Origin: Microbulbifer sp. YPW16
GTDB lineage: Bacteria > Pseudomonadota > Gammaproteobacteria > Pseudomonadales > Cellvibrionaceae
Direction: 5' to 3'
Length of the DNA stretch: 64,000 nt
NCBI RefSeq assembly: GCF_021290385.1
Contig: NZ_CP089928.1
Span: forward strand, 3,676,001 to 3,740,000
Position 1 is the stretch's first letter; the number at the start of each line of letters is the position of its first letter. Of this stretch, positions 1 through 64,000 are shown in pieces. The notes under the pieces are model-generated. The model saw only the letters and a list, made by a program, of their open reading frames with translations, did not search any database and was not told the DNA's origin. The position numbers and the translations under genes were made by a program.

Positions 1-9
1 GTTGCGGCA

Positions 10-525
10 TCAAGGTAAACCTCGCCTACAGCACTCTGCCTCGCCTGTGCCCGCCTCATTGGGAAGGCAGCAGTCAACGTGGCCGTCTGCACTATCTCCC
101 GTGGCGCTTAACGGGATACAGCAGGCTTCCTTCTGGGGGGCGGTGCTTTCAGTAAAAGTCTCGAGATCAGCCATGGTGTAGAAGTGCTCCCAGGCAATCC
201 CCTGGGGGTCAAACGTCCAATGTTTCTCGCTCCGTGCATAGCAGCAGGCCGTGTCGCCCTGATCGACAGCCGAAAAGCCAGAAGCGGAATCGGCGAGGGC
301 CCTGAGTTCCGACAGTTCCTCGGTGGAGTCGGCCTGTATACCGAAGTGGTTGATACCAATGGCATGGCCTCGGGAAGACAAAGCGAAGCTAAGTGGCGGG
401 TCCTCCAGCATCCACTTGGCGTAATCCGGTTTCTCTTTGTCCGGGGCCTGTCCAAATAACTTGCTGTAGAAAGTAATATTTCCGGCGAGATTATTGACCG
501 CGATGTGCACGTGAAAACGCTTCAT
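10..525 (-). CDS. arsI: ArsI-type C-As lyase (VOC/glyoxalase fold)
   Basis: 171-residue single-domain protein of the vicinal-oxygen-chelate superfamily, close to ArsI/CadI. ArsI is a cytosolic non-haem Fe(II) dioxygenase that cleaves the carbon-arsenic bond of trivalent organoarsenicals such as methylarsenite. The expected residues are present: His5/His7 on the first strand, His60 in GINHFG, the vicinal pair Cys94-Cys95 that binds trivalent arsenic in known ArsI proteins, and Glu113 in AWEHFY. The tail carries three more Cys-Cys pairs (135-136, 152-153, 165-166), which fits thiol metalloid binding. ATG start; the stop is complete at position 10. No other ars gene is visible, but the window ends just downstream, so an ars operon could continue outside. 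A cadmium-induced CadI role is the main alternative. Confidence 0.82.
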   Translation of the reverse strand: MKRFHVHIAVNNLAGNITFYSKLFGQAPDKEKPDYAKWMLEDPPLSFALSSRGHAIGINHFGIQADSTEELSELRALADSASGFSAVDQGDTACCYARSEKHWTFDPQGIAWEHFYTMADLETFTESTAPQKEACCIPLSATGDSADGHVDCCLPNEAGTGEAECCRRGLP

Positions 526-848
526 TTCCTGATCCTGTCAAAATTGAAGATAGCAATGCATCCTCTGCGATGCAGCCTTATAGACGGGAGATCTGGAAAA
601 GGTCGCAAAATTCCAGGCTGAGGGGTCTATATTTGCGCCGGCGGGACTGCCTATCCCGGAATTTCCTGCATGGCGTGGGTGACGCCGGCCCCCGCCCTCC
701 AGCCAGCAGGGTCGGGCAATTTCACCGGTCGTTTGGCCCCATGGCGGTGTGAGCCAGACCGTTATCGACCCTGGCTGCAATCATGTGATGGCGCGGCAAG
801 CCGCTGAACAAATTGAGTCGCGTAACGCAAGCGTGATTTACCCCGCGC
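526..848. other. intergenic region, no gene seen
   Basis: Gap of 323 bp between arsI and the amidohydrolase gene. Short open frames exist on both strands, but none has a ribosome-binding site or a recognisable product. The promoter for arsI should lie in its left part. No terminator-like hairpin with a T-tract was found. Confidence 0.5.
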
Positions 849-2306
849 TCAGATTTCCGGTTGTTGTTTTGTACGGGAGGCGAAGCGCTCCGCCTCGCTG
901 AGCAGTTGCCCTATTGCCGAGGACCCGTAAATTTCGCCGTTGAACAGGACGGTATGGATGTGGCGGGTGTTGGTAATGCTCTCCAGCGGGTTTGCCTCGA
1001 GCAGCACCAGGTCTGCGTATTTGCCTGCCTCTACAGTACCCAATTCACTGGAACGGCCGAAGTAGGCGGCCGGGTTGAGGGTGGCCGCGCGCAGTGCTTC
1101 CGCCGGCGACAGTCCCGCATCTGCCAACAGTGCCAGCTCTTCGTGCAAGCTGGACCCGGGGTATATCCCCCACCAGTTGGCATCGGTCCCGGCCAGTATG
1201 CCCACACCTGCCGCCTGCATCTCGTCAGTAACTCTTGCCAGTGCCGCCTGGAGCCATGCGGAGTCCGGCGATTCACCGAAGAAAGCCAGTTCCCACGCCT
1301 GCCAGTCTTTCCATTCCTTCAGGAGGGGAGCGGCGATATAGCGGTTATCAGGGTTGGCGGGCCAGGAGTGGACCCGCTCATGCCTGTACAGCACCAGGGT
1401 CGGCACATGCCAGGTCCCTTGCTCGACAAAGGTTTTGAAGAGCTTACGGCACTGTGAGGAATCATAGCGCCGGGCCATCTCCTTCAATGCGCTGTAAGCG
1501 GTATCTCCATTCAGCTGTTGCCGCAGGCGATCGCGGATTGCCGGCGATTGGCCGGCGCACTCCTCCAGTATGCCAAAGAGGTGCTCGATCGACTTCTGGC
1601 CGGCCCGGGCCGCTTCGGACGCCGTGATCGAGCGGGGCACGTGGCCGACCAGGTCCAGTTGGTGCTCGCGGGCGGCCTCCGCCAGGGCGAAGTATACCGG
1701 CCGCGGGACAAGGTTGTGGACCTTGATCATATCCACACCGCGCCCGGCCTCCATTGCCACGAATGACCGGGCTTCCTCGGCCGTGGCGGGCCTCCATGGA
1801 TCGTGCTCTTCCTGGTCAGGCGCCGAGGCACCGACGGTAAAGCTTGCCGCCGACAGCCGCGGGCCCACCTGGCGGTTGGCCAGAATATCCGCCTGCCACT
1901 GCCGAATGGTCGAGATAGGGGCATCGTATCGGGCACAGGGTTCGGGGCAGTCACCGAGCATGATGCGAATCCCGGTGACACCGTGGGCGATAAATACGGG
2001 CAGGATCGACTCTCTGCTGATGGTATCCGAGGCTGTATGGGTGTGCATGTCCCACAGCCCGGGGATCAGGTACTTTCCGCTCCCATCTATTATCTGCGCC
2101 CCGCGGGGAGTGGCTTGGCTGGATTTCTCCACCGACGCGATCTTGTCACCCTGAATAACTACATCCTTACCCGGCTCCACGATACCTCTTTCAACATTGA
2201 CCACGGTAACATCGCGGATGACTACCGGTGCGGGCATTGCAACCGCACACCCCGGGGGCGCGAACAGCAGGAAAGTGCTGAGCAAGCTGTAGAAATTGGC
2301 TCTCAC
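849..2306 (-). CDS. exported amidohydrolase family protein
   Basis: Metal-dependent amidohydrolase, about 485 residues, of the imidazolonepropionase/prolidase-like group that hydrolyses cyclic amides or peptides; the substrate is unknown. Signs of the family: an N-terminal beta-sandwich with GKYLIPGLWDMHTHT (the two His of the metal site near residues 88 and 90), a Lys in DMIKVHN, His in LVGHVPRS, and the catalytic Asp in AGTDANW near the end of the barrel. The C-terminal EAGKYADLVLLEANPL is typical. I place the start at a GTG (2306) because GGAG stands 7-8 bases before it and it puts a signal peptide (hydrophobic SLLSTFLLFAP, then small residues) at the very N-terminus. An upstream GTG at 2363 would add 19 residues with no ribosome-binding site. 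Probably periplasmic or envelope-attached. Confidence 0.8.
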   Translation of the reverse strand: MRANFYSLLSTFLLFAPPGCAVAMPAPVVIRDVTVVNVERGIVEPGKDVVIQGDKIASVEKSSQATPRGAQIIDGSGKYLIPGLWDMHTHTASDTISRESILPVFIAHGVTGIRIMLGDCPEPCARYDAPISTIRQWQADILANRQVGPRLSAASFTVGASAPDQEEHDPWRPATAEEARSFVAMEAGRGVDMIKVHNLVPRPVYFALAEAAREHQLDLVGHVPRSITASEAARAGQKSIEHLFGILEECAGQSPAIRDRLRQQLNGDTAYSALKEMARRYDSSQCRKLFKTFVEQGTWHVPTLVLYRHERVHSWPANPDNRYIAAPLLKEWKDWQAWELAFFGESPDSAWLQAALARVTDEMQAAGVGILAGTDANWWGIYPGSSLHEELALLADAGLSPAEALRAATLNPAAYFGRSSELGTVEAGKYADLVLLEANPLESITNTRHIHTVLFNGEIYGSSAIGQLLSEAERFASRTKQQPEI

Positions 2307-2632
2307 ACTGGTTCTCCGTTTCGGTGCTTCACACCCTGCCTGTGGCAGGAAGAAATCTGGCACGATCAGATTGTGCTGGTCTGCTGCGTGTGGGTGCTAC
2401 TAACTTCAGTAAGTAGGCCGTTATCCTGGATAACCTGGGGGCTTGGCCATAAAAACTGCGAAGCCCAGCCCGGGCATCCGGTTCCGGGCGTAACAGTGAC
2501 TCGACGATTTACTTATGGATCCTCCAGATCCTTCACTGACTTCCCTGGTATTATTGCTCCCAGCACTCTACTAACCGGGACTGGTGGACAATATCTTAAC
2601 CTGGCCTCAACAGTTCTTTATATCGCCTTCCT
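2307..2632. other. intergenic region, no gene seen
   Basis: Gap of 326 bp. A short dyad around 2467-2500 (CCCGGGCATCC facing GGTTCCGGGCG) is the only structure noticed. No convincing gene, terminator or promoter. Confidence 0.4.
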
Positions 2633-3112
2633 CTAGTTAGCCTCGGCTTCGAAAAGTGGTCTTCCTCTCAAATATATGATGCTAGAAATCAGTGTCGATA
2701 CAAGCGTTAATGCCAGGACAGAAATTACAACCCCTATTTTTGGTATCTCACCCTGAGGATAAAGGTCGCCTGGAATCGACGTGTGGGGCTGAGCTAGTAT
2801 GATGAATGCCGCTAGAGTGCAGGAAGTCGCATGGACGATGAGGACAAAGAAAAATGCTTCCCTATTTATCCTCAGGTTTTTATGCAAGGAGTTGCAGATT
2901 GCGAAAACTACAGGCCAAAATATCGTCATCAGCGCCATGGGTACTTGTATATCGAATAATCGATCAATTGGCACCTGGCTTTGACTTTCATCAAATAAGG
3001 CGAGCGGGGTGTCGAACACTAGATAATAGACCGACCGTCCCAGTATTATCAGGGCTACACAGAGGATAAGTAGCCGTGCGTTTTTCGGTTGAAGCAAATC
3101 CTTTATATTCAT
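2633..3112 (-). CDS. small four-helix membrane protein, unknown function
   Basis: 159 residues, mostly hydrophobic, with about four membrane segments (roughly 13-33, 56-76, 86-106, 124-148) and short polar loops. It starts MNIKDLLQPKN, much like the MDIKEKLRSLN start of the next gene, and the two have a similar length and helix layout. They may be distant paralogues or just similar in topology. No family motif recognised. Base composition is clearly more AT-rich than the housekeeping part of the window, suggesting acquired DNA. ATG start. Confidence 0.6.
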   Translation of the reverse strand: MNIKDLLQPKNARLLILCVALIILGRSVYYLVFDTPLALFDESQSQVPIDRLFDIQVPMALMTIFWPVVFAICNSLHKNLRINREAFFFVLIVHATSCTLAAFIILAQPHTSIPGDLYPQGEIPKIGVVISVLALTLVSTLISSIIYLRGRPLFEAEAN

Positions 3113-3188
3113 TTCATTTCGTCCTTAATGACGGAGCTTCTACTCTGATGATACGGGGAACACTATTGGATAGCGTGGTGCCCCACTT

Positions 3189-3647
3189 TTAATCAGGGGG
3201 GGGGGTGGTTGCTACGTTATCAGGCTCGCTTGAGTAGCCATAGTAAAACGGTATTGTTAACAGTGAAAATACTACATTGATAACCACAGCGGTTTGAATC
3301 CCAGAAGTTAATTCTCCCTCTAGAATCTCTGCGAATACTGCGCCAAGGCATAAAACCAGGAGCGAGACAGTCATACCGTATATTAGTGATGAATTAATCG
3401 CCAATTCATTAATTTCTTTGTTGTGTGTAAGTCTGATGGTAAGAGCGATGATGCCATTAAAGAAAATGAATGGAATACTCACTGCAAGGCTAATTAAAAT
3501 GATTTCCAAAGGTGATGAGGCCTGGAGTAGTTCTATATAAAAAACATATAGTGCAAAGGATGCAGGTGCTACCATCAGGACAATGATTATTGTTAAAAAC
3601 GCGTAATCGCCACGGTTAAGTGATCTTAACTTCTCTTTGATGTCCAT
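3189..3647 (-). CDS. small four-helix membrane protein, unknown function
   Basis: 152 residues with about four membrane segments (roughly 15-38, 46-70, 86-108, 120-138) and a Pro-rich C-terminal tail (TTPPPD). The N-terminus MDIKEKLRSLNRGD resembles that of the neighbour downstream, 76 bp away on the same strand, so the two may be co-transcribed. AT-rich relative to the core genes. No domain recognised, so no function is proposed. Confidence 0.6.
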   Translation of the reverse strand: MDIKEKLRSLNRGDYAFLTIIIVLMVAPASFALYVFYIELLQASSPLEIILISLAVSIPFIFFNGIIALTIRLTHNKEINELAINSSLIYGMTVSLLVLCLGAVFAEILEGELTSGIQTAVVINVVFSLLTIPFYYGYSSEPDNVATTPPPD

Positions 3648-3864
3648 TGTGGTGCAGTGGTCGAGCCGGCCGTCTATAACGGCTGCGCTAAAGATCCTGT
3701 CAGGTAAAATTTAAGAAGAGGTGCGATACGCTAAAGATTTTGTGCCGTCTTTTCCCATGCTGATTATTGCTTCAGTCATGTTTAAGCCATGTCTTCCGTT
3801 TCGGCCATGCGGGGTTTTGGGCATACGATTTTATAGTGCATGGACCATCTTTTGCCGAGGACTA

Positions 3865-4482
3865 TCACCTCCGGATACCTTTGTAATGCCCATTCATACC
3901 GTCCTGGAAGTACTCTACCCTGGTTTGCACAATGTGGTCATGAATGCAGCGCTTGTCCGCCCGAAAAATGAACAGTTTGTTGATAACGTCTAAAGGGGAG
4001 AAGACCGCAAAAGCCGTCTTGAGCAAAGGCCGGTAGAAAATGAGCGTATCAAAATCGGGCATCTTGCCCTCCATATCCCGAATGGAGATGCCGAGTATTT
4101 TCTTGCCTACTGTTTGTCCCCTTTCTAGCAGCAGTGAACTATTGATCAATAGAAAGGCGAGGTAGCCATATGTGAGCAGGAACAGCGGATACATCACCGG
4201 GTTATTCTCCGCGTATTTCGTGCCAACAAGGATGGCCACCGGTATGAAGGCGACCATAATGACAAGTCCGTCAAGAAAGGCAGCCAGCAAACGCTCGGTC
4301 CGGCCGGCAGTGCCTACTTTCGGGACCGGCACTTCTTCCGGGTGGGAGCGCTTTCTCTGTTCGATCCTGTGCAGTATCTCCCGGGCCCGTTCCGGGTAGA
4401 TATCCTTGTTCACACCGGAGTAGGCTTCCTGTAGCTGCTGGAAGTTATATTTTTTGAAATCAGGACAGCTATCCATTTCCAT
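3865..4482 (-). CDS. RDD family membrane protein
   Basis: 205 residues. The first 55 form a soluble, charged N-terminal region (MDSCPDFKKYNFQQL...). An RDD domain follows from about residue 58: RTERLLAAFLDGLVIM opens the first membrane helix with the family Arg and Asp, a second helix lies near 98-118, and RGQTVGKKILGISI is the typical loop before the C-terminal helix. The end DKRCIHDHIVQTRV carries the usual Asp/His cluster. RDD proteins are poorly understood; some have been linked to ion transport. Same strand as its neighbours, with a 217 bp gap to the next gene upstream. Confidence 0.8.
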   Translation of the reverse strand: MEMDSCPDFKKYNFQQLQEAYSGVNKDIYPERAREILHRIEQRKRSHPEEVPVPKVGTAGRTERLLAAFLDGLVIMVAFIPVAILVGTKYAENNPVMYPLFLLTYGYLAFLLINSSLLLERGQTVGKKILGISIRDMEGKMPDFDTLIFYRPLLKTAFAVFSPLDVINKLFIFRADKRCIHDHIVQTRVEYFQDGMNGHYKGIRR

Positions 4483-4621
4483 TGCCTGTTTAGCTTTTTA
4501 TTCTTAATTATTCATTATCGTACAACAGTTTTGATATCGGCTGTATATAAACATGTCCGATAAATAGTCTTATCGCCCAGAGCCAGAATGCTGGCCTGGA
4601 TCGGCAAACTCTACTGTAAAG

Positions 4622-5425
4622 TCACGCATGTTCTTCTACCTTGGATGTGCTCGTTCGGCGCTTGGCTTTGGGTTTGGTGCGCTTCACTCGATAGGCGATC
4701 TGGTTGCCATTGCCTTCCTTTTTCGTGATTTCCAGCTTTCCTTTCAAATTCTCCAATAGCTGCGAGAACTTGGCGGCCCCGTAGGAGCGCGGGTCGAAAT
4801 CCGGCATCGAGCGCTTCAGGAAGCTCCCTGCCGCAGAGGCGTTGGCCCAGCCGCTATCGTCCTGGAACTGCTCCCAGGCCTTGGTGAGTAGCGGGATCAG
4901 CTCTTCCGGATCACTCTGGCCCTTCCTGGCTGCCGGTGCTTTCTGCTTGTCCGCTGCCTTCGACTCTGCGGGCTCGTCATCGCCGCCCAGATTTTCGGTG
5001 AAGATAAAGTCATCACAGGAGTTGCGGAAGGAAATAGGCGTCTTGCGTTCGCCGACGCCGAACACGAACATCTCGTCCTCGCGCAGGCGGGCGGCCAGTT
5101 TGGTGAAGTCGCTGTCACTGGAGACCAGGGCGAAGGCATCAAAGCGCTTGGAGTAGAGCAGGTCCATGGCATCGATGATCATCGAGGCATCCGTGGAGTT
5201 CTTGCCGGTGGTGTAGGCGAATTGCTGCACCGGCTGGATGGCCAGCTCGTTGAGGGATTTCTTCCAGTTCTTCAGGTTGTCGCTGGACCAGTCGCCATAG
5301 GCACGCTTGATGACGATATGGCCGTGTGCGGAAATCTCGTCCAGGATCGCCTTGACCTTGGAATACTGGGCATTGTCCGCATCGATCAAAACAGCGATTT
5401 TCTTGTGGTCATCGAGGTCTTTCAT
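4622..5425 (-). CDS. NYN (PIN-like) domain protein with C-terminal LOTUS/OST-HTH region
   Basis: 267 residues. Residues 8-145 are a NYN domain (LabA/DUF88-like, PIN-type RNase fold): KIAVLIDADNAQ gives the first acidic residues, NSTDASMIIDAMDLL the central Asp pair, and ALVSSDSDFTKLA the last acidic cluster expected in a metal-binding nuclease site. A Lys/Ala-rich linker follows, then about 185-250 looks like an OST-HTH/LOTUS winged helix (SGWANASAAGSFLKRSMPDF...YGAAKFSQLLE), a putative RNA-binding module. The tail is basic (KRTKPKAKRRTST). It is likely an RNA-processing or regulatory protein; the target is unknown. It sits at the left edge of the accessory block. Confidence 0.82.
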   Translation of the reverse strand: MKDLDDHKKIAVLIDADNAQYSKVKAILDEISAHGHIVIKRAYGDWSSDNLKNWKKSLNELAIQPVQQFAYTTGKNSTDASMIIDAMDLLYSKRFDAFALVSSDSDFTKLAARLREDEMFVFGVGERKTPISFRNSCDDFIFTENLGGDDEPAESKAADKQKAPAARKGQSDPEELIPLLTKAWEQFQDDSGWANASAAGSFLKRSMPDFDPRSYGAAKFSQLLENLKGKLEITKKEGNGNQIAYRVKRTKPKAKRRTSTSKVEEHA

Positions 5426-5490
5426 TGCCTTCCTTGCTCCTGTTATTCCGGGCGCTCAATCAGTAGGGGTTGGTTAATGATTCCTTACCT

Positions 5491-5523
5491 GCCAAAATCC
5501 AACTCTGACCCCAATTATTTTTC
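5491..5523 (+). repeat. short interspersed repeat, copy 1
   Basis: GCCAAAAT, five variable bases, then CTCTGACCCCAATTATT. Two further copies lie at about 6839-6871 and 6899-6926 in the same orientation. Similar sequence is often left beside small IS200-like or RAYT transposase genes in marine gammaproteobacteria (from memory); no such gene is present here. Confidence 0.6.
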
Positions 5524-5596
5524 TACTTTGAATCCATGGGTGTATCGAGTTTGGCGGAGCTGTGCACGAATTCTCCTGGCCGTGCCTGGAGTTGAT

Positions 5597-6112
5597 TCAA
5601 GCTTCTCCATTGGCCCTGGCAATGATCTCGGGCACCAAATCAGCAGGAAACAGCGATTTGGACAAGTACTGCCGGCCGCCGGATTTGGCCACCAGAATCA
5701 GTCCCAAATCGGTTTCAATGACGCGCTCTATATCAGGCCACAATAGCGCTGTTTGCGTATGGGCTGTCTGGGTCTGGATACCGTGATCATCTACAGTTAA
5801 TTGCACTTCGGCGCCCGCACCCTTGCCCCACATCTGCCGTGTCAACCACCAGGCGCGCCGGAATCGAATATGCAGCAGCTCCAGAATCGCTAAAGCGATC
5901 AATATGTAACCGGCGACCTTGGGCTGCTCTGTGAACGACAGTATGCCAGCACCGGCAGCAAACAGTAATAGCGGGAACAGGTAGTTGGGTTTGGCACCTT
6001 TACCGTGGGGCAAAGACTGATCGAAACACTCGGCAAGGTATTCGCGGGATAGCGTAAATTGGGTATTAAACGGTTGCACGGGAGCCACGGGTTGTATTTG
6101 GTTGCCTGTCAT
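5597..6112 (-). CDS. YcxB-like membrane protein
   Basis: 171 residues from the ATG at 6112 (a TTG at 6169 would add 19 residues and is less likely). Two adjacent membrane helices (about 46-62 and 66-84) are followed by RRAWWLTRQMW and a soluble C-terminal domain of beta character: AEVQLTVDDHGIQTQTAHTQTALLWPDIERVIETDLGLILV. This layout matches the YcxB-like family, whose C-terminal domain resembles a PH fold; function unknown. The final SLFPADLVPEIIARANGEA is also typical. No clear ribosome-binding site (an AAGG lies rather far upstream). Confidence 0.6.
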   Translation of the reverse strand: MTGNQIQPVAPVQPFNTQFTLSREYLAECFDQSLPHGKGAKPNYLFPLLLFAAGAGILSFTEQPKVAGYILIALAILELLHIRFRRAWWLTRQMWGKGAGAEVQLTVDDHGIQTQTAHTQTALLWPDIERVIETDLGLILVAKSGGRQYLSKSLFPADLVPEIIARANGEA

Positions 6113-6258
6113 GTCTGAAGTTATACCTTGCCCCAGGGATTGTAGAAAGGTGTTTTGGGACTTCTCCAACCCTGGTGGGCGAGGAACACAGCCGCGAGGG
6201 ACGACATTCCCAGTACGCCGCCAACACCAGCTCGCTGGTGTGCCCTTGCTTGGCCTCG

Positions 6259-6648
6259 TCAGGAAGATCTCCAGATGCTACTGGCAGAATAAGCATACTT
6301 ATATAAGCCCCAGAAATAGGGAATCATCAGAGCAGATACCACCAAATATCCGACCAGGGCTTGCACTACGCTTACCTCTTGCGCTGCAGATGCAATATCT
6401 TTGTCTAAAAGCGGCATAGCCAGCACACTAATGACAAGCAACACAAAATAGATCTGCCAGAACCTCTGTGATATGTACCTTTTTCCTCTTGCTCGGCCCC
6501 AGATCGCATATAGGCCAAAGTATGTCAGAACAATTAAAGGAAGATCTTTTATAAAATCAACTGGTTGATAGGCCCCCGACAGTCCTAAGATAAGTTTATT
6601 GCCAATCCCCAGTGCAACTATCAGTAGGGTATAGATGAAAATTATCAT
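6259..6648 (-). CDS. small membrane protein, likely the leftmost cassette gene
   Basis: 129 residues with four predicted helices (about 1-20, 34-50, 65-82, 95-115), no known domain. The ATG at 6648 is preceded by AAAGGAAC and, about 20 bases upstream on the minus strand, by GACGTTAGGC, a good match to the attC R' core GTTRRRY. The gene therefore begins where a cassette gene normally begins after an attC recombination point. No intact attC follows its stop codon, so it may be the last, decayed cassette of the array. Confidence 0.55.
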   Translation of the reverse strand: MIIFIYTLLIVALGIGNKLILGLSGAYQPVDFIKDLPLIVLTYFGLYAIWGRARGKRYISQRFWQIYFVLLVISVLAMPLLDKDIASAAQEVSVVQALVGYLVVSALMIPYFWGLYKYAYSASSIWRSS

Positions 6649-6838
6649 GGAAGTTCCTTTTTTCTTGCCTAACGTCTTGGTGGGCCGGCGGTACGGAGCA
6701 GTGCACAGTACCGGTGGGCTCAGGATCGGATTCTGGTTGCCTGTGATTCTTTTGTATGTATTTAAGAGCCCCAGGGTTAGTCACATAAGTGTGGCCAGAT
6801 CAGGCTTAAGGCACGCTCTTATTCTGAGTAATCCAGTG

Positions 6839-6871
6839 CCAAAATGTTGATCTGACCCCAATTATTATTGG
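6839..6871 (+). repeat. short interspersed repeat, copy 2
   Basis: GCCAAAATGTTGATCTGACC followed by CCAATTATTATT; shares the 15 bp core CTGACCCCAATTATT with copies 1 and 3. Confidence 0.6.
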
Positions 6872-6898
6872 CTTTAATCTGGCGGGTTAGATTGGGTG

Positions 6899-6926
6899 TC
6901 AAAATTTTACTCTGACCCCAATTATT
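6899..6926 (+). repeat. short interspersed repeat, copy 3
   Basis: GTCAAAATTTTACTCTGACC followed by CCAATTATT. It abuts the truncated attC at 6927-6970, which suggests that the element carrying the repeat replaced part of that attC. Confidence 0.6.
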
Positions 6927-6965
6927 CCGGAGGGTCGCAGGCCCGGAGCAAATTGCCCGGCCTTG

Positions 6966-7430
6966 TTATGCATTGCCAGCGGACTCCATTTTAGACTCGA
7001 TGAATTCAATTAAATCTTCTAGGTTTTCGGTATGAGTAGAGATATATACCTTACCATGCTTTCCAGCGCTCGCTACGACTGCCTCTATCCCGTTATTACT
7101 GAATGGGTAAAGTTCTTTAATCTCTGAAAGAGGGATGCTATTTGTAAGAAACCAATAGTTCCGTCCAATTAGATTTTCATTTTCGATTCTTATAGATGCA
7201 AATCTGAATGCCGCAGCTATTAAAAAACCGAACACAGCAGAGAATGCAAATATACCTAAGAAAAATAAAGGTAGCTGCCATAGTGCGACATGCTCAAATG
7301 TCTTTTCTAAATTGAAACCCGAAGCAAAAAGCCTCGCTATGAAAACGAATGTAACAGGTATGGATATTGCCATACTCATAAACTTCGTAAGCTTCTTGCC
7401 CAGCCCTATCCAGTCTACTTGGTACTTCAC
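6966..7430 (-). CDS. integron cassette gene: membrane protein, PH-like tail
   Basis: 154 residues. Two membrane helices (about 19-38 and 52-75) are followed by a soluble part, RIENENLIGRNYWFLTNSIPLSEIKELYPFSNNG, which resembles the small PH-like domains of bacterial two-helix membrane proteins. No named family is certain. The stop codon (6966-6968) lies inside the attC remnant downstream, and the ATG follows the attC at 7446-7529 by 15 bases, so the gene is a cassette. AT-rich composition. Confidence 0.65.
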   Translation of the reverse strand: MKYQVDWIGLGKKLTKFMSMAISIPVTFVFIARLFASGFNLEKTFEHVALWQLPLFFLGIFAFSAVFGFLIAAAFRFASIRIENENLIGRNYWFLTNSIPLSEIKELYPFSNNGIEAVVASAGKHGKVYISTHTENLEDLIEFIESKMESAGNA

Positions 7431-7445
7431 TAAGCCTCCTTTGAT

Positions 7446-7529
7446 GCATAACGCCGCGGTTTGGGGCTGACATGGAGCGCCAGCGGAATGGCAGTCCCAG
7501 CCGAAGGCGACAACACCGCCTTGTTATGT
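7446..7529 (-). other. attC recombination site (cassette boundary)
   Basis: 84 bp imperfect palindrome. On the minus strand it begins ACATAACAAGGCGG and ends CGCGGCGTTATGC. Internal arms GGGGCTGACAT and ATGGCAGTCCC pair with one bulged base, the hallmark of attC folding. It lies between two short minus-strand genes, with the stop of the upstream gene inside it. Confidence 0.75.
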
Positions 7530-7883
7530 GTGTTTTGCCCGAAACTCTCTCTCATCAATCTCCGCCTGTTTTTCGATCTTGCGAACACCTTCAACTACTG
7601 CCTCGATCGATTTGGCCCCTTTTAGCAAAAGGCTAAATTGGGAGCATTTCTCCGCTAGATCATCGACTTCGAATAGTGCACCGCTTTCCCAGAACTCTTC
7701 GGGAAGAAAACCTCTTCTATATGGGGCATCTATATCTCGGTTGATTGCTTTATTTATTAGGGAAGAAGCCCGACTTAGTATATTTTTGGCCTCTATATAT
7801 GAGTCAGAGTATTTGACCAATAATGACTTAAATTCCGAGGCAACTTGAGACAGCTCGTTTTTATTAATCTTCTCGCTAAACAT
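7524..7883 (-). CDS. integron cassette gene, unknown soluble protein
   Basis: 119 residues, no signal peptide or membrane segment, mostly helical and highly charged (SEKINKNELSQVASEFKSLL...AVVEGVRKIEKQAEIDEREF). No family recognised. The TAA stop (7524-7526) overlaps the attC downstream, and the ATG lies 18 bases past the CGTTATG core at 7901-7908, as usual for a cassette. That upstream attC is interrupted by the insertion sequence that follows. Confidence 0.6.
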   Translation of the reverse strand: MFSEKINKNELSQVASEFKSLLVKYSDSYIEAKNILSRASSLINKAINRDIDAPYRRGFLPEEFWESGALFEVDDLAEKCSQFSLLLKGAKSIEAVVEGVRKIEKQAEIDEREFRAKHT

Positions 7884-7911
7884 CCTGAACTCTCATAGAC
7901 ACATAACGAGC

Positions 7912-9688
7912 CTGTAGAAAAACAGGATGACAACCTGATATCCCATCGGCTCTCTTTCTTATAAGTTTAATGATCACGATTTAAACACATCCGTTTTACA
8001 TAATCACTCATTGCACGTATTAAGGGCCTCTTTTGCGCAGACGAGTGTGGATATCCCTGTGAATCAGTGGATCGCCCCGTATCTCATCAACTTCTCAATG
8101 TTATGCACCAGGCAGAACATACGCCATTGCCCCTGGACCTTCTCACGACCACGTAAAGAGAAACGGCCTAGCCGTTTATTGGTACCAATATTACCGAACA
8201 CCGGCTCTACCACCGACATCCGGTGACTATAGATCGTCTTTCCCGCGATACTGTCGACGCGCTTTTTCATCCAGTCGGTCGCCGTGCGGCCATTGGTCCA
8301 GGTGGTGGACACCTGCCGGCCGTGGCCGTCGCGGGTATCGGCAGAACCGGGGTTGCGCATGCACTGGTGTTTGAGGTGACAGTGGCGGCAGTCAGTCAGG
8401 CGGCCCTCAAAGAACAGCTTGCGCTTGCCCTCACTGACTTGCTCCTCCCTGTAGAGAAGCAGTTCTTTACCGGCTGGGCAGATACAGGTCTTGCGGCGCT
8501 TATCGAAGGTGAATTCCCTGGCAGGAATCACCTGCTTGACGCCCACCAGGGTATCGCGATGACGCTTGCCATACTTTTCTTTTTGTTTGGCGAACGCCTT
8601 GTCCCGCGAGCGGAACTGGTTGTCGGGGATATAGGCGTTGATGCCTTCCTCTTTCAGATAGGCATTATTGCCCTCGTTGGAGAAACCAGTATCGGCGGTC
8701 ACGATGGTGCCATCGGCGAGGATGTCCGGATGGATGCCGGCTTTCCGGTAGTGTGCGGTGAGACCATCCAGCATGGGCTTGAGCGTATGGTATTCCTGGC
8801 CCTCGCCGAAAGCCTGCGCCTCGACAATGATCTGGTGTTTCTTGTCCACTGCGGCGACACCGTTGTACCCCTGGATGGTGCCCTTGCTGGTGGTCATCTT
8901 GGCCGACTCATTGTCGGTGATATTACTTTTGACTTCTTTCGGGGTCTTGCCTTGCCCCATCCTTGGGGCTTGCGTCTTTAGGAACTTGTCTATCTTCTCG
9001 AAGTGCTGCTTGAGCGTATCCGTCGCCTGCGCCAGTCGCTGCTTGCGCTCCCGCTCGGCGGGCTTGCGGCCATCCAGCTTCTTGTGTTCCTTGATGCAGT
9101 GCCGGATCTTCTTGCGGATCTTGGCCTGCTTTTGCTCGAGTTCCTTGAATGTACCGGAGTGCTCCTTACTGGCATTCGACGGCATCTTGCAACCATCAAT
9201 CGCAAACAGCTCGTTGCCCAGCAGTCCCTCCTGGTCACATACCATCAGTACCTGCTCAAAGATCGACTCGATCGCATCCGGGTAACTGCTGACAAAGCTG
9301 GCGATACTGGTGAAGTGCGGCACTGAATCGCAGGAAAGCGCCTTGAAGATGATATTGTGCTCACATTGCCACTGGATCTCGCGGCTGGAGGTGATGCCCT
9401 TGGAGTATGCGAACAGGATGATCTTTAACAGAATGGCGGGATCGTAAGCCGATCGACCACCGGCGTCATTCTGGTACTTTTCGTAGAAGGCAGACAGGTC
9501 GATATGGTCATCGATCAGGTGGTGGAGGGTAAATTCGAAGGTATTCGGCTGCAATTGCTCTTCGAAATTGATCACAACCATCGCGTCCTGGTTGTAATTG
9601 TACCGCTTGAAGTTTGGCATGGCGGGATTCCCCTTTTCGACCTGCCAATTCTATCAAAAAACACTATATTTTAAGAGTTTTTCTACAG
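7912..9688 (-). mobile_element. IS1182-family insertion sequence
   Basis: 1,777 bp element bounded by perfect 12 bp inverted repeats, CTGTAGAAAAAC at 7912-7923 and its complement at 9677-9688, with one transposase gene between. It sits within an attC: right of it the array continues with the attC body at 9693-9832, left of it is the short core CGTTATGTG at 7901-7908. No identical flanking duplication was seen (flanks GAGC and CAGA). The reading frame and both ends are intact, so the copy may be active. Confidence 0.85.
8064..9620 (-). CDS. IS1182-family DDE transposase
   Basis: 518 residues, full length for the family. N-terminal DUF772-type domain (DDHIDLSAFYEKYQN...AYDPAILLKIILFAYSKGI) at about 38-110. 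The catalytic DDE core has Asp in LFAIDGCKMPS (about 141), Asp in IVTADTGFSNE (about 310) and Glu in MSVVEPVFGNIG (about 470). A long charged helical insertion (roughly 160-225) separates the first acidic residue from the second. Cysteines in CICPAG and CRHCHLKHQC suggest a zinc-binding segment near 375-420, also usual in this group. It inserts and excises the element via the flanking 12 bp terminal repeats. ATG start. Confidence 0.93.
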   Translation of the reverse strand: MPNFKRYNYNQDAMVVINFEEQLQPNTFEFTLHHLIDDHIDLSAFYEKYQNDAGGRSAYDPAILLKIILFAYSKGITSSREIQWQCEHNIIFKALSCDSVPHFTSIASFVSSYPDAIESIFEQVLMVCDQEGLLGNELFAIDGCKMPSNASKEHSGTFKELEQKQAKIRKKIRHCIKEHKKLDGRKPAERERKQRLAQATDTLKQHFEKIDKFLKTQAPRMGQGKTPKEVKSNITDNESAKMTTSKGTIQGYNGVAAVDKKHQIIVEAQAFGEGQEYHTLKPMLDGLTAHYRKAGIHPDILADGTIVTADTGFSNEGNNAYLKEEGINAYIPDNQFRSRDKAFAKQKEKYGKRHRDTLVGVKQVIPAREFTFDKRRKTCICPAGKELLLYREEQVSEGKRKLFFEGRLTDCRHCHLKHQCMRNPGSADTRDGHGRQVSTTWTNGRTATDWMKKRVDSIAGKTIYSHRMSVVEPVFGNIGTNKRLGRFSLRGREKVQGQWRMFCLVHNIEKLMRYGAIH

Positions 9689-9692
9689 CCAG

Positions 9693-9832
9693 AACGCCCA
9701 CAGCAGGGGCGGCTTACCTTGTGCGCATTTTGCGCGAAAATGGGAGCAAAGCGACCGCGCAATATGTGCACAAGGTAAGCCGTCCCGCGGAGGCCCGAAG
9801 GGCCATAGCAAACTGCCTGTGTTTGTTAAGGC
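9693..9832 (-). other. attC site with long stem, interrupted by the IS at its 3' end
   Basis: 140 bp. Minus strand begins CCTTAACAAACACAGGCAG and ends CTGCTGTGGGCGTT. CACAGGCAG pairs with CTGCTGTG leaving one bulged G, as attC L''/L' arms do. A second, near-perfect 23 bp arm pair (GGCTTACCTTGTG at 9711-9723 and its partner at 9769-9784) extends the stem. The insertion sequence begins four bases after the terminal GCGTT. Confidence 0.72.
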
Positions 9833-9835
9833 TCG

Positions 9836-10126
9836 CTAGCAACCAGGGCCGAAAAACTCAGAAACACTATTGGGAGCCATGTATAACGCCTGCCCACTGT
9901 ACCAAGCCATGATAAGCAGCACTATAAACACAGTGGTCGCACCCACTCCGATCTTTAAAGAGTTACCTGAAGCCCGATAACTCGTAGCCACAGACAATAC
10001 AAAATTTGCTCCAGCTACGGCAGTAACAGTTTGCCGAACCGTAATGTAACCACCACACTGGTAGAAACCAAGGAAAACGACGCAGGCCAAAGCTATAGAA
10101 ATTGAAATTATTGCGAGTAGTTTCAA
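9836..10126 (-). CDS. integron cassette gene, small membrane protein
   Basis: 96 residues with about three membrane segments (3-20, 31-47, 58-76), glycine and cysteine at the ends (QCGGYITV, FFGPGC). No family recognised. The stop lies 4 bases from the attC at 9693-9832 and the ATG lies about 16 bases from the attC at 10142-10220, so it fills a normal cassette. Confidence 0.55.
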   Translation of the reverse strand: MKLLAIISISIALACVVFLGFYQCGGYITVRQTVTAVAGANFVLSVATSYRASGNSLKIGVGATTVFIVLLIMAWYSGQALYMAPNSVSEFFGPGC

Positions 10127-10141
10127 TGAAGTTCTCGTGGT

Positions 10142-10220
10142 GCCTTAACGCTGCCATCACCGGTGCCAAAGCCGAAGCACAGCGGAGGTTTTGGCATCCG
10201 GTGCATGGCCTGGTTATGCC
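10142..10220 (-). other. attC recombination site
   Basis: 79 bp. Minus strand GGCATAACCAGGCC ... GGCAGCGTTAAGGC. Arms CACCGGATGCCAAA and TTTGGCACCGGTG pair with a single extra A on one side. The stop of the upstream lipoprotein gene is inside it. Confidence 0.75.
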
Positions 10221-10651
10221 TTGGAGGACACGGCTATGCGCCACTGCCCATTATCAGGATCTTTGACAAAGCTTGCCTCATCACGAGGAAAGCACTGGCC
10301 AGAGAGTTCCGAGAAGTCACCCTGACCTCTTGAATGAACTACATATTCGAGAACCTCATTCCCCGTCGCAAACACGATCACATTGTGTCCGTCTGAGTGC
10401 AATACATCTGTATGTTCGCCGACATTCCATTCAAAGCCCAAGGCTTCACTTGACCTTTCGTTGTAAGGCCCGAAAAAGCAAACTTGTGACCAGTTGTCGC
10501 CAGCGAGCCCGGCGAAGTCAATAGATCTATATTCGCTTTCCCGTAGCTCCTCCGAGATTGCCTTACTCAAATCACTTGCGACGTAGGCTGGATCAGAGCA
10601 AGCCACCAGAATACAGGCCGAAATCAAAACTAGCGTTCTAGTCATAGGCAT
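10214..10651 (-). CDS. integron cassette gene, predicted lipoprotein
   Basis: 145 residues. The N-terminus TRTLVLISACILVACSDPA is a lipoprotein signal with lipobox LVAC, so the mature protein should start at Cys18 and be membrane-anchored; Asp after Ser (CSD) does not settle inner or outer membrane. The rest is soluble, with cysteines in VCFFGPYNERSS and GQCFPRDE. No family assigned. Two in-frame ATGs, 10651 and 10645: the first overlaps the attC core GCGTTATGCC, so initiation may occur at either. The TAA stop (10214-10216) lies in the next attC. Confidence 0.65.
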   Translation of the reverse strand: MPMTRTLVLISACILVACSDPAYVASDLSKAISEELRESEYRSIDFAGLAGDNWSQVCFFGPYNERSSEALGFEWNVGEHTDVLHSDGHNVIVFATGNEVLEYVVHSRGQGDFSELSGQCFPRDEASFVKDPDNGQWRIAVSSKA

Positions 10652-10736
10652 AACGCCCTAATAACCGGCAGCCGAAGCGCAGCGTAGGCTGTCCGGCGCG
10701 TGTCTTTCGCGCGCGAAGTTCATTAGCTTGTTAAGC
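10648..10736 (-). other. attC recombination site
   Basis: About 89 bp. Minus strand GCTTAACAAGCTAATG ... TTAGGGCGTTATGC. Arms CTAAT / ATTAG and CCGGCAGCC / GGCTGTCCGG pair. The ATG of the lipoprotein gene begins within the 3' core. Confidence 0.75.
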
Positions 10737-10742
10737 ATGGGC

Positions 10743-10961
10743 TTACTCTGAATCCGGATTATGAACAATTAGCCCTGGGAGAGATTCACCTACATTAAAA
10801 TGCTCATGCTCCCAAGAGCTACCTTCTTTCTCGATACCATCCGCACAATCAGCTAAAAAGGCAGCCAAAGACCTCAGAACCTCAGGCCCCGCTGAAATGG
10901 TCACTTCAGTCAATTCCAAAAGCTGATTATCTGTCGATTTCGAATAGCCGTAAATTTTCAT
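10743..10961 (-). CDS. integron cassette gene, Imm32-like small protein
   Basis: 72 residues, soluble. The pattern MKIYGYSK...LLELTEVTISAGPEVLRSLAAFLADCADGIEK...WEHEHF resembles the Imm32 group of predicted immunity proteins, found both beside polymorphic toxins and as stand-alone cassettes. This is a by-eye resemblance from memory. No toxin gene is adjacent: the flanks are attC sites on both sides. If it is Imm32 it could act as an orphan immunity protein. Confidence 0.6.
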   Translation of the reverse strand: MKIYGYSKSTDNQLLELTEVTISAGPEVLRSLAAFLADCADGIEKEGSSWEHEHFNVGESLPGLIVHNPDSE

Positions 10962-10968
10962 TAGTGAT

Positions 10969-11058
10969 GCTTAACGCCCCGCACAAGGGCAGACAAATAA
11001 GCGCAGCGTTTTGGCTGTCCCAGCGACCAAAGGGAGCGATTGCTGCGGCTTGTTAAGT
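10969..11058 (-). other. attC recombination site
   Basis: 90 bp. Minus strand ACTTAACAAGCCGCAG ... GGGGCGTTAAGC. Arms GGGCAGACAAA and TTTGGCTGTCCC pair with one or two extrahelical bases. Confidence 0.75.
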
Positions 11059-11454
11059 TTACACTTCATGCTCAGCCAGGTACTCACATTTTGGATTAGG
11101 GCCAACCAAAATGGTTTTTAACCAAGAGATTGAAAATCCAATGCACGCTAGAACTGCCATTCCCGCCCCGATTGTTCCCGCAAAACTTGCCACGAGAAAA
11201 AATGTATCACCGAAATAGCTATTAAAATAGATTCCAAGAATTGCCAAGAGGGAAAAGTAGGCGATGAATTGTACAAGCCAACTAAAAGCATACCTTATTC
11301 TTCTCGCTTTGAAGCTAGATAGAGCTTCCCCTTCTTCTGGAAATGGGCCAAACCAACTAAATGCCACAAAAGTGATAATATTTGGCCTCATAAACCTCAA
11401 GGTCACTAAGACAACGAAAACAATAAGATAAAATATTGCGATTTTTTCGATCAT
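11059..11454 (-). CDS. integron cassette gene, membrane protein
   Basis: 131 residues, about three membrane segments (4-21, 55-80, 85-112), with a cytoplasmic-looking loop SFKARRIRYAFSW rich in Arg/Lys and a charged tail GPNPKCEYLAEHEV. No known domain. The stop adjoins the attC at 10969-11058 and the ATG is a few bases from the attC at 11459-11551. AT-rich. Confidence 0.6.
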   Translation of the reverse strand: MIEKIAIFYLIVFVVLVTLRFMRPNIITFVAFSWFGPFPEEGEALSSFKARRIRYAFSWLVQFIAYFSLLAILGIYFNSYFGDTFFLVASFAGTIGAGMAVLACIGFSISWLKTILVGPNPKCEYLAEHEV

Positions 11455-11458
11455 AGAA

Positions 11459-11551
11459 ACTTAACGCCCGGCTTTGGGGCGGACTTGGAGCTGCGAAGCA
11501 GCGGAAAGGCCGTCCCAGCCCCGAAGGGGCAACAACAGCCGCTTGTTAACG
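11459..11551 (-). other. attC recombination site
   Basis: 93 bp. Minus strand CGTTAACAAGCGGC ... CCGGGCGTTAAG. Arms GGGGCGGACTT and AAGGCCGTCCC pair; the loop region has GCTGCGAAGCAGC. The stop of the upstream gene (11546-11548) lies in the 5' core. Confidence 0.77.
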
Positions 11552-11956
11552 TCCGTACCAATGCCCAAGGCTTTCTCCGGCCTTTAGTAGCTCGTCTAAC
11601 TGCTGACATGCATATTTTGCATATTCCCAGCCAATTCTGGAAATTGGCATAATGTAGACGCCTATGACTTTATTTTCTTCCTTTTTGTATACAGCCATGA
11701 ACTTAGAGTCATGGGCTAAAGGTATTGCATCACTACAGATTTCATCAAATTTATACTTGTTGTACGTGGCGCATGACTCTCTACAACCGTAAATTTTGAT
11801 TCGGACTAACGTATCCGGCCATTCATAGAGCGGGCCATCTGACATATTGAAAATCGATTGTAGATCCAACGGTATATCGACTTTATATGCAGTCTCCCAC
11901 AAGACAAGCTCTCTTGTTGTAGCAGCACTTGGAGATTCGGGCTCTACTATCTTCAT
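11546..11956 (-). CDS. integron cassette gene, possible SUKH/SMI1-like protein
   Basis: 136 residues from the ATG at 11956, which directly follows the attC; the frame stays open further upstream through the attC, but that stretch is the recombination site, not protein. Soluble. ELVLWETAYKVDIPLDLQSIFNMSDGPLYEW resembles the N-terminal part of SMI1/KNR4 (SUKH) proteins, where a helix and LP..L..F....NG precede a Tyr/Trp. SUKH proteins often serve as immunity proteins to contact-dependent toxins. The later GVYIMPISRIGWEYA is not diagnostic, so the assignment is tentative. Confidence 0.5.
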   Translation of the reverse strand: MKIVEPESPSAATTRELVLWETAYKVDIPLDLQSIFNMSDGPLYEWPDTLVRIKIYGCRESCATYNKYKFDEICSDAIPLAHDSKFMAVYKKEENKVIGVYIMPISRIGWEYAKYACQQLDELLKAGESLGHWYGR

Positions 11957-11958
11957 GA

Positions 11959-12042
11959 CATTAACGCCGCCAACAGGCGACCATTTGGAGTGGAGCCAAA
12001 GGCGGAACGGAAAATGGGTCGCTCTGCTTGGCCTTGTTAACT
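11959..12042 (-). other. attC recombination site
   Basis: 84 bp. Minus strand AGTTAACAAGGCCAAGC ... GGCGGCGTTAATG. Arms GCGACCATTT and AAATGGGTCGC pair with one bulge. It lies between the stop at 12045 and the ATG at 11956. Confidence 0.77.
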
Positions 12043-12044
12043 TT

Positions 12045-12488
12045 TTACAGGCTACCAAGCGCCACCTCAATTTCACTTAAGATTGCTGATAGTGAGCGGC
12101 CTTTAGGTTGATTTGCTAGCTCAAAAGCTACCTCCATAGGTGCGAAAAGAGCATTTGGGTTGCTGAATGAGGAGAATTCACCAACAACATAATGGCCATA
12201 ATAGCGAGAGCTAGGAGCTTCACACACGCTCCAGCAACCACCGTATTTCTCGACAAACAGCTCTCCAATGAAATAGCCAATTCGAACAATAATCCAGTTC
12301 TTCACATCATCTGAGATATCTTGCTCCGATAGCCAGTTGCTTATTGGTTCAAGAAAAGCAACTGGATTGATCAGGATTTCATGTGGATTTTGGAAGCCTA
12401 ACTTTTGAGAGAAATCGTGAAGCACAGGCATTCGTTCCTCTCGGAATGAATCGAATCTTTCTTTCTGTTTTTCGATGTCTATGGACAT
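12045..12488 (-). CDS. integron cassette gene, first of the array, unknown soluble protein
   Basis: 147 residues, no signal or membrane segment. N-terminal charged helix (SIDIEKQKERFDSFREERM), then a compact domain with WIIVRIGYFIGELFVEKYGGCWSV and SRYYGHYVVGEF. The Tyr/Trp/Gly-rich centre looks like the small domain found in many cassette-encoded hypotheticals, but no family is named. Upstream, the minus strand has a lone core site CTGTTAACTTT (12507-12514) where the first cassette would join attI or an older attC. Confidence 0.55.
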   Translation of the reverse strand: MSIDIEKQKERFDSFREERMPVLHDFSQKLGFQNPHEILINPVAFLEPISNWLSEQDISDDVKNWIIVRIGYFIGELFVEKYGGCWSVCEAPSSRYYGHYVVGEFSSFSNPNALFAPMEVAFELANQPKGRSLSAILSEIEVALGSL

Positions 12489-12822
12489 TCTCGATCTCTA
12501 TTGGAAAGTTAACAGTTTATTCAAAAGACGCATCTATATATCCATTCGTCGTCTATCTACAAATAGTGATGCGTGAGTGTTATCAGATAACTCATATTTT
12601 TCAATACATTAGAGCCTTTTCGAGGGTGGCAGCTCAGGCAAAAACGTGATGCGTCTTGCTATCCAGCTGAGCCACTAACCCTTTCTTCTCCGAGAATGCG
12701 CTTTAAAATCAATAGATTAGAGGGGCTCCTCGGGCAGATACACGACGCGTCTCGTGATCTGGGTCTTTTTCCTGACGTTCCTGACTAATTTTGGGCTCGG
12801 CTCGCTATTGTGGGATACAAAA
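12489..12822. other. non-coding right border of the cassette array
   Basis: 334 bp without a gene. Contains the core GTTAAC at 12508-12513, a 10 bp inverted pair AAGACGCATC (12523-12532) and GATGCGTCTT (12648-12657), and the tRNA-like fragment described separately. No integrase gene or remnant was recognised. Confidence 0.5.
12648..12681 (-). pseudogene. tRNA 5'-half remnant
   Basis: On the minus strand GTGGCTCAGCTGGATAGCA matches the D-arm region of bacterial tRNAs such as tRNA-Arg (GTAGCTCAGCTGGATAGAGC). The match stops before the anticodon arm and no T-arm (GGTTCGAATCC) follows. It looks like a fragment of a tRNA gene, the usual scar of an integration event, at the edge of the accessory region. 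Confidence 0.4.
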
Positions 12823-12844
12823 AAAGCGGGCTTTCGCCCGCTTT
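12823..12844 (-). terminator. rho-independent terminator of nrdB
   Basis: On the minus strand AAAGCGGG-CGAAAG-CCCGCTTT is followed by a run of T. It lies 70 bp after the nrdB stop. Confidence 0.9.
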
Positions 12845-12914
12845 CAATACCTCTCTTCCTGTGAGCGACTACTTGTTGTAGTTGTCCCTGTTTATTGCTT
12901 CTTGGTTGTTCCTA

Positions 12915-14180
12915 CTACCACTGAAGCGCACCGCCGGTCTGGTATTCGATAACCCGCGTCTCGAAGAAGTTCTTCTCTTTCCGCAGGTCCATGATCTCGG
13001 ACATCCAGGGGAAGGGGTTCTGGGCACCCGGGAACTGCTCTTTCAGGCCCAGCTGGCTCAACCGGCGGTTGGCGATGAAGTGGAGGTATTCCTCCATCAT
13101 GTTGGCGTTCATGCCCAGTACGCCGCGGGGCATGGTGTCGCGGGCGTAGGCCACTTCCAGTTCCATGCCTTCCAGGATCATCTGCGCCACTTCCTGCTGG
13201 AACTCCGGGGTCCACAGGTGCGGGTTTTCCAGCTTGATCTGGTTGATGACGTCGATGCCGAAGTTCAGGTGCATGGACTCGTCGCGCAGGATGTACTGGA
13301 ACTGCTCGGCAACGCCGGTCATCTTGTTGCGGCGGCCCATGGACAGGATCTGGGTAAAGCCGCAGTAGAAGAAGATGCCCTCGGTCACGGCGTAGAAGGC
13401 GATCAGGTTGCGCAGCAGCTCCTGGTCGGTTTCCACGGTGCCGGTCTTGAAGTTGGGGTCGCCGATGGACTGGGTGTGCTTGAGGCTCCAGGCGGCTTTC
13501 TTGGCAACGCTGGGCACCTCGCGGTACATGTTGAATACCTCGCCCTCGTCCATGCCCAGGGACTCCACGCAGTACTGGTAGGCGTGGGTGTGGATGGCTT
13601 CCTCGAAGGACTGGCGCAGCAGGTACTGGCGGCACTCCGGGTTGGTGATGTGGCGGTAGATGGCCAGCACCAGGTTATTCGCCACCAGGCTGTCGGCGGT
13701 GGAGAAGTAGCCCAGGGAGTATTCCACGATGCGGCGCTCGTCCTCGGTCAGACCCTCGGGGTCTTTCCACATGGACACGTCCTTGTTCATGTTCACTTCC
13801 TGCGGCATCCAGTGGTTGGCGCAGCCGTCCAGGTATTTCTGCCAGGCCCAGTCGTACTTGAAGGGCACCAGCTGGTTCAGGTCGGCGCGGCAGTTGATGA
13901 TGCGCTTCTCGTCCACCTCGATACGGGCGGCGCCCATTTCCAGCTCTTCCAGGCCCGGGGCGGGGTCCATGTCGGCTACGGCGGCCCGTGCCGCTGCCAC
14001 GGCGTCGGAGGCCGGCGCGGTGGTAACGGTGGATTGGGCCGCGGGCGACGCCGGTGCGGCGTGGCTCTCATAGGAGACAGCCGGTTCGGACACCTGCTGT
14101 TGCAGTGTTTCCGGCGCCGGTCGCGGTTCAGTGCTTTTCTTTTCTTGTGACGGTGTTTCGAGATCGTCCCAGCTAAGCAT
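12915..14180 (-). CDS. nrdB: ribonucleotide reductase class Ia, beta subunit
   Basis: 421 residues from the ATG at 14180 ([10 protein letters not shown], the usual start in pseudomonad-type NrdB; AAGG six bases upstream). The subunit holds the diiron-tyrosyl radical cofactor and passes the radical to NrdA. After a 75-residue Ala/Pro/Glu-rich N-terminal linker, the ferritin-like core carries the iron ligands and their surroundings: Glu/His in [14 protein letters not shown], Glu in [11 protein letters not shown] and Glu/His in [11 protein letters not shown]. The C-terminal tail ([10 protein letters not shown]) should bind NrdA. It is downstream of nrdA on the same strand, but 650 bp separate them, much more than in a normal nrdAB operon. 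Confidence 0.95.
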
Positions 14181-14830
14181 ATTGGCCTTTCCGTCTTTTC
14201 TGCTGCGTGAATTGCTGCGTGTGTTCGATTCTTGTTGCCCCGGTGTGGCCACCGTTCTGCGGGTTAAGTCAGTGCGCCGGGGGCGGGGTTTCGGAACCGT
14301 CCGCGCCAGGGAAGGCGCGGCCGGAGCTACAGGGATGTATGTCTGCGTTTCCGAAATCCCGTCCCCGGTGCGCTGACGCCACAGGGGTGGTCCAGGCACC
14401 AGGGCAGTATTTGTGTCCGGGTTATTTTTAACCCGGGCTGGTGCAGGGCTTCCTGCGCCAGATCAAGTTTGCGGTGGAATCGGGTTCCCACCATTCGGGT
14501 TTCGAGTGCTGCCACTCCCCGGTCCGTTACTTCCCGCGCTTCCCCCATAGAAGGGCAGGGGACCGGGGGCGCAGCTTATGGTCTTAGCCGCAGTGCGGTT
14601 AGACGCTCTCCCCCGAGAGACTTTACGGCACCTTCATAAATCTACTGCGCGTGCGCCTGGCGGCGTCCGGCGGTGCTGGTGCGCCAGCCCGGTCGGCATG
14701 CTCATGTATTACCTATACACTCCGCTGCCTCCGCTCCGGCGGCCACCACCAGCCACCCGCTCGCTACGATTTCTGAAAGTGCCTTTAAAGGTGCCTTTCA
14801 GGTTTCCCCTTGCGGGGAAACTACTACTTC
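14181..14830. other. 650 bp structured spacer between nrdA and nrdB
   Basis: No convincing gene. Dense inverted repeats: the long pair 14271-14294 / 14351-14374, CCGCGCC/GGCGCGG (14301-14320), CCGGGTTA/TAACCCGG (14417-14436), CCCCGGTCC/GGACCGGGG (14517-14525 and 14558-14568) and TAGCCGCA/TGCGGTTA (14585-14601). Near the nrdA stop a smaller hairpin (TTTCCCCGCAAGGGGAAA on the minus strand) lacks a T-tract. This spacer could attenuate nrdB or host a structured RNA. Confidence 0.5.
14271..14374 (+). ncRNA. candidate structured RNA hairpin
   Basis: Arms 14271-14294 and 14351-14374 pair over 24 positions. All four mismatches become G-U wobbles if the plus strand is the RNA, but A-C mismatches on the minus strand, so an RNA antisense to the nrd direction is favoured. 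The 56-base loop holds a second perfect 7 bp hairpin. No promoter was identified. Family unknown. Confidence 0.35.
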
Positions 14831-17770
14831 TTACTGGCAGGCCTCGCAGTCCGGGTCGTCCAGGGAACAGGCCTGGGGTACCGGGGCTGCCTGCGGTTCG
14901 GCGGCCGGGGCGGCGGCTGGTGCTGCCGCTGCCGCGCCGTTGGTGGCGCCGGCGCTTACCGCGTTCAGGTTGCCACCGTTCACGGTGGATTTTTCCGTGC
15001 TGGTGGCGGCCAGGGCGCGCAGGTAGTAAGTGGTCTTCAGGCCACGGTACCAGGCCATGCGATAGGTCAGGTCCAGCTTGCGGCCGTCGGCGCCGGCGAT
15101 GTACAGGTTCAGGGACTGGGCCTGGTCGATCCACTTCTGGCGACGGCTGGCGGCGTCCACGATCCAGCGCGGCTCCACCTCGAAGGCGGTGGCGTACTTG
15201 GCTTTCAGGTCCGCCGGCACGCGCTCGATCTTCTGTACCGAGCCCTCGTAGTATTTCAGGTCGTTGACCATTACCTGGTCCCACAGGCCGCGGTCTTTCA
15301 GGTCGTGCACCAGGTACGGGTTCACCACGGTGAACTCGCCGGACAGGTTCGATTTCACGTACAGGTTCTGGTACGTGGGCTCGATGGACTGGGAAACCCC
15401 GGTGATGTTGGCGATGGTCGCGGTGGGGGCGATCGCCATCACGTTGGAGTTGCGCATGCCCTGGGTTTTCACCTTGCTGCGCAGGCTGTCCCAGTCGAGG
15501 GTGCTGTTGGTGTCCTGCTCGATGTATTTCTCACCGCGTTGCTCCGCCAGTACCTTGATGGAGTCCAGCGGCAGGATGCCCTGGCTCCACAGGGAGCCGT
15601 CGTAGCTCTGGTACTTGCCGCGCTCGGCCGCCAGGTCGCTGGAGGCGGAGATGGCCTCGTAGCTGATGGCTTCCATGGTGATGTCCGCGAACTGCACCGC
15701 CTCGTCGCTGGCGTAGGAGATGCCGGCGCGGTACAGCGCGTCCTGGAAGCCCATCAGGCCCAGGCCCACCGGGCGGTGACGGAAGTTGGACTGGCGCGCG
15801 GTGTCCACGGAGTAGTAGTTGATGTCGATGACGTTATCGAGCATGCGCACGGCGGTGTTGACGGTCTTGGACAGCTTGGCGCGGTCCAGCTGGCCATCTT
15901 CACCAATGTGCTGGGCCAGGTTCACGGAGCCCAGGTTGCACACGGCGATCTCGTCGTTCGCCTTGGTGTTCAGGGTGATCTCGGTGCACAGGTTGGAGCT
16001 GTGTACCACACCGGCGTGCTGCTGCGGGCTGCGCAGGTTGCAGCTGTCCTTGAAGGTGATCCACGGGTGGCCGGTCTCGAACAGCATGCCCAGCATCTTG
16101 CGCCACAGGTCCAGTGCGCGCACTTTCTTGTGCAGCTTCAGCTTGCCCTCGGCGGCCAGCTGCTCGTAGTGCTTGTAGCGCTCCTCGAAGGCGGTGCCCA
16201 CCAGGTCGTGCAGGTCGGGGCAGGTGGCCGGGGAGAACAGGGTCCACTCCTCGTCCTCGAACACGCGCTTCATGAACAGGTCCGGTACCCAGTTGGCGGT
16301 GTTCATGTCGTGGGTGCGGCGACGGTCGTCACCGGTGTTCTTGCGCAGCTCCAGGAATTCCTCGATATCCAGGTGCCAGGTTTCCAGGTAGGCACACACG
16401 GCGCCCTTGCGCTTGCCGCCCTGGTTCACCGCCACGGCGGTGTCGTTGGCCACTTTCAGGAACGGCACCACGCCCTGGGACTTGCCGTTGGTGCCCTTGA
16501 TGTAGGAACCCAGGGAACGCACCGGCGTCCAGTCGTTACCCAGGCCGCCGGCCCACTTGGACAGCATGGCGTTGTCCTGGATGGCGCCGTAGATGCCGTG
16601 CAGGTCGTCCGGCACCGTGGTCAGGTAGCAGGAGGACAGCTGCGGGCGCAGGGTGCCGGCGTTGAACAGGGTGGGCGTGGAGCTCATGTAGTCGAAGGAG
16701 CTCAGCAGGTCGTAGAACTCGATCGCGCGCTCGTTCGGGTTTTCTTCATTGATGGCCAGGCCCATGGCGACGCGCATGAAGAAGATCTGCGGCAGCTCGA
16801 AACGGATGTCGTCGCTGTGCAGGAAGTAGCGGTCGTACAGGGTCTGCAGGCCCAGGTAGGTGAACTGGTGATCGCGCTCGCCCTTGATGGCGAAGCCCAG
16901 TTTCTCCAGGTCGAAGGTGGCCAGGGCCGGGTCCAGCAGCTCCAGCTCGATGCCTTTTTCCACGTAGGCGGCCAGGGTCTGGCTGTACAGGTCTTCCATC
17001 TCGTGGGCGGTGGCGTCGTTGGCCACACCCAGGAAACGCAGGGCCTCGGCGCGCAGCTTGTCCAGCAGCAGGCAGGCGGTGGCGTAGGTGTAGTTGGGTT
17101 CCTGCTCGACCATGGTGCGGGCGGTGATCACCAGCGCGGTGTTGATGTCTTCCTGGGAGACGCCGTCGTACAGGTTGCGCAGCGCCTCGCTCAGGATGGC
17201 CTCGCCGTCCACGTCCTTCAGGCCCTCGCAGGCCTCGGCGACGATGGTGCGCAGGCGGTCCAGGTCCAGCGGCAGCATGCTGCCGTCTTCCTGCTTCACG
17301 CGGATGCTGGGGTGGGTCTCAGCGGCCTGGGCGGGGGCTTCTGCCTGCTGGCCCTTCTCGGCACGCAGGCGGGCGTGCTCCTCGCGGTAGAGGACGTAGT
17401 CGCGGGCGATCTTGTGCTCACCGGCGCGCATCAGGGCCAGTTCCACCTGGTCCTGGATTTCCTCGATGTGGATGGTGCCACCGGAGGGCATGCGGCGCTT
17501 GAAGGTGGCGCTGATCTGGCCCACCAGCTCCTGCACTTTCTCGTGGATGCGGCTGGAGGCTGCGGCGGTGCCGCCCTCTACGGCGAGAAACGCCTTGGTG
17601 ACAGCGACGGAGATCTTGCTGTCGTCATAGGGCACCACGGTGCCGTTGCGCTTGATGACGCGAACCTGTCCCGGCGCGGTGGCGGCGAGGGTGGTGTCGC
17701 TACCGGCCTGATCCCTGGAAGTGCCGTTTTCGGAAGGAACGGCCTGAGAGCGCCCTGTCTCTGTGTGCAT
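14831..17770 (-). CDS. nrdA: ribonucleotide reductase class Ia, alpha subunit
   Basis: 979 residues, longer than the E. coli protein (761) because it has two N-terminal ATP-cone allosteric domains: about 34-130 (VRVIKRNGTVVPYDDSKI) and 155-250 (SIRVKQEDGSMLPLDLDRL), as in Pseudomonas NrdA. It reduces ribonucleoside diphosphates to deoxy forms. Active-site residues are visible: the redox Cys in RPQLSSCYLTT, Asn/Cys/Glu in SNLCTEITL, the partner Cys in AVCNLGSVNLA, and the radical-path tyrosines near TKTTYYLRA and the C-terminal core. The tail CSLDDPDCEACQ carries the cysteines that shuttle electrons from thioredoxin or glutaredoxin. ATG start. An upstream NrdR-like box and DnaA box probably link it to replication. 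Confidence 0.96.
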   Translation of the reverse strand: MHTETGRSQAVPSENGTSRDQAGSDTTLAATAPGQVRVIKRNGTVVPYDDSKISVAVTKAFLAVEGGTAAASSRIHEKVQELVGQISATFKRRMPSGGTIHIEEIQDQVELALMRAGEHKIARDYVLYREEHARLRAEKGQQAEAPAQAAETHPSIRVKQEDGSMLPLDLDRLRTIVAEACEGLKDVDGEAILSEALRNLYDGVSQEDINTALVITARTMVEQEPNYTYATACLLLDKLRAEALRFLGVANDATAHEMEDLYSQTLAAYVEKGIELELLDPALATFDLEKLGFAIKGERDHQFTYLGLQTLYDRYFLHSDDIRFELPQIFFMRVAMGLAINEENPNERAIEFYDLLSSFDYMSSTPTLFNAGTLRPQLSSCYLTTVPDDLHGIYGAIQDNAMLSKWAGGLGNDWTPVRSLGSYIKGTNGKSQGVVPFLKVANDTAVAVNQGGKRKGAVCAYLETWHLDIEEFLELRKNTGDDRRRTHDMNTANWVPDLFMKRVFEDEEWTLFSPATCPDLHDLVGTAFEERYKHYEQLAAEGKLKLHKKVRALDLWRKMLGMLFETGHPWITFKDSCNLRSPQQHAGVVHSSNLCTEITLNTKANDEIAVCNLGSVNLAQHIGEDGQLDRAKLSKTVNTAVRMLDNVIDINYYSVDTARQSNFRHRPVGLGLMGFQDALYRAGISYASDEAVQFADITMEAISYEAISASSDLAAERGKYQSYDGSLWSQGILPLDSIKVLAEQRGEKYIEQDTNSTLDWDSLRSKVKTQGMRNSNVMAIAPTATIANITGVSQSIEPTYQNLYVKSNLSGEFTVVNPYLVHDLKDRGLWDQVMVNDLKYYEGSVQKIERVPADLKAKYATAFEVEPRWIVDAASRRQKWIDQAQSLNLYIAGADGRKLDLTYRMAWYRGLKTTYYLRALAATSTEKSTVNGGNLNAVSAGATNGAAAAAPAAAPAAEPQAAPVPQACSLDDPDCEACQ

Positions 17771-18113
17771 GTAGATCTCCGCAAGTATTTACTGAGTTAT
17801 TTCCGCTTGTTATCCGCGTCACCTGCGCGGCCTGTCGCGGGGTCCCCGTCGCCCCGGTTGCCCGTCCGTCACCGGTGGGTGCGGGCGGGGAGGGCGAACA
17901 GGCCGTGCCCCCGTCTGTGTCGTATTACCTGTGGCTCCCGGTCACCGACCTGTTACCTCTGGGCGCGACACATCCGGGTGCCGGTGGCGGAACAATGCCG
18001 CCCGGGTACCTCTGGATTCATCTGGAAAACTTCTGACTGACTGAGTGGCGCCAAACCGGTTGGCGCAGAGTCTTGACCGGCCCCTGTCAGCTTGGGGCTG
18101 TGTTGGGAGTAAA

Positions 18114-18130
18114 ACCCTATATGTTGGGGT
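18114..18130 (-). promoter_or_regulatory. NrdR box-like palindrome
   Basis: ACCCTATATGTTGGGGT, an imperfect palindrome close to the NrdR consensus acaCwAtATaTwGtgt, 344 bp upstream of the nrdA start. NrdR represses nrd genes in most bacteria. A second, spaced partner box is not clear (the nearby GGGGCTGTGTTGGG is weak). Confidence 0.5.
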
Positions 18131-18200
18131 TGCCCCTCGACTGCGCAACAAGATAATGCGGTAGAGGCCGATTTTCAAGGCGGATAACTCGGGGGTTATC

Positions 18201-18209
18201 TGTGGATAA
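18201..18209 (-). promoter_or_regulatory. DnaA box
   Basis: TGTGGATAA, the exact complement of the strong consensus TTATCCACA, next to a weaker TTATC half site. DnaA is known to regulate nrdAB in E. coli. A single strong box suggests regulation, not an origin. Confidence 0.55.
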
Positions 18210-18663
18210 ATTGTGGGTAGGCGGTGAAGGTCAGTAGCTACTCTGCCGCCAGCGCCCGCCGTTGCTGGTGGTGTCTAAAAGGTGACCAGCTGTGAAGAAA
18301 AGCCGGTGTTTTTAAGAATTTTTTTTAATAGTTTTGGGCCCCTAAATTAACCTGGGCAATAACTGTTTTGACCTGTGTAGTCAGTGAGCAAAGTGGTACT
18401 ACGGCGTCCATTTTTGCGTGGCATTATGCGCCGATGAAGGGCGCGCCAGTGGCGTAAAAATCACCAGCTGTTTCGCACTGTTGATCATCTATGCCGGTTG
18501 TTTTTTGAGCGCCGGGGCGCGTTGGCCAAGGCGGTGGAAAAATAACCGGCCAGCTTCGGCCCGCCGTGCACAAAAAACGAACACCCGGGAATGCCTGCCC
18601 GCCGCCGGGGCGCGGCAAGTTACACGGGGCGGTTCACGCTTTCAAACCATTTCTGGCGCCAAC

Positions 18664-18703
18664 ATAAAAAAAGCGCCCGGCCGGTGCAACCGGCGCGGGC
18701 GCC
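18664..18703 (-). terminator. rho-independent terminator of argF
   Basis: Minus strand GGGCGCCCGCGCCGG-TTGCA-CCGGCCGGGCGC followed by seven T. It lies about 50 bp after the argF stop. Confidence 0.9.
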
Positions 18704-18754
18704 CTGGGTTCACTACTGTGAAGGGTTACCGCAAAGGAATGTGACGCGGGAAAA

Positions 18755-19669
18755 TCAGTTGCTGTTTTCCTGCAGGAATTCCATCAGCGCCTTCTGGGCG
18801 TGCAGGCGGTTTTCCGCCTCGTCCCACACCACGGAAATGTTTTCGTCTTCCAGCAGTTCGGCGCTCACTTCCTCGCCGCGGTGGGCGGGCAGGCAGTGCA
18901 TGAAGATCGCCTCGCTGTTGGCGTGGCTCATCAGCTCGTGGTCCACCAGGTAGCCCTCGAATGCCTTGAGGCGCTGGTGCTGTTCGGTCTCCTGGCCCAT
19001 GGAGGCCCACACATCGGTTGCCACCCAGTCGGCGCCGCGCACGGCATCTTCCGGCTTGCGCACGATGGTGACCCGGTCGCCGGCGCTGGCGACGATGGAC
19101 TGATCCGGGTCGTAGCCCTCGGGGCAGGCGATGCGCAGCTCGAAATCGTACTGGCGCGCGGCGTTGATATAGGAGTGGCACATATTATTGCCGTCCCCGA
19201 CCCAGGCCACCACGCGGCCGCTGGGGCTGCCGCGATGTTCTACATAGGTCTGGATATCCGCCAGCAGCTGGCAGGGGTGGAAGCTGTCCGACAGGGCGTT
19301 GATCACCGGCACCCGCGAGTGGGCGGCAAAGCGCTCCAGCACGTTGTGGCCGAAGGTGCGGATCATCACCATGTCCACCATGCGCGAGATCACCCGGGCG
19401 CTGTCCTCGATCGGCTCGCCGCGGCCCAGCTGGGTGTCGCGGGGGGACAGGAACAGGGCGCTGCCGCCCATCTGCGCCATGCCCGCCTCGAAGGAGACGC
19501 GGGTACGGGTGGAGGACTTCTCGAAGATCATCCCCAGTACCTTGTCGCGGAACGGCTCGGTGGTGATGCCCTGGGCGCGCAGCGCCTTCAGTTCAATGGC
19601 GCGCTCGATCACCGTGTCGAGTTCTTCCCTGTTCAGGTCCATCAGGCTGAGAAAATGTCTGGTCGCCAT
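18755..19669 (-). CDS. argF: ornithine carbamoyltransferase
   Basis: 304 residues, the normal size. It makes citrulline from ornithine and carbamoyl phosphate in arginine synthesis, in the cytoplasm as a trimer. The carbamoyl-phosphate motif STRTR is at about residues 53-57, followed by MGGSALFL and the LGRGEP loop; HPCQLLAD (about 131-138) and the C-terminal [12 protein letters not shown] complete the active site. Anabolic ArgF is favoured over a catabolic ArcB because the neighbour is argD and no arcA or arcC is seen. Start ATG at 19669. It is downstream of argD with a 59 bp gap, probably in one operon. Confidence 0.95.
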
Positions 19670-19728
19670 GGGTCTTGTCTCCCTTCTTTAATACAGGCGG
19701 TTTGTTATGTCTGTGCCGGTTGCGTCCC

Positions 19729-20913
19729 TCAGGCCGCCTGGCGGGCGAATTGCAGGACCAGTGTGCTGACAGTATCGGCCACCTGGCGGCACTCGCTGTC
19801 CGTGAGTGTCAGCGGCGGCAACAGGCGCAGCACGTTGCCGGCGGTGACATTGATCAACAGGTCGTGGGCGCGGGCCTGCTGTACCAGTTCGCCGCAGGGG
19901 CGGTCCAGCTCGATACCCACCATCAGGCCCAGCCCGCGGATATCGTGCACGGCCTCACAGCCACCCAGCTGCACCCGCAGCTGTTGCAGCAGGCTGGCCC
20001 CCAGGGAAGCGGCGCGCTCTACCAGCGCCTCGTTCTCCAGGGTTTCCAGCACCGCCAGGGCGGCGCGGCAGGCCAGCGGGTTGCCGCCGAAGGTGGAGCC
20101 GTGGCTGCCGGCGCCGAACAGCTGCGCCGCCACACCGCTGGCCAGGCAGGCACCGATGGGTACGCCATTGCCCAGTCCCTTGGCCGTGGTGACCACATCA
20201 GGGAGTATGCCGGCGTGCTGGTAGGCGAACAACTCGCCGGTGCGGCCGTTGCCGGTCTGGATCTCGTCCAGCATCAGCAGCCAGTGGCGGTCGTTGCACA
20301 GGTGGCGCAGGCGCAGCAGGTAGTCGCTGTCGGGGACGCGGATGCCGCCCTCGCCCTGCACCGGCTCCACCAGCACCGCGACGATATCGTCGTGCTGCGC
20401 CGCCAGTGCCTCGATGGCGGCGACATCGTTGAAGGGCACCCGCAGGAAGCCCTCCGGCAGCGGGGCGAAGCCCTGCTGGGCGGCGGGGTTGCCGGTGGCG
20501 GTGAGGGTGGCCAGGGTGCGGCCGTGGAAGGCGTGCTCCATTACCACGATGCGCGGGCAGGCCAGCCCGCGCGCGTTGCCCAGCTTGCGCGCCAGCTTGA
20601 TGGCGGCCTCGTTGGCCTCGGCACCGGAGTTGGAGAAGAACACATTGTCCATGCCCGACAGGGCCACCAGCTTTTCCGCCAGCTGTTCCTGGGCGGGAAT
20701 ATTGTAGAGGTTGGACACGTGCAGCAGGGTGTGGGCCTGGTCCTGCAGCGCCGCGGTGACCGCCGGGTGGCAGTGCCCCAGGCCGCAAACGGCGATACCG
20801 GAGATGGCGTCCAGGTAGCGTCGGCCGCTGTCGTCCCACACGTAGTTGCCTTCGCCCCTGACCAGGGTCAGGGTCCTTTCGCCGTAATTCTGCATCAGTG
20901 CGGGGATGGCCAC
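19729..20913 (-). CDS. argD: acetylornithine aminotransferase
   Basis: 394 residues, class III PLP-dependent aminotransferase. It converts N-acetylglutamate semialdehyde to N-acetylornithine and may also serve in lysine synthesis. Motifs: DAISGIAVCGLGHCHP, SNSGAEANEAAIKLAR (phosphate binding), LMLDEIQTGNGRTG (Asp near the PLP pyridine), and the Schiff-base Lys in VTTAKGLGNGVP. The GTG at 20913 is chosen because AGGAGGAG stands about nine bases upstream; an in-frame ATG six codons later lacks such a site. First gene of argD-argF, divergent from grxD. Confidence 0.92.
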   Translation of the reverse strand: MAIPALMQNYGERTLTLVRGEGNYVWDDSGRRYLDAISGIAVCGLGHCHPAVTAALQDQAHTLLHVSNLYNIPAQEQLAEKLVALSGMDNVFFSNSGAEANEAAIKLARKLGNARGLACPRIVVMEHAFHGRTLATLTATGNPAAQQGFAPLPEGFLRVPFNDVAAIEALAAQHDDIVAVLVEPVQGEGGIRVPDSDYLLRLRHLCNDRHWLLMLDEIQTGNGRTGELFAYQHAGILPDVVTTAKGLGNGVPIGACLASGVAAQLFGAGSHGSTFGGNPLACRAALAVLETLENEALVERAASLGASLLQQLRVQLGGCEAVHDIRGLGLMVGIELDRPCGELVQQARAHDLLINVTAGNVLRLLPPLTLTDSECRQVADTVSTLVLQFARQAA

Positions 20914-21184
20914 TTTGCTGTCTCCTCCTGTTGATCTGCCTGTAGGCCTGTCGATCCGGTTTCCGCAGGAAATTCGGCATTGCCGCCTTCAATCCGCAGT
21001 TTCCCCGGGTTGGCCGGCAATACTACCACAAGGATAGTGGCGGGATAGTCGCGGAGGCCGGGAATTGGCGTTTTTCGTATGCGACTGCACACTAGGGTAC
21101 AATGCCGGCCAGCGCGCCACTGCCCCCGGCCGGCGCAGCGCCCAATTTATCGACCGGTACCACTACCCGAGGTTAGTTATCCCT

Positions 21185-21517
21185 ATGGACACAATGGAGA
21201 ACATCAAGCAGCAGATCGCCGACAACGCCATCCTGCTCTACATGAAAGGCAGCCCCAACGCGCCCCAGTGCGGCTTTTCCATGCGCGCCTCCCAGGCGCT
21301 GATGGCCTGTGGCAAGCGTTTTGCCTATGTGGATGTGCTGTCCAACCCGGATATCCGCTCTGAACTGCCCAAGTACGCCAACTGGCCCACCTTCCCGCAG
21401 CTGTGGGTGAAGGGCGAGCTGGTCGGCGGCTGTGACATCATCATGGAGATGTACGAGAGCGGCGAGCTGAAGACCCTGGTGGAAGAGGCCTCCGCCGAGA
21501 GCGAGGACGGCGAGTAA
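21185..21517 (+). CDS. grxD: monothiol glutaredoxin Grx4/GrxD
   Basis: 110 residues of the CGFS glutaredoxin class. These proteins bind a shared [2Fe-2S] cluster with glutathione and pass it to apo-proteins, often with BolA. Visible: glutathione-binding YMKGSPNAPQCGFS with active Cys in CGFS near residue 30, the WPTFPQLWVKGELVGGCDI segment with the cis-Pro, and a Glu-rich tail. The ATG at 21185 is chosen; the one three codons later is possible and neither has a strong ribosome-binding site. Followed by a clear terminator. Fits with the nearby bacterioferritin and bfd genes in iron handling. Confidence 0.93.
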   Translation: MDTMENIKQQIADNAILLYMKGSPNAPQCGFSMRASQALMACGKRFAYVDVLSNPDIRSELPKYANWPTFPQLWVKGELVGGCDIIMEMYESGELKTLVEEASAESEDGE

Positions 21518-21538
21518 ACCTTGCCGGTCCCCGGGACG

Positions 21539-21568
21539 AAAAAACCGCGGCAATGCCGCGGTTTTTTT
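21539..21568. terminator. bidirectional rho-independent terminator
   Basis: AAAAACCGCGGCA-AT-GCCGCGGTTTTTTT directly after grxD; an A-run and a T-run flank a perfect stem. Confidence 0.93.
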
Positions 21569-21606
21569 ATGCCCGCAGATCGGGCCGTGTGTATGCCGGT
21601 GGGGCA

Positions 21607-22157
21607 GGGCGCACACAAGGTGCGCCCCTACGGGGGGAACGAACCGATCCGGGGAATGATGTAGGGGCGCACCTTGTATGCGCCCGAATACCCGTGTCCA
21701 CGAGGCCTGGTCCCTGGCGTCAAGCCGGCGGAATGATGGAGGGGGTTGGGGTTGCTGGGGGAGGGCGGACACAAGGTCCGCCCCTACGGCCGGGTTTCCA
21801 GGCCCGACGCGGGAGCGCATCCCGTCACCTGATACGGTCTGTCGTTGGTATTGGCAACGGGACCGGGATAATTCGGGAAAAGATCGTAGGGGCGCACCTT
21901 GTGTGCGCCCGAATGGCCTGGTGCGTGCAATGCCAGTATCAGGCTGGCTTAACCCATGCCCTCGTCATGGCGATCCACCGGGATGATGGAGGGGGCGGGT
22001 TGCTGGGGGAGGGCGGACACAAGGTCCGCCCCTACGGCCGGGTTTCCGGGTCCGGCGCGGGGGCGCATCCCGTCACCCGATACGGTCTGTCGTTGGTATC
22101 GGCAATGGATCCGGGTAATTCGGGAAAAGATCGTAGGGGCGCACCTTGTGTGCGCCC
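21607..22157. repeat. REP-like palindrome cluster with tandem duplication
   Basis: Six copies of a 25 bp palindrome beginning GTAGGGGCGCACCTTG or its complement, in alternating orientation, at 21607, 21661, 21763 (GGAC variant), 21886, 22011 (GGAC variant) and 22133. The stretch 21732-21911 is repeated at 21981-22158 (period about 248 bp) with scattered substitutions. The segment fills the gap between grxD and bfr and has no gene. Four related copies occur at 32.7-33.1 kb. Confidence 0.85.
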
Positions 22158-22169
22158 GGGAAACAGCCC

Positions 22170-22652
22170 TTATTCGTCGGAGGCTTTTTCCATCTGGGTC
22201 TGCAGGTAGTTTTGCAGGCCTACCATGTCGACCAGCTCCAGCTGCTTTTCCAGCCAGTCCACGTGCTCTTCCTCGGACTCGAGGATTTTCTCCAGCAACT
22301 CGCGGCTGCCGTAGTCGCGCACGGATTCACAGTAGGCGATACCGTCGCGCAGGTCGGGGATGGCCTTGGATTCCAGCTTCAGGTCGCACTTGAGCATTTC
22401 CTGCGGGTCTTCGCCGATCAGCAGCTTGCCCAGGTGTTGCAGGTTGGGGATGCCCTCCAGGAACAGGATCCGCTCGATGAGCCAGTCGGCATGTTTCATT
22501 TCATCGATGGATTCTTCGTATTCCTTTTTGCCCAGCTCTTTCAGGCCCCAGTTGTCATACATGCGGGCATGCAGGAAATACTGGTTGATGGCCACCAGCT
22601 CGTTGCCCAGTGCTTTGTTGAGGTGTTCGATGACCTTGGGATCGCCTTTCAT
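22170..22652 (-). CDS. bfr: bacterioferritin
   Basis: 160 residues, the standard size. Bacterioferritin forms a 24-subunit haem-containing shell that oxidises and stores iron. The ferroxidase ligands align exactly: Glu18, Glu51, His54, Glu94, Glu127 and His130, with the haem ligand Met52 in [11 protein letters not shown] preceded by AGGAG. It is 8 bp from the repeat cluster at its 3' end; no standard terminator is visible there. A DUF2254 gene and bfd follow to the right, so it belongs to an iron-storage neighbourhood. A weak AATGAT-type Fur half site lies upstream near 22885. Confidence 0.96.
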
Positions 22653-23004
22653 AGCTTTTGCTCCTGTGCCCGCGATGCCGGGTGTGCACCCGCGGGAATA
22701 TCCTGTTGTGAGTTGTGTGCTTCCGCGCCGCCAGTCAGTTATCAGTAATTTTATTGTAGGGTCGGTAGCGCATATGCGGTGGAGTTTGCGGTGCTGTCAG
22801 CGGCAAGTCAAGGGAAGCGAAAATTCACGCAGACACTGTATATAAAGGGTGAAACACAAATTTGGCCGAAAAGCGGAACGAAAATGATTCCTCTTTAGAT
22901 GCCCTTCGAAAACCTTGTCGATAGTCATTTTTATTTACTGTGCGCGGAAAAATGCCGGGCGCAGGTTGGCGGGGCAGGCAGCGGGACTTTTATTTGGTCA
23001 GCTG
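22653..23004. other. intergenic region upstream of bfr
   Basis: 352 bp; no gene. It should carry the bfr promoter; GAAAATGATTCCTC (22881-22894) resembles a partial Fur-box hexamer array, and TATATAAAGG lies near 22846. No terminator for the DUF2254 gene was found. Confidence 0.4.
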
Positions 23005-24318
23005 CTAGTTGGTGAGCTGCGCGGCGATTTCCTCCACGCGGGATTTGATCGCCTGCAAATCGTTGCTGCTCTCGATAAAGGTTTCGCAGTCCTCTTCCAG
23101 CTGCCGCACATAGGCGAGCATGGCGCGGCGGTCCTGCCCGCGGCCGCAGGCACGGCTCAGGCGCAACAGGGAATTCAACAGGTGCCGCATGAATACACCA
23201 TTGGCGCGGCCGTGCTCACAGATTTCATCGAGTGAGGCATCCAGCAGGTCGGCGAAGGTCAGCTCCCGCGTTACCAGGCGCAGGCGGCCGAGCTCATCGG
23301 TAAAGCAGTTTCCCGGTTCCGGTCGTTGCAGCACCGTGCCCAGTCCCTCCACCAGTCGATCGACACAGGTATAGGCGGTGAACGGATCATTGACGCCCGG
23401 CGACAGCGCGCGCACGGCAATCTGCGACAGCTGCCGGATGGAAAAGACAATATCCTGTTCGGCGGTTGGCTGGGAGCCGATTTCCACCGCCGAGTGAATG
23501 CCGGTGAGCAGCGAATCCATATCGGCGGGTGAGTCGAAGATGCGCCCGATGACACCCCAGTGATTGACGTAGGCTCCCGCGTGGCAGGTGATCTGCAGGC
23601 AGCAATCGTATTTCTCCGCCAGGGCCTGCAGGGCCGGGCGGTTGACCAGTTGCACATAGCCGCCGCTGCCGCTGGGGATATTGATCCAGCCCTGGCCCAG
23701 TTCCAGGCGGTCCTCGTCGAATTTCTGCCCTTCCATATCTTTCGGGGACTGCGGGTATTCGCGGTCGATCGCGCGATGGAACTCCTGGTTGATCTGGTGG
23801 GTGATGTTGTCCACCTGGATGGTGAGCGCCACGTTATGGATGAAGTACACCAGGAACAGGATGCTGGCCAGGGCCAGCAGCATGGCCACATGCACGGCCA
23901 GGTCATAGTTGCTGACGTTGTCTTCCAGCGTATCGATGCTGCGGATGGTGACCAGCGCATAGACAAAGGAGGCGAGAAAGATCCCCAGTGCCACCTGGGT
24001 GCTGCGGTCGCGGACAAAATTGCGCACCACGCGCGGGCCGAATTGGTTAGAGGCCAGTGTCAGTGCCACCACCGTAATGGAAAAGACGGTACCGGCCACG
24101 GTAATGGTGGAAGAGGCAATAGTGGAGAGCAGGGCGCGGGCGCTGTTGGCGTCGCTGATGCTGAGCCAGTCAATCCCGGTAGCGCCGGCGACATCGACGG
24201 CGCTGTCCAGTAGCCGCAGGCCGATGGCGAGAAGTATCGCCAGCACAATCATGCTGGCCGGCACCGTCAGGAAACTGGTGCGCAGTTGTTCACCCAGGTG
24301 CTGGAGGGAATGCCGCAT
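23005..24318 (-). CDS. DUF2254 membrane protein
   Basis: 437 residues. Four membrane helices in the first half (about 20-36, 68-90, 110-126, 140-162) and a soluble C-terminal half. Characteristic strings for DUF2254 are SITVVALTLASNQFGPR after the second helix, VRDRSTQVALGIFLASFVYAL, FFIHNVALTIQV-like VYFIHNVALTIQVDNI, and IRALSPGVNDPFTA-like VRALSPGVNDPFTAYTCVD. Function is not established. ATG start at 24318, downstream (minus strand) of bfd with a 196 bp gap. Confidence 0.9.
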   Translation of the reverse strand: MRHSLQHLGEQLRTSFLTVPASMIVLAILLAIGLRLLDSAVDVAGATGIDWLSISDANSARALLSTIASSTITVAGTVFSITVVALTLASNQFGPRVVRNFVRDRSTQVALGIFLASFVYALVTIRSIDTLEDNVSNYDLAVHVAMLLALASILFLVYFIHNVALTIQVDNITHQINQEFHRAIDREYPQSPKDMEGQKFDEDRLELGQGWINIPSGSGGYVQLVNRPALQALAEKYDCCLQITCHAGAYVNHWGVIGRIFDSPADMDSLLTGIHSAVEIGSQPTAEQDIVFSIRQLSQIAVRALSPGVNDPFTAYTCVDRLVEGLGTVLQRPEPGNCFTDELGRLRLVTRELTFADLLDASLDEICEHGRANGVFMRHLLNSLLRLSRACGRGQDRRAMLAYVRQLEEDCETFIESSNDLQAIKSRVEEIAAQLTN

Positions 24319-24514
24319 GCTGTCCCACTGGTGGCCGTGCAGGTTTCCTTAGCTTAGTGCACCGGCAGCGACTGTTGTCGGGGCCATTATCGGCGGCGGC
24401 AACCTGGTGTGATGGCTCGTATGCAGTAAAGGATCAGGGCCGGGGGAGCGAGAGGGGAAGGCCTGGGAGCGGGGGAGGGGGCGGGCGACCACGGGGGGTG
24501 GCCGCCGGATTACA

Positions 24515-24727
24515 TCAGCTGGCGGAATAGAACAGGCCGCTGTTGGCGTTGGCGATAACACCGCCACTCATGGTTTCTTCGATGATCTCCTGGGTGAGCT
24601 CGGCACAGCGGCCGCACTGCGAGGATACGCCCAGCTGGCGACGCAGGGCCTTGACCGAGGTAGAGCCGTCATACACGGCTTCCTTGATCTGGCGGTCGGT
24701 AATGCCTTTACAGATACATACGTACAT
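24515..24727 (-). CDS. bfd: bacterioferritin-associated ferredoxin
   Basis: 70 residues from the ATG at 24727. Bfd is a [2Fe-2S] protein that delivers electrons to bacterioferritin and releases stored iron. The four cluster cysteines follow the family pattern: CIC near the start (MYVCICKGIT) and C-x2-C in SSQCGRCAEL. The TDRQIKEAV sequence after the first pair is typical. The tail SGLFYSAS is variable. A Fur-box-like sequence lies about 65 bp upstream. It is separated from bfr by the DUF2254 gene, so the pair is near but not adjacent. Confidence 0.93.
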   Translation of the reverse strand: MYVCICKGITDRQIKEAVYDGSTSVKALRRQLGVSSQCGRCAELTQEIIEETMSGGVIANANSGLFYSAS

Positions 24728-25114
24728 GGCTGCTTCTACCCTGTGGCGCACAATGCCCAAATAAGAACGATGTGTGGATCGTATTGCAATTGAGAATGAG
24801 TGTCAATAAGGTTCCATGAATGCATGGTTTTTATTCTAGTTGGCTAAAACATGACCCACAGGGCAATTGTCGCGAAACCCTGACCGATGGGTCGGGCCCC
24901 GCCGGGGAGTCCGTCGGCACACCGGCATGAATTCAGGCCCCGGGCATTGAATCCATTGCTATCGACACCATATAAATTTTCTATGGGACTGGCCGGGGTG
25001 GCTGTGTATCATTGCGGCCCACTATCAATTCCATGGCAATTTATTACTCCTGTATATAAATTGACCGTTTCGACATTTTAATTACCAATCCAACACTGGA
25101 ATGAGGAGGCTCTT
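24728..25114. other. divergent promoter region bfd / peroxiredoxin
   Basis: 387 bp without a gene. The Fur-like site is near the bfd end. The peroxiredoxin side is AT-rich (TATATAAATTG near 25053) and may hold its promoter. No OxyR site was recognised. Confidence 0.45.
24786..24806 (-). promoter_or_regulatory. Fur-box-like site upstream of bfd
   Basis: GCAATTGAGAATGAGTGTCA fits the Fur pattern of GATAAT-type hexamers (19 bp consensus GATAATGATAATCATTATC) with several mismatches. Fur repression of bfd under iron-replete conditions is known in pseudomonads and E. coli. Confidence 0.45.
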
Positions 25115-25717
25115 ATGGCAGTTCTGGTAGGCAAACCTGCTCCGGACTTCACCGCTGCCGCGGTACTGGGTAACGGCGAGATCGTTGAAGACTTCAACCT
25201 GGCCGAGACCATCAAGGGCAAGAAGGCTGTGATCTTCTTCTACCCGCTGGACTTCACCTTCGTATGCCCGTCCGAGCTGATCGCTTTCGATCACCGTTTC
25301 GAGGAGTTCAAGAAGCGTGGCGTCGAGGTGATCGGTGTTTCCATCGACTCCCAGTTCTCCCACAACGCGTGGCGCAACACCTCCGTCAACGATGGCGGCA
25401 TCGGCCCGGTCAAGTACTCCCTGGTTGCCGACGTGAAGCACGAGATCTGCCAGGCCTACGACGTAGAGTCCGAGGGCGGTGTAGCCTTCCGCGGCTCCTT
25501 CCTGATCGACGAGGAAGGTGTGGTACGTCACCAGGTAGTCAACGACCTGCCGCTGGGCCGTAACGTGGACGAAATGCTGCGTATGGTCGACGCCCTGGCG
25601 TTCCACCAGGAGCACGGCGAAGTCTGCCCGGCGGGCTGGCAGGAAGGCGACAAGGGCATGAACGCCTCTCCGGAAGGCGTTGCCGCTTACCTGAGCGAGA
25701 ACGCTGAGAAGCTGTAA
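25115..25717 (+). CDS. 2-Cys peroxiredoxin (AhpC/Prx1 type)
   Basis: 200 residues. It reduces hydrogen peroxide and organic peroxides with two cysteines: the peroxidatic Cys in DFTFVCPSE (about residue 51) and the resolving Cys in HGEVCPAGW (about 171), with the YF/YLSENAEKL-type tail of typical 2-Cys enzymes. The catalytic Pro/Thr are in FYPLDFTFVCP and the Arg in VAFRGSFLID. ATG preceded by GAGGAGG. Thioredoxin-linked tryparedoxin peroxidase-type sequence (RNTSVNDGGIGPVKY), so the name AhpC is possible but not certain. Monocistronic with a strong terminator. Confidence 0.93.
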   Translation: MAVLVGKPAPDFTAAAVLGNGEIVEDFNLAETIKGKKAVIFFYPLDFTFVCPSELIAFDHRFEEFKKRGVEVIGVSIDSQFSHNAWRNTSVNDGGIGPVKYSLVADVKHEICQAYDVESEGGVAFRGSFLIDEEGVVRHQVVNDLPLGRNVDEMLRMVDALAFHQEHGEVCPAGWQEGDKGMNASPEGVAAYLSENAEKL

Positions 25718-25770
25718 GCCTGATGCGTCCTGGCGCCCCGGGGCATCCCGGGGACGCTGCTGAAGGCCAG

Positions 25771-25794
25771 AAACCGCCCCCGGGCGGTTTTTTT
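25771..25794 (+). terminator. rho-independent terminator of the peroxiredoxin gene
   Basis: AAACCGCCCCCGGGCGGTTTTTTT, perfect stem with a T-run, 54 bp after the stop. Confidence 0.92.
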
Positions 25795-25951
25795 GTGCCT
25801 GGGGCACACTTCAGCAGCGATGCGTCGCACGCGATTTGTGATTACAATGTCGCTGTTTTCGTGACAGGCAGCACAGCCGGAGAATTTTTCTGTTCGCTGC
25901 TAGTCTTACACTTAAACACTGTGACCTGCCGCGGCGGCCTGAAGTACGGCA

Positions 25952-27148
25952 ATGAAATCCTTGATCCATACCACAATCTGTCTCTGCTGGCGTCGACCGG
26001 GTGCGGTCCGCTGGTGCCTGCTCCTGATGCTGGCCGGTCTCTGGCTGCCCGCCACGGCGGCGGATATCGATGCCAGTGCCCGGCAATTCGATCGCTATTT
26101 CCATAGCCTGATGAAAAAGAACGGGATCCCCGGTGCCGCCTACGTGATCGTCAGCGGCAACGAGGTGGTGGCCATGGATACCCATGGCGTGCGGGTCAAG
26201 GGCAAGCGGGCGAAGGTGGATAACAACACCGTGTTCCGCCTGGCCTCGGTCTCCAAGACCTTCGCCTCCAGCATGGCCGCGGTGCTGGAGCACGAGCAGA
26301 AATTCGACTGGGGCGACAAGGTGGTGCGCTATGTGCCGGAGCTGCGCTTCAAGACCCCGTCCCTGTCCAAGCAGTTGCAGGTGGAGCACCTGCTGAGCCA
26401 CTCCTCGGGCCTGACCCCGAATGCCTATGACAACTACCTGGAAGATGACCAGCCGCTCAGCAAGATCCTGCCCAAGTTCGCCAATATCGACCCGCGCTGC
26501 ACCCCGGGCAAGTGTTACGGCTACCAGAATGTCCTCTTCAGCCTGATCGAGGATGTGATCCAGAAGGCCACCGGGGTGTCCTACGAGCGCCAGCTGGACA
26601 ACCGTTTCTTCTCCCCGCTGAAGATGGACAATGCCTCCCTGGGCTGGGAGCGCTTTATGGCGTCGGACAACCGCGCCGCGCCCCATGTGCAGACCGGCCG
26701 CGGCTGGCGCCCGGTAAAAGTCGAGAAGGAGTACTACTACGCCGGGCCGGCGGCGGGCGTGAACGCCAGCATCTCCGATATGGCCCAGTGGCTGAAGGCA
26801 CAGATGGGCTACTACCCCAAGGTGCTGTCGCCGGAGGTGATCGCCGACATCACCACCGAGCGGGTGGAAACCCGCCGTCACATGCGCCACCGCATCTGGC
26901 GTGACTACCTGTCCCATGCCGGTTACGGCCTGGGCTGGCGCCTGTATACCATCGGCGACGACCGCATCATCTACCACGGTGGCTGGGTGGCCGGATTCCG
27001 CGCCGCCGTGGCCTATTCGGAGAAGCTCAAGATCGGCATTGTTATCCTGATGAACGCCGAGTCGCGCGTCATCTCCGACCTGACCGCCAATTTCGTGGTG
27101 GATATCACCGGTAACGGCAACCTGGCCACCGCCCTGGCCGGCGAGTAG
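25952..27148 (+). CDS. beta-lactamase family serine hydrolase
   Basis: 398 residues with an N-terminal signal peptide (positively charged start, LLLMLAGLWLPATAA, cleavage near residue 37). It has the class C/penicillin-binding fold: nucleophile in SVSK (S-x-x-K, about 99-102), Tyr in YGYQN (about 190) and the HGG motif in YHGGW (about 343). This is a penicillin-recognising hydrolase or esterase of the EstB/AmpC-like group. The insertion TPGKCYG with two cysteines may form a disulphide. A true beta-lactamase role is not proven. Likely periplasmic. 114 bp before htpG and transcribed alike. Confidence 0.85.
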   Translation: MKSLIHTTICLCWRRPGAVRWCLLLMLAGLWLPATAADIDASARQFDRYFHSLMKKNGIPGAAYVIVSGNEVVAMDTHGVRVKGKRAKVDNNTVFRLASVSKTFASSMAAVLEHEQKFDWGDKVVRYVPELRFKTPSLSKQLQVEHLLSHSSGLTPNAYDNYLEDDQPLSKILPKFANIDPRCTPGKCYGYQNVLFSLIEDVIQKATGVSYERQLDNRFFSPLKMDNASLGWERFMASDNRAAPHVQTGRGWRPVKVEKEYYYAGPAAGVNASISDMAQWLKAQMGYYPKVLSPEVIADITTERVETRRHMRHRIWRDYLSHAGYGLGWRLYTIGDDRIIYHGGWVAGFRAAVAYSEKLKIGIVILMNAESRVISDLTANFVVDITGNGNLATALAGE

Positions 27149-27262
27149 CGACTTCCCGGTCTGCTATTCCCCTCTCTTCCCCGGCCCCGCGGCCCTTGAA
27201 ACCGCGGGCCGCGGCCCAATATAGCCCCCTGTTCAGAATGAAGTGACAGGGGAGACCTATCC

Positions 27263-29182
27263 ATGACCGTCGAGGCCCAGAAAGAGAGCCACGGTTTCCA
27301 GACGGAAGCCAAGCAGCTGCTGCACCTGATGATCCACTCGCTGTACTCCAACAAGGAGATTTTCCTGCGCGAGCTGGTATCCAATGCTTCCGACGCCGCC
27401 GACAAGTTGCGCTTTGAGGCGCTGGCGAAGCCGGAGCTGCTGGAAGAAGATCCCGACCTGCATATTCGCATCGAGTTCGACAAGGACGCCGGTACCCTCA
27501 CCATTTCCGATAACGGCATCGGCATGAGCCGCGACGAGGTGATCGAGAACCTGGGTACCATCGCCCGTTCCGGCACGGCCAGCTTCCTGCAGAACCTCAC
27601 CGGCGACCAGCAGAAGGACGCCCACCTGATCGGCCAGTTCGGGGTGGGTTTCTACTCCGCCTTTATCGTCGCCGACAAGGTGGAGGTGTTCACCCGTCGC
27701 GCCGGCGCCGATACCGCCCAGGGCGTGCACTGGGAGTGCCACGGCGAGGCCGAGTACACCGTCGAGAACGTGGAGTGGCCGCAGCGCGGAACCCGCGTGG
27801 TGCTGCACCTGAAAGATGACGCCAGCGAATTTGCCGATGGCTGGCGCCTGCGCTCCATCATCAAGAAATACTCCGACCACATCGCCATCCCGGTGGAGAT
27901 GCTGAAGGAGGAAGCGCCTGCGGCCGGGGACGAGGAAGAGAAACCGGAAGACAAGGCGCCGGAGTTCGAGGCTGTCAACGCCGCCCAGGCCCTGTGGACC
28001 CGTCCGCGCAGCGATATCAAGGCCGAGGAGTACCGCGAGTTTTACAAGCATATCGCGCATGACTTCGACGACCCCCTGACCTGGAGCCACAACCGTGTCG
28101 AGGGCACGCTGGATTACACCAGCCTGCTGTATATCCCCGGTCGCGCACCGTTCGACCTGTACCAGCGCGATGCCTCCCGCGGCCTGAAACTCTATGTGCA
28201 GCGCACCTTTATCATGGATGACGCCGAGCAGTTCCTGCCGCTGTACCTGCGTTTCGTCAAGGGCGTGCTGGATTCCAACGACCTGCCGCTGAACGTGTCC
28301 CGCGAGATCCTGCAGAAGGACCGCAACACCGATGCCATCAAGAGCGCACTGACCAAGCGCGTGCTGGACATGCTGTCCAAGCTGGCGAAGAAGGACGCGG
28401 ATGAATACCAGAAATTCTGGAACCTGTTCGGCAATGTACTGAAAGAGGGTCCGGCGGAAGACTTCGTCAACAAGGAGAAAATCGCCAAGCTGCTGCGTTT
28501 CTCCACCACTCACACCGACGAGCCGAAGCAGGACCAGTCCCTGGAGGATTACACCGGCCGCATGCAGGATGGCCAGAAGTACATCTACTACGTGGCCGCC
28601 GACAACTTTGCCACTGCCAAGTCCAGCCCCTACCTGGAAGTATTCCGCAAGAAGGGCATCGAGGTGCTGCTGCTCACCGACCAGGTGGATGAGTGGTTTG
28701 TGGGCCATATGACCGAGTTCGATGGCAAGCCGTTCCAGGACGTGGCCAAGGGCGCACTGGACCTGGGCGAGGCGGAGACCGACGAGGACAAGGCCGAGCG
28801 TGAGAAGGTGGAGAAAGACGCCGGTGCGCTGGTGGAGCGGGTCAAGGAAGTGCTGGAAAACCGCGTTGAGGACGTGCGCGCAACCACCCGCCTGGTGGAT
28901 TCACCGGCGTGCCTGGTGGTGAGCGAGCAGGACCTGGGGCCGCAGATGCGCCGCATCCTCGAGCAGGCCGGCCAGTCCCTGCCGGAAGCCAAGCCGATTT
29001 TCGAGCTGAACCCCTCACATCCGCTGGTGCAGCGGCTGGACCAGGAACAGGATGAGGACCGCTTCGCCGACCTCACCAATATCCTGCTGGACCAGGCCAA
29101 CCTGGCAGCGGGCAACCAGCTGACGGACCCGGCCGATTATGTGCGCCGCCTGAACGCGCTGCTGCTGGAGCTGAACACTTAA
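27263..29182 (+). CDS. htpG: molecular chaperone HtpG (Hsp90)
   Basis: 639 residues, close to the 624 of E. coli. ATP-dependent dimeric chaperone in the cytoplasm. The GHKL ATPase domain carries [13 protein letters not shown] (helix with the metal-binding Asn), SDNGIGM (ATP lid/Asp), GTIARSGT and [16 protein letters not shown]. The middle domain has [11 protein letters not shown] with the catalytic Arg and the C-terminal domain ends at LNT. An acidic insertion at about 213-230 ([12 protein letters not shown]) sits where eukaryotic Hsp90 has its linker. The ATG is preceded by AGGGGAGACC. A terminator follows the stop. Confidence 0.96.
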
Positions 29183-29203
29183 GGCAGCCGCTTCGCCGCT
29201 TGC

Positions 29204-29237
29204 GACCGCCGGTCCCGACTGAAAGGGCCGGCGGTTT
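29204..29237 (+). terminator. rho-independent terminator of htpG
   Basis: CCGCCGG ... CCGGCGG followed by TTTTT, 22 bp after the htpG stop. Confidence 0.85.
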
Positions 29238-29454
29238 TTATTTTCCCGCACCCGCGCCGGCCTGGCGCCGCGCTCCATGTACCCCCGCCCTGTTTGATTT
29301 TTGCTCGATTTGCCCGCCAGGTCACACCGCCTGCGCGGAAACTGACCGATAATCACTTTTTTTTCCCGCCCGCGTTGGGCTGGGCCAGCTCGACCTCTAT
29401 AATCCGCTCGACGACAACAACTACCATTCCCTTACTCAATTCCATCGGACAGGT

Positions 29455-30489
29455 ATGACACAGACGGAAACTTCTAAGCCCTTTTCCATTGCCGTACTGG
29501 GCGGCGGCAGTTTCGGTACCGCGATTGCCAATATTGTCGCCGGCAACGGCCACGATACCCGCCAGTGGATGCGCGACCCAGAGCGTGCGGAGAGCTGCCG
29601 CAACCTGCGGGAGAACCGTTATTACCTGCCCGGTGTCACCCTGCACCCGGAGCTGAAAGTCACCAGCGACCTGGAGGAAGCACTGGCCGGTTGCCAGATT
29701 GTATTCGTGGCGATTCCCAGCAAGTCTTTCCGTGAGGTGGTGCAGCGCGTTGCCCCCATGCTGGACACCGGCACCATGCTGATTTCCACTACCAAGGGTA
29801 TCGAGCATGACAGCTTCCACCTGATGAGCGATATCCTGCGCGAGGAAACCACGGATATGCGTGTGGGGGTGCTGAGCGGCCCGAATTTTGCGAAAGAGAT
29901 TGTCGCGGATCACTACACCGCCACCGTGATCGCGAGTGAGGACGAGGAACTTTGCAGCACCATCCAGAAAGTGCTGCATTCCGAGACGTTCCGGGTCTAC
30001 TCCAGCAACGACGTGTTCGGCGTGGAGCTGGCGGGGGCACTGAAGAATATTTATGCCATCGTCACCGGCATGGCAGTGGCGCTGGATCGCGGGCAGAACA
30101 CCATCAGCCTGCTGATCACCCGCGCGCTGGCGGAAATGATGCGCTTTGCCGAGGCGATGGGAGCCGATCCCATGACCTTTATCGGGCTGGCCGGGGTAGG
30201 GGACCTGATCCTCACCTGTTCCTCGGACCTGAGCCGCAACTACCGGGTGGGTTACCTGGTGGGACGGGGCCGGGCCCTGGAGGAGGCTGTCGCAGAAATC
30301 GGTCAGGTCGCCGAGGGCGTGAACACGGTTCGGCTGATTAAGCACAAAGCGGATGAATTGGGCGTCTACATGCCCTTGGTTTCCGCTATTCACGCCATAT
30401 TATTTGAAGAGCGCCCGATCCCGGAGGTAATACGCGATTTGATGTCGGGCGCGCAAACGTTCGATGTAGCCTATTCGGCTAAACCCTAG
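29455..30489 (+). CDS. gpsA: glycerol-3-phosphate dehydrogenase (NAD(P)+)
   Basis: 344 residues. It makes sn-glycerol 3-phosphate for phospholipid synthesis. The N-terminal Rossmann domain has [16 protein letters not shown]; other family motifs are [29 protein letters not shown], the substrate-binding Lys in [13 protein letters not shown] and [17 protein letters not shown] at 29455 after a spacer holding a purine-rich site further upstream. Head of an apparent operon with the DUF4389 gene (13 bp downstream) and sixA. Confidence 0.95.
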
Positions 30490-30502
30490 GGGCAAAGACA
30501 AT

Positions 30503-31144
30503 ATGGATAATGAAGAACTGAAAAAAAACATCACCTCCGGCAACCACTGGATGCGCCTGTTGTACATGGTGCTGTTCGTAGTGCTGCTGGAAATCGCCGG
30601 CTTCGTCATGCTGGCGGTGGTGATACTGCAGTTCCTGTTCTCGATTCTTTCCGGCGGCCCCAATGACAACCTGCGCCGCCTGGGGGACCAGATCGCGTCT
30701 TTCGTGTACCAGACCCTGCAATTCCTGGTGTACAACACCGAAGAGAAACCTTTCCCGTTTGCCGAGTGGCCCGAGTCCGACATCGAGGACCTGTCCGGCT
30801 ATGAAAGTGCCGAGGAAGTAAACGGCGAAGTGGTCTCCGAAGACGATGAAGAGCCCCAGGGGCAGAGCGTGTACGATCCCATCTCCCTGGGTGCCGGGAA
30901 GGACGAGGGCGAAGACAAACCCGCCGCATCCACCAGCAAGGGGGCGGCCAAAAAGAGCGCCTCCGGCGGCACCGGCAAGGGCAGCTCCAGCAAAAGCAGT
31001 TCGTCGAAGTCCAGCTCTTCGAAGTCCAGCTCGACCAAGTCCAGTGGATCCGGCAGTTCCACCAAAAGCAGCGACAAGGCCGGCGCCGACAAGGGCAAGG
31101 AGCCGGAGAAGGAGACCGGGAAGGACGACGACAGCGACAAGTAG
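30503..31144 (+). CDS. DUF4389 membrane protein with Ser/Lys-rich tail
   Basis: 213 residues. Residues 1-90 are a DUF4389 domain: one long hydrophobic segment about 17-46 (WMRLLYMVLFVVLLEIAGFV), then GGPNDNLRRLGDQIASFVYQTLQFLVYNTEEKPFPFAEWP. From 110 on the tail is low-complexity, with repeats of SSSKS, AKKSASGG and SGSGSSTKSS and a charged end. The tail is probably disordered. Function unknown; the gene sits between gpsA and sixA in most relatives (from memory), which suggests a membrane or lipid link. ATG, with AGG upstream. Confidence 0.85.
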   Translation: MDNEELKKNITSGNHWMRLLYMVLFVVLLEIAGFVMLAVVILQFLFSILSGGPNDNLRRLGDQIASFVYQTLQFLVYNTEEKPFPFAEWPESDIEDLSGYESAEEVNGEVVSEDDEEPQGQSVYDPISLGAGKDEGEDKPAASTSKGAAKKSASGGTGKGSSSKSSSSKSSSSKSSSTKSSGSGSSTKSSDKAGADKGKEPEKETGKDDDSDK

Positions 31145-31201
31145 TCCGTAGCCATCCGGCGGGGCTCAGCCCCCGCCAGTGGCGAAACAGGGAGGTTCAG
31201 C

Positions 31202-31657
31202 GTGCAGCTACTGATATTGCGCCACGGCGAGGCCGAGCCGATGGTGGGCGAGGACAGTGAGCGCCAGCTTACCGATCGCGGCCGGGCACAGGTGGCCTGG
31301 ATCTGCGACCGACGCGCCGAAGAGCTGGCGCAGGTGCGCGCCATCTGGGCCAGCCCGTTTGTGCGTACCCAGCAGACCGCGCAGATTGTCGCCGGCCGCC
31401 TGCGGCAGCCTGTGGACACCCAGCCCCTGCTGGTGGGCGATACCGATCCGCGGGAGGTGCTGGAAGCCCTGGGCCGCGCGGCACTCTTCCCGCTGCTGCT
31501 GGTGAGCCACCAGCCGCTGGTGGGCTCCCTGGTCAACGGCCTCTGCGGCAGTCCCGGGGCACATCCCATGGGCACCTCCAGCTTGGCCTGCCTGGAAGCC
31601 GAGGTCTGGGCCAACGGCTGCGCCGACCTGTCCTGGCTGCAGCACCCGCAGGTCTAG
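31202..31657 (+). CDS. sixA: phosphohistidine phosphatase SixA
   Basis: 151 residues, histidine phosphatase fold. SixA removes phosphate from histidine, notably in the HPt domain of ArcB and the PTS-Ntr system. The catalytic RHG motif is in LLILRHGEAEP (His at about residue 8) and the second His is in LLVSHQPLVG. Start GTG at 31202, preceded by CAGGGAGG seven to nine bases upstream. Located after the DUF4389 gene, 57 bp downstream. Confidence 0.9.
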   Translation: MQLLILRHGEAEPMVGEDSERQLTDRGRAQVAWICDRRAEELAQVRAIWASPFVRTQQTAQIVAGRLRQPVDTQPLLVGDTDPREVLEALGRAALFPLLLVSHQPLVGSLVNGLCGSPGAHPMGTSSLACLEAEVWANGCADLSWLQHPQV

Positions 31658-31783
31658 CCGGGACGCCGCACCATTCGTCCTGTCCCCGCGTCCACTCTCG
31701 ACACCCATGCTGGCCCCGGAGGTCATTGCCGGTCCCGGTCGGGCCCGGCACTATCTGGTGCTGGTTTCTAACGATGTTGCCCC

Positions 31784-32653
31784 ATGACTGAATCCCCGCG
31801 CGAAATCACCCTGGAATTCGATCACAAGACTATTGCCGCCCGACGCTGGGGCGATCCCGATGGCGTGCCGGTGCTGGCCCTGCATGGCTGGCTCGACAAC
31901 TGTGCAAGCTTTGACCGGCTGGCGCCGCTGCTGGGCGGGATCGACCTGGTGGCGATCGATATGGCCGGCCACGGGCAGAGCTACCATCGCTCCCGGGATG
32001 CCAATTACAACATCTGGGAGGAAGTGGAAGACGTGATCGGGGTCAGTGAGGCACTCGGCTGGCGCCGGTTCTCCCTGCTCGGCCATTCGCGCGGGGCGGT
32101 ATCTTCCATGCTCACCGCCGGCACTTTCCCCAACCGCGTGGAGCGGCTGGCCCTTGTGGATGGGCTGGTGCCGCCGCCGGCCAGGGCGGAGGAGGCACCG
32201 GAGAATCTTGCCCGTGCCATCGCCCAGCGCGCCCGTTATGGCGCCGTGCGACCGCGGCAGTTCACCAGCCTGGCCGAGGCCACCGAGGCGCGCCGCAACG
32301 GTATGTTCAAGTTGAGCCGGGAAGCTGCCCGCGCCATCGTCGAGCGTGGCACGCGCGCCAGTGCTGACGGTTTCACCTGGAGCAGTGACCCGCGCCTCAA
32401 GGCCACTTCCACCGGCAAGCTCACCAGCGACCAGGTGCGCGCTTTCCTGGAGAGTATCCAGCAAGCGGAGATTCCCGTGCGGCTGGTGCTGGCAATGGAT
32501 GGTATCGAGGGGATGCCCGAGAGGATGCGGCCACTGCTACAGCAGTTTCCCAATATTGCCGTGCGCGAGATGCACGGCGGCCACCACCTGCATATGGAAG
32601 AGGGCGCGGAAGAAATCGCCGAGTGGTTCGGCCCCTTCCTGCGCGGCGAATGA
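31784..32653 (+). CDS. alpha/beta hydrolase
   Basis: 289 residues with a standard alpha/beta hydrolase fold: oxyanion-hole motif HGWLDNCASF, the nucleophile elbow GHSRGA (Ser at about 106), and the C-terminal His in MHGGHHLHME; the acid is likely Asp in VLAMDGIEG. The cap region (about 130-205) is rich in Arg/Ala. Substrate unknown; the nearest groups include serine esterases and the MhpC/BioH type. ATG start at 31784, followed by the second repeat cluster. Confidence 0.88.
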   Translation: MTESPREITLEFDHKTIAARRWGDPDGVPVLALHGWLDNCASFDRLAPLLGGIDLVAIDMAGHGQSYHRSRDANYNIWEEVEDVIGVSEALGWRRFSLLGHSRGAVSSMLTAGTFPNRVERLALVDGLVPPPARAEEAPENLARAIAQRARYGAVRPRQFTSLAEATEARRNGMFKLSREAARAIVERGTRASADGFTWSSDPRLKATSTGKLTSDQVRAFLESIQQAEIPVRLVLAMDGIEGMPERMRPLLQQFPNIAVREMHGGHHLHMEEGAEEIAEWFGPFLRGE

Positions 32654-32731
32654 TCCCGCGCCTGTTCTGCCCCTGCGGTCCGTCCGGTTTTGCGATTCGG
32701 TAGGTTTGCTGAGGCTGCAGCGAGATAGTCC

Positions 32732-33150
32732 GTAGGGGCGAACCTTGTGTTCGCCCTCTCAAGCAAGGGGATTCCTTCCTGCCGTCCCGGGCGCACACAA
32801 GGTGCGCCCCTACGGTCCCGGCCGTTCGTCCGGCGTCACCATTTTTGTCATCCCGGATGCCGGCAAGGGGGATAGGGGATGATGTTTACACCGTGGGTGT
32901 CGTGGCGCCCGGGCGCATTCAGGGGCCGCCCTTAAATTTTTTCCTGTCGTCATTGCCACGAACTGTGTAGGGGCGCACCTTGTGTGCGCCCAGGGCTCGT
33001 CAGGATGCTTTTGCGTTGTCCGATCCGGTTTCGGGTTCTCGAGGTGGCCGGGGTTGGGCGAGGGGATGGGGGGCCACCCGGGCGCATACAAGGTGCGCCC
33101 CTACGGGCCTGGTTCGGGCAGGTACCCGTAGGAGCGGCCCCTGGCCGCGA
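32732..33150. repeat. second REP-like palindrome cluster
   Basis: Four copies of the same 25 bp palindrome family as at 21.6-22.2 kb: 32732-32756 (GAAC variant), 32789-32813, 32967-32991 and 33080-33104, alternating in orientation, plus a different palindrome GTAGGAGCGGCCCCTGG at 33128-33150. The gap 32654-33185 contains no supported gene. Confidence 0.82.
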
Positions 33151-33185
33151 GACCACAGGGTTGGATGGCTAGCAGGCGTCCCGGC

Positions 33186-33530
33186 TCAGAACGGCAGGCG
33201 CTTGGAATAGCAGCCCTGGTCCATCTCCCGCACCTCCACCGTGACCGCCGGCACACCGTCGGCGAACTGGCACAGGGCGTTGAAGACCGCGGAGCTGAGC
33301 TCTTCCCGCTCGCGCTCGCTGCGCCCATCCAGCAGGCGCACTTCCGCGTGGATAAAGCTGCCTCCCTTCTCCCCGGCGATAAAGTGCCGGTAGGGCAGCG
33401 CCCGGGTCTTGATGGTGTGGGGGGCGAACAGGCCGGAGCGGTTCATGGCCTCCTGCGCGGTGCTGACCAGTGCCGGGATGGAAATATGGTCTTCCAGCTT
33501 CTCAGCGTACTCGATCACCAGGTGGGGCAT
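33186..33530 (-). CDS. 5-carboxymethyl-2-hydroxymuconate isomerase-like protein
   Basis: 114 residues from the ATG at 33530. Tautomerase superfamily; after removal of Met the N-terminal Pro of MPHLVIEYAEKLE is the catalytic base. The sequence follows CHMI (HpcD-like) through HISIPALVSTAQEAMNRSG and RALPYRHFIAGEKGGSFIHAEVRLLDGRS. CHMI acts in homoprotocatechuate (4-hydroxyphenylacetate) degradation, but no other hpc gene is here, so its present role is unclear. The upstream in-frame extension to 33587 lacks a ribosome-binding site; GGAGAGAA precedes the chosen start. Confidence 0.85.
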   Translation of the reverse strand: MPHLVIEYAEKLEDHISIPALVSTAQEAMNRSGLFAPHTIKTRALPYRHFIAGEKGGSFIHAEVRLLDGRSEREREELSSAVFNALCQFADGVPAVTVEVREMDQGCYSKRLPF

Positions 33531-33662
33531 GGTTTCTCTCCGTGAATACTGGGGCCGCGCGATATCTCTGTGCGGCCCCCGTGGCACTCTTTACAGGTTC
33601 ACTGCGCAGCGGTGAGCGCGACAGCTCCATCGCCGCGCTTCCCTGCGCCGCGTTAACGCATT

Positions 33663-34202
33663 TTAGCGAATCAGGGACAGGAATTCGGTCCGGGTGGCCT
33701 GCTGGCTGCGGAAGGAACCCAGCATGGCGGAGGTCTTCATTACCGAATTCTGTTTCTCCACGCCGCGCATCATCATGCACATATGCTTGGCCTCGATGAT
33801 CACGCCGACGCCCGCCGCGCCGGTGACATCCTGGATGGTCTCGGCGATCTCCACGGTGAGCTGTTCCTGGATCTGCAGGCGCCGGGCGAACATATCGACG
33901 ATGCGCGCCACCTTGGACAGGCCCAGCACCTTGCCGTTGGGGATATAGGCCACGTGTGCCTTGCCGATAAACGGCAGCAGGTGGTGCTCGCACAGGGAGT
34001 AGAGCTCGATATCCTTGACCAGTACCATCTCACTGCAGTCGGAGGGGAAGATGGCCTCGTTGACGATATCGTCCAGCGATTGCTGGTAGCCCTGGGTCAG
34101 GTATTGCATCGCCTTGGCGGCGCGCTTGGGGGTGTCCTTCAGGCCCGGGCGTTGCGGATCTTCGCCGATTGCCTCAATAATTCGCGCGTAGTGTTCGTTC
34201 AT
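33663..34202 (-). CDS. folE: GTP cyclohydrolase I
   Basis: 179 residues (FolE family). It converts GTP to 7,8-dihydroneopterin triphosphate, the first step of folate synthesis. The zinc ligands are Cys and His in [18 protein letters not shown] and Cys in [34 protein letters not shown] and [13 protein letters not shown] are standard. Start: ATG at 34202 chosen; a TTG at 34217 would add five residues. Transcribed away from prmB. Confidence 0.95.
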
Positions 34203-34376
34203 CTGGTCCAGTTCCAATATCTCAGCCCGAGGGGCGGGTGCGCTACCCTAAGCTTTTGTCATGTTTGAGTAAAGAACCGCCGGGCGGCCAGGGATGTTTT
34301 ACTCTGCGCCAGGGCCAGTGGATCATTGCCGGGGCGTAATTCCGCCCCGGCCCAGTCAGTAAAAAGGATAGAGTGA

Positions 34377-35300
34377 ATGATCGAGAAGCGTGAGGCCTCC
34401 CTGCACGAGCTGCAGACCCTGCTGGACTTTGTGCGTTGGGGCGCCAGCCGATTCGGGGAAGCCGGTCTCTGGTTCGGCCACGGCACCGACAATGCCTGGG
34501 ACGAGGCCCTGCTGCTGGTGATGCATACGCTGCACCTGCCCATGGACAGCAAGCCCGAGGTGCTGCAGGCGCGGTTGGCCATGGAGGAGCGCCGTGAGGT
34601 GATGGCGATTCTCGAGCGGCGCGTGCAGGAGCGCCTGCCGGCCCCCTACCTGACCCATGAAGCGCATTTCTGCGGTATGACCTTCTATGTGGACAGCCGC
34701 GTACTGGTGCCGCGCTCGCCCATCGGCGAGCTGATCCGCAGTGGCTTCGAGCCCTGGCTGCAGGTCGAGCCGCTGGCGATCCTCGACCTGTGCTGCGGCA
34801 GTGGCTGTATTGGTATTGCCTGCGCCGATGCCTTCCCGGAGGCGCGGGTCGACCTCAGCGATATCTCTTCCGGCGCGGTGGAAGTGGCGCAGGTCAATAT
34901 CAACCGCCACCAGCTGAACGAGCGCGTGCGCGCCGTGCAGTCTGACCTGTTCGACGGGCTGGAGGGCTGCAGTTATGAGCTGATCGTGTGCAACCCGCCG
35001 TATGTGGATGCCCGCGACCTGGCGGAGATGCCGGCGGAATACCGCGCTGAACCGGAGATTGCCCTGGGCTCCGGCGACGACGGGCTGGATTTCACCCGTC
35101 GCCTGTTGCTGGAGGCGGCCGACCACCTGCAGCCGGACGGGTTGCTGGTGTGCGAGGTGGGCAACAGCTGGGAGGCGCTGGAGCGGGCCTTCCCCGGGGT
35201 GCCGTTTATGTGGCCGGAGTTCGCCGATGGCGGCCATGGCGTGTTCGTCATCAGCCGCGAGGACCTGCTGGCCTACCGCCCTCAGTTCGAGGCCAGCTGA
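34377..35300 (+). CDS. prmB: ribosomal protein uL3 glutamine methyltransferase PrmB
   Basis: 307 residues. N5-glutamine methyltransferase that modifies ribosomal protein L3. The SAM-binding domain shows LDLCCGSGCIGI (motif I) and NPPYVDARDLAEMP, the NPPY motif holding the Gln substrate. The PRSPIGELI string in place of PrmC's PRPDTE identifies PrmB over PrmC. ATG with AAGGAT upstream. Located before aroC, as in other gammaproteobacteria. Confidence 0.93.
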   Translation: MIEKREASLHELQTLLDFVRWGASRFGEAGLWFGHGTDNAWDEALLLVMHTLHLPMDSKPEVLQARLAMEERREVMAILERRVQERLPAPYLTHEAHFCGMTFYVDSRVLVPRSPIGELIRSGFEPWLQVEPLAILDLCCGSGCIGIACADAFPEARVDLSDISSGAVEVAQVNINRHQLNERVRAVQSDLFDGLEGCSYELIVCNPPYVDARDLAEMPAEYRAEPEIALGSGDDGLDFTRRLLLEAADHLQPDGLLVCEVGNSWEALERAFPGVPFMWPEFADGGHGVFVISREDLLAYRPQFEAS

Positions 35301-35436
35301 GCCGCAGGGGATTGCGCACCGGCACAAGTCGGCGCAATCCTCTATAATGCCCCGCCTTTGCCCGATAAATGCACGTGGAATGCCCGGGCACCGAACAAAT
35401 CACTGAAGACTGAGCGGAAGTCACGGAAGCGAATCT

Positions 35437-36534
35437 ATGTCCGGCAATACCTTTGGCAAGCTGTTTTGTGTCACCTCCTTTGGCGAGAGCCACGGCCCGG
35501 CGCTGGGCTGTATCGTCGACGGCTGCCCGCCGGGGCTGGAGATCAGTGCCGAGGAGATCCAGCTGGAGCTGGACCGCCGCAAGCCGGGCACTTCCCGCTA
35601 TACCACCCAGCGCCGCGAGGCGGATGCGGTGAAGATCCTGTCCGGCGTGTTCGAGGGCAAGACCACCGGCACGCCCATCGGCCTGCTGATCGAGAATACC
35701 GACCAGCGTTCCAAGGACTACTCCAATATCTCCGAACAGGTGCGTCCCGCCCACGCGGATTACACCTACTGGCAGAAATACGGCATCCGCGACTATCGTG
35801 GTGGCGGGCGTTCCTCTGCCCGGGAAACCGCCATGCGGGTGGCCGCCGGTGCCATCGCCAAGAAATGGCTGCGCCAGCAGTACGGTATCGAGGTGCGGGG
35901 CTACCTGTCCCAGCTGGGCCCGATCCGGGTGGAGAAGCTGGACTGGGAACAGGTGGGACAGAATCCCTTCTTCTGCCCGGACGCCGACAAGGTGCCGGAA
36001 ATGGAGGAGTACATGCAGGCGCTGATCAAGGAGGGCAATTCCATCGGGGCGCGCATCTCGGTGCACGCCAGCGGCGTGCCCGCCGGGTTGGGGGAGCCGA
36101 TCTTTGATCGCCTGGACGCGGACCTGGCCCATGCCCTGATGAGCATCAATGCGGTCAAGGGGGTGGAGATCGGGGCCGGCTTCGACAGCGTGGAGCAGAA
36201 GGGCACCGAACACCGCGACGAGATCACCCCGGAGGGTTTCCTGTCCAACAACGCCGGCGGCGTGCTGGGTGGCATAACCAGCGGCCAGGACCTGGTGGCC
36301 CATATCGCCCTCAAGCCTACCTCCAGCCTGCGGATTCCGGGCAAGAGTATCGATACGCACGGCAACCCGATCGAGGTGGTGACCAAGGGCCGCCACGATC
36401 CCTGCGTGGGTATCCGCGCGACACCGATCGCCGAGGCCATGACGGCACTGGTGCTGATCGACCACGTACTGCGCCAGCGGGCCCAGAACGGGGATGTGAA
36501 CCCCGGCGTGGTAACGGTGGGCAGCCAGGCGTAA
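35437..36534 (+). CDS. aroC: chorismate synthase
   Basis: 365 residues. Last step of the shikimate pathway: EPSP to chorismate with reduced FMN. The three family signatures are present: [16 protein letters not shown] near the start, [19 protein letters not shown] in the middle (Arg/His in the active site) and [22 protein letters not shown] toward the end. ATG start. Read in the same direction as prmB and ends just before a bidirectional terminator shared with the convergent outer-membrane gene. Supplies chorismate for the trp genes further on. Confidence 0.96.
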
Positions 36535-36564
36535 CCGGGCCCGAGAGCACAGACCATCGGGCAC

Positions 36565-36594
36565 AAAAAAGGCGGCCAGTTGGCCGCCTTTTTT
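36565..36594. terminator. bidirectional terminator, aroC / outer-membrane protein gene
   Basis: AAAAAAGGCGGCCA-GT-TGGCCGCCTTTTTT; perfect stem with an A-run on one side and a T-run on the other between two convergent genes. Confidence 0.94.
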
Positions 36595-36612
36595 CGTTTG
36601 CCCGCTGCCCGG

Positions 36613-37350
36613 TTACAGGTGCAGGTTCAGGCCGATATAAGGCCCGCTGATATCCAGGTTGCTCTCCAGTTCGTCCAGCTCCTGCAGGTCCAGGGTCATG
36701 CTGCGGTAACCGCCTTCGACGGCAAAGTCCAGGGCCGGCGCGAAATCCCAGCGCACCTTGGCAGTGATGTCCGTGTGGGAGTCACCGTTGTAGCCAGTGG
36801 CATTGCCCTGGGCAATCACGGACCAGCCGCTGAACGGCAGGTCGAAGCGGGCCATGCCGTAGGCCATCGGCAGTACGCCGGACAGCTCGATGTTCTCGGA
36901 CTGGAAGGCGCTGTCCAGCTGCAGCTCGCCGCTGTACTGGCGAGCAGTGAAGCCGATGTCCAGGTTCACCCAGTTGTCGAGGATTTCATAGTAAAGGGTG
37001 GCGTCGGTATGGGTCAGGTCGAGATTGGAGGAAACCTCGGTACCGGCGATGAAGGTTTCATCGCCAAACTCGACGAAGTCGCTCAACCGGGTTACGCCAT
37101 CGGTCTCGATGCCGCTGTGGGACAGCATGATGTTGGGCACCAGGGGAATCGGGTGCTCCAGCGCCGCCTGCAGGAAGGTGACATTGTCCTCGGCCGGGCT
37201 GAATTCCTCGATATCGAAGTTGTCCTGGCCAACGTCGCCGCTGTAGGACGGCATCCACACGCCGGCAGTGGCGTCAAAGCCGAGGATGGTGTCGGCGCTG
37301 GCGGCGCCACTGGCTAGGGCCATGCAGATGGCCAGGCTGGTTTTTTTCAT
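36613..37350 (-). CDS. outer-membrane beta-barrel protein (TIGR04219-like)
   Basis: 245 residues from the ATG at 37350 (GGAGGCAGCA upstream; the longer frame to 37449 is not supported). Signal peptide MKKTSLAICMALASGAASA with cleavage at ASA-DT. The mature part is rich in alternating aromatic/hydrophobic strands, opens LGFDATAGVWMPSYSGDVG and ends ISGPYIGLNLHL, a typical C-terminal barrel strand. These features fit the TIGR04219 family of small outer-membrane proteins of unknown role. Convergent with aroC. Confidence 0.83.
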   Translation of the reverse strand: MKKTSLAICMALASGAASADTILGFDATAGVWMPSYSGDVGQDNFDIEEFSPAEDNVTFLQAALEHPIPLVPNIMLSHSGIETDGVTRLSDFVEFGDETFIAGTEVSSNLDLTHTDATLYYEILDNWVNLDIGFTARQYSGELQLDSAFQSENIELSGVLPMAYGMARFDLPFSGWSVIAQGNATGYNGDSHTDITAKVRWDFAPALDFAVEGGYRSMTLDLQELDELESNLDISGPYIGLNLHL

Positions 37351-37461
37351 TGCTGCCTCCTTATTGGAATTGGCGCGCAGTTTACTATTTTTTTCCCCTT
37401 GCAAACGTGTCAAGGGCACATTTCTGGGCCAATCTGTGACCTTGCTCAATTTTTGCGCCGG

Positions 37462-38349
37462 TTATTCCTGCTTGTTCGTCGCGGCGGCCTGCAGCAACAG
37501 TTGCTGTAGCGCGCTGGCGGCATTGCTGAGGGTGCGTGCGCGATGGCTGATAACGCCCAGGTTGCGGAGGATATTCAGTTTGTCGACGGGTAGTACCGCC
37601 AGGCTGTCGTCCACCAGGGTCTGCGGCAGCACGCTCCAGCCCAGGCCGACACCGGCCATCATCTTGATGGTCTCGAGGAAATTGGTGGCCAGCTTGGCGG
37701 TCAGTTTCAGGCCCTGGGCGTCGAACTCGCGCTTGATCAGGCGGCCGGTGTAGGTGTTCAGATCCGGCAGGATGGCCGGGTAGCGGGCCAGGTCGGCCAG
37801 GTCCAGGGAGGGCAGTTGCGCCAGTGGATGCTCGGGCGCCGCCACCACCACGCAGGGGTCGGGCCAGATGACACGGGCTTCCAGGTTCGGGTATTCCTTC
37901 AGTGCCAGGGTGACCACCGCCAGCTCGTACTCGCCCGCCATCAGTGCCTCGTAGGCCTGCTCGGAATCGACAAAGTCGATATCCAGCGCCACGTCCGGGT
38001 AGCGGGTACTGAATGCCTTCAGAACCGGTGGCAGGTGGTGCAGCCCCACGTGGTGGCTGGTGGCGATACGCAGGCTGCCGGCCACCTCGCCACCCAGGGC
38101 CCGGAGTTCGCGTTCGGCATCACTGACCTCATTGAGGATATGCCGTGCCCGCGGCAGCAGCGCGCGGCCGGCATCGGTCAGCTGCAGTCGCCGCCCGATG
38201 CGGTCGAACAGGGGGGTGCCCAGTTGCTGCTCCAGGGCCGCCAGGCGCTTGGAAACGGCGGGTTGGGTCAGGTGCAGCTCTGCGGCGGCCTCGGACACCG
38301 AGCCCTGCTCGGCGATGCTCAGGAAGGCTTTCAGCCACTGGATTTCCAA
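37462..38349 (-). CDS. LysR-family regulator, probable regulator of leuCDB
   Basis: 295 residues counted from a TTG at 38349, preceded by GTGGAG at a good distance; earlier in-frame TTG at 38394 is possible. The N-terminal winged helix-turn-helix is LEIQWLKAFLSIAEQGSVSEAAAELHLTQPAVSKRLAALEQQLGTPLF, followed by an effector-binding domain beginning near residue 80 (VAGSLRIATSHHVGLHHLPPVL). Divergent from leuC over 157 bp, the usual arrangement for a leucine-pathway LysR regulator of gammaproteobacteria. The effector is unknown; an intermediate of the leucine pathway is a guess. Confidence 0.85.
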   Translation of the reverse strand: MEIQWLKAFLSIAEQGSVSEAAAELHLTQPAVSKRLAALEQQLGTPLFDRIGRRLQLTDAGRALLPRARHILNEVSDAERELRALGGEVAGSLRIATSHHVGLHHLPPVLKAFSTRYPDVALDIDFVDSEQAYEALMAGEYELAVVTLALKEYPNLEARVIWPDPCVVVAAPEHPLAQLPSLDLADLARYPAILPDLNTYTGRLIKREFDAQGLKLTAKLATNFLETIKMMAGVGLGWSVLPQTLVDDSLAVLPVDKLNILRNLGVISHRARTLSNAASALQQLLLQAAATNKQE

Positions 38350-38431
38350 ATTGCTTGCTCCACTCGTTGTGAATATCGATATCCCGGGCCGCAATGGTGT
38401 TCCCCAGAATCATTCCATATGCGACTTGTTC

Positions 38432-38446
38432 TTATAATAAATATAA
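38432..38446. promoter_or_regulatory. T-N11-A dyad in the leuC / LysR divergent promoter
   Basis: TTATAATAAATATAA is a 15 bp dyad (TTATA-N5-TATAA) matching the T-N11-A LysR binding shape, in the middle of the 157 bp divergent spacer. Confidence 0.45.
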
Positions 38447-38506
38447 ATTGATGTTATGTAACGCCCCGCCTAGACTGCGCCAATCACAAGAAGAGGAGAG
38501 ACGGCC

Positions 38507-39946
38507 ATGGCCGGGCAGACGCTTTACGACAAACTCTGGCAGGACCACCTGGTCAAGAGCCGCGAAGACGGCACCGCACTGATCTATATCGACCGCCACC
38601 TGATCCACGAGGTGACGTCCCCGCAGGCATTTGAAGGCCTGCGGCTCGCCGGTCGCGGTCTCTGGCGCAAGGACTCCCTGGTGGCGACACCGGACCACAA
38701 TGTGCCCTCCCACGCGGGTGAGCGCGCCGGGGGTGTTGCCGGTATCCGCGATGAAGTGTCGCGCATCCAGGTGCAAACCCTGGACGAGAACTGCAACGAC
38801 TTCGAGGTGGTCCAGTTCGGCATCAACGAGCCGGGCCAGGGCATCGTGCACGTTATCGGTCCGGAGACCGGTGCCACGCTGCCGGGCATGACCGTGGTCT
38901 GCGGTGACTCCCATACCTCCACCCACGGTGCCCTGGGCGCGCTGGCCCATGGCATCGGCACCTCCGAGGTGGAGCATGTGATGGCCACCCAGTGCCTGAT
39001 CCAGAAGAAAATGAAGAACATGCTGGTGCGCGTGGACGGCGAGCTGGGCCCGGGTGTCACTGCGAAAGACGTGGTGCTGGCCATTATCGGCAAGATCGGC
39101 ACTGCCGGTGGCACCGGCTATGCCATCGAGTTTGGCGGCTCGGCGATCCGGGGCCTGTCGATGGAAGGTCGTATGACCATCTGCAACATGGCCATCGAGG
39201 CCGGTGCCCGCGCCGGCATGGTGGCGGTGGACCAGGTCACCCTGGACTATGTAAAGGACAAGCCCTACGCACCGAAAGGCGAGCAGTGGGATCGGGCGGT
39301 GGAAAACTGGAGCCGCCTGCATTCCGATGACGATGCCGTTTTCGATGCCGTGGTGGAGCTGGCGGCGGAAGAGATCGAGCCGCAGGTAAGCTGGGGTACC
39401 TCGCCGGAAATGGTGGCTTCGGTGAATGCGCGGGTCCCGGACCCGGCTGTCGAGGCGGACCAGACTCGCCGCGCGGGTATCGAGCGTGCGCTGGAATACA
39501 TGGGCCTCAGTGCCGGCCAGGCGATTGGCGATATCCAGCTCGACCGCGTGTTTATCGGCTCCTGCACCAACTCCCGTATCGAGGACCTGCGGGCGGCGGC
39601 GGCGGTGGCGAAGGGCCGTCGCAAAGCCGACAGCGTCAAGCAGGTGCTGATTGTCCCGGGATCCCAGGCGGTCAAGGCGCAGGCAGAGAAAGAGGGGCTG
39701 CACGAAGTGTTTACCGCAGCAGGTTTTGAATGGCGCGAGCCCTCCTGTTCCATGTGCCTGGCGATGAATGCCGACAAGTTGGGCGCGGGTGAGCACTGCG
39801 CCTCCACCTCCAACCGCAATTTCGAGGGGCGCCAGGGTTATGGTGGCCGGACCCACCTGGTGAGCCCGGCCATGGCCGCGGCGGCGGCGATTGCCGGCCA
39901 CTTTGTCGATGTGCGTGAGTTTGTAGCTGTAGGGGAGACTGCCTGA
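38507..39946 (+). CDS. leuC: 3-isopropylmalate dehydratase large subunit
   Basis: 479 residues. With LeuD it isomerises 2-isopropylmalate to 3-isopropylmalate, using a [4Fe-4S] cluster. Aconitase-family motifs: [34 protein letters not shown] (Cys of the first cluster ligand region), [15 protein letters not shown], and SCSMCLAMN with two cluster cysteines. ATG after AGAGGAG. First gene of leuCDB; its stop TGA shares its last base with the leuD ATG. Confidence 0.96.
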
Positions 39947-40593
39947 TGAAAGCCTTTACCCAACACCAGGGCCTGGTCGCCCCCATGGACCGCGCCAACG
40001 TGGACACTGACCTGATCATTCCCAAGCAGTTTCTCAAGTCGATCAAGCGCACCGGCTTCGGCCCCAACCTGTTTGACGAACTGCGTTACCTTGACGAGGG
40101 CGCGCCGGGACAGGACTGCTCGAAGCGGCCGCTGAACCCGGAATTCCCGCTCAACTTCGAGCGCTACCAGGGCGCCTCGGTGCTGCTGGCGCGCAAGAAT
40201 TTCGGCTGTGGTTCCAGCCGCGAACACGCCCCCTGGGCACTGGATGATTACGGTTTCCGCGCGGTGATTGCGCCGAGCTTTGCCGATATCTTTTTCAACA
40301 ACTGCTTCAAGAACGGCCTGTTGCCGATCGTGCTGGATGAAGCGGTGGTGGAGCAGCTGTTCGAGGAAATGTACGCGCAGGAAGGCTACGCGCTGACCAT
40401 CGACCTGGAAAAGCAGCAGGTGGTAAAGCCCGACGGCAGCGCCATCCCGTTCGAGGTGGATGAGTTTCGCAAGCACTGCCTGCTGAACGGCCTCGACGAT
40501 ATCGGCCTGACGCTGGAAGATGCGGATGCAATCCGCGCCTACGAGAAGAAGCGCCGCGAGCAGGCGCCGTGGCTGTTTGACGCAGTGAAGTAA
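39946..40593 (+). CDS. leuD: 3-isopropylmalate dehydratase small subunit
   Basis: 215 residues, partner of LeuC. The start [39 protein letters not shown] and the substrate-recognition loop [15 protein letters not shown] are the family signatures. The ATG overlaps the leuC stop by one base, so the pair is translationally coupled. Followed after 88 bp by leuB. Confidence 0.96.
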
Positions 40594-40681
40594 AATCTTA
40601 AACCGCCGGGCCGGCCGCGGTCGGAATGGCGAGGGAAAAGGGATGCCGCCGATGGTATCCCACACAAGAAAAGGCAGATTC

Positions 40682-41755
40682 GTGAGCAAGAACATCATGA
40701 TCCTCCCGGGCGACGGTATCGGCCCGGAAATCACCGAACAGGCGGTGGCGGTGCTGGAAGCCGCAGACAAGAAATTCGGCCTGGGCCTGAACTTCAAGCA
40801 GGGCAAGATCGGCGGTGCCGCCATCGATGAATCCGGTGAGCCGCTCACCGACGCCACCCTGGACGAGGCCGGCGCGTGCGACGCTGTGCTGCTGGGTGCA
40901 GTGGGTGGACCCAAGTGGGATACCCTGGACCGCGAGATCCGCCCGGAAAAAGGCCTGCTGAAGATCCGCAGCCGCCTGGGCCTGTACGCCAACCTGCGCC
41001 CGGCCATCCTGTACCCGCAGCTGGCCGAGGCCTCGTCGCTGAAGCCGGAAGTGGTGTCCGGGCTGGATATCCTGATCGTGCGCGAACTGACCGGGGGTAT
41101 CTATTTCGGTGAGCCGCGGGGTATTCGCCTGCTCGCGAACGGCGAGCAGCAGGGCTATAACACCTACGTCTACAGCGAGTCGGAAATCGAGCGCATCGGC
41201 CGCACCGCCTTCGAGGCGGCTCAGAAGCGCGGCGGCAAGCTCTGTTCAGTGGACAAGGCCAATGTGCTGGAAGTGACCGTGCTTTGGCGCGAGGTGATGG
41301 ACCGGCTGGCGCCGGAGTACCCGGACGTGGAACTGACCCATATGTATGTCGACAATGCGGCCATGCAGCTGGTGCGTGCGCCCAAGCAGTTCGACGTGAT
41401 GGTGACCGGCAATATGTTCGGTGACATCCTCTCGGATGCGGCGGCCATGCTTACCGGCTCCATCGGCATGCTGCCGTCGGCGTCCCTGAACGAGACCGGC
41501 TTCGGTCTCTACGAACCCTGCCACGGCTCGGCACCGGATATTGCCGGCCAGGGCATTGCCAACCCGCTGGCGACTATCCTGTCAGCGGCAATGATGCTGC
41601 GTTACTCGCTCGGAATGGGCGAGGCCGCAGACGCGATCGAACAGGCCGTGAGCAAGGTACTCGACGACGGACTGCGCACCGCTGATATCTACACTGAGGG
41701 AAGCAGGAAGGTATCCACCGCGGAAATGGGCGCAGCAGTGGTGGCCGCTTTCTAA
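40682..41755 (+). CDS. leuB: 3-isopropylmalate dehydrogenase
   Basis: 357 residues from a GTG at 40682 ([16 protein letters not shown], the usual N-terminus; AAGGCAG upstream). An ATG at 40643 would add 13 residues lacking family similarity, although it has an AGGG before it. NAD-dependent oxidative decarboxylation gives 2-oxoisocaproate. Visible: [14 protein letters not shown], the NADP/NAD-binding loop, metal-binding Asp pair in [15 protein letters not shown] and [20 protein letters not shown]. Third gene of the leucine operon; no leuA is present in the window. Confidence 0.95.
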
Positions 41756-41836
41756 TTTCAATAACAAGGTCAATCCATCTTTACAGGAGCCTGGTCGCAG
41801 GCGAACCGGACACACAGGAATTACAGGATTATTGAA

Positions 41837-42952
41837 ATGAAAAAAGTAGGTTTTATTGGCTGGCGCGGTATGGTCGGCTCCGTCCTTATGGGCCGTATGC
41901 TGGAAGAGAACGATTTCACCCATATCGCCGAGCCGGTATTTTTCTCCACCTCCAATGCCGGCGGCAAGGCGCCAAACATCGGTCGCGAAGTGGCCCCTCT
42001 GGGTGACGCCTTTGATATCGACGCGCTGGCGGAGCTGGATGCGATCGTCAGCTGCCAGGGCGGTGACTACACCAAGAAGGTCTACCCGCAGCTGCGTGAC
42101 AAGGGCTGGGACGGTTACTGGATCGACGCCGCCTCCAGCCTGCGCATGGACGACGACGCCCTGATCGTACTGGACCCGGTGAACCGCGGCGTTATCGACC
42201 GCGGTATCGACGCAGGTGTAAAGAATTATATCGGCGGCAACTGCACTGTCAGCCTGATGCTGATGGGCCTCGGCGGCCTGTTCAGGGAAGGCCTGGTGGA
42301 GTGGGTTTCCGCCCAGACCTACCAGGCTGCCAGTGGCTCCGGCGCGAAGCACATGCGCGAGCTGATCTCCCAGATGGGGGCCATCCGCGACGGCGTTGCC
42401 AGCGAGCTGGCGGACCCGGCCAGCGCCATCCTGGAAATTGACCGCAAGGTGGCCGAGAGCATGCGTTCCAGCGCATTCCCCACCGCCGAGTTCGGCGCGC
42501 CGCTGGCGGGCAGCCTGCTGCCGTGGATCGATACGCAGATGGAGAGCGGCCAGAGCCGCGAGGAGTGGAAAGCCCAGGTCGAGGCCAACAAGATCCTCGG
42601 TACCGACAGCCCCGTGCCGGTGGACGGTACCTGCGTGCGTATCGGTTCCATGCGCTGCCACAGCCAGGCCTTCACCGTGAAGCTGAAGAAAGATGTTCCC
42701 ATGGGCGACATCGAGCAGCTGATCGGCGGCGCCAATGACTGGGTCAATGTGGTACCCAATGAGCGCGAGGCTACCCTGGAGCAGCTGACCCCGACCGCGG
42801 TGACCGGCAAGCTGGATATCCCGGTGGGCCGCCTGCGCAAGCTGAGTATGGGTCCCGAGTACCTGAACGCCTTTACCGTGGGTGACCAGCTGCTGTGGGG
42901 CGCCGCCGAGCCGCTGCGCCGCGTGCTGCTGATCCTGTTGGGTAAGCTGTAA
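41837..42952 (+). CDS. asd: aspartate-semialdehyde dehydrogenase
   Basis: 371 residues, gammaproteobacterial type. Makes aspartate semialdehyde from aspartyl phosphate for lysine, threonine, methionine and diaminopimelate. N-terminal NADP motif [14 protein letters not shown]; the catalytic Cys is in [10 protein letters not shown] (about residue 135); other features are [13 protein letters not shown] and [21 protein letters not shown] start. Adjacent genes are the leucine operon (81 bp upstream) and, after an unrelated gene, usg and fimV. Confidence 0.96.
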
Positions 42953-43085
42953 ACAACCACTGCGCCACCCGCCCGGGTGGCCAGTGATCCCGAAGGGTCG
43001 CCGTGGCATTTGACTGCCGCTGCGGCCCTTCGTAGTTTTAGGGGGAGCGCGCTGGCAATGGCGCTTGCTACCAGGAGAATCCCCA

Positions 43086-44375
43086 ATGAAACGCGTTGCC
43101 AGGCTTGTCGCTTACTCCCTCGCAGTCATCTGTGCGATTTATGGCGCATTGATCGTCGTCAATTTACGCGATGTGCCGCCGGGGCCAGAGGCTGAGCGAC
43201 TGCGTGCGCTGTTGGATGAGCGGCCGGAGATCGCCGATGCAGACAATGCGTTTGTGTTTGCCAGTGGTTTCGAGATAGCCCGCGGTTACTCACCGGTAGA
43301 ATGGGGGCGCAAGCGGCTCAACTGGATTGCCGCCGCGGGCGAAAGAGGTGCCGCGGGTCCGGACCACCCACCCGGGGAGTATTATTCCCGGTCCCGTGAT
43401 CGCGCTGCGGCCCACGCCGAGATTGCCCAGAGCCATATGGCGGCGATGACATCGCCGGATAGCGAGCTCGCCAGCTGGATAGACTCGGAGCGCTGGCTCC
43501 TGGAGCGCTACCGGTTGCTGGTGGCATTACCTGCATGGCGGGGGGTGGTGCCCGAGAATGCATCGATCCCGTTCGTGCCGTTCCAGTCGATCATGGACGG
43601 ACAGAAAATGCTGATGTCGGAGGCCCGCTTGGCTGCCGGCCGGGGCGATGCCGCGCGGGTACGGGCCATGCTGCAGCAGGACCTTCGTTTCTGGCGTTTG
43701 CTGTTGGGCGAATCGGACCTGCTGATTACCAAGATGATCGCCGCCGCTGCGATCCGCCGGCATTTTGAGTCCGGGAACGTGGTGCTGGCACGCCTGGCCC
43801 GGGCCGGTGGGGCTGGCGGTGAGGGGGTTCCCGAAAGCTGGCGTGACCCGTTCGGCGACAGTGAACTTTCCATGTCGCGGGTGATGGCTGGCGAGTGGCG
43901 GTATGGATCAAACTTGATCACATTGATGCTCAGTGAGCGGGACCTGGCGGATCCCCTGAAGTTACTTGCCCGCCCACTGTTCCAGGTGCAGGACTCGATG
44001 AATCGCCATGCGCGGAAGGTGGTGGCCTGGATCGATTACCTGGATGTCCCCCTGTCCCAGTTACCGGGGCGGGTGGCGGCAGGGCCGCTGGAATTGGCAG
44101 GGGACGATGGCCTCCGGGCCTATAACCTGACGGGCTGGCTGCTCGAGCATGACTGGGGCTACCCCAACTACACCGATTACCGGGTTCGCGTCGCGGACCT
44201 GGAGGGTGCGCGGCGTGCGGTACTCCGGGCGACCTACCTGCGTGATGGCAATGCTGTCCGGGTACCGGGGCTGCGTGACCCCTACACCGGTGCCGCATTG
44301 ACCGAGGCCGGGGGAGCGGTGGAGTTCGTTGGCCTGGCAGGGGGAGACCGGGGCCGGTTCCGCTTTCCTATCTGA
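43086..44375 (+). CDS. membrane-anchored protein of unknown function
   Basis: 429 residues from the ATG at 43086 (CCAGGAGAA upstream). A single N-terminal hydrophobic segment (about 6-26, VARLVAYSLAVICAIYGALIVV) suggests a signal anchor, with the rest outside the cytoplasm. The body is Arg/Ala/Glu-rich with strongly helical stretches (SRSRDRAAAHAEIAQSHMAAM; DLRFWRLLLGESDLLITKMIAAAAIRRHFESG) and a C-terminal region ending RDPYTGAALTEAGGAVEFV...RFRFPI that looks like a small extracellular beta unit. No catalytic motif or known domain recognised. It separates asd from usg. Confidence 0.65.
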   Translation: MKRVARLVAYSLAVICAIYGALIVVNLRDVPPGPEAERLRALLDERPEIADADNAFVFASGFEIARGYSPVEWGRKRLNWIAAAGERGAAGPDHPPGEYYSRSRDRAAAHAEIAQSHMAAMTSPDSELASWIDSERWLLERYRLLVALPAWRGVVPENASIPFVPFQSIMDGQKMLMSEARLAAGRGDAARVRAMLQQDLRFWRLLLGESDLLITKMIAAAAIRRHFESGNVVLARLARAGGAGGEGVPESWRDPFGDSELSMSRVMAGEWRYGSNLITLMLSERDLADPLKLLARPLFQVQDSMNRHARKVVAWIDYLDVPLSQLPGRVAAGPLELAGDDGLRAYNLTGWLLEHDWGYPNYTDYRVRVADLEGARRAVLRATYLRDGNAVRVPGLRDPYTGAALTEAGGAVEFVGLAGGDRGRFRFPI

Positions 44376-44497
44376 GTCATCCTGTATCCGCGGGCCGCCA
44401 GGGATTGCATCGCCGGACCTGCTTCACTGGTCACAGAAAAGCCAATCGGTATAATCGCGGCCTCTCTCAGTGCAATCCATTTCTGGAAGTAAATCCA

Positions 44498-45505
44498 ATG
44501 TCCGAGCAAGCCGCAGAAACCGACCGCGAACTGGTAATCGTCGGGGTGGATAACGCCGCCTTCTCTCCACTGCTGGAAATCCTCGAGGAACGCAAGACGG
44601 TGCTGCCCGAGCAGCTGCGCCTGCTCGACGAGGAGGACAGCGAGGTGGATCCGCAGGTTTTCGCCAACCGCAACATCACCGTACAGTCGCTGGAGCAGTT
44701 TGCCTTCGGCCCGCAGCAGGTGGTGCTGCTGCTCAAGGGCGGTGCCGCCGGGCAGGCGGCGCTGGCTGCGGCAGAAGACGCCGGGGCCTGGGTGCTGGAT
44801 GCCTCCGACAATACCCGCGGCGACGAGAGTGTGGCGGTGGTGCACCCGCTGCTCAATGCCAATGCCATTGCCGGCGCGGAACGCCATGTACTGGCGCTGC
44901 CGGCCGCCGGCGCGGCCATGGTGGCCGAGGCACTGCTGCCACTGCGGGATCGTGTACAGGCGGTGGAAGTACAGCTCAACCAGCCGGTGTCCGCGCTGGG
45001 CAAGGCGGCGGTCGATTCCATGGCGGCGCAGACCGCTCGCATGTTCAACGCGCAGGATGTGGAGATTGATCCGGAAGTCGGCCAGCGGCTGGCGTTCAAC
45101 CAGCTGAGTTCCAGCGATGCCCTGCTGGAAAGTGGCCACAGCCTGCGGGAGCTGGCGCTGGTACACGACCTGCGGCGCCTGCTGGGTGAGGATATTGCGG
45201 TGGATGCCTGTATCAATACCGCATCGGTTTTCCACGGGCAGCTGGCCAACCTGCGGGTGGTGCTGAAGGAAGAGGCGGACCTGGACCAGCTGCGTGCGCT
45301 GCTGCGCAACGGCACCGGCCTGAAACTGGAGGAGCGGCCCTCGGCACAGGATTCCGTCGGCGGTGATATCACCCTGGTGGGACGGCTGCGGCAGAGCCTG
45401 CTCAGCCGGCGGCAGATTAATTTTTGTGCAGCATCCGACAATTTGCGCAAAGACCTGGCAATCAATTGTGTACAGATTGTCCAGTTGTTGCTAAAAAACC
45501 ACTGA
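44498..45505 (+). CDS. usg: Asd-related protein Usg
   Basis: 335 residues from the ATG at 44498. It has the overall fold of aspartate-semialdehyde dehydrogenase, with matching segments (QVVLLLKGGAAGQAA, VLDASDNTRGDE, LRVVLKEEADLDQL), but the N-terminal Gly-rich NADP loop is degenerate (VGVDNAAFSPLLEILEER) and the catalytic Cys motif GGNCTVS is missing. This is the Usg (USG-1) family found upstream of the truA region in many gammaproteobacteria, including the fimV-truA neighbourhood. Enzyme activity is unlikely; its role is not established. Confidence 0.85.
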   Translation: MSEQAAETDRELVIVGVDNAAFSPLLEILEERKTVLPEQLRLLDEEDSEVDPQVFANRNITVQSLEQFAFGPQQVVLLLKGGAAGQAALAAAEDAGAWVLDASDNTRGDESVAVVHPLLNANAIAGAERHVLALPAAGAAMVAEALLPLRDRVQAVEVQLNQPVSALGKAAVDSMAAQTARMFNAQDVEIDPEVGQRLAFNQLSSSDALLESGHSLRELALVHDLRRLLGEDIAVDACINTASVFHGQLANLRVVLKEEADLDQLRALLRNGTGLKLEERPSAQDSVGGDITLVGRLRQSLLSRRQINFCAASDNLRKDLAINCVQIVQLLLKNH

Positions 45506-45621
45506 TATTTAATACTTAGCCGTTATAGTGAAGGTGTATTCTCAACATTGCTTTGCTTGGGGGTGGCGATTTAATCGCCAGCGGTGAGAGGCAGTCGAAG
45601 CGGCAGCCGCTTCATTGGATA

Positions 45622-45637
45622 TTTACTGTACAGTAAA
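45622..45637. promoter_or_regulatory. perfect 16 bp palindrome upstream of fimV
   Basis: TTTACTGTACAGTAAA, 64 bp before the fimV ATG. A perfect palindrome of this length in a promoter region suggests an operator. It lacks the ten central bases between CTG and CAG required for a LexA box. Confidence 0.5.
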
Positions 45638-45700
45638 CCGGCGTCGAGCGGAATTTACCCGCTGGCGGGCCGGTGATTCTAACAATAAAGGGAATCGGAT

Positions 45701-48700
45701 ATGCGTGTGCGAAAGCTGGCGCTTGCTGTGGGTATGGTCAGCGCACTGAGTGGCAACGCGGCTCTGGCGCTCGGCCTGGGTGAAATCAAACTGAATTCGA
45801 CGCTCAATGAGCCTCTCGAAGCGCAGATTGCACTACTGCAGACTCGCGGTCTCGCCGATGGCGAGATCAAGGTACGCCTGGCCAACCCCGATGATTTCGA
45901 GCGGGCCGGCGTCGACCGCACTTACCTGCTTACCGATCTCAAGTTCGAAGTCGATCACTCCGGTGGCCAACCGGTAATCCGGGTTTCCAGTAACCGCCCG
46001 ATTCGCGAACCCTTCCTGAACTTCCTGGTGGAAACCCGCTGGCCCAGCGGCAGGCTGCTGCGGGAGTACACACTGCTGATGGACCTGCCGGCTTTCTCCA
46101 GCAGCGCCGCACAACAACCCGTGCGCGCCGCCGAGCGCGAGCGCCAGCAGGTGCGTCGCCAGCCCGCAGCCCCGCAACCCGCGCCCGCACCACAGCAGCG
46201 TCCCCGGGTTGAGGAGCAGGCCCCGCGGCCGACCCGCGAGGCCCCAGCGGAGCCCCGTCCCGAGCCTGAGCCCCAGTCCCAGCCCCAGCAGCCTGCGGCC
46301 GAGGAGCCGATGGAGCTCGAGCGGCAGTCGAGCGGTGCTGAGACCGGCGGCAGCCAGGTTTACGGCCCGGTGGCCGCCAACCAGACCCTGTGGGAAATCG
46401 CCCGTGATTCCCGCACCCATGGCGATGTCTCGGTGCAGCAGACCATGCTGGCAATCCAGCGCCTCAATCCAGAAGCGTTTATCGATGGCAATATCAACCT
46501 GCTGAAAAAAGGCGCGGTCCTGCGGTTGCCGGAAGTGGCTGAAGTGCGCGCGGTCTCCCGCGGTGACGCAGTGTCGCAGGTGGCATCGCAGAACGATGCC
46601 TGGCGCCAGCGTATCGGTGCTGCCGAAGAGGCCACCGGCGCACCGCTGGACGCGCGTGCGGCGAGCGATGATGCCGGTAGCAGCGACACCGTCGAGGGTC
46701 GCGTGAGCCTGGCCGCGCCGGGTGACAACGAGTCTGTGCAGTCCGGTTCCGGCAGCGGCGCCGAAGACAGTGCGGCACTGCAGGGTGAACTCGCGGTCAG
46801 CGAGGAAGAGCTGGACAAGTCCCAGCTCGAAAATGAAGAACTGAAAGAGCGCATCTCCGAGCTCGACGAGCAGATCGACACCATGGAACGCCTGGTGGAG
46901 GTCTCCAACGAGGAGATGGCTGCGGTGCAGGCCGCCGCCGGGGAGTCCGCTGGGGACGCTACTGCGGCGACGGAGCCTGATGGTGTAGAGGCTACCGGTG
47001 AGGAGCTGGCAGCCGGGGAAACCACAGGTGACGTTGCCGCCAGCGAGGCCGGGGAAACCGAAGCCGAGCCGGAGGAGGCCGCGCAACCGGAGGATGCCCG
47101 CAATCGCGTGGTCAGCGTGCAGACCAAGCCGGAGCCGACCCTGGTTGAGCGCCTGATGGAAAACATCCAGCTGATCGGTATCGGTGCCGGCGTTCTCCTG
47201 CTGGGTATCGTCGGTTTCGTCAGCTGGCGTCGCCGCAAGGAAGAAGAGGAGGCCATGCGCCAGGTGGAGGCGGAGATGGCGGCCGAGCGCTCCCTCGCCG
47301 ACGCACCGGAAATCGACGAGAAAGATGAAAGCCTGGCCGCGGTGGAGTCCTTCGAGACCCAGGATAACTTCGACATGGACCAGTTCGACGATGTCGATAC
47401 CGGTGATCCCGTGTCCGAGGCCGAGATCCACCTGTCACTGGGCCAGTACGGCGATGCCGAGGGCAAGCTGGTGGCGGGCCTGCAGCAGGACCCGAACAAT
47501 GTCGATGCCCGCCTGATGCTGCTGGAGGTCTACGCGCACCAGCAGGATATCGGCAAATTTGACGATCACTACCGCCAGCTGTTGAGCGTCAGCGATGGCC
47601 CCGCCGCCGACCGTGCCGCGCGCCTGCGTGAGAGCATCGACGGCGCCGGCCCCTTCGAGGGGCCCGAGGATGGCTTTACCAGTGAGTCCCTGGAAGCGAT
47701 GCAGCTCGACGATATGAGCTCCTCATTCGACGGCGACTTCAACAGTGACTTTGGCAGCGCCGAAAGCTCCGGCGGCCAGGAGTCTGGCGGCAGCGACCTG
47801 CTGGACGACCTGACCATGGATCTGGGCGATGACAGTGATTTCGCCAGCGGGCCCGATGCCGGCGGCGACGAGGACTTCTCCCTCGACCTGGATCTGGGCG
47901 ACGACTTCAGCAGTGACAAGGCTGGCAGTGGTGCAGGTGAGAGCGACGATAGCTTTGATTTCGACGACCTGATGTCGGCGGACCTGGGTTCCGGCGATGC
48001 CGGGCAGGATGCACCGGCTGAACAGGAATCCCTGGATTCCCTGTCGCTCGACCTGGACGATGATTTCAGCAGTGCCGATACCACTGCCGGCAGCGATGAA
48101 TTTGGCAGCGCCGAAATCGCCGGGCAGGACGCGGGCCAGGAAGACGGTGGCCTGGATTTCGACCTCGACCTGTCCCCGATGGAGGAGAGCGAGGAAGCCG
48201 GTTCAGGTGACCTGGAGTTTGGCTCCACCTCCTCTGGCGCACCTGCGGCAGGCGATACTGCGGGTGACGATTTCGGAACCCTGGAGTTCGAGAGCCCCTC
48301 CACCGACACTGCAAGTGCGGACACAGGTGCTGACCTGTCCACCGAATCCGCTGCTGCCGACGACCTGTCCCTGGACGACCTGGAGGGGTTCGGTGACGAC
48401 ATGGGTTCCGGCCTGGACCTGGACTCCATCGACCTGGACGAGTTTGATGGCGAGCTCTCCGCCGGCGCCGACACTGCGGCGAGTGCGGGCAGTGAAGCTG
48501 CAAGCACTGGGGAAGCCTCTACACTCGCATTGGAGCCGGAAGTCGAGACGGCCGGCAGCGGTGCAGCTGCGTCCGCTGCGGGTGCTGAAAGCGGCAGTGC
48601 CGGATTCGGCGACCTGAATTTCGACCTGGAAGGCGACCTGGACTCGGAACTCAACCTGCTGGAAGGCAGTGACGAGCTGAGCACCAAGCTGGAGCTGGCC

Positions 48701-48820
48701 CAGGCGTATGTCGACATGGGCGACAAGGATGGTGCCAGGGATATCCTCGCAGAGGTGGCCGAGGAGGGCGGTGACGAGTACAAGTCGCGGGCCCGCGAGA
48801 TGCTGGAGCGCCTCTCTTAA
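45701..48820 (+). CDS. fimV: FimV-type pilus and polarity protein
   Basis: 1,039 residues. Signal peptide 1-24 (LALAVGMVSALSGNAALALG), then the FimV N-terminal domain (LGEIKLNSTLNEPLEAQIALL...RTYLLTDLKFEV) to about 135, a Pro/Gln/Glu-rich stretch 140-205, a LysM motif near 222-282 (YGPVAANQTLWEIARDSRTHGDVSVQQTMLAIQRLNPEAF), a coiled coil 355-410, one membrane helix near 487-510 (IQLIGIGAGVLLLGIVGFVSW), TPR-like repeats 565-615, a long acidic Asp/Ser/Gly-rich region 640-985, and the conserved C-terminal TPR cap. FimV binds peptidoglycan and organises type IV pili and cell polarity. Cytoplasmic tail is acidic. Confidence 0.93.
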   Translation: MRVRKLALAVGMVSALSGNAALALGLGEIKLNSTLNEPLEAQIALLQTRGLADGEIKVRLANPDDFERAGVDRTYLLTDLKFEVDHSGGQPVIRVSSNRPIREPFLNFLVETRWPSGRLLREYTLLMDLPAFSSSAAQQPVRAAERERQQVRRQPAAPQPAPAPQQRPRVEEQAPRPTREAPAEPRPEPEPQSQPQQPAAEEPMELERQSSGAETGGSQVYGPVAANQTLWEIARDSRTHGDVSVQQTMLAIQRLNPEAFIDGNINLLKKGAVLRLPEVAEVRAVSRGDAVSQVASQNDAWRQRIGAAEEATGAPLDARAASDDAGSSDTVEGRVSLAAPGDNESVQSGSGSGAEDSAALQGELAVSEEELDKSQLENEELKERISELDEQIDTMERLVEVSNEEMAAVQAAAGESAGDATAATEPDGVEATGEELAAGETTGDVAASEAGETEAEPEEAAQPEDARNRVVSVQTKPEPTLVERLMENIQLIGIGAGVLLLGIVGFVSWRRRKEEEEAMRQVEAEMAAERSLADAPEIDEKDESLAAVESFETQDNFDMDQFDDVDTGDPVSEAEIHLSLGQYGDAEGKLVAGLQQDPNNVDARLMLLEVYAHQQDIGKFDDHYRQLLSVSDGPAADRAARLRESIDGAGPFEGPEDGFTSESLEAMQLDDMSSSFDGDFNSDFGSAESSGGQESGGSDLLDDLTMDLGDDSDFASGPDAGGDEDFSLDLDLGDDFSSDKAGSGAGESDDSFDFDDLMSADLGSGDAGQDAPAEQESLDSLSLDLDDDFSSADTTAGSDEFGSAEIAGQDAGQEDGGLDFDLDLSPMEESEEAGSGDLEFGSTSSGAPAAGDTAGDDFGTLEFESPSTDTASADTGADLSTESAAADDLSLDDLEGFGDDMGSGLDLDSIDLDEFDGELSAGADTAASAGSEAASTGEASTLALEPEVETAGSGAAASAAGAESGSAGFGDLNFDLEGDLDSELNLLEGSDELSTKLELAQAYVDMGDKDGARDILAEVAEEGGDEYKSRAREMLERLS

Positions 48821-48839
48821 GCCGCTGCCAGCGAGGCAA

Positions 48840-48867
48840 AACCCCGCACTGGCTGCGGGGTTTTTTT
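48840..48867 (+). terminator. rho-independent terminator of fimV
   Basis: AACCCCGCA-CTGG-CTGCGGGGTTTTTTT, 20 bp after the fimV stop and 35 bp before truA. Confidence 0.9.
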
Positions 48868-48901
48868 ATGGCATTTTTTTACCGATTGCAGGCCAGAGCC
48901 A

Positions 48902-49783
48902 ATGCCTTCCGAGTACCAGTACAAGCCCAATGGCGAAGTGCCCCCCGGCGAGCAGCTGCCCGCGGGCCTGCGGCGTATCGCCGTGGGCGTGGAATACTGC
49001 GGCGCCCACCTGCACGGATTCCAGAAGCAGAAATCCGCCGCTGCCACCGTGCAGGCCTACCTGGAAAAAGCCCTGTCGGCGATCGCGGCCGAACCGGTGA
49101 CGCTGGTCTGCGCCGGGCGCACCGATGCCGGCGTTCACGCCACCAACCAGGTGATTCACTTCGATACCGCGGCGATCCGGCCCGCGCGCGCCTGGGTCCA
49201 GGGCGTGAACACCAAGTTGCCGGATGCGGTGCGGGTACGCTGGGCGCAGGAAGTGCCGCCGCAGTTCCATGCGCGTTTCTCCGCGCGCGCGCGCAGCTAT
49301 CGCTACCTGATCCACAGTGCGCCGACACGCTCGGCCCAGGCCGCGGCCGAGGTCACCTGGACCCAGCACCCGCTGGACCTCGAAGCCATGCGCACCGGCG
49401 CCCGGTACCTGCTGGGGCGGCACGATTTCAACAGTTTCCGCGCCAGCCAGTGCCAGGCCAAGAGCCCGGTACGGGAAGTCACCCGGCTGGACCTGGCCAG
49501 GGTGGGGCAGCTGATCGTCATTGAAATCAGCGCCAACGCCTTCCTGCACCATATGGTGCGCAATATCACCGGCGTGCTGATGGCGGTGGGGCGGGGCGAG
49601 CGGCCGCCGGAATGGGTGGGCGAAGTGCTGGCGGCGCGGGACCGCACCGCCGGCGGCGTTACCGCGCCGCCGTTTGGACTCTACCTGGTGGACGTGCAGT
49701 ACCCGGCGGAGTTCGGCCTGCCGGCCAGCGAACCCGGTCCAATGCTGGTGCCGCTGCCCCTGGGCGGCCTGGTTTCCGGCTAG
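48902..49783 (+). CDS. truA: tRNA pseudouridine(38-40) synthase
   Basis: 293 residues. Makes pseudouridine at positions 38-40 of the anticodon arm. The catalytic Asp is in LVCAGRTDAGVHATNQ (about 75). Other family parts: IAVGVEYCGAHLHGFQKQ at the start, RARSYRYLIHSAPTRSAQ, HDFNSFRASQCQAKSPVREV, and FLHHMVRNITGVLMAVGRGE. ATG start at 48902. Lies directly behind the fimV terminator, so probably has its own promoter or read-through. Followed by trpF. Confidence 0.93.
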   Translation: MPSEYQYKPNGEVPPGEQLPAGLRRIAVGVEYCGAHLHGFQKQKSAAATVQAYLEKALSAIAAEPVTLVCAGRTDAGVHATNQVIHFDTAAIRPARAWVQGVNTKLPDAVRVRWAQEVPPQFHARFSARARSYRYLIHSAPTRSAQAAAEVTWTQHPLDLEAMRTGARYLLGRHDFNSFRASQCQAKSPVREVTRLDLARVGQLIVIEISANAFLHHMVRNITGVLMAVGRGERPPEWVGEVLAARDRTAGGVTAPPFGLYLVDVQYPAEFGLPASEPGPMLVPLPLGGLVSG

Positions 49784-49874
49784 TGGCCGCCGGGGCCGCG
49801 TTTCGCGGCCGGTGCCGATCTGCTAACATCGCTTCCTCCCTATTTTTTGAACCACCGGTCGGTTGCGTAACGCG

Positions 49875-50495
49875 ATGCAAGTGAAAGTGTGCGGGATTAC
49901 CCGCGCGGACGATGCGGAGATGGTTGCCCGGGCGGGTGCGGATGCCCTGGGGCTGGTCTTTTATGAGCGCAGCCCGCGCCATGTTACCGCGCCGCAGGCG
50001 GTCTCCATTGCGGCGGTGGTACCGCCGTTCCTTACCCTGGTGGGCCTGTTCGTCAACGCCAGTGCCGATGAAGTGAACCAGGTGCTGGCCAGGGTGCCCC
50101 TCAACCTGCTGCAGTTCCACGGCGATGAGACCGCAGACTACTGTGAGCAATTCGGTCGTCCGTATATCAAGGCCCTGCGTATGAAAGACGACCTGGATGT
50201 TGTGGCCGCCATGGCCGGGCATCCCGGTGCGCGGGGATTCCTGCTGGACGCCTACCGTCCCGGGGTGCCCGGTGGCACGGGCGAGTCCTTCGACTGGCAG
50301 CGGGTGCCACAGGACAGTGGCCAGCAGATTGTCCTCGCCGGTGGACTGACACCGGATAATGTGGCCACGGCCATCCGCACTGCGCGCCCCCAGGGCGTGG
50401 ACGTGAGCGGCGGCGTCGAGTCGGCGCCGGGCATCAAGGATGCCGACAGGGTTTACACCTTTATCACCGCGGCGCGGCAGGCGTTAAACGATTGA
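49875..50495 (+). CDS. trpF: phosphoribosylanthranilate isomerase
   Basis: 206 residues from the ATG at 49875 (a TTG at 49863 is also open). Single TIM barrel; catalyses the Amadori step of tryptophan synthesis. Catalytic Cys in [12 protein letters not shown] (residue 6), the catalytic Asp in the LLDAYRPG region (about 122), and phosphate loops [10 protein letters not shown] and [13 protein letters not shown]. First gene of trpF-trpB-trpA. Stand-alone, not fused to trpC. Confidence 0.94.
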
Positions 50496-50549
50496 GCGGT
50501 CCTTCCGGCAAAGCCATTTGCGGGACCAGCGGTAACAGGAGCAGTGAGA

Positions 50550-51767
50550 GTGAGCGATAAGAAGTCGGTGGATTATTCAGCCTTTCCGGATGCGCAGGGG
50601 CATTTCGGTCCCTTTGGTGGCCGTTTCGTGTCCGAGACACTGATCGGTGCCCTGGATGAACTGCGGGAGATGTACAACAGCCTGAAGGATGACCCGGAAT
50701 TCCGGGCGGCCTTCGACTACGACCTGGCGCACTATGTTGGCCGGCCTTCGCCGCTGTACCTGGCCGAGCGCCTGACCGCCGAGGCGGGCGGCGCGCGAAT
50801 CTGGCTCAAGCGCGAGGACCTGAACCACACCGGCGCCCACAAGGTGAACAACACCGTGGGCCAGGCGCTGCTGGCCAAGCACAGCGGCAAGCGCCGCGTG
50901 ATCGCCGAGACCGGCGCCGGCCAGCACGGCGTGGCCACCGCCACGGTAGCGGCGCGGCTGGGTCTGGAGTGTGCGGTGTATATGGGTGCGGAGGATGTGA
51001 AACGCCAGTCCCCCAATGTCTACCGCATGAAGCTGCTGGGTGCCGAGGTGATCCCGGTGGAATCGGGCTCCAAGACCCTGAAGGATGCGATGAACGAGGC
51101 CATGCGGGACTGGGTCACCAACGTCGATGACACCTTCTACATCATCGGCACCGTGGCCGGCCCGCACCCGTACCCGCAGCTGGTGCGCGATTTCAATTCG
51201 GTGATCGGCCGCGAGGCGCGCGCCCAGAGCCTGGAGGAGTTCGGCCAGTTGCCGGACGCGCTGGTGGCCTGTGTGGGCGGTGGCTCCAACGCCATCGGCC
51301 TGTTCCACCCGTTCCTGAACGACAGTGACGTGAAAATGTATGGTGTCGAGGCCGGTGGCGAAGGCCTGGCCAGTGGTCGCCATGCGGCCCCGCTGAACGA
51401 TGGTGTGCCGGGGATCCTGCACGGCAACCGCACCTACCTGATGGAGGATGACGACGGCCAGATTATCGAGACGCACTCGGTTTCCGCCGGCCTCGATTAC
51501 CCGGGGGTAGGGCCCGAGCACGCCTGGCTGAAAGATATCGGCCGCGTGGACTATGTGGTGGCGGATGACCAGGAGGCGCTCAATGCCTTCCGCATGCTGA
51601 CCCGCAAGGAGGGTATCCTGCCGGCGCTGGAGTCCAGCCACGCGGTGGCCTATGCCCTCAAGCTGGCCGCCGGTATGTCGCCGGAGCAGAACATTGTCGT
51701 GAACCTGTCCGGGCGCGGCGACAAGGATATTTTCACCGTGGCCGCTATCGACGGCATCGAGGTCTAG
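50550..51767 (+). CDS. trpB: tryptophan synthase beta subunit
   Basis: 405 residues from the GTG at 50550, eight bases after AGGAG (a GTG at 50544 is too close to that site). PLP enzyme that joins serine and indole. Schiff-base Lys in [15 protein letters not shown] (about 97), [17 protein letters not shown], and the phosphate-binding [10 protein letters not shown]; the COMM domain is present. Lies 54 bp after trpF and 77 bp before trpA, consistent with an alpha2-beta2 complex. Confidence 0.96.
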
Positions 51768-51844
51768 GGACCTGTGCGGCGCGGGCCGCGAAAAGAATTG
51801 CAGAAGTGGCGCCGCGATGGCGCGGATCAACAGGAATTGAGCGA

Positions 51845-52654
51845 GTGACACAAGACAACCGAATCGACCGCCGTTTTGCCCGCCTGCGGGAAGAGGGCCG
51901 CAAGGCCCTGGTGACCTACCTGGTGGCGGGTGACGGCGGCCCGGAAAACACCGTGCCGCTGATGCACCAGCTGGTGGCCTCGGGCGCCGACCTGATCGAG
52001 CTGGGGGTGCCTTTCTCGGATCCCATGGCCGAGGGCCCGGTAATCCAGCGCGGGCACGAGCGCGCCCTTGAGTACAAGACCTCCCTGCGCAAGTGCCTGG
52101 AGATGGTGCGGGAATTCCGCCGGGAAGACAGCGACACACCCGTGATCCTGATGGGTTATGCCAACCCGATCGAGAAAATGGGCGCGGAGCCGTTTGCCGA
52201 CGCGGCGCTGGATGCCGGTGTCGACGGCGCCCTGACGGTGGACCTGCCGGCGGAAGAGGCGGGCCCCCTGAGCGAAATGCTGAGCGCGCGCAACCTGCGC
52301 AATATCTTCCTGCTGACCCCCACCACCAGCGAGGAGCGTATTCGTGCGATCACCGGCCTGGCCAGCGGGTTTATTTACTATGTATCGCTGAAGGGCGTCA
52401 CCGGGGCGGGCAACCTGGACCCGGAAGCGGTGCGTGAGAACCTCGAGCATATCCGCGGCTTCACCGACCTGCCGCTGTGTGTGGGTTTCGGTATCCGCGA
52501 CGGCGCCTCTGCCCGTGCGGTCAGCGAGGCCGGCGACGGTGCCGTGGTGGGCAGTGTACTGGTCTCGGCCATCGGCGAGGCAGCCGACGGTGCGGCGGCC
52601 CGGGATGCCGTGGCACAGCTGGTGGGAGGGATTCGCCGGGCGCTGGACGCCTGA
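51845..52654 (+). CDS. trpA: tryptophan synthase alpha subunit
   Basis: 269 residues from the GTG at 51845 (CAGGAATTGA upstream; the frame continues further upstream without support). Splits indole-3-glycerol phosphate to indole. The catalytic Glu is in LIELGVPFSDP (residue 52, equal to Glu49 of E. coli). The aligned position of Asp60 is Glu in PMAEGPVIQ, a variation permitted by the PROSITE family pattern as I recall it. Other features: VSLKGVTGAGN and VGFGIRDGASARAV. Last gene of trpFBA; accD follows after 196 bp. Confidence 0.95.
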   Translation: MTQDNRIDRRFARLREEGRKALVTYLVAGDGGPENTVPLMHQLVASGADLIELGVPFSDPMAEGPVIQRGHERALEYKTSLRKCLEMVREFRREDSDTPVILMGYANPIEKMGAEPFADAALDAGVDGALTVDLPAEEAGPLSEMLSARNLRNIFLLTPTTSEERIRAITGLASGFIYYVSLKGVTGAGNLDPEAVRENLEHIRGFTDLPLCVGFGIRDGASARAVSEAGDGAVVGSVLVSAIGEAADGAAARDAVAQLVGGIRRALDA

Positions 52655-52850
52655 CCCCCGGGTGGGCGAGGCGAACTGTGACAGAGGTTTGCACATCGCC
52701 CGGCAGTTGTGACCGGCTGGCCAGAAAGCCCCTGTGGGCGGCTGAACTGGCTGCACCCGGAAATGGTGTTAGTGTTTTAATTCTCGTCCTCAAAGCCACC
52801 GGCCAAGGACATGACTTTGGCCCTCAGAAGCATCGGGATTTGGAAACAAA

Positions 52851-53705
52851 ATGAGCTGGTTAGAAAAAATCGTTCCTGCGGTCATTCGCACCGAGCGCCG
52901 TCCCGGCGCCAGCAAGGTCCCGGAGGGAGTGTGGAAAAAGTGCGTCAAGTGCGACGCCATGCTCTACCGGCCGGAGCTCGAGCGCAACCTGGATGTATGT
53001 CCCAAGTGCGACCACCATATGCGTATCGGCGCACGGCGCCGGCTGGACATCTTCCTGGATGAGGAGGGGCGCGAGGAGCTGGCTACCGACGTGGTGCCCG
53101 TGGATCGCCTCAAGTTCAAGGATGTAAAGAAATACAAGGACCGCCTGACCCAGGCGCAGAAGAATACCGGCGAAAAGGATGCCCTGATCGCCATGCGCGG
53201 TACCCTGGAGGGCAAGCCTGTGGTGGCGGTGGCCTTTGAGTTCGCCTTCCACGGTGGCTCCATGGGCTACGTGGTGGGTGAGCGCTTCACCCGTGCTGCC
53301 CAGCTGGCGTTGGAAGAGCGCATCCCGCTGGTGTGTTTCTCGGCTACCGGCGGTGCCCGGATGCAGGAGGCCCTGATCTCGCTGATGCAGATGGCCAAGA
53401 CCTCCGCCGTGCTGGAAAAAATGAAAATGGCCGGCGTGCCCTATATCTCGGTGATGACAGATCCGGTATATGGTGGTGTGTCCGCCTCCCTGGCCCTGCT
53501 GGGCGATATCAATGCCGCCGAGCCTGGCGCGCGGGCGGGTTTTGCCGGGCCCAATATCATTGAGCAGACCATCCGCCAGAAGCTGCCCAAGGGCTTCCAG
53601 CGAGCCGAGTTCCTGCTCGATCACGGCGCGATCGACATGATCATTCCCCGCAACGACATGCGGACCACCCTCGCGCGCCTGCTGGGCAAGCTGTCCGGCG
53701 CCTGA
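52851..53705 (+). CDS. accD: acetyl-CoA carboxylase carboxyltransferase beta subunit
   Basis: 284 residues. With AccA it transfers CO2 from biotin to acetyl-CoA in fatty-acid synthesis. An N-terminal zinc ribbon has four cysteines, CVKC and CPKC (about 25-47), followed by the crotonase-like carboxyltransferase domain with [45 protein letters not shown] and [19 protein letters not shown] start. Start of the accD-folC-dedD-cvpA-purF block. Confidence 0.95.
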
Positions 53706-53714
53706 TCCTGATCC

Positions 53715-53740
53715 CGCGGGTGCGTCCGGTCGCACCCGCG
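53715..53740. terminator. perfect hairpin after accD
   Basis: CGCGGGTGCG-N6-CGCACCCGCG, ten base pairs, immediately after the accD stop. It is followed by TTCTCCCTCC, poor in T, so it may be an attenuator or partial terminator before folC. Confidence 0.4.
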
Positions 53741-53822
53741 TTCTCCCTCCCTGGCCCTTTCCCTGTTACCGTCGCCGCTCTCGCGGCATACTGGGCCCGG
53801 CAATATCGTTACGGGGTTTCCC

Positions 53823-55088
53823 ATGAGTGAACTGCAATCCTGGCTCGAGCGGCTGGAACGGCTGCACCCGACCGAAATTGAACTGGGCCTCACCCGGGTC
53901 GCCGCTGTGGCCCGGGAACTGGGTGTGGAGAAGCCGGCGCCGCGGGTGATCTCTGTAGCCGGTACCAACGGCAAGGGTTCCTGCGTGGCGACCCTCGAGG
54001 CGCTGTTGCTGGCCGGCAACCGGCGCACCGGGGCCTACAGCTCACCGCACCTGCTGCGATTCAATGAGCGGGTGCGCATCGACGGCCGCGAGGCGACCGA
54101 CACGGAGCTGGTCGAGGCTTTTGAGCAGGTGGAGGCCGCCCGCGGCGACACCAGCCTGACCTATTTCGAATTCACCACACTGGCGGCCCTGTGGCTGTTC
54201 CAGCGCGCCGGGGTCGACGTCGCCCTGCTCGAAGTAGGGCTGGGTGGCCGCCTGGATGCGGTGAACCTGGTGGATGCAGACCTGGCCGTCATCACCAGCG
54301 TGGCAGTGGACCACGAGGCCTGGCTGGGCAGCGACCGGGAGGTAATTGGCCGCGAGAAGGCCGGTATCCTGCGCCCCGGCAGCCCCTTTGTCTGTGCCGA
54401 CCCGGAGCCGCCGCTGTCGGTAGTTTCCGCGGGTGCCAGCATGGGGGCCGAAGGCTACTTCCTGGGCTCCGAATACCACCTCGACGATGACTGCTTCCGC
54501 TTCGGTGAGCGGGAGATTCGCATACCTGCGGATATTGCGCTGCCGCGTCTCAGTATTGCTGCCGCGCTGGCGGCGCTACTGGTGCTGGACGCCATGCCGG
54601 CGGTGGCGGATGAGGAGGTGACCGGTATCCTGGCCGGCCTGCAGCTGCCCGGCCGCTGCCAGCGCCTGCGGTGGCGGGGCCGGGAACTGTTGCTGGACGT
54701 GGGCCACAACCCGGCAGCCGCGGCCTACCTGGCCCGATGGCTGGCGGAGCACCCGGTGGCGGGCCAGACCCGGGCGCTGGTGGCGGCAATGGCCGACAAG
54801 GACCTGGTGGGCCTGTTTGCGCCGCTGGCGCAGGTGGTGGACGCCTGGTGCCCGTCCCTGCTGCCGGGCAATGACCGGGCCGCCGGCTGCGAGGCGCTGC
54901 TGGCGGGGCTGGAAGCGGCCGGGGTGCCTTCCGCGCGGGTCAGTGCCGACTGCCCCGCCGTGGCGGCGGCAATGGACCGCCTGGTCGCCGATACCGGGAG
55001 CGATGACAGGTTGCTTGTTTTCGGTTCTTTCTTTACCGTTGCAGAAGTTTTACAACACGTACGAGATGACATCGATGGCGAGTCGTGA
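53823..55088 (+). CDS. folC: dihydrofolate synthase / folylpolyglutamate synthase
   Basis: 421 residues, Mur-ligase superfamily. Adds glutamate to dihydropteroate and extends folylpolyglutamate. ATP loop VAGTNGKGSCVATLEALLLAG, GAYSSPHLLRFNERVRIDGREA, LLEVGLGGRLDAVN and a Mur-type C-terminal domain (RLRWRGRELLLDVGHNPAAA). ATG at 53823. Overlaps the next gene by about 14 bases. Folate pathway partner of folE further left. Confidence 0.94.
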   Translation: MSELQSWLERLERLHPTEIELGLTRVAAVARELGVEKPAPRVISVAGTNGKGSCVATLEALLLAGNRRTGAYSSPHLLRFNERVRIDGREATDTELVEAFEQVEAARGDTSLTYFEFTTLAALWLFQRAGVDVALLEVGLGGRLDAVNLVDADLAVITSVAVDHEAWLGSDREVIGREKAGILRPGSPFVCADPEPPLSVVSAGASMGAEGYFLGSEYHLDDDCFRFGEREIRIPADIALPRLSIAAALAALLVLDAMPAVADEEVTGILAGLQLPGRCQRLRWRGRELLLDVGHNPAAAAYLARWLAEHPVAGQTRALVAAMADKDLVGLFAPLAQVVDAWCPSLLPGNDRAAGCEALLAGLEAAGVPSARVSADCPAVAAAMDRLVADTGSDDRLLVFGSFFTVAEVLQHVRDDIDGES

Positions 55089-55692
55089 TCGCGCCCCGGG
55101 TAAGCGGGGGCGCCTGGACGATGGCTTCAAGCAGCGTATCGTGGGCGCGCTGGTATTGGCTGCGCTCGCGGTGATATTCCTGCCGTCCCTCTTCGATCGC
55201 GAGGGGGCGCGCTATATCGATGTCACCAGCCAGATCCCGCCGGCCCCGGATATCCAGCCGATCCGGATCGCCGAGCCCGAACCAGTGGCCGATGCCGCCC
55301 CGGCACCGCATCCCGATGACGCATTCCAGCCCGCCCTGGCCAGTGAACCCGCTGAGCCCGAGCCGGCCCCGGCGGAGCCCGCCGCCGAAGCGGACCAGCA
55401 GGCACAGCCGGGGAAGGTGGCCGATGCACCGGTGCTGGATGCCCGCGGCCTGCCAGTGGCCTGGGTGGTGCAGGTAGCTTCCTACAGTCGCGGTGACCGG
55501 GCCGAATCCCTCCGCAACCGCCTGATGGACGAGGGTTACAAGGCTTTTACCCGCGAAGTGAGCACGGACAGGGGGCGCTATACCCGCGTGTTCGTGGGTC
55601 CCAAAACCAGCAAGGCCGATGCCGGTGTGGTCAAGCGGGAGCTGGACCAGCTGCTGGACGTGCAGACGCTGGTGCTGCGCTTCAAGGCATGA
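55075..55692 (+). CDS. dedD: SPOR-domain protein, DedD-like
   Basis: 205 residues from the ATG at 55075 (an ATG three codons upstream is also possible). One hydrophobic segment near 20-36 (IVGALVLAALAVIFLPSLF) after a basic N-terminus, then a Pro/Ala/Glu-rich periplasmic linker, then a SPOR domain at about 127-205 (AWVVQVASYSRGDRAESLRNRLMDEGYKAF ... TRVFVGPKTSKADAG). SPOR domains bind denuded peptidoglycan at the division septum. Overlaps folC and is followed by cvpA, the common folC-dedD-cvpA-purF order. Confidence 0.88.
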   Translation: MASRDRAPGKRGRLDDGFKQRIVGALVLAALAVIFLPSLFDREGARYIDVTSQIPPAPDIQPIRIAEPEPVADAAPAPHPDDAFQPALASEPAEPEPAPAEPAAEADQQAQPGKVADAPVLDARGLPVAWVVQVASYSRGDRAESLRNRLMDEGYKAFTREVSTDRGRYTRVFVGPKTSKADAGVVKRELDQLLDVQTLVLRFKA

Positions 55693-55854
55693 TGCGGGAC
55701 CACGCGGTCAGCATTGTGAAATCCCATTGCCAAATGCCATATACATTGGGCTGCAGCTCCTAATGATCCATGCTTTTGCGAACAGCTTCACGCGCCGGGT
55801 CCGGTAAGTTAGAATGCGCGCTTCTCGCGGCAGCTGCCGAGGCAGGTAGGTTGA

Positions 55855-56346
55855 ATGAATTGGGCTGACTGGACCATCCTGGCTATCGTGGCCATTTCCA
55901 CGCTGATTGGTCTCAGCCGGGGATTCGTACGCGAAATCCTCTCCCTGCTCACCTGGGTTGCCGCCTTTGTGATCGCCATGATGTTCCGCGATGAGCTCGC
56001 CCCACTACTCTCTATGGTAGATACCCCTTCCCTGCGGGCGATAGCAGCCTTTGCCATCCTGTTCCTGTTCACGCTGCTGGCCGGTGCCGGCCTGAATATG
56101 ACGCTGTCGGCTTTTGTCGAGGCCACCGGCCTGTCGGGGACCGACCGCACCCTGGGAATGGTTTTCGGCCTGCTGCGGGGCACCATCATCGTGCTGGCAC
56201 TGCTGATACTGGCACCGGCGCTGATTCCGGTGGAGGGGGACACCTGGTGGCAGGAGTCGACGCTGATTCCCCATTTCCTCGAGTTTGAGGATCACGCACG
56301 GCGGGCCGCCGAGGCGATCCAGGACTTTTTTGTAGAATTGTTTTAA
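55855..56346 (+). CDS. cvpA: CvpA family membrane protein
   Basis: 163 residues with four membrane helices (about 5-21, 26-48, 60-82, 100-125), opening [38 protein letters not shown], the standard CvpA N-terminus. CvpA is linked to colicin V production and envelope resistance in E. coli, mechanism unknown. ATG at 55855. Directly before purF, as in most gammaproteobacteria. Confidence 0.9.
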
Positions 56347-56390
56347 CCGGGCGGCGCAGCTGCCCCAAGACGACCAGTAGGGCTAAGACT

Positions 56391-57878
<1,488 letters not shown>

Positions 57879-57904
57879 ACCGGCTGCTTGCAGCCGGAAC
57901 CTGG

Positions 57905-57926
57905 AAGGAGCGGCCGCTGGCCGCGA
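57905..57926. repeat. single REP-like palindrome, second type
   Basis: AAGGAGCGGCCGCTGGCCGCGA is the same type as the palindrome at 33128-33150 (GTAGGAGCGGCCCCTGG), common in pseudomonad-like genomes. It follows the purF stop by about 25 bp. Confidence 0.55.
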
Positions 57927-58104
57927 AAACACCGGGGCAATTGCCAGCTTCGTATCTCCTCCTCCCCTGGCCCGGCGCAGTCCGGGCCAGTCTCTTCCGC
58001 CTTCCTCGTGCCCAAGCCGCCCTTACCGGGGATTGGCAGTTTATTATTCTGCCGCCATCGTTCATCATTGACTGTTCACGACTCATCGGTACCCGGGACG
58101 GTTT

Positions 58105-59289
58105 ATGTTCGAAGACGACGATTACTCCCTGGAGACCCTGGCGGTTCGCGCCGGGCAGGTGCGCTCACCGGAGGGCGAGCACTCCGAGGCCATGTTCCTC
58201 ACCTCCAGTTATGTTTTTCCCTCTGCGGCCGAGGCCGCCGCGCGTTTTTCCGGTGAATCCCCCGGCAACGTCTATTCGCGCTATACCAATCCCACCGTGC
58301 GTATGTTCGAGGAACGTATCGCCGCGCTAGAGGGCGGCGAAGCCGCGGTGGCCACTTCCAGTGGCATGGCGGCGATCCTGAGCCTGTGTATGGCACTGCT
58401 GAAAAGCGGTGACAAGGTGATCTGCTCGCGCAGCGTATTCGGCACCACCACGGCACTGTTTACCCGCTACATGCAAAAATTTGGCGTGCGCGTGGCATTT
58501 GTCGATCTCACCGATATGCAGGCCTGGCGCGAGGCGCTGGACGGCGATACGAAGCTGTTGTTTATGGAGACGCCGTCCAACCCCCTGTGCGAGGTGGCGG
58601 ACATCCGCGAGCTGGCGGAGCTGGCCCACAGCGCCGGCGCCCAGCTGGTGGTGGATAACTGTTTCTGTACCCCGGCACTGCAGCGCCCGCTGGAGCTGGG
58701 TGCGGACATCGTGGTGCATTCCGCCACCAAGTACCTGGATGGGCAGGGCCGCTGCGTCGGCGGCGTCGCCGTGGGCAGCAAGGAAGTCATGGACGAACTG
58801 GTGATCTTCCTGCGCACCGCCGGCCCCAGCATGAGTCCATTCAATGCCTGGGTATTCCTGAAGGGCCTGGAAACGCTGGGTCTGCGCATGCAGGCGCATT
58901 CCAACAACGCGCTGGCGCTGGCCTGGTGGCTGGACGAGCAGGATGCGGTTGAGAAGGTAAATTACACCGGCCTGCCCAAGCACCCGGGTCACCTGCTGGC
59001 AGCCAGCCAGCAGCGCGCCTTCGGCGGTGTGCTGAGCTTCCGCGTGCGCGGTGGTCGGGAAGAGGCCTGGAAGGTGATCGACGCCTGCCGGATCTTTTCT
59101 GTTACCGCCAACCTCGGTGATGCCAAGAGCACCATCGTGCACCCGGCCACCACCACCCATGGCCGTCTCAGTGAAGAGGACAAGGCCCGCGCCGGGATTA
59201 CCGAGAACCTGATCCGGGTCTCGGTGGGTCTGGAGAATGTCGACGACTTGCAGCGCGACCTGGCCCGCGGCCTGGCGACGCTGGCGTAA
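58105..59289 (+). CDS. metZ: O-succinylhomoserine sulfhydrylase
   Basis: 394 residues, Cys/Met metabolism PLP family. Direct sulfhydrylation of O-succinylhomoserine to homocysteine. PLP Lys in VHSATKYLDGQGRCVGGV (about 209), tyrosine in SRYTNPTVRMFEERIAALEGGEAA, and the ATSSGMAAILSL phosphate loop. The MetZ/MetY group is distinguished from cystathionine gamma-synthase only by similarity, so that alternative cannot be excluded. Follows purF as in Pseudomonas. ATG start. Confidence 0.9.
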   Translation: MFEDDDYSLETLAVRAGQVRSPEGEHSEAMFLTSSYVFPSAAEAAARFSGESPGNVYSRYTNPTVRMFEERIAALEGGEAAVATSSGMAAILSLCMALLKSGDKVICSRSVFGTTTALFTRYMQKFGVRVAFVDLTDMQAWREALDGDTKLLFMETPSNPLCEVADIRELAELAHSAGAQLVVDNCFCTPALQRPLELGADIVVHSATKYLDGQGRCVGGVAVGSKEVMDELVIFLRTAGPSMSPFNAWVFLKGLETLGLRMQAHSNNALALAWWLDEQDAVEKVNYTGLPKHPGHLLAASQQRAFGGVLSFRVRGGREEAWKVIDACRIFSVTANLGDAKSTIVHPATTTHGRLSEEDKARAGITENLIRVSVGLENVDDLQRDLARGLATLA

Positions 59290-59472
59290 CTGGCACTGCC
59301 CCAAGAGGGCGGCGGCGCCATTTGTGCGTTGTCGCGCAGAGTCGCGCAGGCATCAACCTATCATTACAGGTTGTTGCCATCGAAAGTCCTGTGCCCCGCG
59401 CTGTAAAGCGGCTGGCGGGATCGGCGGGGATGCCCGCCACATGTAGAAAAACCGAGCTGTAATGGATTAGCC

Positions 59473-60384
59473 GTGCAAAAAATCATTTCCGCAGTCGTCG
59501 CCGATATCGGCAAGGTGTTACTGGGCAAGGACCACCAGGTAAAACTGGCCCTGGCCTGCCTGCTCTCCCGCGGGCACCTGTTGATCGAGGACCTGCCCGG
59601 CATGGGCAAAACCACCCTGGCCCATGCCCTGGCGCAGGCACTGGGCCTGTCCTACAAGCGGGTGCAGTTCACCAGCGACATGCTGCCGGCGGATATTGTC
59701 GGGGTTTCGATCTTTGAGCGCGACAGCGGCAGTTTCCGTTTCCACGAGGGGCCGGTATTCAGCCAGCTGTTGCTGGCCGACGAAATCAACCGCGCCTCGC
59801 CCAAGACCCAGAGCGCCCTGCTGGAGGCCATGGAGGAGCGCCAGGTGAGTGTCGATGGCGAGACCCGCCCATTGCCACAGCCGTTCTTCGTCATCGCCAC
59901 CCAGAACCCCATGCACCAGTCCGGTACTTTTAGCCTGCCGGAGTCCCAGCTGGATCGTTTCCTGATGCGTATCAGCCTGGGCTACCCGACCCGCGAGGCG
60001 GAACGGGCCCTGTTCCAGGGCGTGGATCCCCGCGAGCAGCTGCGGCAGCTGCGGCCGCGGCTGGACCGGGCCGGGCTGGCGAAGCTGCAGGCACTGGTGG
60101 GGCAGGTTAAAGCCTCGGCCAGCCTGCTCGATTATCTCGAGCGGCTGGTACTGCACACGCGCCAGAGCCAGGAGTGCCCGGTGGGACTGTCGCCGCGCGG
60201 GGCGCTGGCGCTATTGCATGCGGCGCGGGCCTGGGCGCTGATTCACGCCCGTGGGCATGTGGTGCCTGAGGATATCCAGGCAGTGCTGCCGGCAGTGGCG
60301 GGACACCGCCTGCAAAGTGAAAGTGGTGACGGCGCGCAACTGGTGGAGCGCCTGATTCGCCAGGTCGACGTCATCGCGGCCTGA
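59473..60384 (+). CDS. MoxR-type AAA ATPase
   Basis: 303 residues, GTG start at 59473. AAA+ ATPase of the MoxR group, thought to act as a chaperone for a metal or protein partner. Walker A LLIEDLPGMGKTTLAHALA, Walker B FSQLLLADEINRASPKTQSALLEAMEER, sensor IATQNPMHQSGTFSLPESQLDRFLM, and the C-terminal VGLSPRGALALLHAARAWALI. Next to a DUF58 gene (5 bp) and tgpA, the common trio. Confidence 0.92.
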   Translation: MQKIISAVVADIGKVLLGKDHQVKLALACLLSRGHLLIEDLPGMGKTTLAHALAQALGLSYKRVQFTSDMLPADIVGVSIFERDSGSFRFHEGPVFSQLLLADEINRASPKTQSALLEAMEERQVSVDGETRPLPQPFFVIATQNPMHQSGTFSLPESQLDRFLMRISLGYPTREAERALFQGVDPREQLRQLRPRLDRAGLAKLQALVGQVKASASLLDYLERLVLHTRQSQECPVGLSPRGALALLHAARAWALIHARGHVVPEDIQAVLPAVAGHRLQSESGDGAQLVERLIRQVDVIAA

Positions 60385-60389
60385 CCGGC

Positions 60390-61388
60390 ATGGCAATTCC
60401 CCCCAACGCGCAGGGCGATACGACCGGTTCCTGGCGCAGGCGCTGGCGCCTGCTGATGTCCGACTGGCTGGACCGGCGTGCGCCGCCAGCCTCGCAGGTA
60501 GTGCTGGACCACCGACGGCTGTTTATCCTGCCCACCCGCGCCGGGCTGGCGTTCCTGCTGGTAATCGTCCTGTTGTGGCTGCTGGCCACCAACTACGAGA
60601 ACAACCTGGTGTTCGCCCTCGCATTCCTGCTCGCCAGCCTGTTCGCAGTGCTGCCGCTGCATACCTTTGCCAACCTGGCCGGCCTGGAGATTCGCCTGCT
60701 GGATACCGGCACCGCGTATGCCGGGGACTTTGCCACCGCACGACTGGCGGCGGCACGGGGCAAACAGCGCCCGGGAGAGCATATTTCCATCGGCTGGCGG
60801 GAGTCCGAGCCGGTAACCCTGCAACTGGAAGCGGGGCAGGAAACCGAGGTGGAGATCACCCTGCCGGTGGTGCGTCGCGGCCTGGTGCGCGCACCCCGCC
60901 TGCTAATCGAGAGCCGTTTCCCGCTGGGACTGTTCCGTTGCTGGAGCTGGGTCGACCTGGATGTTGAGTTCCTGGTCTACCCCCAGCCGAAACCGGCCGG
61001 CCCCCTGCCGCTGGGTGAGTCACTGGCAGAAGGGGAGGCGGAGCAGAAGCGCCGCGGTGGCGATGATTTTTCCGGGTTGCGTCCCTACCAGCCCGGCCAC
61101 TCGTTGCGCCAGGTGGCCTGGAAGCAGTTTGCTGCAGGCCGCGACCTGCACAGCAAGGATCATGAGACCGGTGTGGACAGCCGCCTGTGGCTGGACTGGG
61201 ACCTGCTCGGGGGCCGGGATGTGGAGACCCGGCTGAGTAACCTGTGTCACTGGGTGCTGGAGGCAGACCGCCAGCAGCTGGCTTATGGCCTGCGACTGCC
61301 CGGCCGTGTGATAGAGCCCGGTGGCGGCGATGTCCACCGTCGGCAGCTGCTGGCGGCATTGGCGCGCTTTCCGGTGCAGGGGGTCTGA
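60390..61388 (+). CDS. DUF58 domain protein
   Basis: 332 residues. Two membrane helices in the N-terminal part (about 50-72 and 76-95) after a basic start, then a soluble region holding the DUF58 core GGDDFSGLRPYQPGHSLRQVAWKQFAAGRDLHSKD. DUF58 proteins sit beside MoxR ATPases and transglutaminases; function not fixed. ATG start; five bases after moxR; its stop shares one base with the tgpA ATG. Confidence 0.9.
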   Translation: MAIPPNAQGDTTGSWRRRWRLLMSDWLDRRAPPASQVVLDHRRLFILPTRAGLAFLLVIVLLWLLATNYENNLVFALAFLLASLFAVLPLHTFANLAGLEIRLLDTGTAYAGDFATARLAAARGKQRPGEHISIGWRESEPVTLQLEAGQETEVEITLPVVRRGLVRAPRLLIESRFPLGLFRCWSWVDLDVEFLVYPQPKPAGPLPLGESLAEGEAEQKRRGGDDFSGLRPYQPGHSLRQVAWKQFAAGRDLHSKDHETGVDSRLWLDWDLLGGRDVETRLSNLCHWVLEADRQQLAYGLRLPGRVIEPGGGDVHRRQLLAALARFPVQGV

Positions 61389-63397
61389 TGGCTTATTCCG
61401 GACGACTACCGCGCGAAAGCCTGTTGTGGATATTTGCGGCACAGTTCGCCGTCCTGTTGCCGCACTTCGCGCGCCTGCCACTGTGGATTGTCGCTGGCTG
61501 GGTACTGGCGGCCTGGTGGCGGGCCGAGGTTTCCCGCGGGCGCCGAGAGCTGCCGGGCAGAATGATCAAGCTGGTGGCAGTTGCCTTGGTGGTCGGCGGC
61601 CTGGTGTTGTCCTACGGGCATTGGTTTGCGCTGGAGCCCATGGTGGCGCTGCTGGCCGTATCGTTTACCCTCAAGAACCTGGAACTGGTAACCCGGCGGG
61701 ATGCGTTCCTCAGCCTGTTGCTGGCGTATTTTGTCGCCGCGACCCTGTTTATTTTCGACCAGGGAATTCCTCACGCCATATACGGGGTGCTGGCGGTCCT
61801 GGTGGTCACCGCCGCGCTGGTGGCGCAGGCGGGGGCGGGCAGTGCGAGGCCGCGGCGTGCGCTCGGGTTGTCTGCGCGCCTGCTGGCGCAGTCAGTACCC
61901 CTGATGCTGCTGTTGTTCCTGGTCATGCCGCGCCTGGGGCCGCTGTGGGCGGTGCCGCAGGAGGATGCCTCCGCCACCACCGGGGTTTCGGACAGTATGT
62001 CGCCGGGGGACTTCGCCAACCTGTCCAAATCCGACAAGCCGGCGCTGCGGATTACCTTTGACGGGCCGGTGCCGCCACCGGAACAGCGCTACTGGCGCGG
62101 CCTGGTGTATGCCGATTTCGATGGACGTCGCTGGAGCCAGGGCTTTGGTGTGGACCCCCGCGAGGGCGGCCAGGTGTTCTGGCGCGATAATGAGGTGGCA
62201 TTACCCGAGGTCGGTCCCCGTTACCGCTACCAGGTGATCCAGGAACCCACCCGCAGCCAGTGGTTGTTCGCCATGGCGCGCCCGCACTCCGCTACCGACG
62301 GGGTGGGGGAGACCCGCGACGATCGCCTGGTGCGGTCGGAGCCGGTGTTCAGTCGCCTTGCCTACGAGGTGCGTTCCTGGCCACGTGACAGCATCAATGA
62401 AGTGACGCCAATGGGTGATTTTGACCGGCGGCGCAACCTGCAGCTGCCGGACGGCGGAAATCCCCGTGCCCGGGAGTGGGCCGCTCGCCTGCGGGCGCAG
62501 GGACTGTCACCCAGCGAAACCTCCGACGCGGTGCTGTCGTTCTTCAATCAGCAATTTACCTATACCCTCGCGCCACCTTCACTGGGTGCGGATACCGTCG
62601 ATGGATTCCTCTACGATACCCAGCGGGGCTTCTGTGAGCACTTTGCCGGCAGCTACGTGTTCATGATGCGCGCCGCGGGCATTCCGGCGCGTGTAGTGGC
62701 CGGCTACCAGGGCGGTGAGTGGGTCGAGGGGGAAGAGTACCTGCTGGTGCGCCAGTACGACGCCCATGCCTGGGCCGAGATCTGGACCGGTGAGCGCGGC
62801 TGGCAGCGGGTGGATCCCACTGCTGCAGTGGCGCCGGAGCGGGTACGCAATGGCCTGCAGACAGCCGCGGCGGATGAGTTTATGCGCGATGCGCTGGTGC
62901 CCTTACACCGCTTCCCGGTCCTGAAGCGGTTGCAGTTGCAGTGGGATATGATCAATTACCGCTGGTACCGCACGGTGGTGGGCTTTGACAGCCAGCGCCA
63001 GCAGGACCTGCTGCGCGAGCTGCTGGGCCAGGTTACCAGTGCGCGCCTGGCACTGCTGGTGGCGCTGCCCGCGGTGGGGGCGCTGCTGGGTATCTGGGCC
63101 TGGTTGTGGTTCAGTGGGCGAGGTCGCAGGGCACCGCCGGCGGCCCGGCTCTACCGGCGATTCTGTCGCCGGCTGGCCCGCTACGGTGTGGAGCGCCGCC
63201 CGGGGGAGGCACCGGCGGACTTCGCCGCCCGGGTAGGGCGGGAGTTACCGCACCTGGGCCCTATGGCGCGGAGTATCACCACGGCCTACCAGCGGGCCGC
63301 CTATGCTGACGACCCGGCCGCGCTGGTACAGTTGCGCCGCCTGTTACGCGGTTTCTGGCCGCGATTGCGTCGTGGACCGGCCCCGGGGCAGGGGTGA
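61388..63397 (+). CDS. tgpA: transglutaminase-like membrane protein TgpA
   Basis: 669 residues from the ATG at 61388, which overlaps the previous stop by one base. About six N-terminal membrane helices (to about 180), an extended periplasmic region, then a transglutaminase core with Cys in RGFCEHFAGSY (about 416), His in QYDAHAWAEIW (about 458) and Asp in WQRVDPTAAV (about 475), and one more helix near 553-575 before a basic C-terminal domain. In Pseudomonas aeruginosa TgpA is essential. Same operon as moxR and the DUF58 gene. Confidence 0.9.
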   Translation: MAYSGRLPRESLLWIFAAQFAVLLPHFARLPLWIVAGWVLAAWWRAEVSRGRRELPGRMIKLVAVALVVGGLVLSYGHWFALEPMVALLAVSFTLKNLELVTRRDAFLSLLLAYFVAATLFIFDQGIPHAIYGVLAVLVVTAALVAQAGAGSARPRRALGLSARLLAQSVPLMLLLFLVMPRLGPLWAVPQEDASATTGVSDSMSPGDFANLSKSDKPALRITFDGPVPPPEQRYWRGLVYADFDGRRWSQGFGVDPREGGQVFWRDNEVALPEVGPRYRYQVIQEPTRSQWLFAMARPHSATDGVGETRDDRLVRSEPVFSRLAYEVRSWPRDSINEVTPMGDFDRRRNLQLPDGGNPRAREWAARLRAQGLSPSETSDAVLSFFNQQFTYTLAPPSLGADTVDGFLYDTQRGFCEHFAGSYVFMMRAAGIPARVVAGYQGGEWVEGEEYLLVRQYDAHAWAEIWTGERGWQRVDPTAAVAPERVRNGLQTAAADEFMRDALVPLHRFPVLKRLQLQWDMINYRWYRTVVGFDSQRQQDLLRELLGQVTSARLALLVALPAVGALLGIWAWLWFSGRGRRAPPAARLYRRFCRRLARYGVERRPGEAPADFAARVGRELPHLGPMARSITTAYQRAAYADDPAALVQLRRLLRGFWPRLRRGPAPGQG

Positions 63398-63405
63398 GGT
63401 AAACC

Positions 63406-63423
63406 ATGTTCGGATTCAAATAA
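63406..63423 (+). promoter_or_regulatory. possible leader mini-ORF
   Basis: ATG followed by four codons (MFGFK) and TAA, preceded by GGGGTGAGG. The stop overlaps the ATG of the MFS gene as TAATG. It may couple translation of the downstream gene, or be chance. Confidence 0.25.
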
Positions 63424-64000
63424 TGTCGCTGATCAGCTTGCCGGCCAGGTTACACGCGTTCCTGGCAGGGTACGGATGTACGTCACTGGCCACCGGGCTG
63501 CAGGTAATCCTGTTGCCCTGGATCGCGGTGGCGGTGGTGGAGCTTCCGGCACTGCACCTGGGCTGGGTACAGGCCTCGGTGCTGCTGCCCAACCTGCTGT
63601 TCCTGCTGCTGGGCGGAGTACTGGCGGATCGCCGCGATGCGGCCTCGGTGGCGGCCATCGCCTGCCTGGGGCTGGCGGCCTGCCACGGCGCCCTGCTGTG
63701 GTATTTCAGCCTGCGACTGCCAGACCTGGCGGTGCTGTTGCTCTACGGTGTGGGCCTGGGGGTGTGCACGGCTTTCCTGCAACCGGCGCGGGATAACCTG
63801 GTGCAGCGCAGCGCCCACAATGACACCGCGCCGGTTTCCCACGACCGGGTGCAGGCCACGGTAACCTGGATGATGCTGGCCCAGTATGGCGGCCAGGCGG
63901 TGGGAATGCTGTTCGCCAGCCGTTTTGACCAGTGGGGCGTCGTCCCCCTGCTGTCCCTGCAGATCGGGGTGCTGCTGGTGGCCGCTGCGCTGCTGTATTC
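63423..64000 (+). CDS. MFS transporter, N-terminal part (cut by window end)
   Basis: About 192 residues visible, no stop before the edge. Reads MSLISLPARLHAFLAGYGCTSLATGLQVILLPWIAVAV..., with several membrane helices and the MFS signature GGVLADRRD between helices 2 and 3 (about residues 61-70). Small-molecule transporter; substrate unknown. Two residues of the motif (Asp, Arg) match the family pattern G-x-x-x-D-R-x-G only partly. The gene continues past position 64000. Confidence 0.8.
   Translation, partial: MSLISLPARLHAFLAGYGCTSLATGLQVILLPWIAVAVVELPALHLGWVQASVLLPNLLFLLLGGVLADRRDAASVAAIACLGLAACHGALLWYFSLRLPDLAVLLLYGVGLGVCTAFLQPARDNLVQRSAHNDTAPVSHDRVQATVTWMMLAQYGGQAVGMLFASRFDQWGVVPLLSLQIGVLLVAAALLY

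Follow-up and report, generated by a model that had tools for sequence, protein, structure and literature searches.

A Cassette Array Headed by a Candidate attI Site and Lacking Its Own Integrase Gene Behind nrdB in Microbulbifer sp. YPW16

Introduction

How does a cassette array come to stand at a chromosomal place that has no integrase gene? The question is raised by a window of 64,000 nucleotides (the whole stretch of DNA analyzed here) from the marine bacterium Microbulbifer sp. YPW16, in which an initial annotation had described an integron cassette array without integrase (CALIN), a class that accounts for about half the arrays counted in integron surveys. The label holds by its working definition (seven attC sites, intI absent nearby) and fails where it implies a bare attC cluster, since a candidate attI heads the array. 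We consider it probable, at roughly three chances in four, that the window carries an integron platform loaded in trans, a cassette array with an attI at its head and no integrase of its own.

Layout of the Array

The array lies behind a ribonucleotide reductase gene that we take to be nrdB-like. Its features are as follows, starting from that gene (bit scores of attC sites are from the covariance model described below).

12915..14399, minus strand: nrdB-like ribonucleotide reductase gene, the locus anchor, present in 47/48 genus genomes
12822-12845: nrdB terminator
12526..12821, minus strand: leader 5' of attI with GACGCGTC-like repeats (leader alignment)
12510..12564, minus strand: candidate attI heading the array, core TTTGAATAAACTGTTA at 12510-12525
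12045..12488, minus strand: cassette 1, 147-aa ORF, no known family, 74% DNA match in genome G004
11959..12042, minus strand: attC 1, 37.6 bits
11546..11956, minus strand: cassette 2, 136-aa ORF, no known family
11459..11551, minus strand: attC 2, 84.8 bits
11059..11454, minus strand: cassette 3, 131-aa ORF, no known family, DNA matches of 77% in G067 and 74% in G068
10969..11058, minus strand: attC 3, 81.3 bits
10743..10961, minus strand: cassette 4, 72-aa ORF, immunity protein 32 family (Imm32; Pfam PF15566, E=1.9e-9, exceeding the curated cut-off)
10648..10736, minus strand: attC 4, 63.6 bits
10214..10651, minus strand: cassette 5, 145-aa ORF, no known family, 83% DNA match in G017
10142..10220, minus strand: attC 5, 46.5 bits
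9836..10126, minus strand: cassette 6, 96-aa ORF, no known family, DNA matches of 92% in G061 and 83% in G003
9693..9832, minus strand: attC 6, 33.1 bits, R' box split by the insertion sequence (IS), not a training site
7909..9692, minus strand: IS1182-like insertion sequence, 1784 bp, inside the array
7524..7883, minus strand: cassette 7, 119-aa ORF, no known family
7446..7529, minus strand: attC 7, 68.6 bits
6966..7430, minus strand: cassette 8, 154-aa ORF, no known family
about 6667..6972, minus strand: probable eighth attC, read by eye, apparently split by an inserted repeat with TCTGACCCCAATTATT-like ends; no match with the attC covariance model

The initial annotation had listed the first seven attC sites correctly, having overlooked the attI, the IS and the probable eighth attC, and it rightly called the array AT-rich relative to its setting (46.0% GC, IS excluded, vs 61.0% for the window). 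The crossover triplet GTT of the attI adjoins the first cassette. A search of 12300-13000 gave no sigma-70-like promoter, and a Pc promoter at this attI is therefore unsupported.

attC Sites

The window sites are attC by their arm pairing, TAAC..GTTA ends and extrahelical base. A home-built covariance model, trained on 13 sites, matched all seven within a few bases and gave no further match in the 64 kb at E<=0.1; these matches are partly circular, as six of the seven belong to the training sites. The remaining one, attC 6, scored E=2.5e-6, and 18 of 31 covariance matches are non-training sites. In the 13-site alignment, standard pair cells reached 86.8% (68.6% in shuffles) and cells altered on both sides numbered 40 (15.2 in shuffles), and both signals vanished when partners were shifted by 1-3 columns; pairs with change on both sides were not unusual (9 vs 8.0). 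The strand opposite the genes gave the better fold at 7/7 sites (RNA parameters). The sites do resemble each other, as had been claimed, and attC 3 shares 83% identity over 99 bases with an attC in the array beside one of the genome's integrase genes, intI-A. No Rfam family was found in the window at gathering scores. Two home-made attC finders proved too loose or too strict, and the covariance model was used instead.

Across the genome, where 150 of 1979 first-look candidates were scored, all 31 matches at E<=1 group into eight clusters, and none stands alone. A separate covariance search added two places with one attC match each.

An IS1182-Like Element at attC

The IS is a parasite in its own right, and its insertion point is the R' box of attC. 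It encodes a 518-aa transposase (ORF 8064-9620) and is flanked by 4-base AACG repeats at 7905-7908 and 9693-9696. All six copies in the genome are 100% identical, each at an attC and at the same attC position, which is also used by at least 24 of the 34 copies elsewhere that could be read. The transposase just missed the curated cut-off of NCBIfam NF033551 (266.8 bits over residues 32-513; cut-off 270), and we therefore call the element IS1182-like. An arm-pairing test of IS left flanks was left out of the counts because it lacked discrimination, with 6 pairs also reached by 34.5% of the 1236 CGTT sites used as background.

The IS1111-attC group, also cited in PMC12444791, comprises insertion sequences that target attC in one orientation and carry a DEDD transposase. 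The window IS likewise targets attC in one orientation; however, it has an IS1182-kind DDE transposase and a 4-base target repeat, and Pfam (E<=0.01) returned only DDE_Tnp_1, DDE_Tnp_1_6 and DUF772, with no DEDD transposase domain of the IS110/IS1111 kind that would place it in that group. IS1182-like elements that target attC are a second, unrelated parasite family on the recombination site of the IS1111-attC group.

Integrases and attI Sites

The window contains no intI, as had been stated, and the leader ends in the nrdB terminator; a complete integron is not present at this locus. The expectation that an IntI elsewhere in the genome would show the source was borne out: the chromosome encodes two full-length integron integrases, both next to attC sites of like type. 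These genes, intI-A (20.8 kb) and intI-B (2.08 Mb), score 424.8 and 402.6 bits on TIGR02249 (cut-off 265; a XerD-like control protein, 150.2 bits). In intI-linked copies of the attI, intI starts ~300 bases upstream, where the window has the nrdB terminator.

Ten places in the genome have attC; nine are headed by attI and two have intI. Five of the heads carry the exact core (the window, both intI genes and two further places) and four differ from it by two mismatches. A reversed-pattern control gave no exact core, and a looser pattern (3 mismatches) gave 0-2 control matches per genome. With a candidate attI at its head that is common to intI-linked arrays, the window array is not simply a fragment or a bare attC cluster.

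Among 11 complete relatives we located 28 exact cores, of which five have intI within 2.5 kb and 24 have attC downstream, with no attC match within 4 kb of the other four. All 103 attC matches at these cores lie downstream in the correct orientation. Since cores were chosen by exact match, their conservation in this survey is no proof. The exact core is absent from 16 of 48 genus genomes, including 4 of 15 single-contig relatives. In ungapped comparison, in which some pairs are one base out of register, the 44-base stretch upstream of the core scored 0.52 within genomes (48 pairs) and 0.41 between genomes (582 pairs); this difference is only moderate, and we do not claim concerted evolution of attI.

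The motif might instead serve the cassette arrays as a promoter or regulatory element, with IntI acting at attC x attC only, and the repeated GACGCGTC-like palindromes of the leaders could be operators. Against this, the motif lies ~300 bases from the intI start in intI-linked copies and ends in GTTA, first cassettes lie directly 3' of it, and in two species cassette identity starts exactly at its GTT (see below). We regard this reading as very unlikely.

A second IntI lineage, 41-52% identical, occurs in many relatives and is absent from the genome of the window. It was considered as the cognate of variant attI and rejected, on the few cases at hand: upstream regions of five copies carry a different site, which ends GATACAAATGTTA in four of them, and only one weak match to the attI core was found there within 4 mismatches. 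Open frames span 326-374 codons in the five copies, and the in-frame stops of this lineage seem to lie past the normal ORF end.

Conservation at the nrdB Locus

The nrdB-locus attI is present in four species, that of the window and three others, each without intI there. It matches the window attI at 48/55 positions in G030 and 42/55 in G027, whereas adjoining 55-base windows match at 20-39/55; in both genomes the site is more conserved than its neighborhood. In G027, the intI-less array at this locus has 23 attC matches, with both intI genes ~1.7 Mb or more distant. In G011, the leader is 97.8% identical over 416 bases and the attI is identical at 55/55, and no cassette of the window was found at the nrdB locus or elsewhere, beyond an 87-base attC match.

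These observations bear on the possibility that the array is a dead remnant, a complete integron that lost intI and has been frozen since, with its attI a fossil. CALINs have been proposed as degraded integrons (accessible text of PMC9024848), and three loci (L158, L168 and L165) show, at the offset expected for intI, faint similarity to the initial IntI residues (all with E of at least 1.9) that may mark intI relics. We nevertheless think it unlikely: the nrdB-locus attI is conserved above its surroundings, G011 has entirely different cassettes behind a 98% identical leader, and near-identical cassettes stand first at intI-less attI sites in two species.

Cassette Sharing Between Arrays

Within the genome of the window, the intI-A array has its cassettes 1 and 3 in common with an array 1.0 Mb away that lacks intI, where they stand second and first (100% over 607 bases and 99.8% over 472 bases). 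They begin at attI/attC crossover points and differ in order, and the leaders are only 68% alike. In G027, one cassette stands first both at the intI-linked attI and, 0.8 Mb from it, at an attI without intI (97.7% over 398 bases), with the 44 bases upstream of the two cores 50% alike. In G010, two intI-less arrays have one cassette in common (99.8% over 496 bases). By sequence comparison, boundaries of near-identical cassettes fall at the GTT of the candidate attI in two species.

Off-target insertion at a genomic attG, known from the literature (accessible text of PMC12444791), or block transfer by homologous recombination or by the IS, which occurs in several arrays, might also spread cassettes. 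The cassettes, however, stand at attI rather than at a random site, and this attI occupies one and the same locus in four species; cassettes shared between arrays are ordered differently, lie between unlike flanks and end at attI and attC; and IS copies sit inside attC, not at array ends. We give this account very little probability.

On the opposing side, G033 has a 595-base match (99.2%) between one region with intI and one without that did not resolve into a cassette.

Proposed Explanation

In the reading we prefer, a platform loaded in trans, the product of intI-A or intI-B would recombine circular cassettes into the attI behind nrdB, acting there as it normally does at the attI beside its own gene. 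About ten such places exist in the genome, two of them with intI, and the arrangement runs through the genus. Overall, the data suggest that attI platforms are filled at a distance by one or two integrases encoded at other chromosomal places. From the sequence comparisons we infer that IntI acts at intI-less attI sites today; any assignment of one IntI to a given attI would be provisional, and the intI-less places presumably descend from older complete integrons by loss of intI, not from copying of attI alone. Alternatively, cassettes could have been placed before the loss of intI; the near-identity of shared cassettes favors recent events over such early placement.

For a wider picture, a distributed integron with attI docking platforms genome-wide behind the terminators of host genes, one or two IntI in trans and cassettes shuffled between chromosomal addresses, we see about equal odds for and against. 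If it is true, some CALINs of other bacteria, at present taken for decayed, may be functional satellite platforms with an unrecognized attI. Integrase and platform can evolve apart, which would give one integrase many insertion addresses in differing expression contexts. With a conserved attI lacking intI and with cassette turnover, whether CALINs are served in trans becomes a testable question.

Comparison With Known Systems

A literature search, with subscription journals largely outside its coverage, found no paper on Microbulbifer integrons, on scattered attI sites that lack intI, or on IS1182 insertion at attC. Sedentary chromosomal integrons of the Vibrio type have many cassettes of unknown function, similar attC sites and one kind of IntI and attI. 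The Microbulbifer arrays share these traits and are also chromosomal; in contrast to the one large array of the Vibrio type, they occupy about ten places in the genome, most without intI.

CALINs can in principle be mobilized in trans, according to the accessible text of PMC12444791. That text describes intI-less Xanthomonas CALINs at conserved loci and reads them as traces of ancestral activity; they are like the Microbulbifer arrays in being intI-less at fixed chromosomal loci in several species, and differ in that the accessible portion makes no mention of attI, which the window array has. Detection of attI by IntegronFinder 2.0 is limited to class 1 (PMC9024848, accessible text), and platforms of the window type would therefore escape routine surveys. 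As a chromosomal attC cluster with intI absent nearby, the window array resembles CALINs at large; it differs in being headed by an attI that is common to intI-linked arrays and kept across species.

Integron integrases and attC sites in the genome

The genome (one contig, C1, of 4,194,587 bases, with the window at 3,676,001-3,740,000) encodes two integron integrases, intI-A at C1:20764-21771 and intI-B at C1:2076917-2077906. The initial annotation had proposed looking for an IntI-group recombinase elsewhere in the genome, and these two score 424.8 and 402.6 bits, far above the model cut-off of 265; a XerD-like protein of the same genome stays under it at 150.2 bits. The distance to the window array is ~1.6 Mb, or ~0.53 Mb the other way round if the contig is circular. 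The integrase query gave its best matches in Microbulbifer species (top match M. sediminum, 91%), and of 48 genomes from this genus 43 encode intI at E<=1e-40, never more than three copies each. Many relatives also carry a second integrase lineage (fetched stretches L223-L227), 41-52% identical to intI-A and absent from the window's genome; the site upstream of its intI differs, ending GATACAAATGTTA in four of the five copies read, with GTCGTNANGACC-like repeats.

A covariance model was built from 13 attC sites, six from the window and the rest from three more arrays of this genome, whose alignment displays the covariation typical of attC. The model recovered all seven attC sites named from the sequence (six were training sites, the seventh was not) and matched nothing else in the window. 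Genome-wide, scoring 150 of 1979 candidates gave 31 matches at E<=1 (weakest E=0.041), all within eight clusters; stretches read directly with the model added one match each at ~480 kb and ~2347 kb, so that ten places in the genome carry attC.

attI copies without an adjacent integrase

Both intI genes have the attI sequence GCGTCYTTTGAATWAACTGTTA ~300 bases upstream; it recurs at three more places, including the start of the window array. Its exact 16-base core, with the putative crossover triplet GTT, is found at five places (reversed control, 0), each followed by attC after about half a kilobase. At four other places (480, 1347, 1765 and 2765 kb) a two-mismatch core precedes the first attC, and three of these have the 20 bases upstream of the core in common. 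With up to four mismatches allowed, the opposite strand gave one match each in two of five stretches; the two-mismatch attI assignments therefore rest on position and shared upstream bases. Overall, attI or a close variant heads nine of the ten attC places, the 3204-kb place being the only one where neither was found, and intI stands at two. A simple scan found no promoter driving the window array.

In the leaders upstream of attI (window 12526-12821; L015-L019), GACGCGTC-like palindromes recur several times, with CTAA..TTGA stretches after them; the palindromes are possibly operators or IntI binding repeats. A second attI type, with a two-mismatch core after TGNCCAGATATGNCCA-like repeats (L024:11036-11051, L025:6669-6684, L106:8552-8567), sits directly behind a terminator or gene end; the motif is present in five genomes of the 48 from the genus.

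Across the genus, the exact core is present in 32 of 48 genomes (reversed control, 0). Among 15 single-contig relatives, chosen to avoid contig breaks, 11 carry it in 28 copies, five with intI within 2.5 kb upstream. attC follows within 4 kb of 24 cores, 19 of them without intI, and no match was found in that range for the other four (L153, L154, L164, L179). All 103 attC matches around the 28 cores lie downstream in the right orientation, with none upstream.

The nrdB locus

In the window, attI follows nrdB at a distance of 393 bases, and an intI-less attI in this arrangement is present also in the related genomes G011, G030 and G027; the pattern detected none in the other 11 of 14 fetched nrdB regions. 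In three relatives (G021, G012, G035) nrdB has close behind it the gene that lies at the opposite end of the window array (5597-6169), and the site can therefore be empty. Compared in 55-base segments going upstream from the core, the attI of the window is identical to that of G030 at 48/55 positions, against 31/55, 37/55, 26/54, 38/55 and 39/55 in the successive segments and 53/55 at the terminator; for G027 the values are 42/55, then 27, 27, 25, 32 and 20 of 55, and 50/54. The core was the criterion by which these copies were found; without its 16 bases, attI is still identical at 32/39 (G030) and 28/39 (G027) positions, counted from the alignment.

Window cassette proteins had no match at E<=1e-5 in the nrdB regions of G011, G030 and G027, the G011 region reaching its contig end 2.7 kb behind attI. 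With at most six candidates scored in each genome, six window cassettes matched G011 DNA in an 87-base attC only. Because the leader is 97.8% identical to that of G011 over 416 bases while the cassettes differ, there has been recent cassette change at this attI, although intI stands there in neither genome.

Behind the intI-less nrdB-locus attI of G027 are 23 attC matches (L140:1830-13987), an array exceeding the size expected of a decayed integron. Eight relatives (G010, G064, G003, G009, G029, G036, G004, G014) have an intI on the contig that carries nrdB, ~21-25 kb away from that gene; this hints that an integron formerly stood close to the nrdB locus.

Cassette sharing and content

The first cassette of array A, beside intI-A, matches the second of the intI-less 1041-kb array (100% over 607 bases), and its third matches the first there (99.8% over 472 bases). 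Both matches are bounded at each end by attI/attC crossover points; cassette order is not conserved, and similarity between the leaders is 68%. In G027 the first cassette at an intI-linked attI recurs as the first at an intI-less one (97.7% identity over 398 bases), and in G010 two intI-less arrays have one cassette in common (99.8% over 496 bases); G033 has a 595-base match between an intI-linked and an intI-less stretch that may or may not be a cassette. Such sharing is the trace that IntI acting at distant attI sites would leave.

One of the eight window cassettes encodes an Imm32 immunity protein; the proteins of the remaining seven match nothing in Pfam at E<=0.01. For four window cassettes, related DNA (74-92% identical) is present in further Microbulbifer genomes, at most six candidates being scored in each. 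CTCTGACCCCAATTATT repeats at window 5500-5520, 6850-6870 and 6905-6925, two of them inside what is probably an interrupted attC (6667-6972), may be part of a small mobile repeat.

An IS1182-like element at attC

Window 7909-9692: IS1182-like element, 1784 bp, inserted in the R' box of an attC

Six identical copies of this element occur in the genome (the window and C1 23.6, 1344.8, 2079.2, 2347.8 and 2766.4 kb), all in one orientation, each with attC before and CGTTA after; the covariance model confirmed the attC in all six. The family model places it as IS1182-like at 266.8 bits, slightly below the cut-off of 270. Of 293 genomes in the order, 27 contain transposase relatives at E<=1e-120, with at most five candidates scored in each. 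From part of the matches listed, 42 copies outside this genome were read (28 loci from the order-wide transposase search, 13 fetched, one from the attI survey), copies of one genome not being independent. Setting aside six that begin no more than 45 bases into a contig, and two with an unrecognised left end, leaves 34, preceded by CGTT in 34 and by GCGTT in 31. An attC match at E<=1 ends within 15 bases of the element in 24 (weakest E=0.07-0.11); by eye, the other ten comprise four attC-like (L188, L195, L198, L209), two unclear and four apparent exceptions with ordinary sequence at GGCGTT (L192, L199, L213, L216). These apparent exceptions suggest that the element recognises bases around GGCGTTA. 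Outside the array, the remaining 58 kb of the window contain that motif six times, which extrapolates to perhaps ~400 copies in the genome, against ~40 attC, so insertion at attC in 6/6 copies is not expected from the motif alone.

Origin and relation to known systems

Beside the observed sites, copies, absence of intI, conservation and cassette sharing, the proposed step is that IntI-A or IntI-B would insert cassettes at the window attI. The simplest origin of the intI-less platforms would be intI loss from complete integrons; intI relics at intI-less attI are suggestive only. In the open-access literature, which leaves most subscription journals outside its scope, we found no description of several attI-headed intI-less arrays in one chromosome or of an attC-targeting IS1182-like element. 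CALINs (attC clusters without intI nearby) are themselves known, as is the idea of IntI acting on them in trans (PMC12444791).
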